This document shows positions 1-60,263 of a stretch of 60,263 nt of DNA, piece after piece (the stretch's first letter is position 1; each line of letters opens with the position of its first letter). A program made the translations under genes and the position numbers. This DNA comes from Actinomycetota bacterium (GTDB taxonomy: Bacteria > Actinomycetota > Thermoleophilia > Miltoncostaeales > Miltoncostaeaceae). The stretch covers positions 1-60,263 of the forward strand of contig CAUJCX010000021.1 in NCBI GenBank assembly GCA_963169235.1, read 5' to 3'. Below the pieces are notes generated by a model. It saw nothing but the letters and a program-made list of their open reading frames with translations. It had not been told where the DNA came from and made no database searches.

Positions 1-2
1 CC

Positions 3-1466
3 ACGGCGCTCAGCGGGTTCACGGTGAGCGGTGGCGATCGCCACACCGTCGCCGCCACGGCGACGTCGTTGACGGCCACGTGGAGCAATCCCCCCGCGCC
101 GACGGCCACGGACTCCCCGAAAGTGACCCTGCGCGACGGCACCGGCGACGCCGTGGTCGCGGGGGACGCCCTCGTCTGCCAGGCCCCCACGGCGTCCAGT
201 GCGACGACCACGACGTACGCGTGGACGCGCGACGGATCGGTGATCCCCGGCAAGGAGGCCAGCAACTACACACCGAGCAACGATGACGCGGGTCGCACGC
301 TCAGGTGCCGCGTGACGTTCACCGGCACGGGTGGCAGCCTGACAGTGGAGTCGGATCCGGTTTCGGTGTCCGCCCTGATCTACGGCGACGCGGTGTTCGC
401 CGCGGTCGCCGGCACGAAGTGGACGGGGCTCACGCCCGACGCCCAGGGAGTGTACGGACTGCCGGTCGTGGCACCCGCGGGATGGACGCCCAAGTGCTCG
501 ACGCTCACCGGCCCGGGCGCAGTCGCCGTGTCGCCGACGCCGACGCTCTACGCGAAGACCATCTTGTCCGACATCGGCACCGTCGGCTGTACCCAGGGCG
601 ACCAGAAACGGCTGACGTTCGCCCCGAACCGCGACATCACCGTGAAGACCACGTGGACGGGCTCGGTAACGCTGTTCCACCGTAACGTCGGGGTCGTGGC
701 GCCCATCACGCTGACGGTAGACCCCTCGGTCTCCCTCGCGCCGCGCACCGACGACGTGCCGTCACCGGGCCTCTCGTCCGCGGGGATCGGCTGCCCCGCA
801 GGTACGGACGCGAGGGCCAAAGAGCTCACCGTGCTCCGGGAGACAAGGGCCCAGGGGGCCGCCGTGCTCAAAGCGGTTGTTTCACCTCTCGAAGCGCAAC
901 TCGAAAGCGATCCTCGCATGAGCGCCAGCGAGCGACGGTCGCTGGTGATGAGGATCACGGCAATCACCGCCGAGTTCGCGGTCCGCCTGCGCGAAATCGA
1001 TGCCATCGTCGAGCGGATCAAGGGCGGCGGTGACGTGTCGGCAGCGACATGCGTCGACCCGGCCACGGGCGCCGAGGCTACGAACGCCGCCGTGCGGGTG
1101 GACTCCGTCGCGATCACCGGCGACGTGACTTCGCAGTCGGCCGTCCTGCGCATCGCAGGCGTGGACAGCCTCGTACCCTCGGCCGGCACCGCGACCATCG
1201 CCGCGGTGCGGCGCCCGGCGAAGCCGCGTCTGAAGGTGGTCGTGATGGTGTTCGACCGCGCCGCCAAGGCCGGCAAGGGACGCATGGTGCCCGTGTCGAT
1301 GCGTTTCATGACGCTGACGCGGCCCACCACCCGCGTCGCGATCCCCCGCCGCGTGCGCGTCGGACGGCGCACCGTCGCCGTGAGCCGTGACCGCCGCGTG
1401 GCTGTGGTGGTGCTTGGCCAGCGCGGCAAGCGCCAGGTCCCGTCCGCGGTGCTGTTCCCCCGTTAG
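3..1466 (+). CDS. Secreted/surface Ig-like domain protein, 5' truncated by window edge
   Basis: The reading frame is open from the left edge, so the N-terminus is missing; a GTG at 24 is internal. The visible 487 residues begin with a Thr/Ala/Pro-rich stretch, then an Ig/PKD-like module of about 70 residues (a YAWTRDG core followed by paired beta strands and conserved Cys). A mid region after a GIGCPAG stretch is predicted helical and charged, and the C-terminus is beta-rich and basic with many VRVGRRTV-like strands. This fits an exported cell-surface protein of the kind common in soil actinobacteria; no catalytic motif is visible. It converges on fusA across a shared terminator hairpin. Function unknown. 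Confidence 0.75.
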   Translation, partial: TALSGFTVSGGDRHTVAATATSLTATWSNPPAPTATDSPKVTLRDGTGDAVVAGDALVCQAPTASSATTTTYAWTRDGSVIPGKEASNYTPSNDDAGRTLRCRVTFTGTGGSLTVESDPVSVSALIYGDAVFAAVAGTKWTGLTPDAQGVYGLPVVAPAGWTPKCSTLTGPGAVAVSPTPTLYAKTILSDIGTVGCTQGDQKRLTFAPNRDITVKTTWTGSVTLFHRNVGVVAPITLTVDPSVSLAPRTDDVPSPGLSSAGIGCPAGTDARAKELTVLRETRAQGAAVLKAVVSPLEAQLESDPRMSASERRSLVMRITAITAEFAVRLREIDAIVERIKGGGDVSAATCVDPATGAEATNAAVRVDSVAITGDVTSQSAVLRIAGVDSLVPSAGTATIAAVRRPAKPRLKVVVMVFDRAAKAGKGRMVPVSMRFMTLTRPTTRVAIPRRVRVGRRTVAVSRDRRVAVVVLGQRGKRQVPSAVLFPR

Positions 1467-1486
1467 GGAGAGGGACCCAGAACGAC

Positions 1487-1512
1487 CTCCGGCGGCCGTG
1501 AGGCCGCCGGAG
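1487..1512. terminator. Bidirectional terminator hairpin between the surface protein and fusA
   Basis: A perfect 11-bp stem (CTCCGGCGGCC / GGCCGCCGGAG) closes a GTGA loop. It lies between two convergent stop codons (1466 and 1545) and has no T-run on either side, as is common in very GC-rich genomes. It probably ends both transcripts. Confidence 0.75.
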
Positions 1513-1544
1513 CGAGGTACCGCGTCACTGCCGCCGGGGCGGGG

Positions 1545-3641
1545 TCAGCTGCCGCCGCCCACCTTCGCCTGGATCTCCGCGGCGATCGACTGCGGCACTT
1601 CCTGGTAGTTCTCGAACTGCATGGTGAACGTGGCGCGGCCCTGCGTGGCCGAGCGCACGGACGTGGCGTAGCCGAACATCTCCGACAGCGGCACGGACGC
1701 GTTGACCGCCTCCACGCCACCGTTGCGGGGCTCGGTACCGGCGATGCGACCGCGACGCCGGGTGAGGTCGCCCACCACGGTGCCGACGAACTCGGTGGGG
1801 GCCACCACCTCGACCGCCATCATGGGCTCGAGCAGGGCCGGGTTGGCCTTGCGGGCGCCTTCCTTGATGGCCATGGAGCCGGCGATCTTGAACGCCATCT
1901 CCGACGAGTCCACGTCGTGGTACGAGCCATCGATCAGCTCGACGCCCACGTCGACCATGGGGTAGCCGGCCACGACGCCCGTCTCGAGCGCCTCCTTGAT
2001 GCCGGCGTCGACGGCGGGGATGTACTCCTTGGGCACCGAGCCACCCACGATCTTCGACTCGAACGTGTAGCCGGCACCGGCCTCGTTCGGGAAGATGCGC
2101 AGCACGACGTGGCCGTACTGGCCGCGACCGCCGGTCTGGCGCACGAACTTGTGCTCCACCTTGTCGAGCTGCTTGCGGATGGTCTCGCGGTACGCCACCT
2201 GCGGCGCGCCCACGTTGGCGTCGACGTTGAACTCGCGCCGCAGCCGGTCGACGATGATGTCGAGGTGCAGCTCGCCCATGCCGCTGACCACGGTCTGGCC
2301 GGTCTCCTCGTCGGTCGCCACGCGGAACGTGGGGTCCTCGTCGGACAGGCGCTGCAGCGCCACGGACAGCTTCTCCTGGTCCTGCTTGGTCTTGGGCTCG
2401 ATGGCCAGGCCGATCACGGGCTCGGGGAACGTCATGTCCTCAAGCACGATGGGGGCCGACGGGTCGCACAGCGTGTCGCCCGTGGTGGTCGACTTCAGGC
2501 CCACCGCGGCCACGATGTCACCGGCCGACACCTCGTCGATGTCCTCGCGGTGGTTGGCGTGCATGCGCAGCAGACGGCCGATGCGCTCCTTGCGGTCCTT
2601 CGTGGCGTTGATGATGGTGGCGCCGCTGGCCACGATGCCGGAGTAGACGCGCAGGTACGTGAGGCGCCCCACGTACGGGTCGCTCATCACCTTGAACGCC
2701 AGGGCCGCGAACGGGCCCTCCATGGAGGCCTCGCGGACCAGGTGCACCTCGGGGTCGCCGGGCTCGGTGCCCTCGGCGGGCGGCACGTCGAGCGGCGACG
2801 GCAGGAAGTCGACGATGGCGTCCAGAAGGGGCTGCACGCCCTTGTTCTTGAACGACGAGCCGCACAGCACCGGCGTGATGGCGTTCTTCAGCACGGCGCC
2901 GCGGATGGCGTCGTGCAGGCGCTCCTTCGAGATCTCCTCGCCCTCGAGGTAGGCCTCGGCCAGCTCGTCGTCGCTGTCGGCCAGGGCCTCGATGAGGTGC
3001 TCACGCGCCGTCTCGGCCTCCAGCTGGAGGTCCTCGGGGATGGGGCCGACCTCGAACTCGGCGCCCAGGTCGTCCTTGTACTGCGTCGCCTCCATCGATA
3101 CGAGGTCGATGAGGCCCGTGAACTCGGACTCGGCGCCGATGGGCAGCTGGATCGGCACGGCGTTGGCGCCGAGCCGGTCGATCATGGTGCGCACGGCCTT
3201 CTCGAAGTCGGCGCCGATGCGGTCCATCTTGTTGACGTACGCGATGCGGGGCACGCCGTAGCGGTCGGCCTGGCGCCACACGGTCTCGGACTGCGGCTCC
3301 ACGCCGGCCACCGAGTCGAACAGGGCGACGGCGCCGTCGAGCACGCGCAGGCTGCGCTCCACCTCGACCGTGAAGTCGACGTGGCCGGGCGTGTCGATGA
3401 TGTTGATGCACCGGTCGCGCCAGAAGCACGTGGTCGCGGCGCTCGTGATGGTGATGCCGCGCTCCTGCTCCTGCGCCATCCAGTCCATGGTGGCGCCACC
3501 CTCGTGCACCTCGCCCATGCGGTGCAGGCGACCGGTGTAGAAGAGGATGCGCTCGGTCGTCGTCGTCTTACCGGCATCGATGTGGGCCATGATGCCGATG
3601 TTGCGGACGAGGTCGAGGGGGATGTGCTTCGTGGTGGACAC
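1545..3641 (-). CDS. fusA: Elongation factor G
   Basis: Ribosomal translocase GTPase, 698 residues, full family length. GTPase motifs are visible: AHIDAGKT at 19-26, RGITI at 61-65, DTPGH at 83-87 and NKMD at 137-140, followed by domains II-V. It ends in a Gly-rich tail. It is the last gene of the rpsL-rpsG-fusA block, 105 bp after rpsG. In most bacteria tuf follows; here fusA is followed directly by a terminator and an unrelated convergent gene. The ATG start is supported by the conserved N-terminus ([16 protein letters not shown]). Confidence 0.98.
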
Positions 3642-3746
3642 CTGGTGTACTCCTGCCCTCTCATGCCGAGCGCGCCGACGAGGGCGCGCACGGGTGTCGT
3701 CGGATCGTCTGGCAGATGCCCGCCCTGTGGTGGGCGGGCGGCGGGG

Positions 3747-4217
3747 CTACCAGCGGTAGTGCGCGAAGGCCCGGTTCGCCTGGGCCATGCGGTAAAGGTC
3801 GTCCTTGCGCTTGAACGCGCCACCCTGGGAACCCAGGGCGTCCAGCAGTTCGTTGGCCAGGCGCTCGCTCATCTGCTTCTCGCGGCGAGCGCGTGCGAAC
3901 GACACCACCCAGCGCACCGCGAGCGTGCGGCCCCGGGAGGGCTGCACCTCGATGGGCACCTGGTACGTGGCACCACCCACGCGGCGGGACTTGACCTCGA
4001 GGGCGGGCGTGATGTTGCGCACCGCCTCCTCGGCGACGGTGACGGGCTCGCGGCCCGTGCGGTCACGGATGCGCTCGAGCGCGTCGTAGACCACGCGTTC
4101 GGCGACGGACTTCTTGCCGTCGACGAGCACCTTGTTGATCAGCTGCGTCACCAGCTGGCTGTTGTAGACGGGGTCCCCATCGAGGGGACGCTGGACTGCT
4201 GCGCGGCGTCGAGGCAT
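3747..4217 (-). CDS. rpsG: 30S ribosomal protein S7
   Basis: 156 residues, normal length. The N-terminus [20 protein letters not shown], the [11 protein letters not shown] motif and the basic RRWVVS-like helix region are typical of S7, which nucleates assembly of the 30S head by binding the 3' domain of 16S rRNA. It starts 3 bp after the rpsL stop, so the two are co-transcribed and probably translationally coupled. fusA follows after 105 bp. Confidence 0.98.
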
Positions 4218-4220
4218 GGG

Positions 4221-4592
4221 CTACTTAGGGGTCTTGGCGCCGTACTTGGAACGTGCCTGACGTCGACCGTTCACCCCGGCGGCGTCGAGCGCGGCCCGGA
4301 TGACCTTGTATCGCACGCCCGGAAGGTCCTTCACGCGGCCACCGCGCACGAGCACCACGGAGTGCTCCTGCAGGTTGTGGCCCTCACCCGGGATGTAGCA
4401 CGTGATCTCCATCTGGTTCGTCAGACGGACACGGCACACCTTGCGAAGCGCGGAGTTCGGCTTCTTGGGGGTGGTGGTGTAGACACGGGTGCAGACGCCA
4501 CGCTTCTGCGGGGCCCCCTTGAGCGCCGGGGTCGACGTCGCGGTGACCTTGGGGTGGCGTCCCTTGCGGACAAGCTGGTTGATCGTTGGCAC
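4221..4592 (-). CDS. rpsL: 30S ribosomal protein S12
   Basis: 123 residues with a GTG start. The decoding-centre loops [12 protein letters not shown] and [11 protein letters not shown] are intact; Lys occupies both positions (E. coli K43 and K88) where streptomycin-resistance substitutions arise, so the sequence looks drug-sensitive. It is first in the rpsL-rpsG-fusA unit. An AAAGGCG Shine-Dalgarno lies just upstream, and a TAAAAC -10-like box about 25 bp upstream suggests a dedicated promoter, as expected because rpoC is 15 kb away rather than adjacent. Confidence 0.98.
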
Positions 4593-4700
4593 AAGCGCCT
4601 TTGTTCGAGCAGTGTTTTACAGGCCACCCGCCGGGCGGCCGAGGGACGTTAGCATGTCGCCCGCGGGCCTGCCAGCGCCACGCGCGGGCGTTTCACGCGG

Positions 4701-5468
4701 TCAGCGCAGAGGCGCGGCGGAGGCAAGCCGCATGCTCACCTGCGAGCGGAAGCCCACGACGCCTCCGAGGGCCGTCGTGGCCTCGACCCGCAACGGAACG
4801 CGGTCGCGCGCCGACCACCAGATGCGCTCGGTGCGCGGACCGCCGTGGGCGCCCTCCGTACGGGTGTCGACCTCGACCAGGTACGCCGGCTCGGGCCGCC
4901 CGGCGACGGTGAGGGTGTCGCGCCGCACTACCCTGCCCGTGCCGGTGGTGTGCAGCTTCGCGGTCCAGAAGTCGACCCGCCACGTCTGGCCCACGCGGGG
5001 GTGCGTCGGGATCCAGCGGGCGCTGCCGGTGACGTCGCGGCGGTCGTCGCGGCCGACGCCCAGGAACGACACGTCGACGCGGCGCCACACCAGGGTCGCC
5101 CAGCCGGCATGCACCCGGAAGCGGTAGCCCTCGATGTGTTCCTCGCTGATCTGCCACTCGGTCTGGAAACCGTCGGCGGTGGGCGTCACCACCAGGTTCG
5201 CCTCGGCGGGCACGGGGCGTTGCACCCTCAGCGGCCCGACCGTGCCCACCTCGCTGCCGGACGCCTGGTACCGATATACGCCGGGCGGGGGCGCGTCGGC
5301 GCGTTCGGGGGCGGCGCCGGAGGGCTGGCCGCGGAACGTGTGGAGGGCTTCGTCCAGCGAGACGGGGGTGCTGGAGGACGCCTGCTGCCACAGCACCAGC
5401 GCGCCTGCCGCCGCGACGCACGCGGCGGCGGCCCAGGCCAGTCGATGGGTGGGGCGGCGGACGATCAC
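4701..5468 (-). CDS. Membrane-anchored protein of unknown function
   Basis: 255 residues, not recognised. An N-terminal hydrophobic segment (LAWAAAACVAAAGALVLW) follows a basic start, giving a signal anchor or signal peptide. The rest is beta-rich with many Trp, resembling outer-face or lipoprotein-type sandwich domains. I start at GTG 5468 because TACCGT lies 7 nt upstream, giving a leaderless transcript; a GTG three codons further upstream would overlap that box. It is divergent from the M74-like endopeptidase at 5551, so a shared cell-envelope role is possible. It also sits just behind rpsL in the same orientation, but with an opposite spacing logic: it lies upstream of rpsL. Confidence 0.7.
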   Translation of the reverse strand: MIVRRPTHRLAWAAAACVAAAGALVLWQQASSSTPVSLDEALHTFRGQPSGAAPERADAPPPGVYRYQASGSEVGTVGPLRVQRPVPAEANLVVTPTADGFQTEWQISEEHIEGYRFRVHAGWATLVWRRVDVSFLGVGRDDRRDVTGSARWIPTHPRVGQTWRVDFWTAKLHTTGTGRVVRRDTLTVAGRPEPAYLVEVDTRTEGAHGGPRTERIWWSARDRVPLRVEATTALGGVVGFRSQVSMRLASAAPLR

Positions 5469-5550
5469 CGCGCCCACGGTAACCCATGGCCCCCACCCCG
5501 CAATCGGGGTTTCACCGAATCGGGCGCCTCGTTGCTACCTTCGGGGACAG

Positions 5551-6426
5551 ATGCCACCCGTCGACCCATTTTCGCCGCCCGTCCGCGCCCCGGTGCCGTG
5601 GCTGTCGCCCCCGAAGCGCCGCACCAAGCGCCCGCCTCAGCCGCCCAGCCTGCACCAGCAGCGAAAGGCCCGGCGCCGCGCCCAGCGCCGCGGGTTGCCG
5701 CCCGCGCTGTGGCTGCCCCTCGTGGCCCTGGGGTTCGGCAGCGTCGCCCTGGGAGCGTGGGAGGAGGGCGACAGCCGCTCGGCGCAGGCATCCGAGCCGC
5801 CGGCCGCCGTCATCGAGGACGGCCCGTCCGACGCCGAGCTGCCCATGCAGGTCACCGTGAACGTGGCGCACACCGAGCGCTCGGGCCCCATCGTGGAGCT
5901 GAGCGACCACAGCATCGCGCACGGCACGCCCAACGGCGGATCGCTGTCGGGCGGCGTGCGCCTGCCGGTGCGCGGCATCGGCTTCTATACGTACGACCCG
6001 TCGGTGCAGCGCAGCCCGCAGAGCCCCGAGCGCCGCTGGGGCACGTCGCTCTTGGTGTCGCAGGTGATGCAGCTGGGCGAGTGGTGGGCGCGCACGTACC
6101 CCGACCAGCCGCCCCTGGGCATCGGCGACCTGTCGCGTGAGGGCGGCGGGTTCTTCGGCGGCCCGGGCGTGGGCCACGCGTCGCATCAGAACGGCCTGGA
6201 CGTCGACATCCGCCTGCCACGTCGCGACGGGGTCGAGGGTGCGGCGAACCCCTCCAACTACGACCGCGCGCTGACCCAGGCGATCGTCGACCGCGCGGCC
6301 GCGCAGGGCGCGCACCTCATCCTGGTGGGGCCCAGCCTCGACCTGCACGGCCCGGTGACGGTGTGGCCCAACCACGACGATCACCTGCACATCCGCTGGC
6401 CCGACCCGGACGGCACCGGGAACTAG
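5551..6426 (+). CDS. M74-like (MepA-type) murein endopeptidase, membrane-anchored
   Basis: 291 residues. A very basic cytoplasmic N-terminus is followed by one membrane segment (about 51-70) and an extracellular domain. Zinc-site motifs typical of penicillin-insensitive murein endopeptidases are present: GHASHQNGLDVD (H209, H212, D217, D219) and NHDDHLHIRW (H278, H280). The family cleaves peptide cross-links in peptidoglycan; here the enzyme would act outside the cytoplasmic membrane. Start at ATG 5551, with GGGGAC close upstream and TACCTT at -15. Its stop overlaps the end of a Fic pseudogene on the other strand by 4 bp. Confidence 0.85.
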   Translation: MPPVDPFSPPVRAPVPWLSPPKRRTKRPPQPPSLHQQRKARRRAQRRGLPPALWLPLVALGFGSVALGAWEEGDSRSAQASEPPAAVIEDGPSDAELPMQVTVNVAHTERSGPIVELSDHSIAHGTPNGGSLSGGVRLPVRGIGFYTYDPSVQRSPQSPERRWGTSLLVSQVMQLGEWWARTYPDQPPLGIGDLSREGGGFFGGPGVGHASHQNGLDVDIRLPRRDGVEGAANPSNYDRALTQAIVDRAAAQGAHLILVGPSLDLHGPVTVWPNHDDHLHIRWPDPDGTGN

Positions 6427-6964
6427 CGGGAGGCGGCACCGTCGTCGTCGAGGCGCAGACGGTATGCCGTGCTGCGGCCCCCTCCCTCCCGCACCAGGAT
6501 GCCGCGCGCGACCAGATCGGTGATCTCGCGCAGCGCACTGTCGGATGAGCAGCGGGCGAGCTTGGCCCATTTCGACGACGTCAGCCTGCCGTAGGGGTGG
6601 ATCGTGACGAACCAGAGGTGCGCGATCGCGGCCTTCAACACAGGATCGCCGGCGTCTGGCGGTCGAACCACTGCATGAACGTCGTCATCTCGGCGTCGAC
6701 GCGCTCAGCCGGCGGCGCCTCGAAGTGCACGCGCTCGCTCCCCATCGGTCCCGACACCACCTGCGTGGGGCCCGAGCGATCGTCGCGCCATGCACCCACC
6801 GCAATCGGCGTCATTCCACTGCGTCCCGTAGGAAACATCGCCGCGTGCCACCCGAAGAGCCGCTCGGCCGTGAGCGGCTCGCGGTAGCGCTGGGTGGCGT
6901 CAAGCATCATCTCGACCACACCGTCCACGTGGCGATCGGCGGCGGACACCCCGCCGGGGTTCAT
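6423..6964 (-). pseudogene. Fic-family (DUF4172-type) protein remnant, active site deleted
   Basis: Two frames together encode most of a Fic-family protein. Frame one carries ADRHVDGVVEMMLDATQ and GRSGMTPIAVGAWRDD and stops at 6635; frame two (to 6423) resumes at DPVLKAAIAHLWFVTIHP and carries the C-terminal winged helix (LTSSKWAKLARCS). Besides this frameshift there is an in-frame deletion near 6588: FVTIHP runs straight into YGRLTSSKW, so the catalytic HPFxxGNGR motif and the following helices of the AMP-transferase domain are gone. The N-terminal DUF4172 part is also missing. The product could not AMPylate. The high residual identity of the pieces suggests recent decay. Confidence 0.85.
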
Positions 6965-6993
6965 GACGCACGCGGCGCCGGGCGCAACCCGCA

Positions 6994-7017
6994 TTTCTCG
7001 ATATGATCTCCGAGAAA
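6994..7017. promoter_or_regulatory. Inverted repeat enclosing the -10 box of the DUF2249 operon
   Basis: Arms TTTCTCG and CGAGAAA (7 bp, perfect) are separated by 10 bp that contain TATGAT, a good -10 hexamer. The right arm ends 1 bp before the ATG at 7018. A repressor or redox regulator bound here would block transcription. Coordinates may be off by one base. Confidence 0.6.
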
Positions 7018-7296
7018 ATGAGTGACCATGTGCGAGAGAACGGCGACGGCCCCGACGATGCCTTGGCCGCAACGACCGACGTCCTCGTCAGGACGCTGCG
7101 CGCCCTGGGCAAGAGCGGTCGCCCCGACGAGGCCAGCCGGCTCGCGGCGAAGGCCTACATCGCGCTACGCGACGGCCGGCCACGCGAGGCCGACCGCATC
7201 AACGGGGTGATGCACTTCCTCGCCAAGCTCCCCCCGGAGCCGGACGCACCGCCCATCCACGCGCCCGCCGCGACGACATCAGGAGGAACACCATGA
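7018..7296 (+). CDS. Small helical protein, first gene of a DUF2249 operon
   Basis: 92 residues from ATG 7018 (an in-frame ATG lies at 7003). Not recognised by name. It looks all-helical, with a regular LVRTLRALGKSGRPDEASRLA amphipathic repeat in its first part, and a Pro-rich tail. Its stop overlaps the next start as ATGA, as does the next junction, so the three proteins are made in a coupled fashion. Genes of this sort accompany DUF2249 proteins in loci for anaerobic or nitrogen-oxide metabolism; that role is inference. Transcription probably starts a few bases before the ATG from the TATGAT box inside the inverted repeat. Confidence 0.75.
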   Translation: MSDHVRENGDGPDDALAATTDVLVRTLRALGKSGRPDEASRLAAKAYIALRDGRPREADRINGVMHFLAKLPPEPDAPPIHAPAATTSGGTP

Positions 7297-7526
7297 GCGA
7301 CGATCCCACGCTTGACGTGCGGTCGGAGGTACCGAAGCGCCGCCACGAGATGATCCTCGACACGTACAACGAGCTCGAGGCGGGCAAGGGCTTTGAGCTG
7401 GTGAACGACCACGACCCGAAGCCGCTCTACTACCAGTTCGACGCCGAGTACACGGGCAAGTTCACGTGGGACTACCTGGAGGAGGGTCCCGAGGTGTGGC
7501 GCGTGCGCATCGGCAAGCCGGCATGA
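7293..7526 (+). CDS. DUF2249 domain protein
   Basis: 77 residues, full length for a stand-alone DUF2249 domain. The signature FELVNDHDPKPLYYQF and the C-terminal GPEVWRVRIGK are present. Members are small, TusA-like alpha/beta proteins often found next to hemerythrins or denitrification genes; biochemical function is not established. It overlaps the preceding and following genes by 4 bp (ATGA at both ends). It is a paralogue of the next gene (about half of the core positions are the same by eye). Confidence 0.88.
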   Translation: MSDDPTLDVRSEVPKRRHEMILDTYNELEAGKGFELVNDHDPKPLYYQFDAEYTGKFTWDYLEEGPEVWRVRIGKPA

Positions 7527-7759
7527 GCGCCGTCGTCGACACCCGCCAGGCGGGCGATCAAAGCTGTGCGCAGCTGGCCAACGCCGCGTTCGATGATCTC
7601 GGAGTGGGCGCCAGCTTCGAGCTGCGCGCCGATCACGATCCGACGCCGCTGCGCTACATGCTGGACGCAGAGCGCCCTGGGCAGCTGGGATGGAAGCCGC
7701 TGGAGGACGGCCCCGAGCTCTGGCGCGTGGAGGTGACCCGCACGGCGGAAGGGGTCTGA
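7523..7759 (+). CDS. DUF2249 domain protein, second paralogue
   Basis: 78 residues starting at the ATGA overlap at 7523. It has an N-terminal extension with a Cys (DQSCAQLAN), then FELRADHDPTPLRYML and GPELWRVEV, the same signatures as the upstream paralogue. The pair probably arose by duplication and may form a heterodimer; that is inference. It is the last gene of the operon and is followed by a strongly structured intergenic region. Confidence 0.88.
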   Translation: MSAVVDTRQAGDQSCAQLANAAFDDLGVGASFELRADHDPTPLRYMLDAERPGQLGWKPLEDGPELWRVEVTRTAEGV

Positions 7760-7767
7760 GCCTCGGG

Positions 7768-7850
7768 CGGTGGTGCGTCCCCTGTGGCGTTGATGGCCCC
7801 TCAAGGGTGAGCTGAGTCTCCGGGTTCGCGCAACCCGGGACGCACCATCG
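7768..7850. ncRNA. Structured element of unknown family between the DUF2249 operon and putA
   Basis: A long outer stem pairs TGGTGCGTC (7771-7779) with GACGCACCA (7839-7847), extendable by three pairs including one G-U. Immediately inside its 3' strand sits a 7-bp hairpin (CCGGGTT, loop CGCGC, AACCCGG; 7820-7838), so the two helices would stack as acceptor and T arms do in tRNA. The roughly 40 nt between can form GGC/GCC and CCC/GGG hairpins. It is not a tRNA: there is no valid anticodon arm. It may be a terminator of the DUF2249 operon or a leader controlling putA. Confidence 0.45.
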
Positions 7851-7864
7851 GCACCCTCGGCAAC

Positions 7865-7886
7865 GCGCCCTTGACGTCAAGGGCGC
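7865..7886. promoter_or_regulatory. 22-bp perfect palindrome upstream of putA
   Basis: The half-site GCGCCCTTGAC is followed directly by its exact reverse complement. It lies 81 bp before the putA start and looks like an operator for a dimeric regulator; without a T-run it is a weak terminator candidate. The centre TTGACGTCAA also contains a TTGACG that could serve as a -35 box. Confidence 0.5.
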
Positions 7887-7967
7887 CATCGTCACCCCCT
7901 TCGACGCGAGTACCATTCCGCGGGACCGGCACGGCCCGCGCAGGGCCCGACAGCATCCGGTGAGGCG

Positions 7968-10900
7968 ATGTCGCAGGCCCACCAGCCCCGCCCCGACGAC
8001 GAGCGCGTGCGCGACGCGGTCGCCCGTGCCCGGCAGCTGGTGGCCGACGCCCTCCGGCGCGAGCACGAGGCGCCCCGCGGCGTGCGCGCCCGGCGGGCCC
8101 GCCTGGCCAGGCTGGTGAGCGATCCCGACGCGGCCGAGTTCTCGCTGACGCTCACCGACCAGGTGATGCGCATCGGCGACGACGCCCGGGCGGCCGACCG
8201 GCTGGCGCGCATCGTGGCCGACGGCGACCTGACCGGCCTGGGCATCGGCGACCGGACGATGCTGCGCCTGGGCGCGTGGGCGGCGCCCCGCGCACCGGCT
8301 GCGGTGATGGCGCTCGCCCGCGACCGCATGCGGCGCGAGGCCGGGGAGGTGATCCTGCCCGCCGGCGATCCCGCGTTCGCGCGGCACGTCGCACGCCGCC
8401 GGGCGGATGGCGTGCGGGTGAACGTGAACGTGCTGGGAGAGGCCATCCTGGGCGCCGACGAAGCCACGCGCCGCCTGGGGGCGGTGCGCGCCCGCCTCGC
8501 CCGGCCCGATGTGGACTACGCGAGCGTGAAGATCTCGGCCGTGTTCCCGTCGGTCAGCGCGCTGGCGTTCGACGACACCGTCACCGCCGTCGCCCGCGCG
8601 CTCGGGCCGCTGTACGCCGACGCCACGTCCCACGCGCCCGCGAAGTTCGTCAACCTCGACATGGAGGAGTACCGCGACCTGGCGCTCACCACCGCGGTGT
8701 TCCGACGCGTGCTGGACGAACCCCGGTTCGTGGGCCTCGAGGCCGGCATCGTGCTGCAGGCGTACCTGCCCGACAGCCACGACGAGGCCCGGGCTCTCGC
8801 CGAGTGGGCACGTGAGCGGCGGCAGCGCGGCGGCGCGGCGATCAAGGTGCGCGTGGTAAAGGGGGCCAACCTGGCGATGGAGCTGGTGGACGCCGAGATG
8901 CACGGGTGGACCCCGGCGCCGTACCCGTGCAAGGAGGACGTCGACGCGTCGTACAAGGCGCTCCTCGATCTGCTGCTGGACCCTCGCTACGACGGCGCCC
9001 TGCGGGTGGGACTGGCCAGCCACAACCTGTTCGACGTGGCGTGGGGCCTGGTGCTGCGCGACGAACTCGCGGCGCGAGGTCAGGCCTCGCGGCTGGAGTT
9101 CGAGATGCTGGAGGGCATGGCGCCCGCCCAGGCCGACGCCGTGCGCGACCGCGCCGGGGGCCTGGTGATGTACGCACCGGTCGCGACGCGCGACGATTTC
9201 CCCGCCGCCATCGCGTACCTGGTGCGGCGGCTGGACGAGAACACCGCGCCCCAGAACTTCCTGGCACACCTGTTCACCATCACCCCCGGCAACGACGTGT
9301 TCGCCCACGAGGCCGAGCGCTTCGAGGCGTCGGTGCGCGGCCGCGATGGCGTGCGCACCGCTCCGCGGCGCACGCAGGACCGCACGGCACAGGTACCCGC
9401 CACGGGAGCGGACACACCGTTCGCCAACGCACCCGACACCGACTTCACCCGCCCCGCCAACCGCGCCTGGATCACCGCCGCGCTGGCCGCACCCCCGCCC
9501 CCGCGCGACGTGCCGCTCCTCTCTGCCACCGACGTCGACGCCGCCGTCGCGACGGGCCGCGCCGCGCACGAGCGCTGGTGGTCGCTGCCCGCGTCCGAAC
9601 GGACCCGTCTGCTCACCGCGGTGGGCGACGCCGCCGAGGCGCGCCGCGGCGAGATCATCGCCGCCATGGCCCACGAGACCGGCAAGACCGTGCCGGAGGG
9701 CGACCCGGAGGTGTCCGAGGGCGTCGATATGGCGCGCTACTACGCCCGCGAGCACGCACGCTTGGCGGCCCGCAGCGGCGCCGCCGGTGCGGTGATGACG
9801 CCACGACGCCTGGTGGTGGTGGCGCCGCCGTGGAACTTCCCGTTCGCGATCCCCATGGGCGGCGTGATGGCCGCGCTGGCGGCGGGCGGGGCGGCGATCC
9901 TGAAGCCCGCGCCCGAGGCCATCGCCACGGGACGCCTGGTCGCCGCCTGCTGCGACGACGCGGGGCTGCCGCCCGGCCTGGTGACGTGGCTGCCGTGCCC
10001 CGACGGCGACGTGGGCCGCCGCCTGGTGACCCACCCCGACGTCGACGCCGTCATCCTCACGGGCGCGCTCGAGACGGCCCGGCGCTTCCTCCAGTGGCGA
10101 CCCGGCATGCGGCTGCACGGCGAGACCAGCGGCAAGAACGCCATGGTGATCACGGCCACCGCCGACCTCGACCTGGCCGTGCGCGACCTGGTGCGCTCGG
10201 CGTTCGGGCATCAGGGCCAGAAGTGCTCGGCCGCCAGCCTGGCGATCGTGGAGGCCACGCTGTACGACGACCCGCGGTTTCGCGAGCGGCTGCGCGACGC
10301 CACCTGCACGCTGCGCGTGGGCCCCGCCACGCACCTCGCCACCGACATGGGCCCGCTGGTGGCGCCGCCGGGCGACGCGCTCATGCGCGCCCTCACCCGC
10401 CTGGACCCCGGCGAGGAGTGGCTGGTGGAGCCGCACCCCGTCGACGGCGACCCGGCGTTGTGGTCGCCCGGCGTGCGCCTGGGCGTGCGCGCCGGGGCGT
10501 GGTTCCACCGCACCGAGTGTTTCGGGCCCGTGCTGGGCGTGATGCGCGCGACGAGCCTCGACCACGCCATCGCCCTTCAGAACGCCGTGGCGTTCGGCCT
10601 CACCGCCGGCCTTCACAGCCTCGACCCCGGCGAGATCACGCGCTGGAGCCGGCGGGTGGAGGCCGGGAACCTGTACGTCAACCGCACCACAACGGGGGCC
10701 ATCGTGCGCCGCCAGCCGTTCGGCGGCTGGAAGCGCTCGGCCGTCGGCCCCACCGCCAAGGCGGGTGGCCCCAACTACGTCTCCCGCCTGGCCGACTGGC
10801 ACGACGACGGCCACGTGCCCCTACCCGCCGCGGCGGCGGCGTTCGACGCGTGGATGGCCGAGGTGGGCACGTGCGCGCACGACCCGTCCGGCCTGGTGGC

Positions 10901-11273
10901 CGAGACCAACGCGTTCCGCTATCGCCCCCTCCCCGGCGGCGTGGCCGTGCGCGCGGGCGCCGGGGTGGCCGCCCGCAGCGTCGAGCTGTGCCGGCTGGCC
11001 GCCGCCAGCACGGGATGCCGGCTGGTGGAAGCCGGCGCCGACGAGGGCGACGCCGCGTTCGCGCAGCGGCTGGAGGCACTGGGCGTCGACCGCGTCCGCC
11101 TGCTGGGGCCCGGCCACGACGCCACCCGCGCCGCCGCCCACGCCCTCGACCTGCCGGTTGACACCGCGGTGCCCGTGGCCGACCCGGTGATCGAGCTACC
11201 CCGCTGGCTCCACGAGCAGGTGCTCACCGTCACCCGCCACCGCCACGGACACATCTCGCACGAGGTGGGGTGA
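7968..11273 (+). CDS. putA: Bifunctional proline dehydrogenase / glutamate semialdehyde dehydrogenase
   Basis: 1101 residues. It oxidises proline to pyrroline-5-carboxylate with FAD, then to glutamate with NAD. The proline dehydrogenase barrel covers roughly residues 100-440 and includes VKISAVFPS, VRVVKGANLAMELV and the C-terminal RRLDENTAPQNF. The aldehyde dehydrogenase half (about 500-960) has WNFPFAIPMGG, the general-base Glu in HGETSGKN (near 718) and the catalytic Cys in GQKCSA (near 753). There is no N-terminal ribbon-helix-helix domain, so this version is enzyme only and not a self-repressor. The last 150 residues look like the extra C-terminal ALDH-like segment of long PutA proteins. 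ATG is preceded by GGTGAGGCG. Confidence 0.95.
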   Translation: MSQAHQPRPDDERVRDAVARARQLVADALRREHEAPRGVRARRARLARLVSDPDAAEFSLTLTDQVMRIGDDARAADRLARIVADGDLTGLGIGDRTMLRLGAWAAPRAPAAVMALARDRMRREAGEVILPAGDPAFARHVARRRADGVRVNVNVLGEAILGADEATRRLGAVRARLARPDVDYASVKISAVFPSVSALAFDDTVTAVARALGPLYADATSHAPAKFVNLDMEEYRDLALTTAVFRRVLDEPRFVGLEAGIVLQAYLPDSHDEARALAEWARERRQRGGAAIKVRVVKGANLAMELVDAEMHGWTPAPYPCKEDVDASYKALLDLLLDPRYDGALRVGLASHNLFDVAWGLVLRDELAARGQASRLEFEMLEGMAPAQADAVRDRAGGLVMYAPVATRDDFPAAIAYLVRRLDENTAPQNFLAHLFTITPGNDVFAHEAERFEASVRGRDGVRTAPRRTQDRTAQVPATGADTPFANAPDTDFTRPANRAWITAALAAPPPPRDVPLLSATDVDAAVATGRAAHERWWSLPASERTRLLTAVGDAAEARRGEIIAAMAHETGKTVPEGDPEVSEGVDMARYYAREHARLAARSGAAGAVMTPRRLVVVAPPWNFPFAIPMGGVMAALAAGGAAILKPAPEAIATGRLVAACCDDAGLPPGLVTWLPCPDGDVGRRLVTHPDVDAVILTGALETARRFLQWRPGMRLHGETSGKNAMVITATADLDLAVRDLVRSAFGHQGQKCSAASLAIVEATLYDDPRFRERLRDATCTLRVGPATHLATDMGPLVAPPGDALMRALTRLDPGEEWLVEPHPVDGDPALWSPGVRLGVRAGAWFHRTECFGPVLGVMRATSLDHAIALQNAVAFGLTAGLHSLDPGEITRWSRRVEAGNLYVNRTTTGAIVRRQPFGGWKRSAVGPTAKAGGPNYVSRLADWHDDGHVPLPAAAAAFDAWMAEVGTCAHDPSGLVAETNAFRYRPLPGGVAVRAGAGVAARSVELCRLAAASTGCRLVEAGADEGDAAFAQRLEALGVDRVRLLGPGHDATRAAAHALDLPVDTAVPVADPVIELPRWLHEQVLTVTRHRHGHISHEVG

Positions 11274-11304
11274 GCGCACATCGGGCGGGATGATCGCCAC
11301 CCCG

Positions 11305-11484
11305 TCAGCGCGGCACGAACACCACGGCGCCGAGCTTCGCGCCCCGGGTGTCGGCTCCCGCCAGCGACCCGGCCGTCACCGTCGCACCCCGCAGGTCCGC
11401 CCCGCGCAGCGTCGCGCCGCCCCGCGTGAGGTCGTACAGCTCGGCGCCCCGCAGGTCAACGTCGCGGAGGGGGAGTGGAGCCAC
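11305..11484 (-). CDS. Small pentapeptide-repeat protein or 3' remnant
   Basis: About 59 residues from a GTG. The sequence LRDVDLRGAELYDL, then LRGADLRGATVTAG and LAGADTRGAKL shows at least five A(D/N)Lxx-type pentapeptide units, predicting a short right-handed quadrilateral helix. No Shine-Dalgarno precedes the GTG. A GTG AGC start 30 bp upstream lies in another frame, so a single-base indel may have split a slightly longer gene. It lies 72 bp downstream of the DUF427 gene on the same strand. Either a small protein or a decayed end. Confidence 0.4.
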   Translation of the reverse strand: MAPLPLRDVDLRGAELYDLTRGGATLRGADLRGATVTAGSLAGADTRGAKLGAVVFVPR

Positions 11485-11555
11485 ACGGGCGCGGCCGTCG
11501 GCATCGTGCAGCTCACGGTGCCCTCGGTGCCTGCCCGTCCTGTGCGTTGCCCGCG

Positions 11556-11834
11556 TCAGGTGATCTCGACGCCCCGCCAGAACGCCACGCGGCCGGCCAC
11601 GTCGCGCGCCTCGGGCAGCGGATCGGGGTAGTACCACGCGGCATCGGCGTTGACCTTGTCGCCCACCACCACGTCGTAGTACGACGCCGTGCCCTTCCAG
11701 TTGCACTCGGTGTGCGAGGCCGAGTCGCGCAACAGCGCCCGGTCGACGGCGGCAAGCGGGAAGTAGTGGTTGCCCTCCACCACCACGGTGTCGTCGCTGT
11801 CGGCGATCACCGCGCCGTTCCAGACCGCCTTCAT
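11556..11834 (-). CDS. DUF427 domain protein
   Basis: 92 residues, the length of a single DUF427 domain. Family signatures are clear: KAVWNGAVIADSDDTVVVEGN near the start in two halves, YFPLAAVDR, TECNWKGTASYY with the conserved Cys, and AWYYPDPLPEA. The fold is a small beta-tent; function is unknown, though members are often near oxidoreductases. It sits in a minus-strand run with the 63-residue protein upstream (24 bp gap), probably one transcript. Confidence 0.9.
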   Translation of the reverse strand: MKAVWNGAVIADSDDTVVVEGNHYFPLAAVDRALLRDSASHTECNWKGTASYYDVVVGDKVNADAAWYYPDPLPEARDVAGRVAFWRGVEIT

Positions 11835-11858
11835 CGCGCTCCTCGCTGCGGCGACGCG

Positions 11859-12050
11859 TCAGGCGTCGTCCGCGTCCTTCCACTTGGGGTCGTTGTCCCA
11901 CGCATCATTGCGCTCGGCCACCTTGTCGAGGGCCGCCGCGGCCTCCTCGCGGGTGGCGAACGGGCCGATGCGGTCGACGTTGCGGCAACCGTCGCGGTCC
12001 TCCACCGCCTTGTGCGTGAGGCACCAGTAGTACTCGGGGTTCGTGGTCAT
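11859..12050 (-). CDS. Conserved small actinobacterial protein
   Basis: 63 residues: YYWCLTHKAVEDRDGCRNVDRIGPFATREEAAAAL and then a charged tail ending in Asp/Ala. The pattern of a CL-H start, a single later Cys, RIGPFATREEA and AERNDAWDNDP matches a small uncharacterised family that I know from many actinobacteria. The two Cys and the His could bind a metal; no function is assigned. It is upstream of DUF427 on the same strand. Confidence 0.8.
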   Translation of the reverse strand: MTTNPEYYWCLTHKAVEDRDGCRNVDRIGPFATREEAAAALDKVAERNDAWDNDPKWKDADDA

Positions 12051-12081
12051 GTCCCAACCCTACCGCCGCCGCTGCCACCGG

Positions 12082-12831
12082 TCACCCGCCCGCGATATGG
12101 TCGACCCACAGGCGTGGCACCAGGTGGTCATCGTCGCCCACCGACCATTCGGGGAAGTCGAACACCGCCACCATCAGCTGCATGGGGTACATGGGCGGGC
12201 GCCGGGTGCGGCGCACCTCGGCGCCGTCGACGCCGAACACGGCCTGGTCGGCGTCCCAGTCGACATGGTACGTGTGGAAGCCCGCGGGGTCGACGTCGAT
12301 CCTCGGCGCGGCGAAGTCTTCCGCCAGGGCGGGGTCGCGGAACGCGTGCACGCCCATGCCCACCTCGCACGAGCCGTCGCGCACCGACCGCCCGAAGATC
12401 TCCACCACGCAGATCTCACCGCAGCGCTCCGGCCGGTCCTCGAACCCGATCATCCACAGCGCCGCCATCGAGCGGGGCGAGACGTCCATGCGGCAGCGGA
12501 TCTCCACCCGGCCAGCCGTCGGCAGCCAGCCCTCGAAGCGCGGCTGCTGCTCGCGCACCGTCTGGCCGTCACGGAACGGCTGCTGCCCCTGCGTCGTGCC
12601 CACAGGCCCGGAGAAGTTGCCCGACTGGATACCCGACGCGCGCATCGGCGGGCGGTGGTCGTCGGCGCACCACAGGCCGCGGGTCGTGGGGATGCCGAGT
12701 TCGAGGCACCCGTTCTCGACGCGCAGGTCGGCGGCGGTCTCGCGCCGCGAGCTCCACGCAGGCAGGTAGTGGGGCAGCCAGACCGACTCGTCCAGCCGGG
12801 ACCCCGAGAAATCGTCCCGGAACGTGGGCAT
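12082..12831 (-). CDS. GH16-like glycoside hydrolase/lectin-fold protein with EICVVE active-site motif
   Basis: 249 residues without a signal peptide, so probably cytoplasmic. Concanavalin-type beta-sandwich features of glycoside hydrolase family 16 are visible: FSGSRLDESVW at the N-terminus, GRVEIRCRMD, ALWMIGFEDRPERCGEICVVEIFG and FHTYHVDWD. The catalytic motif of GH16 is ExDxxE; here it is E-I-C-V-V-E, keeping both Glu (nucleophile and acid/base positions) but with Cys for the assisting Asp. I believe a subgroup of actinobacterial relatives shares this, so it may be a family trait. The ATG is leaderless (TAGACA, 6-nt gap) and shares a 16-bp divergent promoter with the DUF3224 gene. Confidence 0.8.
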   Translation of the reverse strand: MPTFRDDFSGSRLDESVWLPHYLPAWSSRRETAADLRVENGCLELGIPTTRGLWCADDHRPPMRASGIQSGNFSGPVGTTQGQQPFRDGQTVREQQPRFEGWLPTAGRVEIRCRMDVSPRSMAALWMIGFEDRPERCGEICVVEIFGRSVRDGSCEVGMGVHAFRDPALAEDFAAPRIDVDPAGFHTYHVDWDADQAVFGVDGAEVRRTRRPPMYPMQLMVAVFDFPEWSVGDDDHLVPRLWVDHIAGG

Positions 12832-12847
12832 GGGTAGTGTCTACCCC
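12832..12847. promoter_or_regulatory. 16-bp divergent leaderless promoter with overlapping -10 boxes
   Basis: The entire intergenic sequence is gggtagtgtctacccc. Rightward, TAGTGT (12835-12840) is 7 nt before ATG 12848; leftward, TAGACA (12843-12838) is 6 nt before ATG 12831. The two hexamers overlap by 3 bp, and with both CATs the region is a near-palindrome. Only one strand could be served by polymerase at a time. Confidence 0.7.
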
Positions 12848-13234
12848 ATGCCGAACACCACGGGAACGTTCACCGTCGAGCTATCACCGCTGCCGCCTGA
12901 GGGCGGCGAGACCTGGGCGCGCATGGCGCTCACCAAGACCTGGTCGGGGGGCCTTGAGGGCACCGGACGCGGGTTGATGATGTCGGCCGGCGACCCGCAG
13001 TCGGGCCACGCCGGCTACGTGGCCATCGAGACCGTCGACGGACGCCTTGACGGCCGCGCCGGGGGCCTGGCGTTTCAGCAGTACGGGGTGATGTCCGCCG
13101 ACGGCACCCGCCTGGAGTACGAGGTGGTGCCGGGGAGCGGCACGGGCGAGCTGGCCGGAATCACGGGCACGCTGCATCTGACGGTCGACGACGACGGCAC
13201 GCACCGGTACGACCTGGACTACGCCCTGGGCTGA
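12848..13234 (+). CDS. DUF3224 domain protein
   Basis: 128 residues. The layout FTVELSPLPP, MALTKTWSGGLEGTGRGLMMSA split over two strands, GYVAIETVDGRLDGRAGGLAFQQ and VPGSGTGELAGITGTL matches DUF3224, an allene-oxide-cyclase-like small beta-barrel common in actinobacteria with no proven function. ATG 12848 is chosen because it is 7 nt from TAGTGT; an in-frame ATG at 12824 would lie inside the divergent gene. Convergent with the lipoprotein hydrolase at 13253. Confidence 0.88.
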   Translation: MPNTTGTFTVELSPLPPEGGETWARMALTKTWSGGLEGTGRGLMMSAGDPQSGHAGYVAIETVDGRLDGRAGGLAFQQYGVMSADGTRLEYEVVPGSGTGELAGITGTLHLTVDDDGTHRYDLDYALG

Positions 13235-13252
13235 CCGCCCCGGGGTGCCGCC

Positions 13253-14107
13253 TCAGCCGGCTGCGGCGACCGCGCGACGGATGATGGCGTCCACGCGGCG
13301 CCCGGTGGCGTCGGACACGTCGGTCAGCTGCACCCCGTGGGCCGCTCCGGGCACCAGCGTCAGGCGCACCCCCGGGCGCTTCTTCGCGGCACGCGCCAGT
13401 TGCCGCGCGCCGTCGGCGAACTGGACATCGTCGGTGGCCGCCACCAGGTCCACGGGCGTCCTGCCCGACGCCAGTACCCGCCGGGGATCCAGGTCGGGCC
13501 ACTCGGCCGGGGCCGACAAGCTGACGACCGCGTCCACCGGCACCCGTCCCGCCGCGCTCAGCACCGCGGTCGCGCCCATGCTGGCGCCCACCAGCACCAC
13601 GCGCGTCGCGCCGTGTGCCCGGGCCCAACGCACCGCCGCCACGATGTCGCGGTCGTACCGCCCGAGGCCCGCGCCCGGCGCGCCGTCGGAGCCGCCCTTG
13701 GCGCGGAAGTCGACGGCCAGCACCCGGTGACCCGCCCCGAGACGGCGGGCGTACGGCAGCCACGCGCACAGGTCATCGTCGGTCTGGTGCGCGAACACGA
13801 CGGTCACGCGGCCGCTGCCCATCACGGCACCGCGCAGGCGCACGCCGTCCTGGGTGCGCAGCACCAGCCGTCGGAACCCGCGGGCGTCGGCACCGCAGCT
13901 GTCGGCCAGCGTCGGCATGGGCGGCGGCGCCGGAGTGCCGACGTCCGCGGCGGCCGAGCCGGCCGCGGTGGACGCCCCCGCGTCGGCGTGCGACGACGCC
14001 GTCGTCCCGCTGGTCTGGTCACCCCCCGAGCACCCGGCCAGACCAGCGGCCGCGAGCGCCGCGGCAACGGTGGCAGCGGTGCGGGCGCGTCGGCGACGGC
14101 GACACAT
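13253..14107 (-). CDS. Alpha/beta-hydrolase lipoprotein
   Basis: 284 residues. An Arg-rich start, a hydrophobic core and a lipobox LAGC (Cys near residue 26) mark an exported lipoprotein, followed by a Ser/Thr/Ala linker. The hydrolase domain shows VFAHQTDDDLCAWLPYA (oxyanion region), the nucleophile elbow GASMGA, an Asp in the DLVAATDDVQFADGA region and the final His in GAAHGVQL. Substrate unknown; esterase-like. The ATG 14107 is leaderless (TACGTT, 6-nt gap). It is divergent from the GSP17M-like gene. Confidence 0.88.
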   Translation of the reverse strand: MCRRRRRARTAATVAAALAAAGLAGCSGGDQTSGTTASSHADAGASTAAGSAAADVGTPAPPPMPTLADSCGADARGFRRLVLRTQDGVRLRGAVMGSGRVTVVFAHQTDDDLCAWLPYARRLGAGHRVLAVDFRAKGGSDGAPGAGLGRYDRDIVAAVRWARAHGATRVVLVGASMGATAVLSAAGRVPVDAVVSLSAPAEWPDLDPRRVLASGRTPVDLVAATDDVQFADGARQLARAAKKRPGVRLTLVPGAAHGVQLTDVSDATGRRVDAIIRRAVAAAG

Positions 14108-14197
14108 GCGCCCAACGTAACCCAGGCGCACCCCGCGTGGCGAGCATGCCGGTGCGGGTACGCTTGGCACACCCTCACGACACCTCCAGGAGGCCAC

Positions 14198-14680
14198 GTG
14201 GATCCCCGCACCGGCTCCGGCGCACCGCTGTCGCCCACGCCCGACACCCACGACACGGTGGCGAGTTTCGGCGACTACCCGGCCGCGCAGCACGCCGTCG
14301 ACCTGCTGTCCGACAAGGAGTTCGACGTGCGCGACGTACGCATCGTCGGGCACGGCATGACGTCGGTGGAGATCGTGACCGGGCGCCTGACCAACCTGAA
14401 GGCGACCCTCCTCGGCGCCGGCACCGGCGCGTGGTTCGGCCTGTTCGTCGGCCTGCTGCTGGGCCTGTTCGCCGCCGACACCGAATGGGTGCGCATGGTC
14501 GCCGCGGGCATCGCCATGGGCGCCGCGTTCGGCGCCCTCTGGGGCCTCCTGACGCACCTCGGCACGCGCGGCCGGCGCGACTTCTCGTCGGCGCGGACGC
14601 TGGTGGCGACCCGCTACGACGTGATGGTGCCACGCGACCGGGCCGAGGCCGCCCGCCGCCTGATCGCCGCCGGGCGCTGA
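14198..14680 (+). CDS. General stress protein 17M-like membrane protein
   Basis: 160 residues from GTG 14198 behind a good CAGGAGG. After a disordered N-terminus comes the YflT/GSP17M signature (VASFGDYPAAQHAVDLLSD, VRIVGHGMTSVE), then a glycine-rich double hairpin membrane segment (GAGTGAWFGLFVGLLLGLF and MAAFGALWGLL region) and a cytoplasmic tail. Related proteins are induced by general stress. Function unknown. Convergent with the small HTH gene. Confidence 0.85.
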   Translation: MDPRTGSGAPLSPTPDTHDTVASFGDYPAAQHAVDLLSDKEFDVRDVRIVGHGMTSVEIVTGRLTNLKATLLGAGTGAWFGLFVGLLLGLFAADTEWVRMVAAGIAMGAAFGALWGLLTHLGTRGRRDFSSARTLVATRYDVMVPRDRAEAARRLIAAGR

Positions 14681-14697
14681 CCACCGGACGAGGCCCC

Positions 14698-14964
14698 CTA
14701 CCCGTCCCCGTCCTTCTCCTTCACCTTCGCCTTGCCGCCGGCGGCGCGGAAGCGCTGCTGGGCGCCCTGCTTGGTCAGCCCGTACAGCGCGCCGATGCGC
14801 GACCACGACAGCCCCGCCGCCCGCGCGTCGCGCACCAGATCGTGCTCGATGGCCTCCGCGAGCTCGCGCAGGCGGCGCATGGCGTCGACCCGTTCCAGCG
14901 GCTCGGCCGCAGACTGCACGTCGGCCCACGCATCGGCCAGATCGCGTTGGGGGTCCTTGGCCAC
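14698..14964 (-). CDS. Small HTH DNA-binding protein
   Basis: 88 residues. An N-terminal helical half (LRELAEAIEHDLVRDARAAG) leads into a helix-turn-helix GLSWSRIGALYGLTKQGAQQRF, resembling sigma-factor region 4 or small actinobacterial HTH proteins, and a Lys/Asp-rich tail. The start is GTG 14964, leaderless: TACACT lies 6 nt upstream. Its promoter faces the TTGAC operator array and the lysine-rich micro-ORF, so it is the obvious candidate to bind that array and to regulate itself; that is inference. Confidence 0.8.
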   Translation of the reverse strand: MAKDPQRDLADAWADVQSAAEPLERVDAMRRLRELAEAIEHDLVRDARAAGLSWSRIGALYGLTKQGAQQRFRAAGGKAKVKEKDGDG

Positions 14965-14984
14965 GCGTCCAGTGTATCCCCGCG

Positions 14985-15046
14985 GTCAATCAGGTGTTGA
15001 CGTTGGCGTCAACGTTTGCTTGACTCCCCGTCAACGTGATGTTGAC
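14985..15046. promoter_or_regulatory. Helically phased array of six alternating TTGAC half-sites
   Basis: TTGAC and its complement GTCAA occur at 14985, 14997, 15008, 15020, 15030 and 15042, in strictly alternating orientation, with centres 10-12 bp apart. Two pairs form perfect palindromes: GTTGACGTTGGCGTCAAC (14996-15013) and GTCAAC-N5-GTTGAC (15030-15046). All half-sites lie on one face of the helix, as expected for cooperative binding of a dimeric regulator. It lies between the divergent HTH gene and the micro-ORF. Confidence 0.7.
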
Positions 15047-15066
15047 CGCACGAAAGGAGGCGAGAC

Positions 15067-15117
15067 ATGGCGAAGAAGAAGGACAAGAAGGGTAAGAAGG
15101 GCAAGAAGAAGAAGTAG
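15067..15117 (+). CDS. 16-residue lysine-rich micro-ORF
   Basis: ATG to TAG encodes MAKKKDKKGKKGKKKK, with 11 Lys of 16 residues, all AAG codons. A full-strength AAAGGAGG Shine-Dalgarno ends 6 nt before the ATG, and the operator array lies just upstream, which together argue for real translation. It might be a nucleic-acid-binding peptide or a leader peptide that senses lysine or translation speed before the secreted-protein gene at 15254. The 136 bp from 15118 to 15253 hold no other gene that I can support. Confidence 0.55.
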   Translation: MAKKKDKKGKKGKKKK

Positions 15118-15253
15118 ATGCCCGACACCACCGGGGTGCGGGTCGCGCTGCGCACGCGCCGAGCCGCACCCGTGGGTGTCCGCAGGCCCCCGGTCGCCCT
15201 CGCGCCAGGCGACGACGGCGTAGCCTGGGCCGGTCTCCGACCCGGGAGGAACC

Positions 15254-15793
15254 ATGCCCCGCATCTGCGTGCCGGTGGGCATCGCCTGCCTCGGCGCCGC
15301 CGCCGCGTTCGCCGTCCCCGCGCACGCCGCCGACACGCGCTGTGATCACCGCTTCGGCGCCGTCTCCATCCAGGACGACGTCATCGTGCCGCCCGGCGCC
15401 ACGTGCCGCCTGGCCGGAACGCGCATCAGCGGCGACGTGACGGTGCGGCCCGGGGGCACGCTGCTTGTGTGGGGCGCGCGCATCACCGGCGACCTCGAGG
15501 CACGCCGCCACGCCCGCATCACCGTCGCCCCGCGTGGACGCGCCGCCACCCGCGTGCACGGCGACGTTCTGCTGGCCCGCGGGCGCCGCACCACCGTGGC
15601 GCGCGCGGTCGTCAGCGGCGACGTCGTGCTGGTGGGCTCCCGCGGCCGGGCGACGATCACCGGCAACGTGGTGACCGGCATGCTGCGATGCCGGCTCAAC
15701 GTTCCAGCACCGGTGGGCGGGGGCAACCGCGTGGAGGGCGGCGGCACGGGCCAGTGCGTCGGCCTCACGATCGCGCCGTCCGGCCCCCGCTGA
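15254..15793 (+). CDS. Secreted beta-helical (bactofilin-like) protein
   Basis: 179 residues. Signal peptide with a likely cleavage after AHA (about residue 25). The mature part is a run of short beta-strand repeats (SGDVTVRPGGTLLVWGARITGDLEA, VHGDVLLARG, VSGDVVLVGSRGRATITGNV in pieces), the pattern of a bactofilin-type right-handed beta helix, here exported rather than cytoskeletal. Four Cys (two near the mature N-terminus, two near the C-terminus) could form disulfides. A GGGAGGAACC Shine-Dalgarno precedes the ATG. Function unknown. Confidence 0.75.
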   Translation: MPRICVPVGIACLGAAAAFAVPAHAADTRCDHRFGAVSIQDDVIVPPGATCRLAGTRISGDVTVRPGGTLLVWGARITGDLEARRHARITVAPRGRAATRVHGDVLLARGRRTTVARAVVSGDVVLVGSRGRATITGNVVTGMLRCRLNVPAPVGGGNRVEGGGTGQCVGLTIAPSGPR

Positions 15794-15867
15794 ACCCGGG
15801 TCGCGGGGCGGTGGGTGACGGGGACGCGGCGCCGCACGACGGGTGGGGCGTAACCTTGGGGTTCACC

Positions 15868-16143
15868 ATGCGAGAGACGATCCCACCACTCGAGCGGCTG
15901 CGCGCCAGGGTCTCCGGCGCCGAGAACGGCTGGTTCTTCGCCCAGCTGGCCGACCACGTGACCGCGCGGCGGCGTGAGCTGGGCCTGTCGCAGCAGCAGC
16001 TGGCGGCCCTCACCGGCACCACGCAGCCCGCCATCGCCCGCCTGGAGAAGGGCGGTCGCCCGCCGCGCATCGACACCCTCCTGCGCATCGCGGATGCCCT
16101 GGGGTGCGACCTTGAGGTGAAGCTCAACCCGCGGGAGCCCTGA
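15868..16143 (+). CDS. XRE-family HTH regulator
   Basis: 91 residues. Helix-turn-helix: RRRELGLSQQQLAALTGTTQ, then PAIARLEKGGRPPRIDTLLRIADALG. The N-terminal 30 residues (RLRARVSGAENGWFFAQL) are like HigA-type antitoxins, but no toxin gene is adjacent: the next gene, 13 bp downstream, encodes a YcaQ-like DNA glycosylase. It may regulate that operon. TAACCT at 15851 is a candidate -10, giving a very short leader. Confidence 0.82.
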   Translation: MRETIPPLERLRARVSGAENGWFFAQLADHVTARRRELGLSQQQLAALTGTTQPAIARLEKGGRPPRIDTLLRIADALGCDLEVKLNPREP

Positions 16144-16156
16144 CCGCCGGGCGCCC

Positions 16157-17257
16157 GTGACCCGCGTCCGCCTCGATCACCTGCGCCGGTACGCGGCGGC
16201 CCGCACGCTGGGTCGTCCCACCACGCTGGTGCGCGCCGTTCGGCGCCTGGGGTTCGTGCAGGCCGACCCCATCCGCGCGCCCGCCCGGGCGCAAGACCTG
16301 ATGCTGCGCCACCGGGTCACGGGCTACCGCGCGGGCGACCTGGAGGCCCGGTATCCGCGTCTGCCCTTGGAGGAGGAGTACCTGGTCAACTACGGCTTCG
16401 TGCCGCGCGACGTGGCCGCGCTGCTGCACCCGCGCGACAGCACGCGACCGTGGGCGGACGGTGCCGAGGCGCACGCCGACGAGCTACGGGACATCGTGCG
16501 GCGGCGGCGGATCGTGCGCCCCCGTGACGTGGTGCACGACGCCGCCTCCCGGACGGTGGTGAACGCGTGGGGCGGACGTTCCAACGCGGTGACGGCCCTG
16601 CTCGACCAGATGCACTACCGGGGCATGCTGCGGGTGGCGCGGCGCACAGGCGGGCACCGGCACTTCGCGCTTGCCCGGCACGGCCACGCGGGCGCGCCGC
16701 CGCCTGCGGACGACGAGCGGGCCGACGCCCTCGTCGACCTGCTGGTGGGGCTCTACGCCCCCCTCCCCTCTCGCACGCTGACGCAGCTGGTGTCGATGCT
16801 GCGCTGGGGCGCTCCGGGCCTGGCGCACCGCGGCGCGCTGGCGGCGGCGCTCGCCCGGGCCCGTGAGCGCCTGCCCCACGCCGACGTGGAGGGCACGCGC
16901 TGGTACTGGCCCGACGGCGAGGACCCCACGTCGCGCCGCTGGCGTCCGGCCGACCGCGTGCGCCTGCTGGCGCCGTTCGATCCGGTGGTGTGGGACCGCA
17001 CCCGGTTCGCCCTGGTGTGGGGCTGGGAGTACCGTTTCGAGGCGTACGTGCCGGCGGCCAAGCGCGTGCTGGGGTACTACGCGCTGCCGGTGCTGTGGCG
17101 CGAGCACGTGGTGGGGTGGTGCAACGTCACCGTCGCCGGCGGGCGGGTGCTGCCCGAGATCGGCTGGGTCGCGGGGTCGGCTCCCCGCGACGACGGCTTC
17201 GCCTCCGCCCTGGACGACGAGATGGAGTCGCTGGCCGCGTTCCTCGGCCTGGGATAG
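16157..17257 (+). CDS. YcaQ-like winged-helix DNA glycosylase
   Basis: 366 residues from GTG 16157. It belongs to the HTH_42/YcaQ superfamily, whose members (AlkZ, E. coli YcaQ) unhook bulky and cross-linked bases. The catalytic Q-x-D/Q motif is present in GFVQADPIRAPARAQDLML, followed by LEARYPRLPLEEEYLVNYG. Three winged-helix modules and the C-terminal beta-barrel (LLAPFDPVVWDRTRF, VPAAKRVLGYYALPVL) are recognisable. It probably forms an operon with the XRE gene upstream. Activity not proven for this subgroup. Confidence 0.85.
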   Translation: MTRVRLDHLRRYAAARTLGRPTTLVRAVRRLGFVQADPIRAPARAQDLMLRHRVTGYRAGDLEARYPRLPLEEEYLVNYGFVPRDVAALLHPRDSTRPWADGAEAHADELRDIVRRRRIVRPRDVVHDAASRTVVNAWGGRSNAVTALLDQMHYRGMLRVARRTGGHRHFALARHGHAGAPPPADDERADALVDLLVGLYAPLPSRTLTQLVSMLRWGAPGLAHRGALAAALARARERLPHADVEGTRWYWPDGEDPTSRRWRPADRVRLLAPFDPVVWDRTRFALVWGWEYRFEAYVPAAKRVLGYYALPVLWREHVVGWCNVTVAGGRVLPEIGWVAGSAPRDDGFASALDDEMESLAAFLGLG

Positions 17258-17368
17258 CCGTGGTGCCCCCGGCTGCCGCGAGCCTTGGGTGGCAGGGCGA
17301 TGAGAGCGACCACGCCCCGCCGTTGCCGCGGGACTCCTTCGCCCGTTCGGAGGTACCTGACCTGCGCT

Positions 17369-17845
17369 CTAGGTGAGCGTGCTGTGGACGATGGCGAACT
17401 CGATGGGGTGCTCGATCGGCCACAGCTGCAGGCGGTAGAACCCGATCTCGTCCTCGTGATCCTCAAAGCTCACGTCCTTGGCGCTAAAGAGCACCCCAAG
17501 ACGACCAGGAGGCGTGGGGATCGTCCACTCGACGGAGTCGTTCTCACCCCGAATACCACCCGGGCCCACCGGGAACCACCCCTGAGTGACGTGCTGCCAC
17601 TCCTCATGGTCATTGGGTGGCTCCTCATCCCATACCTCAACGACGGAGCCGGTCGGGCCTCCCCACGACAGAGCGCTGATGACGCACCCGCCAATATTAT
17701 CTGAGTGGATCCCACCCTTGTACCCCGTGAAAGCAACGTCATCGGGCAATGACGGGTCAGGCGGCTCGACACCGTGGAGCGATCCAATCACAATGCACGA
17801 ATGAGTTGCCGTTAAGACGTGGCAGCGACGCATCGCGATTCCCAT
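17369..17845 (-). CDS. Immunity-like protein, cassette 1
   Basis: 158 residues; one of three tandem paralogues. Conserved blocks: VEVWDEEPP, EEWQHVTQGWFPVG, a VEWTIPTPPGRLGVLFSAK strand pair, GFYRLQLWPIE and EFAIVHS. It is acidic, with no signal peptide or membrane segment, so cytoplasmic. It follows by 32 bp a frameshifted NucA/NucB nuclease tip, with GAAGGGAG correctly spaced to its ATG. This arrangement suggests the immunity protein of a polymorphic toxin. Fold order resembles ComJ/Nin, the inhibitor of Bacillus NucA, but only by eye. GC content is clearly below that of flanking genes. Confidence 0.75.
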   Translation of the reverse strand: MGIAMRRCHVLTATHSCIVIGSLHGVEPPDPSLPDDVAFTGYKGGIHSDNIGGCVISALSWGGPTGSVVEVWDEEPPNDHEEWQHVTQGWFPVGPGGIRGENDSVEWTIPTPPGRLGVLFSAKDVSFEDHEDEIGFYRLQLWPIEHPIEFAIVHSTLT

Positions 17846-17877
17846 CGAGCATGACTCCCTTCTAGGGTGTCACGGTA

Positions 17878-18150
17878 TCAACGCACAGCAACACGACACG
17901 CTTCGCCGTGCAGTATTCGCTTGCGCGCGTACTGCCCGACGCCCTGATGATCGTTCTCGCTCGCCGGTACCCCCCGGCGGCTCGCAACACGACCATTGTA
18001 GATGCCACCTTCCATGGTGCTCGCGGAACGGGTCTTCGTCGCAGTTCCACGTGCCCGTCGTGTTCGGTTGCGGCGTTGCCCGCTTCCAGGCGCGGCTGCA
18101 CACTCGACGACGGTTGCGGTCCACCTGGGTGCCGTTGGTGGTCCGACGCA
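17878..18150 (-). pseudogene. Decayed NucA/NucB nuclease toxin tip, cassette 1
   Basis: One frame reads QVDRNRRRVC and then TWNCDEDPF; an extra C in the following codons shifts to the frame reading ASTMEGGIYNGRVASRR, GVPASENDHQG and QYARKRILHGEACRVAVR before TGA. Joined, this is the C-terminal half of a DNase_NucA_NucB domain (CDE-P-FAS-EGG signature). No upstream toxin body or start remains. The fragment ends 32 bp before an intact immunity-like gene. Confidence 0.75.
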
Positions 18151-18323
18151 GCGTGCGGAGGTAGCCGCCCTCACTACGTGATTCCCGAGAGCGCGCGAAG
18201 ACGGCCCGACGGCACTCGGCGCCGACGAGGGGGCGCGACGTGTGCGCGGATGCGACCCTGCTCCCCATGTATGCCTCCCAGAGAGGCGATGAGACCTCAA
18301 CGCGATTGAAGCAGTCTCACAAT

Positions 18324-18809
18324 CTATTGCTCGAAGATGCTGTGGATGATCGCGAACTCGATGGGGTGCTCAATCGGCCACAGCTGCAGACGGTAGAACC
18401 CGACCTCGTCCTCGTGATCCTCAAAGCTCACGTCCTTGGCGCTAAAGAGCACCCCAAGACGACCAGGAGGCGTGGGGATCGTCCACTCGACGGAGTCGTC
18501 GTCCTCACCCCGAACACCACCCGGGCCCACCGGGAACCACCCCTGCGTGACGTGCTGCCACTCCTCATAGTCATCGGGTGGCTCCTCATCCCACACCTCA
18601 ACGACGGAGGCAGTCGGCCCTCCCCAGGTAAGAGCGTAGATGACACACCCGCCGTTGTTGAAGGCGCCAATTGCTCCCATGTAATGCTCGTCAATCTCGG
18701 TGAATGCTGGCAGTGCAGGATCTCGCGGCTCAACGTCATGGCTCGATGCAAACACCATGCCGTACTCGAGGGCAGTCAAGACGTTGCAGCGACGCAGCAA
18801 GAGACCCAC
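18324..18809 (-). CDS. Immunity-like protein, cassette 2
   Basis: 161 residues from GTG 18809, with AGAGGAG at a good distance. It is the closest paralogue of cassette 1: VEVWDEEPP, GWFPVGPGG, GRLGVLFSAKDVSFED and LWPIEHPIEFAI are shared, while the N-terminal 60 residues differ (FTEIDEHYMGAIGAFNNGG). That N-terminal variability with a constant core is what one expects of immunity proteins adapting to toxin variants. It follows the nonsense-mutated nuclease tip of cassette 2. The frame is intact although its toxin is dead, so it may still be selected. Confidence 0.75.
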   Translation of the reverse strand: MGLLLRRCNVLTALEYGMVFASSHDVEPRDPALPAFTEIDEHYMGAIGAFNNGGCVIYALTWGGPTASVVEVWDEEPPDDYEEWQHVTQGWFPVGPGGVRGEDDDSVEWTIPTPPGRLGVLFSAKDVSFEDHEDEVGFYRLQLWPIEHPIEFAIIHSIFEQ

Positions 18810-18840
18810 CGTAGTGACTCCTCTGAAGATTATCGTTCAC

Positions 18841-19043
18841 TAGCGCACGACGACGCGGAACGCCTCACGGTCGAGGATGCGGTTACGTGCATACTGCCGC
18901 CGGATCGCCTTACCCTGTTCGTCGTCCTCAGTTTCGGGTACTTATCGGCGACTCGCGATGCGCCCATTGTAACGGCCGCCCTGCGGGACGAGCACGCACG
19001 ACGGCAAGGGTTCGTCGGTGCGAGCACAATGCCGGCCCCTGGT
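18841..19043 (-). pseudogene. Decayed NucA/NucB nuclease toxin tip, cassette 2
   Basis: A single frame reads a damaged active-site segment (C-A-R-TDEPLPS), GGRYNGRIASRR, then TAA where cassette 3 has Trp, then VPETEDDEQGKAIRRQYARN and RILDREAFRVVVR before TAG. The alignment to cassettes 1 and 3 is colinear. The CDEYPFAS motif is degraded and the nonsense codon splits the domain, so this copy is inactive. Confidence 0.72.
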
Positions 19044-19050
19044 CCGCACG

Positions 19051-19530
19051 CTACCCCAGAGTGCTGTGGACGATCGCGAACTCGATCGGCTCGACGATCG
19101 GCCACAGTTGCAGGCGGTAGAAGCCGCTCTCGTCCTCGTCGTGCTCAAAGCTCACGTCTTTGGCGCTGAAGAGCACACCGAGGCGGCCCAGGGGCGTGGG
19201 GATCGTCCACTCGACGAAATCGTGATCCTCCCCCCGAATACCACCCGCGCCCACCGGGAACCACCCCTGGGTGACGTGCTGCCACTCGTCATGGTCATTG
19301 GGTGACTCCTCATCCCATACCTCAACGACGGAGCCGGTCGGGCCTCCCCACGTAAGAGGCGTGATGACGCACCCGCCGTTGTTGAACGCATCAATGGCCC
19401 CCTTGTAGAAGGTAATGCCTGGATCAGTCGGAAGCGCGGGGTCACGGGGCTCAACGTCATCGATCGATCCGATACCCATACAGCGCTCGAGGGCTGACAA
19501 TATGTTATGCCGTTGCACCAAGACACCCAT
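19051..19530 (-). CDS. Immunity-like protein, cassette 3
   Basis: 159 residues from ATG 19530, with CAGGAG upstream. Third paralogue: VEVWDEESP, DEWQHVTQGWFPVG, a variant TPLGRLGVLFSAKDVSFE and GFYRLQLWPIVEPIEFAI. It shares the FYKGAIDAFNNGG N-terminal region type with cassette 2. The frame runs back without a stop into the upstream nuclease tip, making a continuous 240-codon frame from GTG 19773; I prefer the internal ATG because it matches the start of the other copies and has its own Shine-Dalgarno. Confidence 0.75.
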   Translation of the reverse strand: MGVLVQRHNILSALERCMGIGSIDDVEPRDPALPTDPGITFYKGAIDAFNNGGCVITPLTWGGPTGSVVEVWDEESPNDHDEWQHVTQGWFPVGAGGIRGEDHDFVEWTIPTPLGRLGVLFSAKDVSFEHDEDESGFYRLQLWPIVEPIEFAIVHSTLG

Positions 19531-19800
19531 TCTGCACTCCTGTGTTAGCACTGTGGCGCGGTATGCCTCACCGTGGAGGATGCGCTTGCGTGCATACTGC
19601 CGCCGGATCAGCTTGGCCTGTCCGTCATTCTCGCTTTCGGGTACCCACCGCCGACTCGCCAGGCGGCCACTGTAACGCCCGCCTTCCACCTTGCTGGCGA
19701 ACGGGTACTCGTCGCAGGTACACGCGCTGCCCCTGGGCCGCCTGCCGCGGACGTTGTGGGACGGGCCACGCACTGCAGGTGACCGTCGACGTTCGACACA
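19531..19800 (-). pseudogene. NucA/NucB nuclease toxin tip, cassette 3, fused in frame to the immunity gene
   Basis: The best-preserved tip: CTCDEYPFASKVEGG, GRLASRRWVPESEND and IRRQYARKRILHGEAYRAT. The NucA/NucB signature residues Asp and Glu are intact. Compared with cassettes 1-2, whose tips end in V-R-stop, a 2-bp loss near GTG-C-TAA removes the stop, so the frame continues through LTQECR into the immunity gene. Upstream the domain is lost within 80 bp of the rpoC terminator. No start or secretion module remains. Confidence 0.7.
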
Positions 19801-19877
19801 GTCGGTGGCGATCCGCGTCGCCGCAACGGTGACGAAGGGACGGCCGGGCGTCCCGCACGGGTGTCTTCGCGCAACGA

Positions 19878-19907
19878 CAACGGGGCGACCCGAAGGCCGC
19901 CCCGTTG
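19878..19907 (-). terminator. rpoC terminator hairpin
   Basis: A 10-bp stem CAACGGGGCG / CGCCCCGTTG encloses a 10-nt segment with a TTCG-containing inner stem on the minus strand. It lies 32 bp after the rpoC stop. There is no clear T-run. Confidence 0.7.
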
Positions 19908-19938
19908 CGTACCGCCCTACTGCTGCGATGCGAACCGG

Positions 19939-24498
<4,560 letters not shown>

Positions 24499-24605
24499 GT
24501 CCGCTTGCTCCTCAAATATGACGGCGGTGTCCGCAGCACCGCCTCAGGCTCGGGTCCGTACCTGAGGGCTCCGGCGCGGGCGGGCCGCGCCGGAGGGTGA
24601 TCCCG

Positions 24606-28370
<3,765 letters not shown>

Positions 28371-28451
28371 GTCGCGAGGCCTCCTCGGAGAAATCGGGTG
28401 GGCGGCTGGGCATGGTCGGGCGAACCGACGCCACATGCCGTCCGGCGAAAA

Positions 28452-28467
28452 AAATGCGGCCGCATTT
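28452..28467. promoter_or_regulatory. 16-bp perfect palindrome upstream of rpoB
   Basis: AAATGCGGCCGCATTT, about 80 bp upstream of the rpoB TTG and about 190 bp from the divergent gene at 28657. It stands out as AT-flanked in a GC-rich region and could be an operator or a hairpin in the rpoB leader. The rest of 28371-28656 shows no gene. Confidence 0.4.
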
Positions 28468-28656
28468 CATATCATGCACGAAGCGCGGATGGAACCGACC
28501 ATGGTGTGGCGGGCGCCGAAATCACTGGGCAGGCGATCGCGGCCGACGATCGCGCGGCGAGCCGAGCGATCCCATGCATATTACAGATCAGCGGCCGTCC
28601 GCGCCATCCCCTATCGTTAACGGCTGGCTTTCGGGTCCGTCGTGCATACTGGTGAT

Positions 28657-29145
28657 GTGACGAAACCGCTTCCCACGCTGCGCCAGGCCGACGATCAGGA
28701 CGGGGTCACCGCCGAGCTGGTCTCGGTGCTCGACTCGGCCCACCTGGTGTGGTCGAACCCCGAGGAGCGCCGCCGCATGCGGTTCTTCGGGTTCCGGCCG
28801 GCGGTCGAGCCGGGCGTGCTGAAGCGCGAGTGGCACGGCATGAACGTGCGGGTGTCGCCCACGCTGCTGCGGGCCGCGTGGCCCGGAGCCGGCGTGCTGG
28901 AGTTCCGCTCGCCCGAGCGCGTGCTGCTGATGGACGGCGCGCCGTTCGCCCCGTCGCCGCAGGCGATGGAGGTCGTGCACCAGGTGCTCGACCTGATCCA
29001 GTCGTACGAGCGCTGGGTCGAGGCTCGCGAGGGCAAGGACCAGCGCATCGGCCGCGGACAGATCGACGGCCGCGCGGTGAACCCTCTGGCCGAGACGCGG
29101 CGCCTCCAGCGGGCGATGCAGGTTCGCCGGAGACGCGCGCGCTGA
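28657..29145 (+). CDS. Hypothetical protein divergent from rpoB
   Basis: 162 residues, not recognised. Sequence includes a VWSNPEERRRMRFFGFRP motif, a beta-rich centre (MNVRVSPTLLRAAWPG) and a long C-terminal helix (AMEVVHQVLDLIQSYERWVEA) ending in Arg. No signal peptide. GTG 28657 is chosen since CATACT lies 6 nt upstream (leaderless pattern); an alternative GTG at 28642 is in frame but overlaps that box. It is convergent with the 70-residue gene at 29161. Confidence 0.7.
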   Translation: MTKPLPTLRQADDQDGVTAELVSVLDSAHLVWSNPEERRRMRFFGFRPAVEPGVLKREWHGMNVRVSPTLLRAAWPGAGVLEFRSPERVLLMDGAPFAPSPQAMEVVHQVLDLIQSYERWVEAREGKDQRIGRGQIDGRAVNPLAETRRLQRAMQVRRRRAR

Positions 29146-29160
29146 CCGTCGTGCGGCGTC

Positions 29161-29373
29161 CTACGCCGTGTCGCCGAACCGCCCCACGATCTTGCCGCCC
29201 TTGACGACCTCGAGGTCGTTGAGCCAGCCGGTGAGCCGCTCGTAGTCCTTGTCGTCCTCCGCGAGGCCCGCGCGTGCCTGCGCGACGAGAGCCGCGACCT
29301 CGTCGACGTTCGACTTGTTGGCGAGCGAGACCTTGTCACGGAGCTCGCTCTTCTGCGCCCTTTCGAGTGGCAT
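29161..29373 (-). CDS. Small helical protein of unknown function
   Basis: 70 residues from ATG 29373, with GAAAGGA at a good distance; an in-frame ATG two codons upstream overlaps that site. Charged and helical (LERAQKSELRDKVSLANKSN, VAALVAQARAGLAEDD), ending in a short basic KGGKIVGRFGDT segment. Not recognised. It is one of the genes that separate rplL from rpoB and lies 89 bp downstream of the subtilase pair on the same strand. Confidence 0.72.
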   Translation of the reverse strand: MPLERAQKSELRDKVSLANKSNVDEVAALVAQARAGLAEDDKDYERLTGWLNDLEVVKGGKIVGRFGDTA

Positions 29374-29462
29374 GCACATCCTTTCGGGGAAAAGCCGGGA
29401 CCGACAGGGATTGTGCGATATCGCGGATGCCGTGTCCAGCGCCGGCGCACGTGGCGGGACGA

Positions 29463-31535
29463 TCAGCGCGCCCGCAGGGTGCGTCGCACCTGCCGCACGT
29501 TGCCCGCCACGTCGGTGACCTGGGCCCGCACCGAGACCCTGCCTGCCTGCAGGCGACCCACCCGGACCACCCGGATGCGTCCCGCGGGCACGGCGGTGCG
29601 CACGCGGTGCCCGCCGACGTCCAGCACCACGCGCTGGCGTCCGCCGCCGCCGTCGCGCACGCGCAGCCACAGGCGGGCCGGGCGTGCCGACGCGGCCTTC
29701 GGCCTCTTCGCCCGCGCGATGCGCAACAGCTGCACGCGGGGCGCCGTGTTGTCGATGCGCACCACGCGCCGGATCGTGGCCACGTTGCCGGCCCAGTCGG
29801 CGCCCTCGACCCACAGCGCGTGGCGGCCGTCGCGCAGGGAGCGCGAGTCGAACCGGGCGCCGATGCCGTCGCGCACCTGCGCGCGGGCGAGCACCCGGGT
29901 GCCGATGCCCAGGGTGAGGCGGACGGTGCCGGACGGGTCGACCGACGCCGCACTGACGGCGACCGTGCGCCGCATCGGCGACAGCGGGCGGGGACGGGTG
30001 ACGGTGAGCGCCGGCCCGGTGAGGTCGACCCGCACGCGCCCCGCGCCGAACTCCATGTCGGGCCCGGGCGCGCCCAGGTCGTACGCGTCGCCGGCGAGCA
30101 CGGCCCGGATGTCGGCCGGGGCCGTCGGCAGGCCCTGCGCGCGACGGCGCTCGATCAGCAGGGCGGCCGCCCCGGCCGCGTTGGGCGCCGCGTTGGACGT
30201 GCCGCCGACGCCTCGCGGGCCGTTGGGGCCCGCCAGAGCCGTGTCGGTGGGGGCCACCAGGTCGGGCTTCATGCGGCCGTCGTCGGTGGGCCCGATGGAG
30301 GAGTACTCCTGGAGGCGGTCGCCGCGCCAGTCCACCGCGCCCACCGCGACGGCGCCGGCGGCGTCGCCGGGCGTGGGGATGGTGCTGGAGGTGGCGCCCC
30401 CGAACAGCGACATGTCGATCTCGCGCGACACCAGCGTCATCTGGCCCGCGGGCGGGGGACCCGAGGCGCGCACGATGCGCACCCGGAAGAAGCCGTCGGC
30501 CGGCGGGGAGTAGCCGGTGAACCGCTCGGACGCCCATCCGCCCACCGTCTGGCGGTCGGCCGAGGCCACCACCGGCGTCCACGCCGAGCCGTCGTCCGCG
30601 CGCCGCTCGAGCACCAGGTCGAGGTCGGTGACGGCGCCCTCGGGGCTGCGCCACGTCACCGCGAACGTGATCGGGCTGCCGGCCCCCCGGTAGAACACGC
30701 CGTTGCCGGGGTCGGGGAAGTCCTGCACCCCGTCGCCCTCGCGATCGGCCCAGGCCCCGCTCCACATGCGCCGCTGGTAGTTGCCCGCCGAGTTGAACCA
30801 CAGGATGCCCGCCGCGGCGGCGCGGTCGACGGCCTGGGCTCCCGGCGACGTGCCGTCGAACGGCCCCTCGATGAAGCTGTTGGAGTGCACCACGATGTCG
30901 GGACGCCGGGCCACCAGCCAGTCGACGGCCGCCAGGAAGTCCTGGTCGGTGCGGTAGTTCACGAACAGGTAGCGGGCCTTCGGCGCGTAGTCGAACACCG
31001 TCTGCGCCACCAGCTCACCGTGGTTCGTGGCGTTGCCGTACGCGTTGCGCCCTTCGAGCCCGTTCGCGGCGTCGAACGACGCGTACTCCACGTTGGCGGC
31101 AGAGGGCAGCTCCCCGGCGTCCTGGAGCGCCCCGATGCCGCGCCCGAACCCGAGGTCGAGCACGGCGATCACCAGACCGCTGCCGGACGCGCCCTCGGCC
31201 GCCAGCGCGGCGGCCCCGGTACGCCGCAGCCCCTGGCTCACCACCGGGCCCTCGTCGCCGAACCCCACCGCCGCCGTGGTCACCTGCGCCACGCCGGGAA
31301 CGCGGCGCAGCGCCCGCGCCCGGGCCGGGCTCATGGTGGCCTGGAACGTGCGCCCGCGCCGCCGCTCCACGCGCACCGCGCCCTGGCCGAGCGCTTTCGC
31401 GACGGCCGCCTGACGCCCGTCGCGGGCCGTGATCTCCACCGTCGATGCGGGTGCCGCCCAGGCCGGTGCCGCCGCGGCGGCACTGCAGAGCGCCGCACCG
31501 GCGAGGAGCAGGGCGGATGGGGCGAGGCGGGTCAT
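29463..31535 (-). CDS. Secreted S8-family serine protease (subtilase)
   Basis: 690 residues with a signal peptide (cleavage near AWA-AP, about 27). Catalytic residues fit the S8 order: Asp in IAVLDLGFG, His in NHGELVA, oxyanion Asn in NSAGNY and Ser in GGTSNAAPNAAG. Between His and Ser is an inserted jelly-roll-like domain with TWRSPEGAVTDLDLVLE. The C-terminal third has two Ig-like modules with the DxAGN end motif and finishes in TLRAR. It starts by ATGA overlap with the upstream subtilase 31532-33001, so the pair are co-translated. Such proteases probably act on surface or extracellular proteins. Confidence 0.88.
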   Translation of the reverse strand: MTRLAPSALLLAGAALCSAAAAAPAWAAPASTVEITARDGRQAAVAKALGQGAVRVERRRGRTFQATMSPARARALRRVPGVAQVTTAAVGFGDEGPVVSQGLRRTGAAALAAEGASGSGLVIAVLDLGFGRGIGALQDAGELPSAANVEYASFDAANGLEGRNAYGNATNHGELVAQTVFDYAPKARYLFVNYRTDQDFLAAVDWLVARRPDIVVHSNSFIEGPFDGTSPGAQAVDRAAAAGILWFNSAGNYQRRMWSGAWADREGDGVQDFPDPGNGVFYRGAGSPITFAVTWRSPEGAVTDLDLVLERRADDGSAWTPVVASADRQTVGGWASERFTGYSPPADGFFRVRIVRASGPPPAGQMTLVSREIDMSLFGGATSSTIPTPGDAAGAVAVGAVDWRGDRLQEYSSIGPTDDGRMKPDLVAPTDTALAGPNGPRGVGGTSNAAPNAAGAAALLIERRRAQGLPTAPADIRAVLAGDAYDLGAPGPDMEFGAGRVRVDLTGPALTVTRPRPLSPMRRTVAVSAASVDPSGTVRLTLGIGTRVLARAQVRDGIGARFDSRSLRDGRHALWVEGADWAGNVATIRRVVRIDNTAPRVQLLRIARAKRPKAASARPARLWLRVRDGGGGRQRVVLDVGGHRVRTAVPAGRIRVVRVGRLQAGRVSVRAQVTDVAGNVRQVRRTLRAR

Positions 31536-33001
31536 CGGGCCTTCCGGACGAGGATGATGGTGCGGCGCGCGATGTTACCCGCCAGGTCCGTCGCCTCCAC
31601 GTCGATGCGGTGCCTGCCCGGACGCAGGCGCGCCAGCGACACCCCCACGCGCGCGCGGCGGGCGGCCTGCGCCTGGCGGCCGTCGACCACCACCCGCGTG
31701 CCGGCCAAGGTGGCGTCGTCGTAGGCCCACAGGCGCAGCATCCGCCCGCGCTTGCTGGTGCGCACGCGCAGCGACGGCGCCGACGTGTCGACGCGCACCA
31801 CGCCGGCGCCGGTGGCGGCGTCCGGCCCCGCCGGGCCGACGTCGCGCGCCGCCGCCACGAGGGCCGCGAGCAACGAGGCCCGGTCGGCGGGAAGCCCGCG
31901 CCGTACGAGGTCGGCCCGCATCAACCCCGCCGCTCCCGCCGCGTGGGCCGTGGCGGCCGACGTGCCCGCCGTGCCGGGCCACGCGGGGTTGGCGGTCACG
32001 TACGTGGGGGCCGCCAGCGTGGGCGCGGCCCGCCCGTCGTCGATGGGCCCCTGCGACGAGTACGGCGCGGCGTCGTCCCCGGTCCACGGCACCGCGCCCA
32101 CCGAGACGGCCCCCTGGGCGTCGGCCGGGGTGGCGATGCTGGACGCGCGCTGCGAGGGGTCGAGGTCGAACGACACCGTGCGCGAGAACAGCGTGAACGT
32201 GGTGGACGGTCCCGCGGTCTGGACGATGTGGGCGCGCCACGCTCCCGCCCCCGCCGGGGCGGGCCCGACGGCGCGCGACACGGGCCCCGAGGCGGTGCCG
32301 GAGAACACCGTCACCCACGTGCCGTCGGCGGCCTGCTGCTGCACCACCAGCGCGCCGGTCGCCGCCGGGTCGGCCCACGACAGGTGGATGTCGAGCGTGG
32401 CACCCGTGGGTCCGACCGTGAACGGGACGTCCGCCCCCTCCGGCGGCACCGGCCCCTCCCAGTGGCGCTGGGCGAAGTTGCCCGAGGAGTTCACCCACAG
32501 CACGCCTGCCGCCGCCGCCCGGTCGACGGCGCGCGCCGCGGACCCGGTGCCGTCGAACGGGCCGTCCAGGAACGAGTTGCTGTGGCTGACGACCGGGATG
32601 CCCTGCGCCGCGACCCAGTCGGCGGCCTGGGCGAACTCCGCCACGGTGCCGTAGCTCACCAGCACCAGCCGCGCGCCGGGCGCGACGTCGTGCACGATCT
32701 CCGCCATGCGGGTGCCGTGCTGGGTGGGCTGGCCCAGGTCGTCGGTGCCGTCGAGGCCGTGCACCGCGTCGAACGACTGCACCGTCAGGGCGTCACGGGG
32801 TGGGAGCTCGCCGGCCGCGATCGAGGCGTCCAGCCCGCCGAAGCCCTGGTCGACGATGGCCACGGTCTGGCCCGCGCCGTCGGCGCCGGTGCTCCACAGG
32901 GCGTCGGCGCCCATGCGGAACGCCCCCTGCGACACGACCGCGGCCGGCGCAGGTGATGCGCCGGCCGCGACGATGAGTACTGCGATAACAAGGCGTCGCA
33001 C
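31532..33001 (-). CDS. Secreted S8-family serine protease (subtilase), second copy
   Basis: 489 residues from GTG 33001 with a short signal peptide (ends APA-AV). The triad is intact: Asp in VAIVDQGFGG, His in QHGTRMAEIV, Asn in NSSGNF and Ser in AGTSAATAHAAG. It resembles the core of the downstream subtilase, with a single C-terminal Ig-like module ending DLAGNIARR, and has probably arisen from the same duplication. The start codon lies inside one arm of a 10-bp inverted repeat. Together the two genes occupy the rplL-rpoB gap, which is normally nearly gene-free. Confidence 0.87.
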   Translation of the reverse strand: MRRLVIAVLIVAAGASPAPAAVVSQGAFRMGADALWSTGADGAGQTVAIVDQGFGGLDASIAAGELPPRDALTVQSFDAVHGLDGTDDLGQPTQHGTRMAEIVHDVAPGARLVLVSYGTVAEFAQAADWVAAQGIPVVSHSNSFLDGPFDGTGSAARAVDRAAAAGVLWVNSSGNFAQRHWEGPVPPEGADVPFTVGPTGATLDIHLSWADPAATGALVVQQQAADGTWVTVFSGTASGPVSRAVGPAPAGAGAWRAHIVQTAGPSTTFTLFSRTVSFDLDPSQRASSIATPADAQGAVSVGAVPWTGDDAAPYSSQGPIDDGRAAPTLAAPTYVTANPAWPGTAGTSAATAHAAGAAGLMRADLVRRGLPADRASLLAALVAAARDVGPAGPDAATGAGVVRVDTSAPSLRVRTSKRGRMLRLWAYDDATLAGTRVVVDGRQAQAARRARVGVSLARLRPGRHRIDVEATDLAGNIARRTIILVRKAR

Positions 33002-33030
33002 GACGTGAAGAAAACCACATGTCGTGCGAC
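32995..33030. promoter_or_regulatory. Inverted repeat covering the subtilase start codon
   Basis: GTCGCACGAC (32995-33004) and GTCGTGCGAC (33021-33030) are perfect 10-bp arms 16 bp apart. On the minus strand the downstream arm contains the GTG start at 33001. The spacer holds TTTTCTTC, a possible -10/T-rich loop. It could be an operator, or a hairpin that hides the start and also backs up the rplL terminator. Confidence 0.5.
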
Positions 33031-33032
33031 TG

Positions 33033-33065
33033 CGGTCCCGGCGCGGGCCTGCCGCACCGGGACCG
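33033..33065 (-). terminator. rplL terminator hairpin
   Basis: 9-bp stem CGGTCCCGG / CCGGGACCG with a 15-nt loop that itself can pair (GCGGGC/GCCGC type), 11 bp after the rplL stop. This would end the rplKAJL transcript before the subtilase pair and rpoBC. Confidence 0.7.
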
Positions 33066-33076
33066 GAGGCGCATCG

Positions 33077-33463
33077 CTACTTGAGCGAGACGGAGGCGCC
33101 GGCCTCCTCGAGCTGAGCCTTGATCTGCTCGGCCTCTTCCTTGTTGACACCCTCCTTGACGGCGTTCGGGGCACCGTCGACCAGGTCCTTGGCCTCCTTC
33201 AGGCCCAGGCCGGTGACCGCGCGGACGACCTTGATCACCTGGATCTTCTTGTCGCCGGCACCGTCGAGGGACACCGTGAACTCGTCCTTCTCCTCGGCCG
33301 CGGCGCCGCCGGCGTCGCCGCCACCGGCGGCCGGGGCCGAAGCGGCCACGGGGGCCGCCGCGGTGACGCCGAACGTCTCCTCGATCGCCTTGATGCGCTC
33401 GGCCAGCTCCAGCACGGAGATCGCCTTGAGCTCGTCGATCCATTCCTCGGTGGTCATCGCCAT
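33077..33463 (-). CDS. rplL: 50S ribosomal protein L7/L12
   Basis: 128 residues. N-terminal dimerisation helices ([20 protein letters not shown]), an Ala/Gly-rich hinge and the C-terminal factor-binding domain ([43 protein letters not shown]) are typical. It forms the ribosomal stalk on L10 and recruits translation GTPases. Good TTCAAGGAGAC Shine-Dalgarno. It follows rplJ by 45 bp and is followed by a terminator rather than rpoB. Confidence 0.98.
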
Positions 33464-33508
33464 GTCTGTCTCCTTGAAGTGAAAGTGCGAAAAGGGTGGT
33501 GGTGGTGC

Positions 33509-34264
33509 CTACTCGGACTCGGCCGCGGGGGCGTCGTCGGCCGCCGGGGCCTCCTCAGCCGCAGGGGCCTCCTCCGCCGCAGGGGCATCGTCGGCAGGAG
33601 CCGCCTCCGCCGCAGGAGCCTCGTCGGCTGCCGGGGCGTCGTCGGCCGCCGGAGCCGCCTCCGCCGTCGGGGCCTCCTCGGCTGCCGGAGCCGCCTCGGT
33701 CGCAGGAGCCGCCTCCGCCGCAGGGGCCTCCTCGGCCTTCTGCGCCTGCACCGACACCAGGCGCTGGGCCAGGCCGGCGATGAGGTTGTTCATGCTGCCC
33801 GCCAGGCCGCGCAGCGGAGCGGCCACGCCACCGGCGAGCTGTGCGATGAGCACATCACGCGACGGCAGCTTGGCCAGCCGGTCGATGCCGGCGGCGTCGA
33901 TGTCGGCGCCCTCCAGCAGACCGCCGGTGATCACCAGCTTGTCGTTGTCCTTGGCGAACGTGTTGAGCGCCTTCGCGGCCGCGGCCGCGTCGCCCTTCAC
34001 CCACACCAGGCCGACCGGGCCGGTGAGGTACTTGGTCAGGCCCTCGTTGCCGGTGGCGTCGGCAGCCCGGCGCGCCAGCGTGTTCTTGACGACCGTGAAC
34101 TCGGCGTCCGCCTCACGCAGCGCGTTGCGCAGCGTGGACATCTGCTTGACGCTCAGGCCGCGGTACTCGGCGGCCACGATGGTCGTCGTCTCGCCGAGGC
34201 GTCGTTCGACCTCGGCGATCACATCGGATTTCTCGTCGCGGTTCAGGTGTCTCACCTCCTCCAT
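33509..34264 (-). CDS. rplJ: 50S ribosomal protein L10 with long acidic repeat tail
   Basis: Residues up to about 175 are normal L10 (LNRDEKSDVIAEVERRLGE, AEYRGLSVKQMSTLR, VVKNTLARRA, GPVGLVW, LLEGADIDAAGIDRLAKLPS). About 75 residues of imperfect Ala-Pro-Glu/Asp repeats (EEAPAAEAAP, DDAPAADEAP) follow, which standard L10 lacks. The start is uncertain: ATG 34264 is given, but a perfect AGGAGGTGA lies within the next codons, 8 nt before CTG 34246, from which the protein would begin as homologues do (M/L-N-R-D-E-K). Confidence 0.95.
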   Translation of the reverse strand: MEEVRHLNRDEKSDVIAEVERRLGETTTIVAAEYRGLSVKQMSTLRNALREADAEFTVVKNTLARRAADATGNEGLTKYLTGPVGLVWVKGDAAAAAKALNTFAKDNDKLVITGGLLEGADIDAAGIDRLAKLPSRDVLIAQLAGGVAAPLRGLAGSMNNLIAGLAQRLVSVQAQKAEEAPAAEAAPATEAAPAAEEAPTAEAAPAADDAPAADEAPAAEAAPADDAPAAEEAPAAEEAPAADDAPAAESE

Positions 34265-34420
34265 TGCTCGCTTCCGTGGAGGGGGGCACGACCGCGGCGC
34301 CCGGCTCTCACCGGGTGCGCGCACGTGGCCAACCTCGCACGGGTGCCCTCACGGGCGGTTTGAGGCGGCAGCGCCGCCCCCGTGGGTCTTCGGTTCGCGT
34401 GTGTCGGCGCGAAGCTGCCG
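34265..34420 (-). ncRNA. Probable L10 (rplJL) leader RNA
   Basis: The 156 nt between rplA and rplJ are not coding and can fold into several GC-rich stems. A CCGAAGACC segment followed later by CCCGTGAGGGCACCCGTGCG resembles the L10-binding leader found before rplJ in many bacteria, through which L10-L12 represses its own translation. Assignment rests on position and partial sequence resemblance. Confidence 0.5.
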
Positions 34421-35137
34421 CTAGGCGACGGCCTCCTCGAGCAGGTTGGACACCCGCATCGTGTCGACGTCGATCCCGGGCCCCATGGTCTGGGACACGC
34501 TGATCGACTTGATGTACTTGCCCTTCGCCGACGCGGGCTTGGCCCGCACGATCTCGTCGATGACGGCCTGGTAGTTCTCCACCAGGGCCTCCTCCGCAAA
34601 CGACTGCTTGCCGATGCCGAGGTGGATGATGCCGGTGCGGTCGGTGCGGTACTCCACCTTGCCGCCCTTGACCTCCTCGATGGCCTTCGCGAGGTCCATG
34701 GTGACGGTGCCGGTCTTGGGGTTGGGCATCTTGCCCGACGGGCCGAGGATGCGGCCCAGCTTACCCACGGTCGCCATCATGTCCGGCGTCGCGATGGTGA
34801 CGTCGAACTCGTCGAAGCCGGCCTGGATCTTGGCGGCGAGGTCGTCGCCACCCACCACGTCGGCTCCCGCGGCCTCGGCCTCGCGCACCTTGTCGCCCTG
34901 TGCGAAGACCGCGACGCGCACCGTGTTGCCGGTGCCGTGCGGCAGGGTGATGGTGCCGCGCAGCTGCTGGTCGGCGTGGCGCACGTTGACGCCCAGGCGG
35001 AAGTGGACCTCCACCGTGGGGTCGAACTTCACCAGCTGCTGCTCTTTGATCATGTGCATGGCCTCACGCGGCGAGTACACGTTGCCCTCGCCCACCGCTT
35101 CCTTGGCCTGCACGTAGCGCTTTCCGCGCTTCGCCAC
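34421..35137 (-). CDS. rplA: 50S ribosomal protein L1
   Basis: 238 residues. [16 protein letters not shown], the [20 protein letters not shown] stretch, [12 protein letters not shown], the [20 protein letters not shown] loop and the C-terminal TMGPGIDVD are characteristic. L1 forms the mobile E-site stalk and in many bacteria represses its own operon. It lies between rplK and rplJ, with a small gap on the rplK side. Confidence 0.98.
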
Positions 35138-35224
35138 TGTTCGCTCCTCCTGTTAACCCACGCGCCCGGGGACGCGACCGCGCAGGGTAGCGAACCGCCG
35201 CCCCCCGCGCCAGCCCGCTGCGCC

Positions 35225-35650
35225 CTATTCGGCGACCGTGACGCCCATGCTGCGGGCCGTGCCCGCGATCATCTTCATCGCCGCGTCGACGTCGTTGGCC
35301 GTCAGGTCGGCCATCTTCGTCTCGGCGATCTTGCGCACCTGCTCCTGCGTGAGCGTGCCCACCTTGTCGGTCTGGGGCACCGCGGAGCCGCTCTTGATGC
35401 CGAGCTCCTGCAGGATCAGGAACGAGGCGGGCGGCGTCTTGGTGACGAACGTGAACGACCGGTCCTCGAAGACCGTGATCTCCACCGGGGTGATGACGCC
35501 GGGAGTGGACTGCGTCTGCGCGTTGAACGCCTTGCAGAACTCCATGATGTTGATGCTCGCGCCACCCAGGGCGGGACCCACAGGCGGGGCGGGCGAGGCC
35601 TGGCCGCCCGGGATCTGGAGCTTGATGGTGGTCAGGACCTTCTTGGCCAT
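35225..35650 (-). CDS. rplK: 50S ribosomal protein L11
   Basis: 141 residues. [20 protein letters not shown] with the conserved Pro residues of the thiostrepton-binding N-terminal domain, and the C-terminal rRNA-binding [11 protein letters not shown] end are intact. L11 forms the GTPase-associated centre and stimulates RelA-type synthetases. ATG start; downstream of nusG by 76 bp. Confidence 0.98.
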
Positions 35651-35726
35651 GGCGTGTGTTCGTTTCCTTTGCGACTCGTAGCCGCGCCGACGGGCGCAGC
35701 AGGCGACCGGGCCCGGCCGCCCTGGT

Positions 35727-36257
35727 TTAGCTGAGCTTCTTGACCTGGTCGAACGACAGGTCGGCGGGGGTCTCGCGGCCGAAGATCTCGACGAGCACCT
35801 TCAAGCGCCCCTGCTCCGTGTTGATTTCCGCGATCTCGCCGCTGAAGTCGGACAGCGGGCCGGCGATGACCTTGACGGTCTCGCCGATGGTGAACTCGGC
35901 GCGCACCTTGGTGCGGGCCTCACCGGTCTGCGTGCGCAGCAGCCGGTCGACCTCCATCTGGCTGAGCGGCGTGGGCTCGTTGGCGGCGCCGACGAAGCCG
36001 GTGACGCCCGGGGTGTTCTTGACCACCCACAGCGCGTCGGCCGTCATGTCCATCTGCACCAGCACGTACCCGGGAAGCACGCGCTTTTCGGTCTGCTCCT
36101 TCTTGCCGTCCTTGGTCGTCTCGACCACCTGCTCGGTGGGGATGACGATCTTGCGGACGCACTCCTCCTGGCCCATCGACTGCAGCCGATGCTCCAGGTT
36201 GGTCTTCACCTTCTTCTCGTGACCCGAGTAGGTGTTGATGACGTACCAGCGAAACAC
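35727..36257 (-). CDS. nusG: Transcription termination/antitermination factor NusG
   Basis: 176 residues from GTG 36257, with GGGAGGT 10 nt upstream. The NGN domain ([41 protein letters not shown]) binds RNA polymerase and the KOW domain ([18 protein letters not shown]) binds ribosomal S10 or Rho. The frame is open further upstream through secE but has no start support. Between secE and rplK in the standard order. Confidence 0.97.
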
Positions 36258-36280
36258 GTGCGGACTGACCTCCCGGCGGT

Positions 36281-36640
36281 CTAGAAGAGCGCGTTGATGA
36301 TCGGTTCGATGACCGAGTCGAGCGCCCACAGGTAGACGACCACGATGACGACCACCACCAAGACGACCGCGGTCGACTGCATCAGCTGATTGCGCGTCGG
36401 CCACTGGACCTTGCGCAACTCGGCGATCATGTCGGACAGAAAGCGCGAGCTCTTGCGCTCGGCTTGCACGGCCTTGGTGACGGACCCCTGCTTCGGGGGC
36501 GCCTGACGCTGACGTGCCTGGGGTTGATTGCGCCGTGAGCCTGAGTCGCCACCCTGGCGGGCGCGACGGGCGGGCGTTGACGACGTGTCCTTGCCGTCTT
36601 CGCCGTTGCCCTGACTCTTGGCAGGTCGACTGCGTGCCAT
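36281..36640 (-). CDS. secE: Preprotein translocase subunit SecE
   Basis: 119 residues: a disordered, Gln/Arg/Ser-rich N-terminus of about 65 residues, an amphipathic helix (FLSDMIAELRKVQWPTRNQL) and one membrane segment (STAVVLVVVVIVVVYLWALD). This is the single-helix SecE of the SecYEG channel with an extended N-terminus typical of actinobacteria. It lies just downstream of tRNA-Trp and 23 bp before nusG. Confidence 0.96.
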   Translation of the reverse strand: MARSRPAKSQGNGEDGKDTSSTPARRARQGGDSGSRRNQPQARQRQAPPKQGSVTKAVQAERKSSRFLSDMIAELRKVQWPTRNQLMQSTAVVLVVVVIVVVYLWALDSVIEPIINALF

Positions 36641-36656
36641 TAGTTCCCGTGTGTGA

Positions 36657-36729
36657 CAGGGCCGGAGGGACTCGAACCCCCAACCCCCGGTTTTGGAGAC
36701 CGGTGCTCTACCAGTTGAGCTACGACCCT
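36657..36729 (-). tRNA. tRNA-Trp (CCA anticodon)
   Basis: 73 nt. Acceptor AGGGTCG pairs with CGGCCCT (one G-U), the anticodon loop CTCCAAA has CCA, and the T arm reads GGGGGTTCGAGTCCCTC with normal pairing. No CCA end is encoded. It lies between rpmG and secE, the classic position of tRNA-Trp in actinobacteria. Confidence 0.97.
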
Positions 36730-36760
36730 ACGCGTTGCTGCCAAGCGTAGCTGAGAAGAA

Positions 36761-36922
36761 TCAGCGGGTCTCGCGGTGCGCGGTGTGGCGACCACACCAC
36801 CGGCAGTACTTCTTCAACTCGATCCGGTCCGGCGTGTTCCGGCGGCTCTTGTTGGTCTGGTAGTTGCGACGCTTGCACTCTTGACATGCCATCGTCACTG
36901 CCAAACGTTGTCCCGGGGCCAC
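36761..36922 (-). CDS. rpmG: 50S ribosomal protein L33
   Basis: 53 residues from GTG 36922, with GAAAGG 8 nt upstream; an ATG at 36892 would give only 43 residues and cut the usual N-terminus. The zinc-type pairs CQEC and CRWC are present, with [17 protein letters not shown] and the conserved HTAHRETR end. So this is the zinc-binding (C+) form. First gene of the rpmG-tRNA-secE-nusG-rplKAJL run. Confidence 0.95.
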
Positions 36923-37125
36923 GCGGTCGACCTTTCGTTCTTCTCTGGACGCTGAGCCGGAGGAGACTACCACATGCGTGCGGCACGGCCCACGCGGCGT
37001 CGCCGGATGCTGCGGGAGGACGCGGCGGCAGGGGCGCGCGCGGCGGATGGCGCGGCGGCGCGTCAGCCGCGAGGGCCCTCGGGAATGCCGCCGGGCGGGC
37101 CCGGCGGATGGATCGGCGGCGGGTG

Positions 37126-37389
37126 CTAGCGGCGGCGCGGCATGCGCGTCGCGGCGACCTCGGCGTACGCGGCGGTGCGCAGCAGGGCGGCGGACGCCCG
37201 CTGCAGGTCGAGCCCGGTCTCGGTGACCTCGGGGGTCACGCTGAGGGCCTCGGCGAGGCGGCGGTACTCGTTCACCAGCGACGCGCGGGCGCGCGCGTTG
37301 GGCGACCCGGCGGCGCGGACGCGCTGGCAGTGGGTCTGGATGTCGTCGACGGTCGGGACGCCGACGATGACGTTGTGGCGACGGCTCAT
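37126..37389 (-). CDS. Small hypothetical protein
   Basis: 87 residues, not recognised. Mostly helical ([55 protein letters not shown]) with a basic end. Its ATG shares one base with the TGA of the preceding gene (TGATG), so the two are translationally coupled. The 153 bp to rpmG (36973-37125) hold no supported gene. Confidence 0.75.
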
Positions 37390-37646
37390 CAGTCCTCCGG
37401 GTGGCTGTGGCGCAAGGGAACCACCATCGCGTCGGGGTGCACCGTGTTCACCGACAGGAGGAACCGCCGGCCGCGCGGGCCCAGCTCGAACTCCTCCTGC
37501 AGCTCGAACACCTCGTTGATCGGGGTGGTCGAATGGCCGCGCAGGCGCAGCGGCGCCTCGGTGTGTCGGTCGAGGGCGTCGAGCACGCGGGCCAGGGCGC
37601 CGTTGGCACGGCGCGTCATGGGATCTGCAGGATGGGTGTGTTCCAT
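37389..37646 (-). CDS. Small hypothetical protein
   Basis: 85 residues from ATG 37646; other in-frame ATGs at 37661 and 37619 are possible and none has a clear Shine-Dalgarno. It has a single alpha/beta layout: [21 protein letters not shown], a [20 protein letters not shown] strand pair, and a His-rich end (RHSHPED). Not recognised. Coupled to the downstream 87-residue gene by TGATG. Confidence 0.7.
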
Positions 37647-37732
37647 ACTCCCGGCCGTCATCGGCGGGCAGGCCCCGGGCCTTGAATCCGGGGGACGGCG
37701 CCCGGCCGCCCGACGGCCGATATCGTGCGGCC

Positions 37733-37990
37733 ATGGACGACCACGACCTCGGCGACGCCGCGCACTACATCGAGGCCGAGCGCCCCGGCATCTCGTCCGA
37801 CGACATCTGGGCGGTGCTGAACGAGGTGGGCCGCTGCCCGGCACCCGCCGCGCAGCCGCTGGCCGAGGATCTGGTGCGCACCGTGCACCCGCACATCCGG
37901 GCCCGCACGGTGCGCACCATCCTCAACGAGTGGCGGGCGTTCCAGGACCTCGAGGAGAGCCCCGACTGGGACGACCTCGAGGACGACTGA
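37733..37990 (+). CDS. Small acidic hypothetical protein
   Basis: 85 residues, very acidic. HYIEAERPGISSDDIWAVLN, then TVHPHIRARTVRTILNEWRA and a C-terminal DWDDLEDD tail. Helical and cytoplasmic; not recognised. ATG 37733 is leaderless: TATCGT lies 6 nt upstream. Convergent with the MBL-fold gene, stops 4 bp apart. Confidence 0.78.
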   Translation: MDDHDLGDAAHYIEAERPGISSDDIWAVLNEVGRCPAPAAQPLAEDLVRTVHPHIRARTVRTILNEWRAFQDLEESPDWDDLEDD

Positions 37991-37994
37991 GGGG

Positions 37995-39392
37995 CTACTC
38001 CCCGCCCTCGTCCTTGCGGCCGTGGTCGGGCAGCGTGATCTGGCTGGGCTGCACCTCGGCGCTCTGGCCGCGGGCGGCCACCTGCTCGCGCAGGGCCTCC
38101 AGCGACGACGGCTCGCCGTGCACCATGCGGAAGTGGGCCGCCGGGCCCGCGCTCTGCGACCACCGCAAGAGCTCGGTGCGGTCGGCGTGCGCCGAGAGGC
38201 CGTTGATGGTGACGACGCGGGCGTTGACCTGCACCTCCTCGCCCATGATCTTCACGCTCGGCGCCCCGTCGACCAGCAGCCGGCCCAGGCCGCCCCGCGG
38301 CTGGAAGCCCACGATCATCAGCGTGGTGTGGCTGTCGTCCAGGTGGGCGCGCATGTGGTGCAGGATGCGGCCGCCGGTCATCATCCCCGACCCGGCGATG
38401 ACGATGGCGGCCTCGTCGGACGCATTGATGCGCTTGGAGTCGTCGACCGTGTGCGTGTAGGCCAGCCGCTTGGGCGCGAACGGGTCGCGCCCCCCGGCGG
38501 CGATCTGCCGCACCTCGTCCGACAGCTCGTCCATGCAGGCCTCGTACACCTTCTCCACGCGCGAGGCGAGCGGCGAGTCGACGTACACGGGCAGCACGGG
38601 GATGCGGCCCTCGTCCTCGAGCCGCGCGATGTGGAACAGCACGTCCTGGGTGCGCTCGAGGGCGAACGACGGGATGAGGATCTTGCCCTTGCGGCGCGCG
38701 GCCTCCTTCAGCACGGAGGCGAACTCGTCGATGGTCGCGTCGAAGTCGCGGTGGTCGCGGTCGCCGTACGTCGACTCGATCAGCACCTCGTCGGCCACCG
38801 GGCTGGGCACCGGGTCGGGCATGACGTCCTTGCGCTCGTTGCCGATGTCGCCGCTGAACATCACGGTCTCGTCGCCTACCTGCACCAGGAAGCCCGCCGA
38901 TCCGGGCACGTGGCCCGCCACCTGGGCGGTGACGGTGAGGCCGGCCGCCTCGAACGGGACGCCGTACTCGATGGGCTTCATCAGCCCCAGCACGGCCCGC
39001 ACGTCGCCCTCGTCGAACAGCGGCTCGTCGGCGTTCTTGCCGCGCCGCTTGGCTCGCTCGAAGTCCTCGGTCTGCAGCTTGGCCGCGTCCAGCAGCAGGT
39101 GCTCGGCCAGCATGCGGGTGGCGGGGCGCGCGTAGATGGGGCCGTCGTACCCGCGCTTGACCAGCACGGGCAGGCGCCCGCAGTGGTCGAGGTGGGCGTG
39201 GGTGAGCAGCACCGCGTCGATGGACGCGACGTCGAACCCGAAGTCGCCGCGGTTGAGCGCGAACAGGTCGCGCGATCCCTGGAACGCGCCGCAGTCCACC
39301 AGCACCTGCACATCACCGGTGTCGAGCAGATGGCACGAGCCGGTCACCGTCATGGCCGCGCCGTACGAACGCACCTCGAATCCCTTGGCCAT
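37995..39392 (-). CDS. Beta-CASP metallo-beta-lactamase RNase-like protein
   Basis: 465 residues. Zinc ligands in LLTHAHLDHCGRLP (HxHxDH), GHVPGSAG and FSGDIGNE, plus beta-CASP motifs STYGDRDH, IPSFALERTQ, GSGMMTGGRILHH and NGLSAHADR. This is the CPSF/Ysh1-like family of RNA endo/exonucleases; the target is unknown, with a role in RNA processing likely. ATG 39392 has GAAAGGGGCGGGG before it and gives the usual MAKGFEVRSYGAAMTVTGS start. Confidence 0.9.
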   Translation of the reverse strand: MAKGFEVRSYGAAMTVTGSCHLLDTGDVQVLVDCGAFQGSRDLFALNRGDFGFDVASIDAVLLTHAHLDHCGRLPVLVKRGYDGPIYARPATRMLAEHLLLDAAKLQTEDFERAKRRGKNADEPLFDEGDVRAVLGLMKPIEYGVPFEAAGLTVTAQVAGHVPGSAGFLVQVGDETVMFSGDIGNERKDVMPDPVPSPVADEVLIESTYGDRDHRDFDATIDEFASVLKEAARRKGKILIPSFALERTQDVLFHIARLEDEGRIPVLPVYVDSPLASRVEKVYEACMDELSDEVRQIAAGGRDPFAPKRLAYTHTVDDSKRINASDEAAIVIAGSGMMTGGRILHHMRAHLDDSHTTLMIVGFQPRGGLGRLLVDGAPSVKIMGEEVQVNARVVTINGLSAHADRTELLRWSQSAGPAAHFRMVHGEPSSLEALREQVAARGQSAEVQPSQITLPDHGRKDEGGE

Positions 39393-39481
39393 CCGCCCCG
39401 CCCCTTTCCGTTCGCCGCCGTGTGGTGACAACCGTACCCGTCGGTCTCAGCGGCCCGTCGCGCCGGCGCTTCCGCGGGCGG

Positions 39482-40534
39482 TTACCGGCGGCGGGCCGGG
39501 GAGGCCAGGCCACCCATCACGTCGCGCGCGGCGTTGACGGCCACGGTGAGCGCCTCGGCCTTCGCCCGCAGGTCGGGATGGAGTCCGGCGACCCGGTCGG
39601 GATGGCAGCGGGTGATCTGTTGCTTGTACGCGCGCTCCACCTCGGCCTCACCGGCGGTGTGGTGCACGTCGAGCAGCGCGGCGGCCTCGGCGCGGGTGGT
39701 GGGCACGTCGACGCCGGCCTGCTCGCGGGCGCGCAGCGCCGTCACCTCGTCCAGCGCATGGCGCAGCTTGGCCCGTTGCGCCTCGAGCTTGGTGCGCTGG
39801 GCCGACAGCTCGGCCCGCTCGGCACGTACGTCCTCGGCCAGGTCGAGCAGCTGCCGTTCGCGCACGCCGGAGCCGGTCTGGAGGCCCGCGATCATGCGGG
39901 CGGGGTCGAGCGTAAGGGGGTCGTCGGCGGGTACGTCGCGCTGGGCGCCCTGGTCGCCGCGCCGCACCAGCTCGAGGATCTCGGCCAGCGTGTGGTGGGC
40001 GCGGTTGCCCCCCCGGGGGCCCTCCCCCGGCCCCAGCCGCACCAGCCTCAGCCCCTCCCACGACGGGTCCACCACGAACGTCGCGGACGACCGCCCCACC
40101 AGGAACGCGCGCCGAGGTGGTCCCGCGGCGCTGCCCACGAGGCCGAACCGGGCGTCGTCGACGGCCTCGCCGGCCAGCGCCGCCAGCTCGTCCGACAGGT
40201 CGGCCAGGCGGCGGCGGACGTCGCGGCCGTCGGCGCCCCGGTCGGGCACGCGCGCCGCGTCCTCCACCCGCTCGGCCAGGCCGGCGGGGCTGACCTGCCC
40301 GGCGGCCAGCACCGACCACCAGCGCTGCCACGGCGTGGCGGGGGTGCGCACGGCGGCGAGGGCGGCGTGCGGCAGGTCGAGGGCGCACAGCGCCGCCACG
40401 AGGTCGTGACGGCCGCCGTCGTCGTCCGCGTCGGCCAGCGAGGCCGCCAGGGCGAGCAGCGCCACCTGGCGCCAGCAGGCATCGTCGGTACGGGCCGGGG
40501 CCGGGCCGGCGGCGCTGATGAGAGCGTCGATCAT
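39482..40534 (-). CDS. C-terminal J-domain protein
   Basis: 350 residues. A large N-terminal helical region without known motif, a central coiled coil (AERAELSAQRTKLEAQRAKL), and at the C-terminus a J domain with helices around the CHPDRVAGLHPDL motif, whose HPD activates Hsp70 ATPase. J domains at the C-terminus are unusual among small DnaJ proteins and suggest a DjlA-like specialised co-chaperone. TACCGT 8 nt before the ATG suggests a near-leaderless start. Confidence 0.82.
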   Translation of the reverse strand: MIDALISAAGPAPARTDDACWRQVALLALAASLADADDDGGRHDLVAALCALDLPHAALAAVRTPATPWQRWWSVLAAGQVSPAGLAERVEDAARVPDRGADGRDVRRRLADLSDELAALAGEAVDDARFGLVGSAAGPPRRAFLVGRSSATFVVDPSWEGLRLVRLGPGEGPRGGNRAHHTLAEILELVRRGDQGAQRDVPADDPLTLDPARMIAGLQTGSGVRERQLLDLAEDVRAERAELSAQRTKLEAQRAKLRHALDEVTALRAREQAGVDVPTTRAEAAALLDVHHTAGEAEVERAYKQQITRCHPDRVAGLHPDLRAKAEALTVAVNAARDVMGGLASPARRR

Positions 40535-40602
40535 CGAACGACACGGTAGCGCGGTCGCGCGCCGGCCAGGCGGCGGTGCATCGCATCTGTGAAGGTGTAC
40601 GG

Positions 40603-41886
40603 GTGAACCATCCGCCGACCCCGCTGCGCCCGGTGCACCCGCTGCGACTGGCGCGGTACCGGCGGTACTGGGTGTCGCAGGTGATGACCGACTTCGGCCA
40701 GTTCGCCACCGTCATGGTGCTGGGCTGGCAGATGTACGACACGGCCCGCCTCACCATGAGCACCGAGCGGGCCTCGCTGATGCTGGGCTTCCTCGGGCTG
40801 GCGCAGTTCGTGCCGCTGGCGGCGTGCAGCCCCGTCAGCGGGTGGGTGGTGGATCGCCTCGACCGCCGCTGGGTCGCCCTGGGTGCGATCGGACTGGAGC
40901 TGGCCTGCGTGAGCGCGCTGGCGGTGATCACGCTGCGCGGCGCCGTGACCCTGCCCTGGTTGTTCGCGGCGGGCTTCGTGTTCGGGCTCGCCCGCGCGTT
41001 CGCGATGCCCGCCAAGCAGTCGATCACCCCGAACCTGGTGCCCAAGGACGTGCTGCCATCCGCCGTGGCGATGACGGCGATGTCGATGCAACTGGGCGTC
41101 ATCGGCGGCCCCACCATCGGGGGGCTGCTGTACGGCGTCGACGCGTGGCTGCCGTACGTGGTGGTCAGCGGGATGCTGGCCCTGGGTGCCGTGGCCATGG
41201 CGGGCATCGGGCCGGTGGTGGGGCACAAGGCCCTGCGCAGCACGGCGTCGCCCGGGCGCCAGATGATCGAGGGCTTCCGCTACGTGCGCCGCAACCGGAT
41301 CGTGCTCGGTGCCGTCTCGCTGGACCTCTTCGCGGTGCTGATGGGCGGCGCCACCGCGATGCTGCCGGTGTTCGCGCGCGACATCCTGCACGTGGGCTCC
41401 GAGGGTCTGGGGCTGCTGCGCGCGGCCCCCGCCGTGGGTGCGGCCCTGATGGGCCTGTCGCTGTCGCGCTGGCCCATCCGGCACCGCGTCGGGTGGTGGA
41501 TGTTCGGCGCGGTGGGCGTGTTCGGTCTGGCCACGGTGGGCTTCGGCCTGGCCCGCGCGCTGGTGCCCTCCCTCGCGTCGCTGTTCGTGATGGGCGCCGC
41601 CGACATGATCTCGATGTACGTGCGGGGCACGCTGATCCAGCTGTCCACGCCCGACGAGATGAGGGGCCGGGTGGGATCCGTGGCGGCCCTGTTCATCTCG
41701 GGCTCCAACGAGCTGGGAGAGGCCGAGTCGGGCCTGTTGGCCGCCGTCATCGGCCCGGTGGCGGCCGTGGTGGCCGGCGGCGTCGCCGCCGTGGCACTGG
41801 CCGCACTGTGGTCGTGGGTGTTCCCCCAGCTGCGCCGGGCCGACACGTTCGCCGATACCCCGCTGGTGAAGGCCGCACCGCCGTAG
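40603..41886 (+). CDS. MFS transporter, enterobactin-exporter-like
   Basis: 427 residues from GTG 40603, with GAAGG at 7 nt. Twelve membrane segments are predicted by hydrophobicity. The MFS loop-2/3 motif GWVVDRLDRRWV and the LPSAVAMTAMSMQ and LAAVIGP regions match the MFS_3 group, which includes siderophore and drug exporters. Substrate unknown. Downstream lies a short gap and the Uma2 gene with its own promoter. Confidence 0.85.
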   Translation: MNHPPTPLRPVHPLRLARYRRYWVSQVMTDFGQFATVMVLGWQMYDTARLTMSTERASLMLGFLGLAQFVPLAACSPVSGWVVDRLDRRWVALGAIGLELACVSALAVITLRGAVTLPWLFAAGFVFGLARAFAMPAKQSITPNLVPKDVLPSAVAMTAMSMQLGVIGGPTIGGLLYGVDAWLPYVVVSGMLALGAVAMAGIGPVVGHKALRSTASPGRQMIEGFRYVRRNRIVLGAVSLDLFAVLMGGATAMLPVFARDILHVGSEGLGLLRAAPAVGAALMGLSLSRWPIRHRVGWWMFGAVGVFGLATVGFGLARALVPSLASLFVMGAADMISMYVRGTLIQLSTPDEMRGRVGSVAALFISGSNELGEAESGLLAAVIGPVAAVVAGGVAAVALAALWSWVFPQLRRADTFADTPLVKAAPP

Positions 41887-42004
41887 GCACGCTTCCGGCA
41901 CCCGTCCGGCACGGGTTTGGCACGTCGCACGCGCCCCCCGCGGCACCCGCCGTGCGTGAATGGGGCGGTGGTCGCAGACGATGAAACGGGGTACCGTGAT
42001 CGGC

Positions 42005-42565
42005 GTGAGAACGCACGGTTCCACCCACCCGCGCACGCGCCGGTTCACGGCCGACGACGTGTGGGCGATGGTCGCCGCCGGGGTCCTCGATCCCGATGAG
42101 CCGTACGAGCTGATCGACGGCGAGCTGCTGTACGTGAGCCCGCAGAACCCCCGGCACGCCACGGTGATCGAGCGGCTCAACACCCTGCTGGTGCTGGCGT
42201 ACGCCCCCGATTTCGCGGTGCGGCCACAGCTTCCGCTGGGCGGCATCCGCGACAGCATCCCCGAGCCCGACCTGGTGGTGGGGCCACGGTCGCCGACCCT
42301 CACCACCCCGCACCTGGTGGGCACCGACACGGTGCTGGTGGCCGAGGTGTCCGACTCGTCCATCCGGCGCGACGTGCGCAAGGGCGAGATCTACGCGGCC
42401 GCGGGCGTGCGCGAGTTCTGGCGCGTGCTGGTGGAGCGGCGCGTGGTCGTGGTGCACCGCCTGCCCCGCCCCGACGGCGGGTGGGACGACATCACCGACC
42501 ACCAGAACGCGGTGCCGTTCCCCGCCGGCCGTGGCGACGTCGACCTGGCGGCCCTGTTCGCGTAG
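42005..42565 (+). CDS. Uma2-family (DUF820) putative endonuclease
   Basis: 186 residues from GTG 42005, leaderless (TACCGT, 7-nt gap). The PD-(D/E)XK-like core is visible: YELIDGELLYVSPQ, PEPDLVVG, LVAEVSDSSIRRDVRKGEIYAAAGVREFW. Uma2 proteins are abundant in cyanobacteria and actinobacteria and have no established biological role. It stands alone between two transcription units. Confidence 0.88.
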   Translation: MRTHGSTHPRTRRFTADDVWAMVAAGVLDPDEPYELIDGELLYVSPQNPRHATVIERLNTLLVLAYAPDFAVRPQLPLGGIRDSIPEPDLVVGPRSPTLTTPHLVGTDTVLVAEVSDSSIRRDVRKGEIYAAAGVREFWRVLVERRVVVVHRLPRPDGGWDDITDHQNAVPFPAGRGDVDLAALFA

Positions 42566-42658
42566 CGGCGATCAGGAAGCGTGCGTTTCGTGATGACACC
42601 GCCGGCCCGCCGTGTCACCATCGCCCCGCCCTCCCACCCGCCACGTACGAGGTGACCC

Positions 42659-43081
42659 ATGACGCACCCGTTTCGCCTGACCCTCGCCGCCGCCGCCACC
42701 GCATGCCTGGCCGCGACCCCCGCGGCCGCGTTCACGGCCCGGCTCAACGGTCAGGTGATCGCTCCGAAGAAGGCGGCGACGCTTACCGTGTCGACTCCCG
42801 CCGCGGGCGAGTTCTCGTACTGGCTGCGCGCCTCCAGCGACGGCGACAAGCGCCTGCGCATCGTGCAGCGCCGCGGCACGTCGGCGTTCACGGTGATGAA
42901 GATGCCCGGCCCGGTCGCGCGGGACACGTGCGAGGGCGCGGCAGGCAGCATCATCTGCACCGGTTTCCAGACGCCCGCACCCCGCCGCGCCACGTACACC
43001 ATCCGCGTGTTCAACGACAGCGCGCGCCCCATGACGGTGAGCCTGCGGGTGACGTTCCGCCGCGTGACGAGCGCGGGCTGA
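42659..43081 (+). CDS. Secreted protein of unknown function
   Basis: 140 residues. Signal peptide with a likely cut after AAA near residue 24. The mature part is beta-rich (ATLTVSTPAAGEFSYWLRAS, SAFTVMKMPGP, YTIRVFNDSARPMTVSLRV) with one pair of Cys that can form a disulfide (TCEGAAGSIICTG). Not recognised; resembles a small Ig-type sandwich. GAGGTG Shine-Dalgarno. Convergent with the HAD gene. Confidence 0.75.
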   Translation: MTHPFRLTLAAAATACLAATPAAAFTARLNGQVIAPKKAATLTVSTPAAGEFSYWLRASSDGDKRLRIVQRRGTSAFTVMKMPGPVARDTCEGAAGSIICTGFQTPAPRRATYTIRVFNDSARPMTVSLRVTFRRVTSAG

Positions 43082-43090
43082 CCTCCCGGC

Positions 43091-43912
43091 CTACTCGACC
43101 ACCACGTTCGCGATGGAGTCGACGATGTGGGTGGGTCGGTACGGGAACACATCGGTCTGGTGCTCGGCGGTGGAGCCGCTGAGCACCAGCACGGTGCGCA
43201 GGCCCGCCTCGAGGCCGCTGATCACGTCGGTGTCCATGCGGTCGCCGATCATCACCGCGCTCTCGGAGTGCGCCCCGATGGCGTTCAGGGCCGAGCGCAT
43301 CATCAGCGGGTTGGGCTTGCCCACGAAGTACGGCGCCACGCCCGTGGCCTTGGTGATCAGCGCCGCCACGGCGCCGGTCGCCGGCAGGGACCCGGCCGAC
43401 GAGGGCCCCGTGGGGTCGGGGTTCGTGGCGATGAACCGGGAGCCGCGCTCGATCAGGCGGATGGCCCGCGTGATGGCCTCGAAGCTGTACGTGCGGGTCT
43501 CGCCCAGCACCACGTAGTCGGGGTGGCGCTCGGACAGCACGTAGCCGATCTCGTGCAGCGCGGTGGTGAGTCCCGCCTCGCCGATCACGTGCGCCGTGCC
43601 GCCGGGGCGCTGCTGGTTCAGGAACTGCGCGGTGGCCAGCGCCGACGTCCAGATGCATTCGGGGGGCACGTCGAGGCCCGTGTTCTTGAGCCGGGCCGAC
43701 AGGTCGCGGGGCGTGAAGATGGAGTTGTTCGTGAGCACCATCCAGCGCTTGCCCTTGTCGCGCAGCGCGCTGATGAACGCCTCGGCGCCGGGGATCGGGT
43801 GCTCCTCGTGCACCAGCACGCCGTCCATGTCGGTGAGCACGGACTCCGCGTCGATGTGGACGGTCAGAGGGTCTCCTTCGCGTGGTTTCGACACGGCGAC
43901 ATCGTGCCGCAT
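43091..43912 (-). CDS. HAD-IIA (NagD-like) phosphatase
   Basis: 273 residues from ATG 43912. HAD motifs: [10 protein letters not shown] (nucleophile Asp), [13 protein letters not shown] (Lys) and IGDRMDTDV. The cap is the C2 type of NagD/PGP phosphatases. Substrate is uncertain (nucleotides, sugar phosphates or p-nitrophenyl phosphate in the family). The best Shine-Dalgarno (GAAGGAG) lies downstream of that ATG and 5 nt before CTG 43867, giving the M/L-T-V-H-I-D-A start seen in close relatives. Confidence 0.9.
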
Positions 43913-44024
43913 CAGGCGGCCGAAATGGTTACGGTCGCATGAAATGACGCGCGAAGGACGCGCGCGGACGGTGACCCCGGGCCCGGGCGGCCCCCGCGCA
44001 CGGGTGCCCGCCGGACCCGGGCGG

Positions 44025-44474
44025 TCAGGTCTCCGGAGGCGGAGGCGGCGGGGTGGACGACGCCGCGCCCGCGCTGCGTACCCCGGCGAGCTCGACGGCG
44101 TCCCGCAGCCGCGCGACGTCGGCCTTGTCGGCGTTCCACCCCAGCACGGCGATGCGCTCGCCCGTGGGCACGTGGATCAGCTTCTTGTCGTCGAACCGCA
44201 GGTCGGCCAGCGACGTGATGGGGAAGCGCTTGCCCACCATGCCCAGCGGGCTCTTTCGCTGCACCTCGGTGGGCGTCACCAGCAGGGCCTGCCCGCGCAG
44301 GTACGTGACGCCGGTGAAGCCCAGCACCAGGCCCAGGATCAGGTTGAGCAGCGGGCGGGACGACGTGACGGCGTACAGCAGCAGGTTGAGCACGCCGAGG
44401 ACGAGGAACGCGATGGCCAGGGCGCGGTTGAGGCCGATGGGGAACGTGCCCGAGGGGGCGTGGGATGTGGTCAT
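44025..44474 (-). CDS. Membrane protein of unknown function
   Basis: 149 residues. Two membrane segments ([18 protein letters not shown] and [18 protein letters not shown]) then a PH-like beta domain ([32 protein letters not shown]) and a Pro-rich tail. Function unknown. ATG 44474 is leaderless: TAGGCT, 6-nt gap, with the same hexamer used on the other strand by the divergent DUF255 gene 48 bp away. Confidence 0.8.
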
Positions 44475-44480
44475 GGGGCC

Positions 44481-44516
44481 AGCCTATCCCGCGGCGGCGG
44501 CCGCGCCCCCTAGGCT
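44481..44516. promoter_or_regulatory. Divergent leaderless promoter pair, both TAGGCT
   Basis: TAGGCT at 44481-44486 (minus) is 6 nt before ATG 44474, and TAGGCT at 44511-44516 (plus) is 6 nt before ATG 44523. The two boxes are back to back, 24 bp apart, so the polymerases would collide or share -35 contacts. Confidence 0.6.
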
Positions 44517-44522
44517 GAAGAC

Positions 44523-46556
44523 ATGCCCAACCGACTCGCCGCCGAGCGCAGCCTGTACCTGCGCCAGCACGCCGACAATCCCGTCGACTGGTACCCGTGG
44601 GGGGACGAGGCGTTCACCCGTGCCCGCCAGGAGGACCGCCCGCTGCTGGTGTCGGTGGGCTACTCGGCGTGCCACTGGTGCCACGTGATGGCGCACGAGT
44701 CGTTCGAGGACGACGACACCGCGGCCCTGGTGAACGCGCTGTTCGTCAACGTCAAGGTCGACCGCGACGAGCGGCCCGACGTCGACGCCCTGTACATGCA
44801 GGCCACCATGGCGCTCACCGGCCACGGCGGCTGGCCGATGACGGTGTTCCTCACGCCCGACGGGCACCCGTACTTCGCCGGCACGTACTTCCCGCCCGAG
44901 GCCCGCGGCGGCCTGCCCGCGTTCGCCGACGTCTGCCGCGCGGTCGCCCAGGCGTACCGCACCCAGCGCGACGACGTCGCCCAGCAGACGGGCGTGGTGA
45001 TGGAGCGGGTCGCCGCGGTGGCCGCCCGCACGGCGCCGCACGACCGGCCGCTTGACGAGGCCTATCTGCGCACCGCGATGGCCGCGCTGGAGGATCGCTT
45101 CGACCCGGTCTACGGCGGCTTCGGTCCGGGCCCGAAGTTCCCGCCCACGGCGGCGCTGGAGCTGCTGGTGCAGCGCATCGAGCGCACGGCCGGCGACACC
45201 GGCGCGCGGCTGATGCTCGACCTCACGCTGACGCGCATGGCCGAGGGCGGCATCCACGACCACCTGGGCGGAGGCTTCCACCGGTACGCCGTGGACGGCG
45301 TCTGGGGCGTCCCCCACTTCGAGAAGATGCTGTACGACAACGCCGGCCTGGCCCGCGTCTACGCCCAGGCCCACGCCGCCACCGGCGACCCCGCCTGGGC
45401 GGCCGTGGCCACCGGCACGCTGGAGTACCTGCTGCGCGAGATGCGCTTGCCGGGCGGCGCGTTCGCCTCGGCCCAGGACGCCGACACGCCGGCGGGCGAG
45501 GGCGCGTACTTCACGTGGACCGCCGACGAGATCGTGGACGTGCTGCCCGAGGACGAGGCCCGGGTGGTGCGGATGCACTACGGCATCGTCGACCATGGGC
45601 CCCTGGAGGGGCGCAGCGTGCTGGCGGTCGCCCGCCCCATCCAGGCGGTCGCGGCGCTGACGCGCACCGACGCGGCCGCCCTGCTGGCCGACGCGCACGA
45701 GCGCATGCGCGAGGCCCGCTCGGCCCGCCCCGCCCCCGGTCGCGACGACGCCGCCATCACGGCGTGGAACGGCCTGGCCATCGCGGCCTTCGCCGACGCC
45801 GGCGTGGTGCTGGGCCGTGCCGACTTCGTGGAGGCGGCCCGGGTGGCGGCGGCGTTCGTCTGCGACCACGCGTGGGTGGACGGCCGCCTGCATCGCACCC
45901 TGCACGGCGACACCGCCCAGCACGACGGCAACCTGGACGACCACGCGCACCTGGCGTTCGGCCTCGTGCGCCTGCACCAGGCCACCGCCGACGCGCGCTG
46001 GCTCCGCGAGGCCGGGCGCGTGGTCGACGCGATGCTCGAGCGCTTCGGCGACGAGGACGGCACCGGCTTCTACCGGGCGCCGCGCGACGGCGAGCAGCTG
46101 GTCGCCCGCACCCGCGACCTCGAGGACCACCCCGCCACGGGCGGCAACTCGCAGGCCGCCCGCGTGTTGTTGCAACTGGGGGCGCTGCGTGGCGACCCGG
46201 ACATGGTCGAGCGAGGGAGGCGCGTGGTGGACGGCGTCGCGGGCGACGCGCTCAGGTTCCCCCAGGCGTTCGGCACGGCCCTGGCCGCCGCCGACCTGGC
46301 CGCCCACGACGACCCGGTGGTGGCCATCGCGGGCGACGACCCGGACGGCGTCGGCGCCATGCGCGACGCGGCCCGCGCGCACGGCGGACCGGGCGTGCTC
46401 GTGGTCACCGAGGCCGATGCGGCGCTGACCGCGCTGCTCGACCAGCGCCCTGCGCGGGACGGCCGGGCCACCGCGTACGTGTGCCACGGCACGGTGTGTG
46501 ACGCCCCGGTGACGGATCTGTCGTCTCTGGCGGAAGCGCTCGCCCGGCACACCTGA
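44523..46556 (+). CDS. DUF255 / thioredoxin-domain (YyaL, SPATA20-like) protein
   Basis: 677 residues. N-terminal thioredoxin-like domain with [38 protein letters not shown] (CxxC-type Cys pair) and [14 protein letters not shown], then an (alpha/alpha)-barrel like mannosidase or N-acylglucosamine epimerase ([30 protein letters not shown]). The family is widespread, sometimes called spermatogenesis-associated 20; the substrate is unclear. Leaderless ATG. Likely co-transcribed with bolA, 42 bp downstream, although that gene has its own TACCAT box. Confidence 0.92.
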
Positions 46557-46598
46557 CGCGAGGGCGTCGCCCCGGGTGCCCGGGCTACCATGCCCCCC

Positions 46599-46835
46599 AT
46601 GGCCGATCTCAACGAACTGACGCGGATGATCGTCGACGCGCTGCCCGGCGCCGACGTCGAGGTGCTCGACCAGGGCGGCGGTGACCACCTCTGGGCGCGC
46701 GTCGTCGCGCCGCAGTTCGCGGGCAAGACGCTGATCGCCCAGCACCGGCTGGTGTACGCCGCCGTGCAGCCCCGCTTCGATGACGGAAGCATCCACGCAC
46801 TCGCCCTCTCCACCAGCGCCCCGGAGGCCTCATGA
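46599..46835 (+). CDS. BolA-family protein
   Basis: 78 residues from the second ATG (46599): TACCAT lies 7 nt upstream, whereas the ATG at 46590 overlaps that box. The BolA helix-loop fold shows GADVEVLDQGGGDHLWARVV and the conserved R-H near AQHRLVYAAV, where the invariant His binds the shared [2Fe-2S] cluster with a CGFS glutaredoxin. Its stop overlaps the glutaredoxin start (ATGA). Role in iron-sulfur trafficking or iron sensing. Confidence 0.9.
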   Translation: MADLNELTRMIVDALPGADVEVLDQGGGDHLWARVVAPQFAGKTLIAQHRLVYAAVQPRFDDGSIHALALSTSAPEAS

Positions 46836-47170
46836 GCGACACCCTGACCATGTCGGAAGAGGAAATCCTCGACCAGATCCAGCGCGAGGTCGCGGACAAC
46901 CGCGTGTTCGTGTTCATGAAGGGCACGCCCGAGATGCCGCGCTGCGGCTTCTCCAACCAGGTGGTCCAGATCCTCAACCACCTCGGTGTCGAGTACGGCG
47001 CCCGCGACATCCTCACCGACCCGCGCATCCGCATGGTGCTGTCGTCGTGGTCCGACTGGCCCACGGTCCCCCAGCTGTTCGTCGACGGTGAGCTGGTGGG
47101 CGGCTGCGACATCGCGACCGAGATGTTCAACTCGGGCGAGCTGCAGAAGCTGGTCGGCGCCCAGGCCTGA
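46832..47170 (+). CDS. grxD: Monothiol CGFS glutaredoxin (Grx4/GrxD type)
   Basis: 112 residues. KGTPEMPRCGFSNQVVQIL contains the CGFS motif; TVPQLFVDGELVGGCD and a C-terminal ELQKLVG helix complete the glutathione-binding site. CGFS glutaredoxins hold a [2Fe-2S] cluster and pass it to BolA or target proteins. The 4-bp overlap with BolA upstream is strong support for a heterodimer. Normal length. Confidence 0.93.
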   Translation: MSDTLTMSEEEILDQIQREVADNRVFVFMKGTPEMPRCGFSNQVVQILNHLGVEYGARDILTDPRIRMVLSSWSDWPTVPQLFVDGELVGGCDIATEMFNSGELQKLVGAQA

Positions 47171-47219
47171 CGCAGGCCGCCGGGCGGTAACTCCTCGGCC
47201 ACACGAGGGTTGCGCTGGC

Positions 47220-47651
47220 ATGACGACCTCACCTGAGAGCGAACCCGGCAACGCCCCGAGTGCACGCCCGGGCGTGCCGTGGTGGTGGCGCCCGATCGCG
47301 GTGGTGCTGGGCGTCGCGGTGGTGGGCCTGGCGGCCTTCTCCGTGACGCGCAGCGGCGGCGGCACCGCGGCGACGGGCAGCGATGCCAAGGGCAACGCCG
47401 ACGCCGCGTGCGCGCTGATGGGCGAGGTGCCCGACGCGTTCGACATCACCACGCAGGGGGACGAGCAGCTGGCGCGCATGGGCGCCGCCGAGACCCTGGC
47501 CCAGCTGGCCGCCGCGCGCGACGCGGGCTACAAGGGCCTCGCGGACGCGTTGCGCGCGCCGCGCGCGGTGGTGTCGCGCGACTTCAGCGCCGAGGGGCCC
47601 GCGTTCGCGCAAGCCCTCGCAGAGGCCCGCGCCGCCTGCGCGCGCCGGTAG
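47220..47651 (+). CDS. Single-pass membrane protein of unknown function
   Basis: 143 residues from ATG 47220. A Pro/Ser-rich cytoplasmic part, one membrane segment (PIAVVLGVAVVGLAAFSV), then an extracytoplasmic helical domain with two Cys (ADAACALMGEVPDAF near the membrane, and RAACARR at the end). Not recognised; GNADAACALMGEVP is reminiscent of small actinobacterial surface helical bundles. Convergent with the RloB-like gene, 4 bp apart. Confidence 0.72.
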   Translation: MTTSPESEPGNAPSARPGVPWWWRPIAVVLGVAVVGLAAFSVTRSGGGTAATGSDAKGNADAACALMGEVPDAFDITTQGDEQLARMGAAETLAQLAAARDAGYKGLADALRAPRAVVSRDFSAEGPAFAQALAEARAACARR

Positions 47652-47655
47652 CGGG

Positions 47656-48279
47656 TCACGGGGCACCAACCTGGTCAAGCTCCATCAGCCGGGCCACCAA
47701 CCGCCACATCCCCGAGCTTGGGTTGGCCCCAGGCGGTGAACCGTTCAGGCGATGGCGCTCGTCCAAGCTTCGGGCGCGTTCCATCGCCGCATCCACGCGT
47801 TCCATCAGGTCGTCGAGCGTCCCGGGTCGCAGCTCCTTCGCGCGGCCGCTGGCCATCGCCCACGTCCGCTGCACGTCGGCCGAGTTCTCGTGTCGCGTGC
47901 GATCTTCGTGGTGCAGCAGCAGCCACATCTCGAAGCACGGCGTGGACATGGCGACGTGGATCGCGTGGCGGTCGGCGAGCTCGCGCGCGTCATCGACGTC
48001 CGGATGCGTGTCACGATCGAACACGCACCAGTACTCATCGAACGGGTGGGCGGGGTCCCGTGCACGAGCCTTTCCCTTCGCCAGGGCGACGGCGCGCTGC
48101 ACCAGCGTGAGCGGCGGCCCGTGCTGCTCGTCGATATGGACCGCCACGTGGGGAAAGCGTCGTCTGAGCGCACCGACGTACAGCGGCTCGGTGAGCCTGC
48201 CCTCGGTGAGCACGTATACGGACGGCCGCCCGGCGACCCGGCGCGTGCGCAGGCCGGTGGGACGAGGGCGCCGTTTCAT
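47656..48279 (-). CDS. RloB-like protein (TOPRIM-type), second gene of a defence pair
   Basis: 207 residues. RloB-family features: SVYVLTEGRLTEPLYVGAL near the start (Glu of a TOPRIM-like fold), EYWCVFDRDTHPDVDDARELA with the DxD, and MSTPCFEMWLLLHHEDRTR. RloB sits with ATPases in restriction loci and in the lactococcal AbiL abortive-infection system. It overlaps the AAA ATPase upstream by 4 bp (ATGA). The likely role is as the effector or nuclease of an ATPase-triggered phage defence; this is inference from family and context. Confidence 0.8.
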   Translation of the reverse strand: MKRRPRPTGLRTRRVAGRPSVYVLTEGRLTEPLYVGALRRRFPHVAVHIDEQHGPPLTLVQRAVALAKGKARARDPAHPFDEYWCVFDRDTHPDVDDARELADRHAIHVAMSTPCFEMWLLLHHEDRTRHENSADVQRTWAMASGRAKELRPGTLDDLMERVDAAMERARSLDERHRLNGSPPGANPSSGMWRLVARLMELDQVGAP

Positions 48280-49622
48280 CGCTCGTGGACGAGCTCCAGT
48301 TGGCCGACCGCGGCCCGGAACGCAGCGTCCGTCAGCGACGGCACGCCCCCGTAGCGTCCGGCGAGGTACCGCCTGCCAACGGCCTCCTGGCGACGGGGCT
48401 CCATGTCGCTCAACGGAACGAGTCGGCTGGCACCCTCACGCGATTTCTCCGTGAACCAGATCTGATCTCGGCCCAGCGCCCGCTGATCGGCCGATCCCAG
48501 CAGTGTGACGTCGTGGGAGTTGAAGATGAGCTGAGCGCGGTTGGGGTTGGTCTCGGCGTCCTGGAAGAGCCCGACGATGCGGCGCACGAGGTCGGGATGA
48601 AGGCTCGCGTCGAGCTCGTCCGCCAGCAGCACGTATCCCTTTCGTAGGGCATCGAGAATCGGACCCACGAGCCCCAGCCACACCAGAGTGCCGCGGGACT
48701 CGTCGTCCAGATCGAACGCGCGGTCACCGTCGGGCCCCCGGTGGACGAGGCTCACATACTCGCTGGGCTCGAAGTGCAGGTCCGCCGGCACGTCCTCCTC
48801 ATCGAACAGTCCTTTGACGACCTGGACGATGTGGTCCTTGAGACTCGGCGGGAGGTCCGGCCCCGTGCGGAGCTCGAGGCCCGTGACTCCCATGTCGGCG
48901 GCCCGCAACAGGTCGATGACCGCGTCGGCGAACGTGTCGTCGCGGCTCAGGCTCTCGGTGAACGCCTGCCGGGCTGTGCGGTTGTTCTCCTGGGCGAGCA
49001 GGAGGTTGCGCTCGAACCAGGAGAAGAGCGGCGTCAGCACGCGATGGGCGGTCGCCGCCGCCGTGGAGAGAAAGAGGGCGTTGTCGCGCAGCAGGTCGAG
49101 CACGGGCTTCGACTTCGGACCGAGCGATGAGCCGAGCTCGACGTCCTGCCCCTCCCGCGTGAAGAGCCGCGCGGCTCTCCCCTCGGGGTACCAGAAGGCC
49201 CACTCCTCCCGAACGGCCGCATCGTCCACGACGAAGCCGTACTCGTAGCGCACCCCGTCGAGGACGAGGTCGACCTCCAGACGAGTCGGCTCGTCCGGGT
49301 CCGCGAAGAGAAACGGCCGACGGGGGATCGCCCGTCCCGGAACACCCTGACGGAACGACCCCAGCACGAACGAGCGCAGGTCGTCCATGGCCCGCACCAG
49401 GTTGGTCTTCCCGGACGCGTTGGCCCCGAACACCCCGGCGACGGGGAGCAGCCTCAGCGCCTTTCCCGACGCCCGTCGCCAGTCGACGTCCCGGGCCACC
49501 GCCGCCTCCGCGAGGCCGGTCGCACGCATCGAGAGCTCGACCTCGTCGCGGAATGAGCGCACATTCTGGGCGCGGAACCCCACGAGCATGGACGGACCGC
49601 GGTGACCATCTGGCGTGTTCAT
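48276..49622 (-). CDS. AAA (ABC-type) ATPase, sensor of a putative AbiL/PARIS-like defence
   Basis: 448 residues. SMC-like ABC ATPase: FRAQNVRSFRDEVELSM at the N-terminus, Walker A GVFGANASGKTNLV, a Q-loop region (RRPFLFADPDEP), a LSR-type signature segment, Walker B GYVLLADELDASLHP and a switch His in NSHDVTLLG. It matches AAA_15/OLD-like ATPases of two-gene defence systems. Its own ATG is leaderless (GATAGT, 6-nt gap). Gene order ATPase then RloB, with a 4-bp overlap, and no restriction-modification genes nearby. Confidence 0.87.
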   Translation of the reverse strand: MNTPDGHRGPSMLVGFRAQNVRSFRDEVELSMRATGLAEAAVARDVDWRRASGKALRLLPVAGVFGANASGKTNLVRAMDDLRSFVLGSFRQGVPGRAIPRRPFLFADPDEPTRLEVDLVLDGVRYEYGFVVDDAAVREEWAFWYPEGRAARLFTREGQDVELGSSLGPKSKPVLDLLRDNALFLSTAAATAHRVLTPLFSWFERNLLLAQENNRTARQAFTESLSRDDTFADAVIDLLRAADMGVTGLELRTGPDLPPSLKDHIVQVVKGLFDEEDVPADLHFEPSEYVSLVHRGPDGDRAFDLDDESRGTLVWLGLVGPILDALRKGYVLLADELDASLHPDLVRRIVGLFQDAETNPNRAQLIFNSHDVTLLGSADQRALGRDQIWFTEKSREGASRLVPLSDMEPRRQEAVGRRYLAGRYGGVPSLTDAAFRAAVGQLELVHER

Positions 49623-49679
49623 ACGCCTACTATCGCAGACAATCGACGGGAAACGTCATCTGATGACGCGGATTCCTTG

Positions 49680-51269
49680 TCAGGTGGGGTACTTCTCCAC
49701 CTGACGGATGCGCTCGACGGCCATCACCACCACGTCGTCGCGCAGGCGGCCGTTGTCGTGGCGGCGCGCGGCGTCCAGCACCCGCTCCAGCCGGGCCTCC
49801 GCGGCCGTGGTGCGTTCGCGCGCCAGCACCTGGCACACGCGGTCGACGCCGAACTGCTCGCGCTCGGGCGCGCCGGCCTCCACCAGGCCGTCGGTGAACA
49901 TCACCAGCGTGTCGCCCTCGTCGAGGTGCAGCGGCACCTCCGGCCACGTGCCCTCGTCGACGGCGCCCAGCAGGGGCCCGCGGTCGGCGCTGACGATCTC
50001 GTAGCAGTCGTCGCCGGTCAGGATGATGGGCGGCGGGTGGCCCGCGCGGATGTAGACGCCGTTGCCGTCGGGACCGATCAGCGCGTAGATGAGCGACGCG
50101 AACACGCCGCTCACGCGCAGCTCGTGGCGCGCCATCTGGGCGTTGAGGGCCCGGATGACCCGGGCGGGGGTGGGATCGACGGCCACGATGGTGCGCCAGC
50201 CGAACCGCAGGCCGGCGGCCTGGGCGGCGGACGTGGCGCCGTGGCCCGCGACGTCCCCCACCAGCACGGCCAGCCGCCCGTCGGGCAGGTGGACGGTGTC
50301 GTAGAAGTCGCCGCCCACCAGCAGCGCCGCCTCGGCGGGCCGGTACCGCGCCACCACCCGGAAGCCCGGCGCGGTCGCCAGGCGCGCGGGCAGAAGGCCG
50401 TTCTGCACGGTCTCCCACAGGCGCCGCTCGGTCTGCTGGGCCACCTCGCGGCGGGCCGCGGCGGCCACCGCGTCACGCTGCTGGAACACCTGTAGCTGCA
50501 TCGCGTTGAACCCGCGGATCAGCTGCGCCAGCTCGCGCACCGAGTCCTTCTGCACGCTCACGGGGTCGGACAACCGGCCCCGGGCCACGCGCCCGACGCC
50601 GAGGGCCAGCTGGGCCACCGGGCCGCCCAGCTGCCGCCACATGCGCCGCACGCTGCCGCCCAGCACCAGCAGCGCCACCACGGCGGCCAGCACGATGCCC
50701 AACAGGATGCCGTTGCGCGCACGGTCGGCGTTCGCAAGATCCTCCTCGCGCGACTGCACCACCATCGCCCGCAGGCGCCCGAACTCGGCGCGGAACACGT
50801 CGATCTGGCGTTTGGCGACGCCGGCGTTGACGCGGTCGACGGCCTGCCCGATGCGCCCCGCGCGACGCAGCGCGATGACCGTGCGGGCCTCGCGGAACCA
50901 CTGCGTCGCGATGCCGTCGAGCTTCGTCACCGACCGCTCGAGGTCGTCGTCGCCCTCCACCAGGTCGGCCAGGGCCGCCAGGTCGCCCGTGTAGCGCTCG
51001 CGGGCGTCCGAGTACGGCGTGACGTACGACTCCTCGCCGGTGAGGACGTACCCGCGGTAGCCGGTCTCGGCGTCCAGCATGTCCACCAGCAGCTGGTTGG
51101 CGGCCGTCGCGCGGTGCATCGACAGCTGCGCCGCGTCGCGGTAGTTGCGCGAGGTCAGCACGGTGCCCATCCACGCCGCCAGGATGAGCCCCGCCAGCAC
51201 CAGGGCCAAGGCCACCACGAGGCGAGTGAGCAGGCCCCGCAGCGTGGGCAGTCCGCGGACGCGCTTCAT
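49680..51269 (-). CDS. Membrane SpoIIE-type serine phosphatase (CHASE3-HAMP-PP2C)
   Basis: 529 residues. Membrane segments near 10-35 and 187-208 flank a CHASE3-type sensor (LVDMLDAETGYRGYVLTGEE, TVIALRRAG), then HAMP (VARGRLSDPVSVQ) and a coiled coil. The PP2C domain carries VGGDFYDTVHLPDGR, VGDVAGHGA, and GRLRDDVVVMAVE with the metal-binding Asp residues. It probably dephosphorylates an anti-anti-sigma factor in response to an external signal. ATGA overlap with the antiporter upstream. Confidence 0.9.
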   Translation of the reverse strand: MKRVRGLPTLRGLLTRLVVALALVLAGLILAAWMGTVLTSRNYRDAAQLSMHRATAANQLLVDMLDAETGYRGYVLTGEESYVTPYSDARERYTGDLAALADLVEGDDDLERSVTKLDGIATQWFREARTVIALRRAGRIGQAVDRVNAGVAKRQIDVFRAEFGRLRAMVVQSREEDLANADRARNGILLGIVLAAVVALLVLGGSVRRMWRQLGGPVAQLALGVGRVARGRLSDPVSVQKDSVRELAQLIRGFNAMQLQVFQQRDAVAAAARREVAQQTERRLWETVQNGLLPARLATAPGFRVVARYRPAEAALLVGGDFYDTVHLPDGRLAVLVGDVAGHGATSAAQAAGLRFGWRTIVAVDPTPARVIRALNAQMARHELRVSGVFASLIYALIGPDGNGVYIRAGHPPPIILTGDDCYEIVSADRGPLLGAVDEGTWPEVPLHLDEGDTLVMFTDGLVEAGAPEREQFGVDRVCQVLARERTTAAEARLERVLDAARRHDNGRLRDDVVVMAVERIRQVEKYPT

Positions 51270-52495
51270 GCCATCGCCCCGGGACCGGCCTCGACCAGGC
51301 CCAGGCGCCGCGCCAGGGGACCGGCGGTGGTCGCCTGCAGGGCCAGCGTCACCACGATGGCCAGCGCCACCATCGCGGCGGCCACCTGGGCGCCGTCGAC
51401 GCCACGCGAGATCAACAGCCCGGCGAGCGCGGCGGGCACGACGCCGGTCTCACGGCACCACGCCACGAACAGCAGCTCGCGCGTGGTCCACCGCGCGCGC
51501 CGGTCGGGCCACGCGCACACGGCCACCACCAGCGGCCGGGCGACGAACACGAAGAACGCCATCAGCGCGAGGCCGGGCCACAGGTACTCGCGCATCGCAT
51601 CGAGCGGCAGGTTCACCCCCAGCGTCACGAACACCGCGACCGTGGCGATCTCGGTGATCTGCGCCATCGCGGGCTCCAGCAGCCGCTCGTTCTGCTCGGC
51701 GCGGTGTAGCCCGAACAGGTCGAGGTTGCCCACGATCAGGCCCATGATGAACGCGGCCAGGTAGGCCGACCCGCCCAGTTCACCGGCGGAGAAGTAGTCG
51801 ACGGCCACCAGGGCCAGCACGGCGGCCAGCGGCGATTCGCGCCACATGCCGAAGCGCGTGTCGGCCAGCAGCAGGGCCAGCACCGCACCGCCGACGACGC
51901 CGGCCACGACGCCCAGTGCCAGCTCCTTGGCGAACTCGCCGGCCACGCCCGCCAGGTGCAGGCCCCCCGCCGCCCCGGCGCCCGCCAGCGCCAGCGCCAG
52001 CACCGTGCCCGTGGGGTCGTTGAACGCCGACTCGGCGATGACGGTCTGCGACACCTTGGGACGCAGCCGCAGGCGATCGAACAACGGGATGAGGATGGCG
52101 GGGTCGGTGGGCGCCAGCACCGCCCCCACCAGCAGGGCGACGGCGAACGACACGCCCAGCAGGGGCGCCGCCACGACCGCCACCAGCACGCACGTCAGCA
52201 CGACGCCCGGCACCACCAGGGCGGCCAGGCTCAGCGACGTGCGCTGGATCACGCGCAGCGAGATGCCGACGCCGCCGTGGAAGAGGATGAGCGCCACGCC
52301 GAACGTGAAGATGAGCTGCGCGGCGGGGCCCTGCAGCGGGTCGCTGACCCAGCCGAGGGCATGGGGGCCGATGACGAGCCCCAGGAGCACCAGCACCAGC
52401 ATCACGGGGATGCGCAGCAGCACGGCCACGGGGGCCGCCGCCAGCCCGCACCCGAGCACCAGCCCCGTCTGCTTCAGGATCTCAGCGGTGTCCAC
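51266..52495 (-). CDS. CPA1-type sodium/proton antiporter
   Basis: 409 residues with about 12 membrane segments. Ion-site motifs of CPA1: GAVLAPTDPAILIPLF (TD), IAESAFNDPTGTVLAL (ND) and a conserved R-E region WCRETGVVPAALAGLL. NhaP-like. It lacks a large cytoplasmic tail. The second antiporter in this operon (with the KhtU-like protein at 53043), so the operon seems devoted to ion and pH homeostasis, with the overlapping SpoIIE phosphatase as possible signalling partner. Confidence 0.87.
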   Translation of the reverse strand: MDTAEILKQTGLVLGCGLAAAPVAVLLRIPVMLVLVLLGLVIGPHALGWVSDPLQGPAAQLIFTFGVALILFHGGVGISLRVIQRTSLSLAALVVPGVVLTCVLVAVVAAPLLGVSFAVALLVGAVLAPTDPAILIPLFDRLRLRPKVSQTVIAESAFNDPTGTVLALALAGAGAAGGLHLAGVAGEFAKELALGVVAGVVGGAVLALLLADTRFGMWRESPLAAVLALVAVDYFSAGELGGSAYLAAFIMGLIVGNLDLFGLHRAEQNERLLEPAMAQITEIATVAVFVTLGVNLPLDAMREYLWPGLALMAFFVFVARPLVVAVCAWPDRRARWTTRELLFVAWCRETGVVPAALAGLLISRGVDGAQVAAAMVALAIVVTLALQATTAGPLARRLGLVEAGPGAMA

Positions 52496-52543
52496 CGCGG
52501 ACCCTCCGCCCGCACGGGTGTACCGGGGCGCGGGAGCCCCGTG

Positions 52544-53050
52544 TCACGACGATGTGTCACCCGGTGGGCCCTCGGCCACGAGGCGACGTATGACGTCGAA
52601 CGTCGCGGGGCGCCCGATCACCACCAGCGTGTCCCCCGCCCGCAGTGTCTCGTCGGGGTGCGGGGTCGCCAGCGAACCGCTGTCGCGCAGGATGGCGACG
52701 ATGGTGGAGCCGGTGGTGGAGCGGATGCGGCACGTCGCCACCGTCAGCCCCACCAGGGGGCTCGCGGCGGGCAGCTCGATCCACTCCATCACGAGGTCCT
52801 TCAGCGCCACCTCGAGGTCCTTCACCAGCTGCGGCCGGTACACCACGCCGCCGAGGATCGCCCCCAGCTGGCGGGCCTCCTCGTCGTTCAGGCGTACCAC
52901 CACGGGGTCGTCGTCGCCGTCCGCGAGGTAGTGGTAGATCTCGCACAGCCCGTCGACGTGGACGATGGTGCTGATCTTCTCGCCGACGTGCGTCTTCATG
53001 GTGAACTTGCTGCCCACGCCGGGCAAGCGCGTCTCACGCACTTCAACCAT
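52544..53050 (-). CDS. KhtT-like RCK_C regulatory subunit of a potassium/proton antiporter
   Basis: 168 residues, matching KhtT/YhaT length. VEVRETRLPGVGSKFTMKTH is the typical N-terminal domain start, and the TrkA_C/RCK_C domain follows (IELPAASPLVGLTV, LRDSGSLATPHPDETLRAG, DTLVVIG). Such subunits gate the transporter through nucleotide (c-di-AMP or NADH) binding. It overlaps the antiporter upstream by 8 bp, so the two are made together. Confidence 0.88.
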   Translation of the reverse strand: MVEVRETRLPGVGSKFTMKTHVGEKISTIVHVDGLCEIYHYLADGDDDPVVVRLNDEEARQLGAILGGVVYRPQLVKDLEVALKDLVMEWIELPAASPLVGLTVATCRIRSTTGSTIVAILRDSGSLATPHPDETLRAGDTLVVIGRPATFDVIRRLVAEGPPGDTSS

Positions 53051-54239
53051 GCCGCTGCACTCCTGATCGTCTGCGCCGGGCGGGGGACGCGCCAGGGAAC
53101 AACACGCGACCCAAGCGCCGCGATTCCCTCATTAGTACCACCCCCGCCACCGCGGTGCTCAACACGAAGATACCTGCAAACACGGGCACCTCGTCCCTGA
53201 ACGTGGGGCTGAGGGCCGTCCCCGCCGCCGCCATCTGGGCGAGGATGATGGTGAACTCGCCGCGGGCCACCAGGGCGGCCCCGACGTTGAGACTCTGGCG
53301 AGCGGTGAAGCCCGTGATGCGGCCCGCCAGGAAGCCTGCCACGGTCTTGCCGATGATGGCCGCGGGAACGGCGACCAGCAACCACACCCACACCATGCCC
53401 AGGCCGCCCAGGTCGACGCTGAGGCCGAACGCCAGGAAGAAGATGGCGGCCGCGAAGTCGCGCAGCCCCATCAGCTGCTGCTCGATCTGGTCGCGGATCT
53501 CGGTGCCCGACAACAGCACGCCGGCCAGCAGCGCGCCCACGGCGTCGGACAGGCGGGCCTCCTGCGCCGCCACGCCCGCCCCCACCGCCACCGTCACCGC
53601 GAACAGGAACAGCTGCTCGCGGGTGAGCCGGGAGATCACCGGCCCCAGCACCCGGCCGGCGTACCGGCTGGCCACCAGGAAGGCGGCGATGAACAGGATG
53701 GACAGGAGGCCCGATCCGCCCACCTGCAGGGCCGACACGTCGCCGCCCACCGCCAGGGCACCCGCCACGGCCAGGAAGATCGCGACGGCGAAGTCCTCGA
53801 ACACCAGCACGCCCAGCGTGAGGTCGGTCTCGTCGTCGCCCAGGCGCTGCAGGTCGAACAGTGCCTGGCTGACGATGCCGGAGCTCGAGATGTAGAACAG
53901 GCCGGCGAACAGCAGCGCCTCGACGCCCGGGCCGAACAACAGCACGCCGAGGGCTCCGCCCAAGAGGCCGTTGATGCCCACGTCGATGAGGCCGCCCACC
54001 AGCACCAGGCGCCGTGCCTGCTGCAGGCGCTCCAGCGAGAACTCGAGGCCCAGGAAGAACAGCAGCAGGATCACCCCGAGCTCGGAGATGACCTCCACGC
54101 CGCGCGTCTCGCCCACGGGGCTCCATCCCAGCGGGGTGTCCGGCCCCAGCAGCACGCCCGCGACGATGAACACGGGGATCGCCGACAGCTTCAACCGGGC
54201 CGCCAGCAGGCTGCCGGCGGTCAGGGCGACCAGCACCAC
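53043..54239 (-). CDS. KhtU/KefB-like CPA2 potassium/proton antiporter
   Basis: 398 residues from GTG 54239 with about 12 membrane segments: LKLSAIPVFIVAGVLLGP, SELGVILLLFFLGLEFS, DDETDLTLGVLVFEDFAVAI (D-D/E region typical of CPA2) and a C-terminal GAALVARGEFTIILAQ. It pairs with the KhtT-like subunit 8 bp overlapping downstream. The start is uncertain: CTG 54263, with GGGGGA 7 nt upstream and only 1 bp beyond the pyrD stop, would add FDVHDLAV, as in homologues; no Shine-Dalgarno precedes the GTG. Confidence 0.88.
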   Translation of the reverse strand: MVLVALTAGSLLAARLKLSAIPVFIVAGVLLGPDTPLGWSPVGETRGVEVISELGVILLLFFLGLEFSLERLQQARRLVLVGGLIDVGINGLLGGALGVLLFGPGVEALLFAGLFYISSSGIVSQALFDLQRLGDDETDLTLGVLVFEDFAVAIFLAVAGALAVGGDVSALQVGGSGLLSILFIAAFLVASRYAGRVLGPVISRLTREQLFLFAVTVAVGAGVAAQEARLSDAVGALLAGVLLSGTEIRDQIEQQLMGLRDFAAAIFFLAFGLSVDLGGLGMVWVWLLVAVPAAIIGKTVAGFLAGRITGFTARQSLNVGAALVARGEFTIILAQMAAAGTALSPTFRDEVPVFAGIFVLSTAVAGVVLMRESRRLGRVLFPGASPARRRRSGVQRHG

Positions 54240-54266
54240 CGCGAGGTCGTGGACGTCGAACAGGTG

Positions 54267-55385
54267 TCAGTCCCCCGCGGACGCGTCGGTCACGTGCGGC
54301 GGCGCCAGCTCGCGCACGTCGCGCACGCCCTCGGCGTCCATGCGCTCCAGGAGGCCCCGGTTGATGCGGGCCGCCAGGCGCGGCCCCTCGTACACCAGCG
54401 CCGTCCACACCTGCACCAGCTTCGCGCCGGCCCGCAGGCGCCTCCACGCCTCGTCGGCGTCGAACACCCCGCCCACGCTCACCACGGGCACGTGCGGGGC
54501 GCGCGCCACCACGCGCCTCAGCATCTCCAGGCTGGGTGCCGCCAGCGGCCGCCCCGACAGCCCGCCCTGCTCGTCACGCAGCTCCGCGGGGCTCTGCAGC
54601 CCGTCCCGGGACGTGGTGGTGTTGCACACGATGATGCCGTCGGCGCCCACCGCGCCCAGCAGGTCGACCACGGCGTCGAGCTGGTCGGCCGAGAGCTCCG
54701 GCGCCACCTTCACGAACACGGGGTGGCTGCGCAGGCCGGTGAGCGACGCCTTGTCGCGGTTCATCGACACCACGGCGTCGAGGATGCCGGCCAGCTGCGA
54801 CGACTCCTGCAGGTCGCGCAGGCCCGGCGTGTTGGGAGACGACACGTTGACCGCGATGTACGCGGCGTACGGCCACAGGCGGTCGAGCGCAGCGGCGTAG
54901 TCGGCGGCGGCCCCGTCGGCCGGCGTGTCCTTCAGCTTGCCGATGTTGACGCCCACGGGGATGCGGCGCAGCCAGCCGCTGCGCGCGGCCGCGGCCAGGC
55001 GGCGGGCGGTCGCGGGGGCGCCGTCGTTGTTGAAGCCCATGCGGTTGATGAGGGCCTCGTCGTCGGGCAGGCGGTAGAGGCGCGGGCGCGGGTTGCCCTC
55101 CTGCGCCTGGGGCGTGACGGTGCCCACCTCCACGAACCCGAAGCCCAGCGCGTGCCACCCCGAGACCGCGGCGCCCCACTTGTCGTAGCCCGCTCCCAGG
55201 CCGACGGGGTTGGGGAACGACACGCCGCAGACGTCCTGTCGCAGCCGCGGGTCGCGCACCCGCAGGCCGGGGACCCGCGCCAGCACGGGCCCCGCCGACG
55301 CGACGGCGCGCACGGCCGCGACGTGGGCGCGCTCGGGGTCCACTGCGAACACGGCCGGCCGCAACCGGCGCATCGCAGCGCTCAC
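54267..55385 (-). CDS. pyrD: Dihydroorotate dehydrogenase (quinone), class 2
   Basis: 372 residues. Class 2 features: an N-terminal membrane-associating helix pair (MRRLRPAVFAVDPERAHVAA), VGLGAGYDKWGAAV, the catalytic Ser in NVSSPNTPGLRDLQ, PVFVKVAPELS, VSVGGVFDADEAW and VQVWTALVYEGP. It oxidises dihydroorotate to orotate in pyrimidine synthesis and passes electrons to menaquinone. ATGA overlap with the pterin dehydratase gene upstream; the antiporter gene follows directly. Confidence 0.95.
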   Translation of the reverse strand: MSAAMRRLRPAVFAVDPERAHVAAVRAVASAGPVLARVPGLRVRDPRLRQDVCGVSFPNPVGLGAGYDKWGAAVSGWHALGFGFVEVGTVTPQAQEGNPRPRLYRLPDDEALINRMGFNNDGAPATARRLAAAARSGWLRRIPVGVNIGKLKDTPADGAAADYAAALDRLWPYAAYIAVNVSSPNTPGLRDLQESSQLAGILDAVVSMNRDKASLTGLRSHPVFVKVAPELSADQLDAVVDLLGAVGADGIIVCNTTTSRDGLQSPAELRDEQGGLSGRPLAAPSLEMLRRVVARAPHVPVVSVGGVFDADEAWRRLRAGAKLVQVWTALVYEGPRLAARINRGLLERMDAEGVRDVRELAPPHVTDASAGD

Positions 55386-55663
55386 GCAGCGAGCCCGTCG
55401 ATGGTGCGCGCCATGGCCGCGTCCTTGCCGGTGATGCCGCCCTCGCTGTGGGTCACCAGGCGCACCGTCACCGTGTCCCAGCTGATGGCCAGATCGGGAT
55501 GGTGGTCGGCGGCGTCGGCCACCTCGGCGACGCGGTTGACGAACGCGATCGACGACGCGAAGTCGTCACCGGTGACGACGCGTTGCAGGGCACCGTCCAC
55601 CACCGTCCAGTCGCCCAGCGACGACAGCGCGTCGCGAAGCTCGTGTGCGCTCAGCACGCTCAT
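55382..55663 (-). CDS. 4a-hydroxytetrahydrobiopterin dehydratase (PCD/DCoH-like)
   Basis: 93 residues from ATG 55663 with GGAGGTG upstream. The active-site motif HHPDL is present in ADAADHHPDLAISWD, followed by VTVRLVTHSEGGIT. The family recycles pterin cofactor or moonlights in molybdopterin and tetrahydrofolate metabolism. No aromatic amino acid hydroxylase is in the window. First gene of the operon with pyrD. Confidence 0.93.
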   Translation of the reverse strand: MSVLSAHELRDALSSLGDWTVVDGALQRVVTGDDFASSIAFVNRVAEVADAADHHPDLAISWDTVTVRLVTHSEGGITGKDAAMARTIDGLAA

Positions 55664-55698
55664 GGGCACCTCCGGGTCGGTTACCCCAACCCTAGTGC

Positions 55699-57054
55699 CT
55701 ACGAAAGAAGGGTCTGCTGCACGAGGAACACATTGAGCGCCACGATCAGCGTCGCCACCAGGCACGCCAGCACCGTCGTGACGCGCCGGTTCACCAGGTC
55801 GCCCATCAGGCGGCGGTCGGCGGTGAACATCACCAGGGGGATGAGGGCGAACGGGATGCCGAACGACAGCATCACCTGGCTCATCACCAGGGCCGTCGAC
55901 GGGTTGACGCCGATGGCGACCACTACGAGCGCGGGCACCAGCGTGACGGCCCGCCGCACGAACACCGGGATGTGGCGCCGCACGAAGCCCTGCATCACCA
56001 CCTGCCCGGCGAGGGTCCCCACCGACGTCGACGACAGGCCCGACGCCAGCAGGGCGATGCCGAACGCCTGCGCCGCGTGGTCGCCCAGCACGTCGCCCAG
56101 GCCGGCGTACGCCGCGTCCAGATCGGCCACCCCCACCATGCCCCGGTCGTGGAACACGGCGGCGGCGATGATGATCATGCTCATGTTGACGGCGCCCGCG
56201 ATCAGCATGGCGATCACGACGTCGGTCAGCTCGAAGCGGAAGAGGCGTTTGCGCTGACCGGGGTCGTCGACGGGGACGCGGTGCTGCGTGAGCGCGGAGT
56301 GCAGGTAGATCACGTGGGGCATCACCGTGGCGCCCAGGATGCCGACGGCCAGAAGCACGCTGTCCGATCCGTCGAACGTCGGCGTCGTGAGGCCCTTGAG
56401 CACCTCCGAGCCCGACGGCTCGGCCATCACCATCTGCACCAGGAAGCCGACCAGGATGATGCCCACGAACCCGGCGATCACGGCCTCCAGGCGCCGGAAC
56501 CCACCGTAGGTCTGCAGCGCCAGGATGCCGAACGAGAACACGGCGGCGATGAGCGCCGCGGGGAACAGCGGGATGCCGAACAACAGGTGCAGGCCCAGGG
56601 CCGCGCCGATGATCTCGGCCAGGTCGGTGGCGATGGCCACCAGCTCGGCCTGCACCCACAGCGCGCGGGACACCGGCCGCGGGAAGCGGTCGCGGCACAC
56701 CTCGGGCAGGTTGCGGCCCGTGGCGATACCCAGCTTCGCGCTCATGGTCTGGATCAGCATGGCCATGAGGTTGGAGGCCAGCACCACCCACAGCAGCAGG
56801 TAGCCGAACTCGGCGCCGGCGGCGACGTTGGTGGCGAAGTTGCCGGGGTCGACGTACGCGACAGCCGCGATGAACGCCGGGCCAAGGAACGGCCACAGCC
56901 CGCGCACGCCCCGGGCCTGGTGGGTCAGCGACTTCTGGGCGGCCGCGAGCACGCGCGCTTCGCCGGGCAGCGCTCGCCCCGCGGGGTGCTCGGCGGGATC
57001 CTCAGGGGTCGGCACCCGCTCGGCGGGACGGCGGGGATCACCATTATTAGCCAC
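55699..57054 (-). CDS. mntH: Nramp-family divalent metal transporter
   Basis: 451 residues from GTG 57054. Metal-site motifs AYVDPGNFATN (near 65-75) and ATVMPHVIYLHSAL (MPH) are conserved, with about 11 membrane segments and an N-terminal disordered part of 45 residues. It imports manganese or iron with protons. The GTG lies in the middle of a TTAGCCGTGGCTAA palindrome, so a metal-dependent DtxR/MntR-type repressor would block initiation directly. Last bases are 35 bp from the pterin dehydratase start. Confidence 0.94.
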   Translation of the reverse strand: MANNGDPRRPAERVPTPEDPAEHPAGRALPGEARVLAAAQKSLTHQARGVRGLWPFLGPAFIAAVAYVDPGNFATNVAAGAEFGYLLLWVVLASNLMAMLIQTMSAKLGIATGRNLPEVCRDRFPRPVSRALWVQAELVAIATDLAEIIGAALGLHLLFGIPLFPAALIAAVFSFGILALQTYGGFRRLEAVIAGFVGIILVGFLVQMVMAEPSGSEVLKGLTTPTFDGSDSVLLAVGILGATVMPHVIYLHSALTQHRVPVDDPGQRKRLFRFELTDVVIAMLIAGAVNMSMIIIAAAVFHDRGMVGVADLDAAYAGLGDVLGDHAAQAFGIALLASGLSSTSVGTLAGQVVMQGFVRRHIPVFVRRAVTLVPALVVVAIGVNPSTALVMSQVMLSFGIPFALIPLVMFTADRRLMGDLVNRRVTTVLACLVATLIVALNVFLVQQTLLS

Positions 57055-57082
57055 GGCTAAATATCAGCACTAGCCGCGGCTT
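57047..57082. promoter_or_regulatory. Two palindromic operators at the mntH start
   Basis: TTAGCCGTGGCTAA (57047-57060, minus-strand reading) is a perfect palindrome that contains the GTG start; TAGCCGCGGCTT (57071-57082) is a near copy whose centre lies 23 bp upstream, about two helical turns. This is the layout of sites for DtxR/MntR-type dimers. Regulator identity is inference. Confidence 0.7.
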
Positions 57083-57139
57083 TCTTCAAGGAGGCGTGTG
57101 CCGCGCCGGCTGTCGCGGCACACGTCGGTCACCCCGGGC

Positions 57140-57592
57140 TCACCCCACGGACACCACGTTGAATGCGGCGTCGACGAAGACGGTGACGGGCGTGCCGTCG
57201 GCCTTGGTCATGTGGGCCTCGTACTTGGCGACCCCGTCCGCGTCGGTCTCGACGCGCACCACGGTGGCGCCTGGGACCTTCGCCTGGGCCGCCGCGGTCA
57301 CCTTGGCCTTCGCGTCGCCCGTGAGGAGCGTCTCGTCGGCGCGCTGCTGCCCCCAGCCGTGGCCGCCGCCCGGGCCGCCGCCCTGAGGGGCCTGCGCGGA
57401 GGGCGCCTGGGCCGAGGCGGCCGGGGCGGACGCCGCCGGGGCCGCGGCGGTGGTGCCGCCACCGCTGGCGGCGGAGGCCAGGGCGTAGCCGCCTGCGCCC
57501 AGGCCGATGCACGTGGCCGCCACCGCGGCGGTGGCGCGCAGCGAGCGGGCGCGCCCGGACGTGGGCTGCGTGGGTTCACTCGGAGACTCCAT
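57140..57592 (-). CDS. Membrane-anchored PepSY-domain protein
   Basis: 150 residues from ATG 57592 with GGAAGGA. A short cytoplasmic part, one membrane segment (LRATAAVAATCIGLGAGGYAL), an Ala/Pro/Gly-rich linker with GGGPGGGHGWG, and a PepSY-like domain (GDAKAKVTAAAQAKVPGATV, ETDADGVAKYEAHMTKADG, TVFVDAAFNVVSV). PepSY domains often inhibit proteases or act as chaperone-like folds at the surface. Alone on its strand downstream of mntH's promoter. Confidence 0.83.
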   Translation of the reverse strand: MESPSEPTQPTSGRARSLRATAAVAATCIGLGAGGYALASAASGGGTTAAAPAASAPAASAQAPSAQAPQGGGPGGGHGWGQQRADETLLTGDAKAKVTAAAQAKVPGATVVRVETDADGVAKYEAHMTKADGTPVTVFVDAAFNVVSVG

Positions 57593-57781
57593 GGCGTTCC
57601 TTCCGTTGAGGCCGCACCCCGGAGGCCGGGGCGCGGTCGCGTGTTGATGCATCCAGGCTGCTCCCGCTTGCTGAGGCGAGGCTGAGAGGCCGGAAAACGG
57701 TGGCTGTGACTTCGCCCGTGTCAGTGCCGCGCCGAGACGTCACAATGGGCGGGGACACGCTCCGACGCCGAAGGGAAGCCC

Positions 57782-58222
57782 GTGAAGATCGACGTCTCGT
57801 CCGCCCGCCAGCTTGCGTGCGCACCCGGCGACGTGGCCGCGTTCGTCATCGACCCGCGCAACGACGTGCGGTGGCTGGAGGGCGTGGTGTCGTCGCGCGC
57901 CGACGCCGACCCGCTCGCCGTGGGCACGCACGTGCACCGCGAGCTGCGCGCCAAGGGGCACACCATGCCGATGACGTTCGAGGTCACGCGCGCCGACCCC
58001 GCCACGGGCGTCGCGATGCGCTCGCTGGGCGACGACGACGTGCTGTTCGACACGGCGATCGAGGGCCTCGACGACGGCACCGCGCTGGTGCGGCTGACCG
58101 TGTCGGGCGCGACGCGCGACGGCATGGTGGGGCACGTGCTGGGACGCGAGATCGAGAAGGGCGTGGTGGCCAGCCTCACCAACCTGGCCGCCGTGCTGGA
58201 CGCGGCGATCCGCGGCGGCTGA
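57782..58222 (+). CDS. SRPBCC-family ligand-binding-fold protein
   Basis: 146 residues from GTG 57782 with GAAGGGAAG. The polyketide-cyclase/START-like fold is indicated by KIDVSSARQLACAPGDVAAF, FVIDPRNDVRWLEGVV, MPMTFEVTRADPATGVAMRS and the long C-terminal helix (EIEKGVVASLTNLAAVLDAA). Ligand unknown. A TCACAATG region 40 bp upstream may be its promoter. Followed by the ECF sigma operon 43 bp downstream. Confidence 0.85.
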   Translation: MKIDVSSARQLACAPGDVAAFVIDPRNDVRWLEGVVSSRADADPLAVGTHVHRELRAKGHTMPMTFEVTRADPATGVAMRSLGDDDVLFDTAIEGLDDGTALVRLTVSGATRDGMVGHVLGREIEKGVVASLTNLAAVLDAAIRGG

Positions 58223-58265
58223 CGATCGGTCCTCACATTCCGGAGCCGCCGCGCGTTGATGGGGC

Positions 58266-58733
58266 ATGACAGCGATTCCGTTCAGCGAGGTGGTGGAGCG
58301 CCACGGGCCGATGGTGTGGCGCGTGTGCTCGGCCGTCACCGGCCCCGTGGACGCCGACGATGCGTGGTCCGAGACGTTCCTCGCCGCCCTGCGGGCGTAT
58401 CCCCGCCTTCCCGGTGACGCCGACGTGCGCGCCTGGCTCGCGACCATCGCGCACCGCAAGGCCGTGGACGTCGTGCGGGCCCGTGGCCGCCGCGCCACCC
58501 CTGTGGCCCAGGTGCCCGACGTGGTCGACGAGGCCCCCGACCACGCGCCCCTGTGGCGCGCCCTGGGTCGCCTCTCACCCCGCCAGCGCCAGGCCGTCGT
58601 CCTCCACCACCTGGCCGGCTTCTCGCACGCCGAGGCGGCCGCCGTGCTGGGCATCAGCCACGACGCGGCCCGCCGCGCCTCGGCCGACGGCATCGCCGCC
58701 CTGCGTAACGACATGACAAGGGACGAGACATGA
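58266..58733 (+). CDS. ECF-type RNA polymerase sigma factor
   Basis: 155 residues. Region 2: DADDAWSETFLAALRAYPRL and WLATIAHRKAVDVVRARGRR; region 4: ALGRLSPRQRQAVVLHHLAG, FSHAEAAAVLGISHDAARR. Short for an ECF sigma but complete in both domains; no anti-sigma gene is adjacent. It overlaps the Ogt gene by ATGA, which suggests that it switches on its own repair operon in response to alkylation. That role is inference. Confidence 0.87.
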   Translation: MTAIPFSEVVERHGPMVWRVCSAVTGPVDADDAWSETFLAALRAYPRLPGDADVRAWLATIAHRKAVDVVRARGRRATPVAQVPDVVDEAPDHAPLWRALGRLSPRQRQAVVLHHLAGFSHAEAAAVLGISHDAARRASADGIAALRNDMTRDET

Positions 58734-59338
58734 CCGACACCTCCGCCTTCTCCGCCGCCGCCGACGCGCGCGAGCGCCGCACCCGCACCGCCCGCGAGGC
58801 CCGCCTGGCCGCCGCCGCATCCGACGCCGGGCTACTGGACGTGGCCTACGCCGTGCTCGACAGCCCCGCCGGGCCGCTGCTGGCCGCGGCGACGCCCGCG
58901 GGCGTGGTGCGCATCGCCTTCGCGTGCGAGGGGCACGACGCCGAGCTTGAGCGCCTGGCCGGCGAGGTGAGCCCCCGGGTGCTGCGCGCCCCGGCCCGCC
59001 TCGACGATGTGGCCCGGCAGCTTGACGAGTACTTCGAGGGCCGCCGCCACGGCTTCGACCTGCCCATGGACCTGGCCCTGGTGCACGGCGCGTTCCGGTG
59101 CCGGGTGGTGCAGCACCTCACCCGCATCCCCTACGGCGCCACCGAGAGCTACGGCACCATCGCCGGCCTACTCGACCGCCCCGGCGCCGCCCGGGCGGTG
59201 GGCACCGCATGCGCCCGCAATCCCCTGCCCATCGTCGCGGCCTGCCACCGCGTGGTGCGCGGCGACGGCAGCGTGGGCCAGTACGCCGGCGGCTCCGACG
59301 TCAAACGGATGCTGCTGGCCATGGAGTCGGGCGCGTGA
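58730..59338 (+). CDS. Methylated-DNA-protein cysteine methyltransferase (Ogt/MGMT)
   Basis: 202 residues. RIPYGATESYGTIAGLLDRP, the RARAVGTACARNPLPIV region and the active-site Cys in AACHRVVRGDG are present; the usual Pro before the Cys (PCHRV) is Ala here. It transfers a methyl group from O6-methylguanine to itself. The N-terminal 40 residues are an extra charged helix (ARERRTRTAREARLA). Translationally coupled to the sigma factor upstream and the Ada-like protein downstream (4-bp overlaps on both sides). Confidence 0.9.
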   Translation: MTDTSAFSAAADARERRTRTAREARLAAAASDAGLLDVAYAVLDSPAGPLLAAATPAGVVRIAFACEGHDAELERLAGEVSPRVLRAPARLDDVARQLDEYFEGRRHGFDLPMDLALVHGAFRCRVVQHLTRIPYGATESYGTIAGLLDRPGAARAVGTACARNPLPIVAACHRVVRGDGSVGQYAGGSDVKRMLLAMESGA

Positions 59339-59604
59339 CCGGGCGCGTCTACCGCCTGCGCGGCCCGGACGGGCGCGATCACCCCAGCAGCCAGCCGGGC
59401 ACCCTGGCAGGCCACGCCCGCACCGGCATCTACGGACGCCTCGACTGCCCGGCGGCGCTCGCGGCGATCGCCCGGGGCGGCTACGTGCGCCACCGCGTGT
59501 TCTTCGCCGACGAGCCCGCGGCCCGCGCCGCGGGGTTCCGTCCCTGCGCCCGCTGCCTACCCACCGAGTACGCGACGTGGCGACGTCAGCGGGCCGTGGC
59601 ATGA
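59335..59604 (+). CDS. Ada metal-binding-domain-like protein
   Basis: 89 residues from GTG 59335 in a GTGA overlap. The fold of the N-terminal Ada domain is visible: TGIYGRLDCPAALAAIARGG, VFFADEPAARAAGFRPCARC. Three of the four zinc Cys of Ada remain, but the first, the phosphotriester methyl acceptor, is Gly. I recall actinobacterial homologues with this same IYGRLDC form, so it is likely a family feature and zinc may use another ligand. Probably a DNA-binding repair accessory. Confidence 0.85.
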   Translation: MTGRVYRLRGPDGRDHPSSQPGTLAGHARTGIYGRLDCPAALAAIARGGYVRHRVFFADEPAARAAGFRPCARCLPTEYATWRRQRAVA

Positions 59605-59629
59605 CAGCGTCGACGCCAACGTGACGGAC

Positions 59630-60262
59630 TCACACGGAACTCCACCGGGTACTTCGCTGGACGACCCACACTGGCCGCCCTTCCGCCAGGGGCGCCCCCA
59701 GAATTAAGCGTCCACCGAACCGGGTTAACACCACTCGGCCGCTTTCAGGCTGGCTGCCGCCGAGCGATGCGACCCGCGCCGCAGCCTCAGCCCGACGCAC
59801 GCTCTCCGCACGCTGCCGAGCGGCATCAGCCACGCGCCGAGCTTCCTCGCGCACACGCTGTGCCGCGGCAGTCGCCCGACTCGCTGCGGGGGTACACGCT
59901 GCCAGTTGCCCCAGGGGCAAGCTCGCCGTGCGACCCTCAACCGGGGTGCCTTCGACCGGAACGGGACCTTCAACGGTGGGCACCTGCATCGTCACCTCGA
60001 CGTTCACCAACGGCGTCCCCGTGGAATCCCGAAGGGTCCCCTCCAACGTCAACGGCTGATCCAGCGGCATGTCAAACGCCGGGCCACTCGCCCCCGGTAC
60101 CGGCACAAGCCCCGGGTTGAGCTCCTTGAGGTTCTTGGCCAGCCGGATGACGGGCACGCGCTTAGTGCGCGCCACCGGCGGCGCCACTGCCGGGTGCGAG
60201 AGGGCCAGCGCCACATGGTGGGTGGTGGTGTTGCCTCGCAGATCACGCGTGGTCAGGGTGAT
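59630..60262 (-). CDS. Secreted protein with Ig-like domains, 5' end beyond window
   Basis: The frame runs to the right edge (partial; 210 residues seen). The visible start has ITLTTRDLRGNTTTHHVAL (end of an Ig-like module), then VIRLAKNLKELNPGLVPVPG and a carboxypeptidase-regulatory-like beta module (LTLEGTLRDSTGTPLVNVEVTM in pieces). The last 100 residues are Ala/Arg-rich helical, atypical for this kind of protein, so a frameshift near 59960 cannot be excluded. Probably surface-exposed. Confidence 0.6.
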   Translation of the reverse strand: MTLTTRDLRGNTTTHHVALALSHPAVAPPVARTKRVPVIRLAKNLKELNPGLVPVPGASGPAFDMPLDQPLTLEGTLRDSTGTPLVNVEVTMQVPTVEGPVPVEGTPVEGRTASLPLGQLAACTPAASRATAAAQRVREEARRVADAARQRAESVRRAEAAARVASLGGSQPESGRVVLTRFGGRLILGAPLAEGRPVWVVQRSTRWSSV

Positions 60263-60263
60263 G

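Follow-up and report, generated by a model that had tools for sequence, protein, structure and literature searches.

The window (the whole stretch of 60,263 nucleotides analysed here) very probably contains a real, apparently undescribed and self-regulated microprotein system. We judge it likely, on comparative sequence evidence, that a small HTH autorepressor and a free-standing Lys-rich microprotein make up a self-contained, divergent two-gene unit. An operator array lies between the two genes, and the features considered below are the following.

14698–14964, minus strand: HTH protein of 88 aa with a GTG start, the proposed repressor (profile matches, A1 alignment, AlphaFold)
14971–14976, minus strand: −10-like TACACT, ending 6 nt from the GTG start, in the predicted leaderless promoter for the HTH protein (geometry kept in 32/35 loci)
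14985–15001: operator 1, GTCAATCAGGTGTTGAC (shuffle test and genome-wide count)
15008–15024: operator 2, GTCAACGTTTGCTTGAC (shuffle test and genome-wide count)
15030–15046: operator 3, GTCAACGTGATGTTGAC (shuffle test and genome-wide count)
15053–15060, plus strand: Shine-Dalgarno (SD) sequence AAAGGAGG (from the sequence; SD-like elements precede most related Lys ORFs)
15067–15117, plus strand: Lys micro-ORF MAKKKDKKGKKGKKKK, encoding the proposed polycationic microprotein (beside operators in 31/35 loci)
15127–15176, plus strand: GC-rich hairpin, a possible terminator, 9 nt past the Lys stop codon (−33.4 kcal/mol)

Three tandem operators between the HTH gene and the Lys ORF

The array occupies positions 14985–15046, between the HTH gene and the 16-codon Lys ORF. 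The original prediction described six TTGAC/GTCAA half-sites of alternating orientation with centres 10–12 bp apart, and these were found where it had placed them, at 14985 (minus), 14997 (plus), 15008 (minus), 15020 (plus), 15030 (minus) and 15042 (plus); the centre-to-centre steps are 12, 11, 12, 10 and 12 bp. The conserved unit of the array is GTCAA-N7-TTGAC, which is present in three perfect copies with dyad spacings of 23 and 22 bp. With a helical repeat of 10.5 bp, the dyads fall at about 0, 69 and 103 degrees round the helix, so that the placement of all sites on one helix face, as originally proposed, holds roughly but was overstated in the strict sense.

Whereas the window has three perfect copies of GTCAA-N7-TTGAC, none appeared in 100 dinucleotide shuffles of it, which excludes a chance origin of the array. 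The whole genome (2.94 Mb) contains no perfect copy besides these three. TTGAC alone is not enriched in the window (62 occurrences observed, 55.9 expected); what is unusual is the arrangement of the half-sites, not their abundance.

A ClpC2-like HTH protein and its predicted leaderless promoter

No family in Pfam, NCBIfam or PADLOC scored above the cut-off for the HTH protein, and a Foldseek search against the PDB gave nothing significant, with partial HTH matches only. The AlphaFold model is entirely helical, with a mean pLDDT of 89.7. When compared with solved structures, profile A1 of the HTH family matched RelI (9sdc) with an E-value of 1e-10 and residues 4–72 of ClpC2 (8ada) with an E-value of 6e-5, and it picked up ClpC2 genes in genomes of the phylum at about 1e-13. 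As judged from these profile matches, the HTH protein is a homologue of the antitoxin RelI and of the ClpC2 N-terminal domain. The Clp_N sensor domain is absent from the 88-aa protein (no match in Pfam); it therefore appears to be ClpC2-like in regulation, yet not a ClpC2.

The HTH gene had been called leaderless, and its TACACT element, which ends 6 nt before the GTG, supports this. In 32 of the 35 related loci, the end of a TANNNT lies 6–7 nt before an in-frame HTH start codon, a spacing that predicts leaderless transcription of these genes. The −10 element, or a matching −35 element, falls within an operator in many of the loci, and occupancy by the repressor should therefore block the HTH promoter.

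The genome of the window has a second, weaker HTH match (L014, G000:C30:2905-3087; E 5e-10), with one TGA in the matched frame and no operators. The convergent neighbour of the HTH gene (14200–14680, plus strand) encodes a membrane protein with a YflT domain (Pfam E 1.6e-19), that of a heat-induced stress protein.

The Lys micro-ORF and the hairpin that follows it

The Lys micro-ORF of the window starts with the ATG at 15067 and has 16 codons and a stop codon ending at 15117; its coordinates and its SD sequence agree with the earlier description. No TANNNT is found between the operators and the SD sequence, and the promoter of this ORF is not obvious. The products of the 31 Lys ORFs beside operators are 13–85 aa long (median, 17 aa) with a median Lys content of 68%, and 26 of them have a net charge of +9 to +13, though residues and length vary. 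The SD sequence, start, frame and stop stay constant while the length changes. Lys codons are nearly all AAG (427, against 6 AAA), and synonymous variation is seen in the codons for Ser, Asp, Gly and Ala (TCC/TCG/AGC, GAC/GAT). Pfam has no family for the 57- and 46-aa Lys-rich versions (the 16-aa peptide being too short to search).

The hairpin of the window is weak evidence taken by itself, as its z-score against dinucleotide shuffles is only −1.2, not exceptional for its composition. At the related loci, the hairpin 3′ of the Lys stop codon has a z-score below −2 in 22 of 31 cases (median, −4.5).

Conservation of the operators with both genes

The original prediction proposed a search for the array together with the Lys ORF in other genomes, and the combination proved to be conserved in relatives. 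A pattern search of related genomes gave one further array beside an HTH gene, in a genome of the same family and another genus (G016), with the Lys ORF MSKKKSKKKDKKKKKGKKGKKK across the array and a neighbourhood different from that of the window.

We carried out a wider search from each of the two genes. The search starting from the Lys ORF covered one genome per species in 84,980 species, with a pattern of an SD sequence, M-x-KKK and KKK-stop; operators were not in the query. GTCAA-N7-TTGAC was present upstream in 13 of the 52 matches, all 13 actinobacterial: eight from Pseudonocardia (two of them nearly identical), one each from Granulicoccus, Nakamurella, a Frankiaceae MAG and an Actinomycetota MAG, and the G016 record. 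A divergent HTH gene adjoins the array at 11 of these 13 loci. In 18 whole genomes hosting a Lys ORF, the HTH protein (E < 1e-25) went with the operators: the 12 genomes that have operators all encode it, and the other six do not. For one of these six (L048), the contig stops before the upstream region becomes readable.

The search starting from the HTH protein used the HTH alignment alone as the query, the Lys ORF playing no part; profile A1 had been built from Lys-linked HTH proteins and so favours close relatives of these. The sample of 249 Pseudonocardiaceae genomes, 200 genomes of the Nakamurella order and 197 Propionibacteriaceae genomes yielded 23 further usable loci. Each of them has one or more perfect operators, and a Lys-rich ORF (14–85 aa, mostly about +10 in net charge) lies across the operators in 19. 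The four exceptions are L165, where the operators face a protein of roughly 100 aa, L234, where they face an MFS-like transporter, L233, where nothing is evident opposite them, and L189 (1834–2313, Pseudonocardiaceae), where the product opposite is a coiled-coil protein, about 160 aa long, with the Lys-rich start VGKNKKKAKSNG, which looks as if it were an extended Lys peptide. In P. autotrophica and P. halophobica, almost identical in sequence and here counted as one case, the HTH gene is on one contig and the Lys ORF on another, each with operators of its own, which fits action in trans. Overall, a Lys ORF lies beside the operators in 31 of the 35 loci, and the dyads are mostly 21–27 bp apart, with a few wider spacings. 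The original prediction of a compact, perhaps autoregulated system thus gained support: a range of actinobacteria carry all three elements (HTH gene, operators and Lys ORF) side by side, and ClpC2, for which autorepression is proven, has the same operator.

Lys micro-ORFs without GTCAA-N7-TTGAC and without a related HTH protein were seen in L046, L058 (Kineosporia), L062 (Nostocoides), L079 (Dactylosporangium) and L088 (Virgisporangium), several with a strong hairpin past the stop codon. The Lys peptide is therefore not strictly tied to the HTH regulator, and another regulator may drive these ORFs. The matches of the Lys-ORF scan from Chloroflexi and Dormibacterota (L051, L053, L056, L059, L065, L066, L070, L071 and others) form a recurring class of micro-ORFs, MAKKKAAKKPAKKAAKKTSKKK and variants (MAKKKAAKKP...), of histone-H1-like composition; they have no operators and were put aside as a different class.

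Distribution and possible origin of the unit

Beyond close relatives, the flanking genes are not common to the loci and the HTH gene alone is shared; the gene after the Lys ORF differs among related loci and is often on the opposite strand. In an even sample of the phylum (396 genomes), only the window's own copy of the HTH gene was found at E < 1e-15. The two-gene unit therefore appears, from sequence searches, to be sparse outside the Pseudonocardiaceae, the Propionibacteriaceae, the relatives of Nakamurella and the rarer lineages named above, across which the two genes have been either retained together or transferred.

In a tree of HTH sequences, which is poorly resolved (82 columns, with several partial ClpC2 rows), the HTH protein of the window groups with a Propionibacteriaceae sequence (97/92) and that of G016 falls near relatives of Nakamurella (97/79). 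No array and no HTH match were found in G001, a genome of the same genus as the window. The placement of the two HTH proteins in different groups and the empty G001 would fit separate lateral acquisitions, with the reserve that the tree is short and weak.

A phage origin was rejected: no Lys ORF is present on any of the 30 viral contigs (L193–L222) that have doubled operators, and viral Lys-ORF matches lack operators. Beside the doubled GTCAA-N7-TTGAC, a recognised HTH gene of the present family lies on nine of these contigs, and none was recognised on the rest. A plasmid origin was likewise rejected, as a tblastn search of plasmids with the HTH protein of one relative found nothing.

Comparison with ClpC2, RelI and related HTH genes

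ClpC2 of M. tuberculosis (Rv2667) is a proven autorepressor with the operator CGTCAAC-n5-GTTGACG and a putatively leaderless promoter; its Clp_N sensor domain binds cyclomarin A, which lifts the autorepression, and as described it controls only itself (Taylor et al. 2023, PMC10030653). The published operator features are found in the window, with the core GTCAA-N7-TTGAC three times and TACACT 6 nt before the GTG. The two systems share a homologous HTH region, the same operator in repeated copies and a leaderless gene with operators over its promoter. They differ in that the HTH of ClpC2 is fused to the Clp_N sensor domain, that ClpC2 has no Lys ORF, and that its paired operators are 28–29 bp apart, against mostly 21–27 bp at the Lys-linked loci. 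In a sample of the phylum, doubled operators lie mostly 2–3 nt upstream of HTH-Clp_N fusion genes of the ClpC2 type.

For ClpC2, the 2023 study proposed that R185/R189 in the C-terminal domain contact the DNA and that the N-terminal domain serves for dimerisation (PMC10030653). Since stand-alone HTH proteins sit at the same operator, our comparison suggests instead that ClpC2, too, reads the operator through its N-terminal HTH; the recognition part of this HTH lies beyond residue 72 and thus outside the solved fragment. The present unit thus bears on how ClpC2 itself recognises DNA.

RelI, the proven antitoxin of RelS-RelI (Rv2664), was called ClpC2-related by its authors (Han et al. 2026, PMC13284704) and is, like the HTH protein of the window, a stand-alone HTH-type protein (85 aa; homologous at E 1e-10). 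RelS is a 78-aa RelE-like RNase, and RelSI forms an operon, upstream of which the authors detected no inverted repeats (PMC13284704). In contrast, no RelE-like toxin gene is present in an operon with the HTH genes studied here; their conserved partner is the divergent Lys-rich ORF, and no other gene is shared. A further arrangement (L003, L005 and L012) likewise combines GTCAA...TTGAC sites with the start of a small HTH gene, but a separate Clp_N protein follows it (L003, Pfam Clp_N E 4e-9), no Lys ORF is present and the HTH belongs to another branch.

Proposed mechanism and alternatives

We propose that a dimer of the HTH protein would bind the tandem GTCAA-N7-TTGAC operators between the two genes and repress both its own leaderless promoter and that of the Lys microprotein. 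Upon release or removal of the repressor, a short monocistronic mRNA with a strong ribosome-binding site would be made and presumably translated into a Lys-rich peptide with about ten net positive charges, which might act by its charge on a polyanion. The most plausible role for the peptide is, at a guess, binding of polyphosphate, RNA or DNA; because the charge is nearly constant while length and residues vary, a charge-based function is the simplest guess. Some carriers, such as Granulicoccus and Nostocoides, come from groups known for polyphosphate accumulation. AlgP of Pseudomonas, which associates with polyphosphate granules and whose repeats bind DNA (PMC9239181), is an analogy only: the likeness is confined to a low-complexity, Lys-rich composition, and AlgP, built on KPAA repeats, has 352 aa, whereas the Lys peptides are mostly 13–26 aa long and have a dedicated repressor. 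We tentatively raise the possibility, with more doubt than conviction, that genome-encoded α-polylysine microproteins of actinobacteria (13–85 aa, mostly about +10) act by charge on a polyanion (polyphosphate or RNA), each under a dedicated, sensorless repressor of the ClpC2/RelI type, and would form a new class of regulated bacterial polycations.

The peptide might instead be an anti-repressor that binds the HTH protein or the operator DNA and so creates a feedback switch. With the sensor domain of ClpC2 missing, the unit needs another input; the peptide would be co-regulated with the repressor, and a polycation could compete for operator DNA. However, its freely varying sequence fits a specific protein contact poorly, and we regard this role as rather unlikely. 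A toxin-antitoxin pair, with the HTH protein as the antitoxin and the Lys peptide as the toxin, has in its favour the small size, sparse occurrence and apparent mobility of the unit and the fact that the proven antitoxin RelI is the best structural relative by sequence. Its close RelS-RelI-like form was rejected, the RelE-like partner being absent and the layout divergent with strong operators. The Lys peptides, moreover, lack a fold and catalytic residues and vary freely in length, and the Lys ORF is sometimes apart from the HTH gene. We therefore consider such a pair improbable.

If the micro-ORF were a by-product and a small regulatory RNA the functional product, the predicted short transcript with a hairpin at its end and the near-exclusive use of AAG, giving a purine-rich repeat RNA, would be accounted for. 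The retention of the SD sequence, start, frame and stop despite changes in length, the synonymous variation and the plainly coding 57- and 85-aa versions leave this reading a slim chance. The original prediction also offered the ORF as a Lys-sensing leader for the gene at 15254; such a leader would act by attenuation or stalling. In its favour are the repeated Lys codons behind a strong SD sequence, the position of a gene further along this strand and the GC-rich hairpin in between. Against it, the genes downstream are unrelated among relatives and often on the other strand, terminator-like hairpins usually come directly after the Lys stop codon (that of the window being strong in energy if not in z-score), some relatives have Lys-rich versions of 36–85 aa, and it is the HTH gene upstream that is conserved with the ORF. 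This part of the prediction gained no support, and we consider a leader extremely unlikely.

The repressor–microprotein unit, as we read it, puts an autorepressor of the known ClpC2 type in charge of an unexpected target: a gene that encodes almost nothing but Lys and is too short for routine annotation. In the open-licence literature, we found no description of Lys-rich small proteins of actinobacteria.

Elsewhere in the window, just beyond rpoC (19939–24498, minus strand), three related ORFs lie in tandem on the minus strand (17369–17845, 18324–18809 and 19051–19773), the first without a Pfam match; they share the motif GGCVI..L.WGGPT.SVVEVWDEE.
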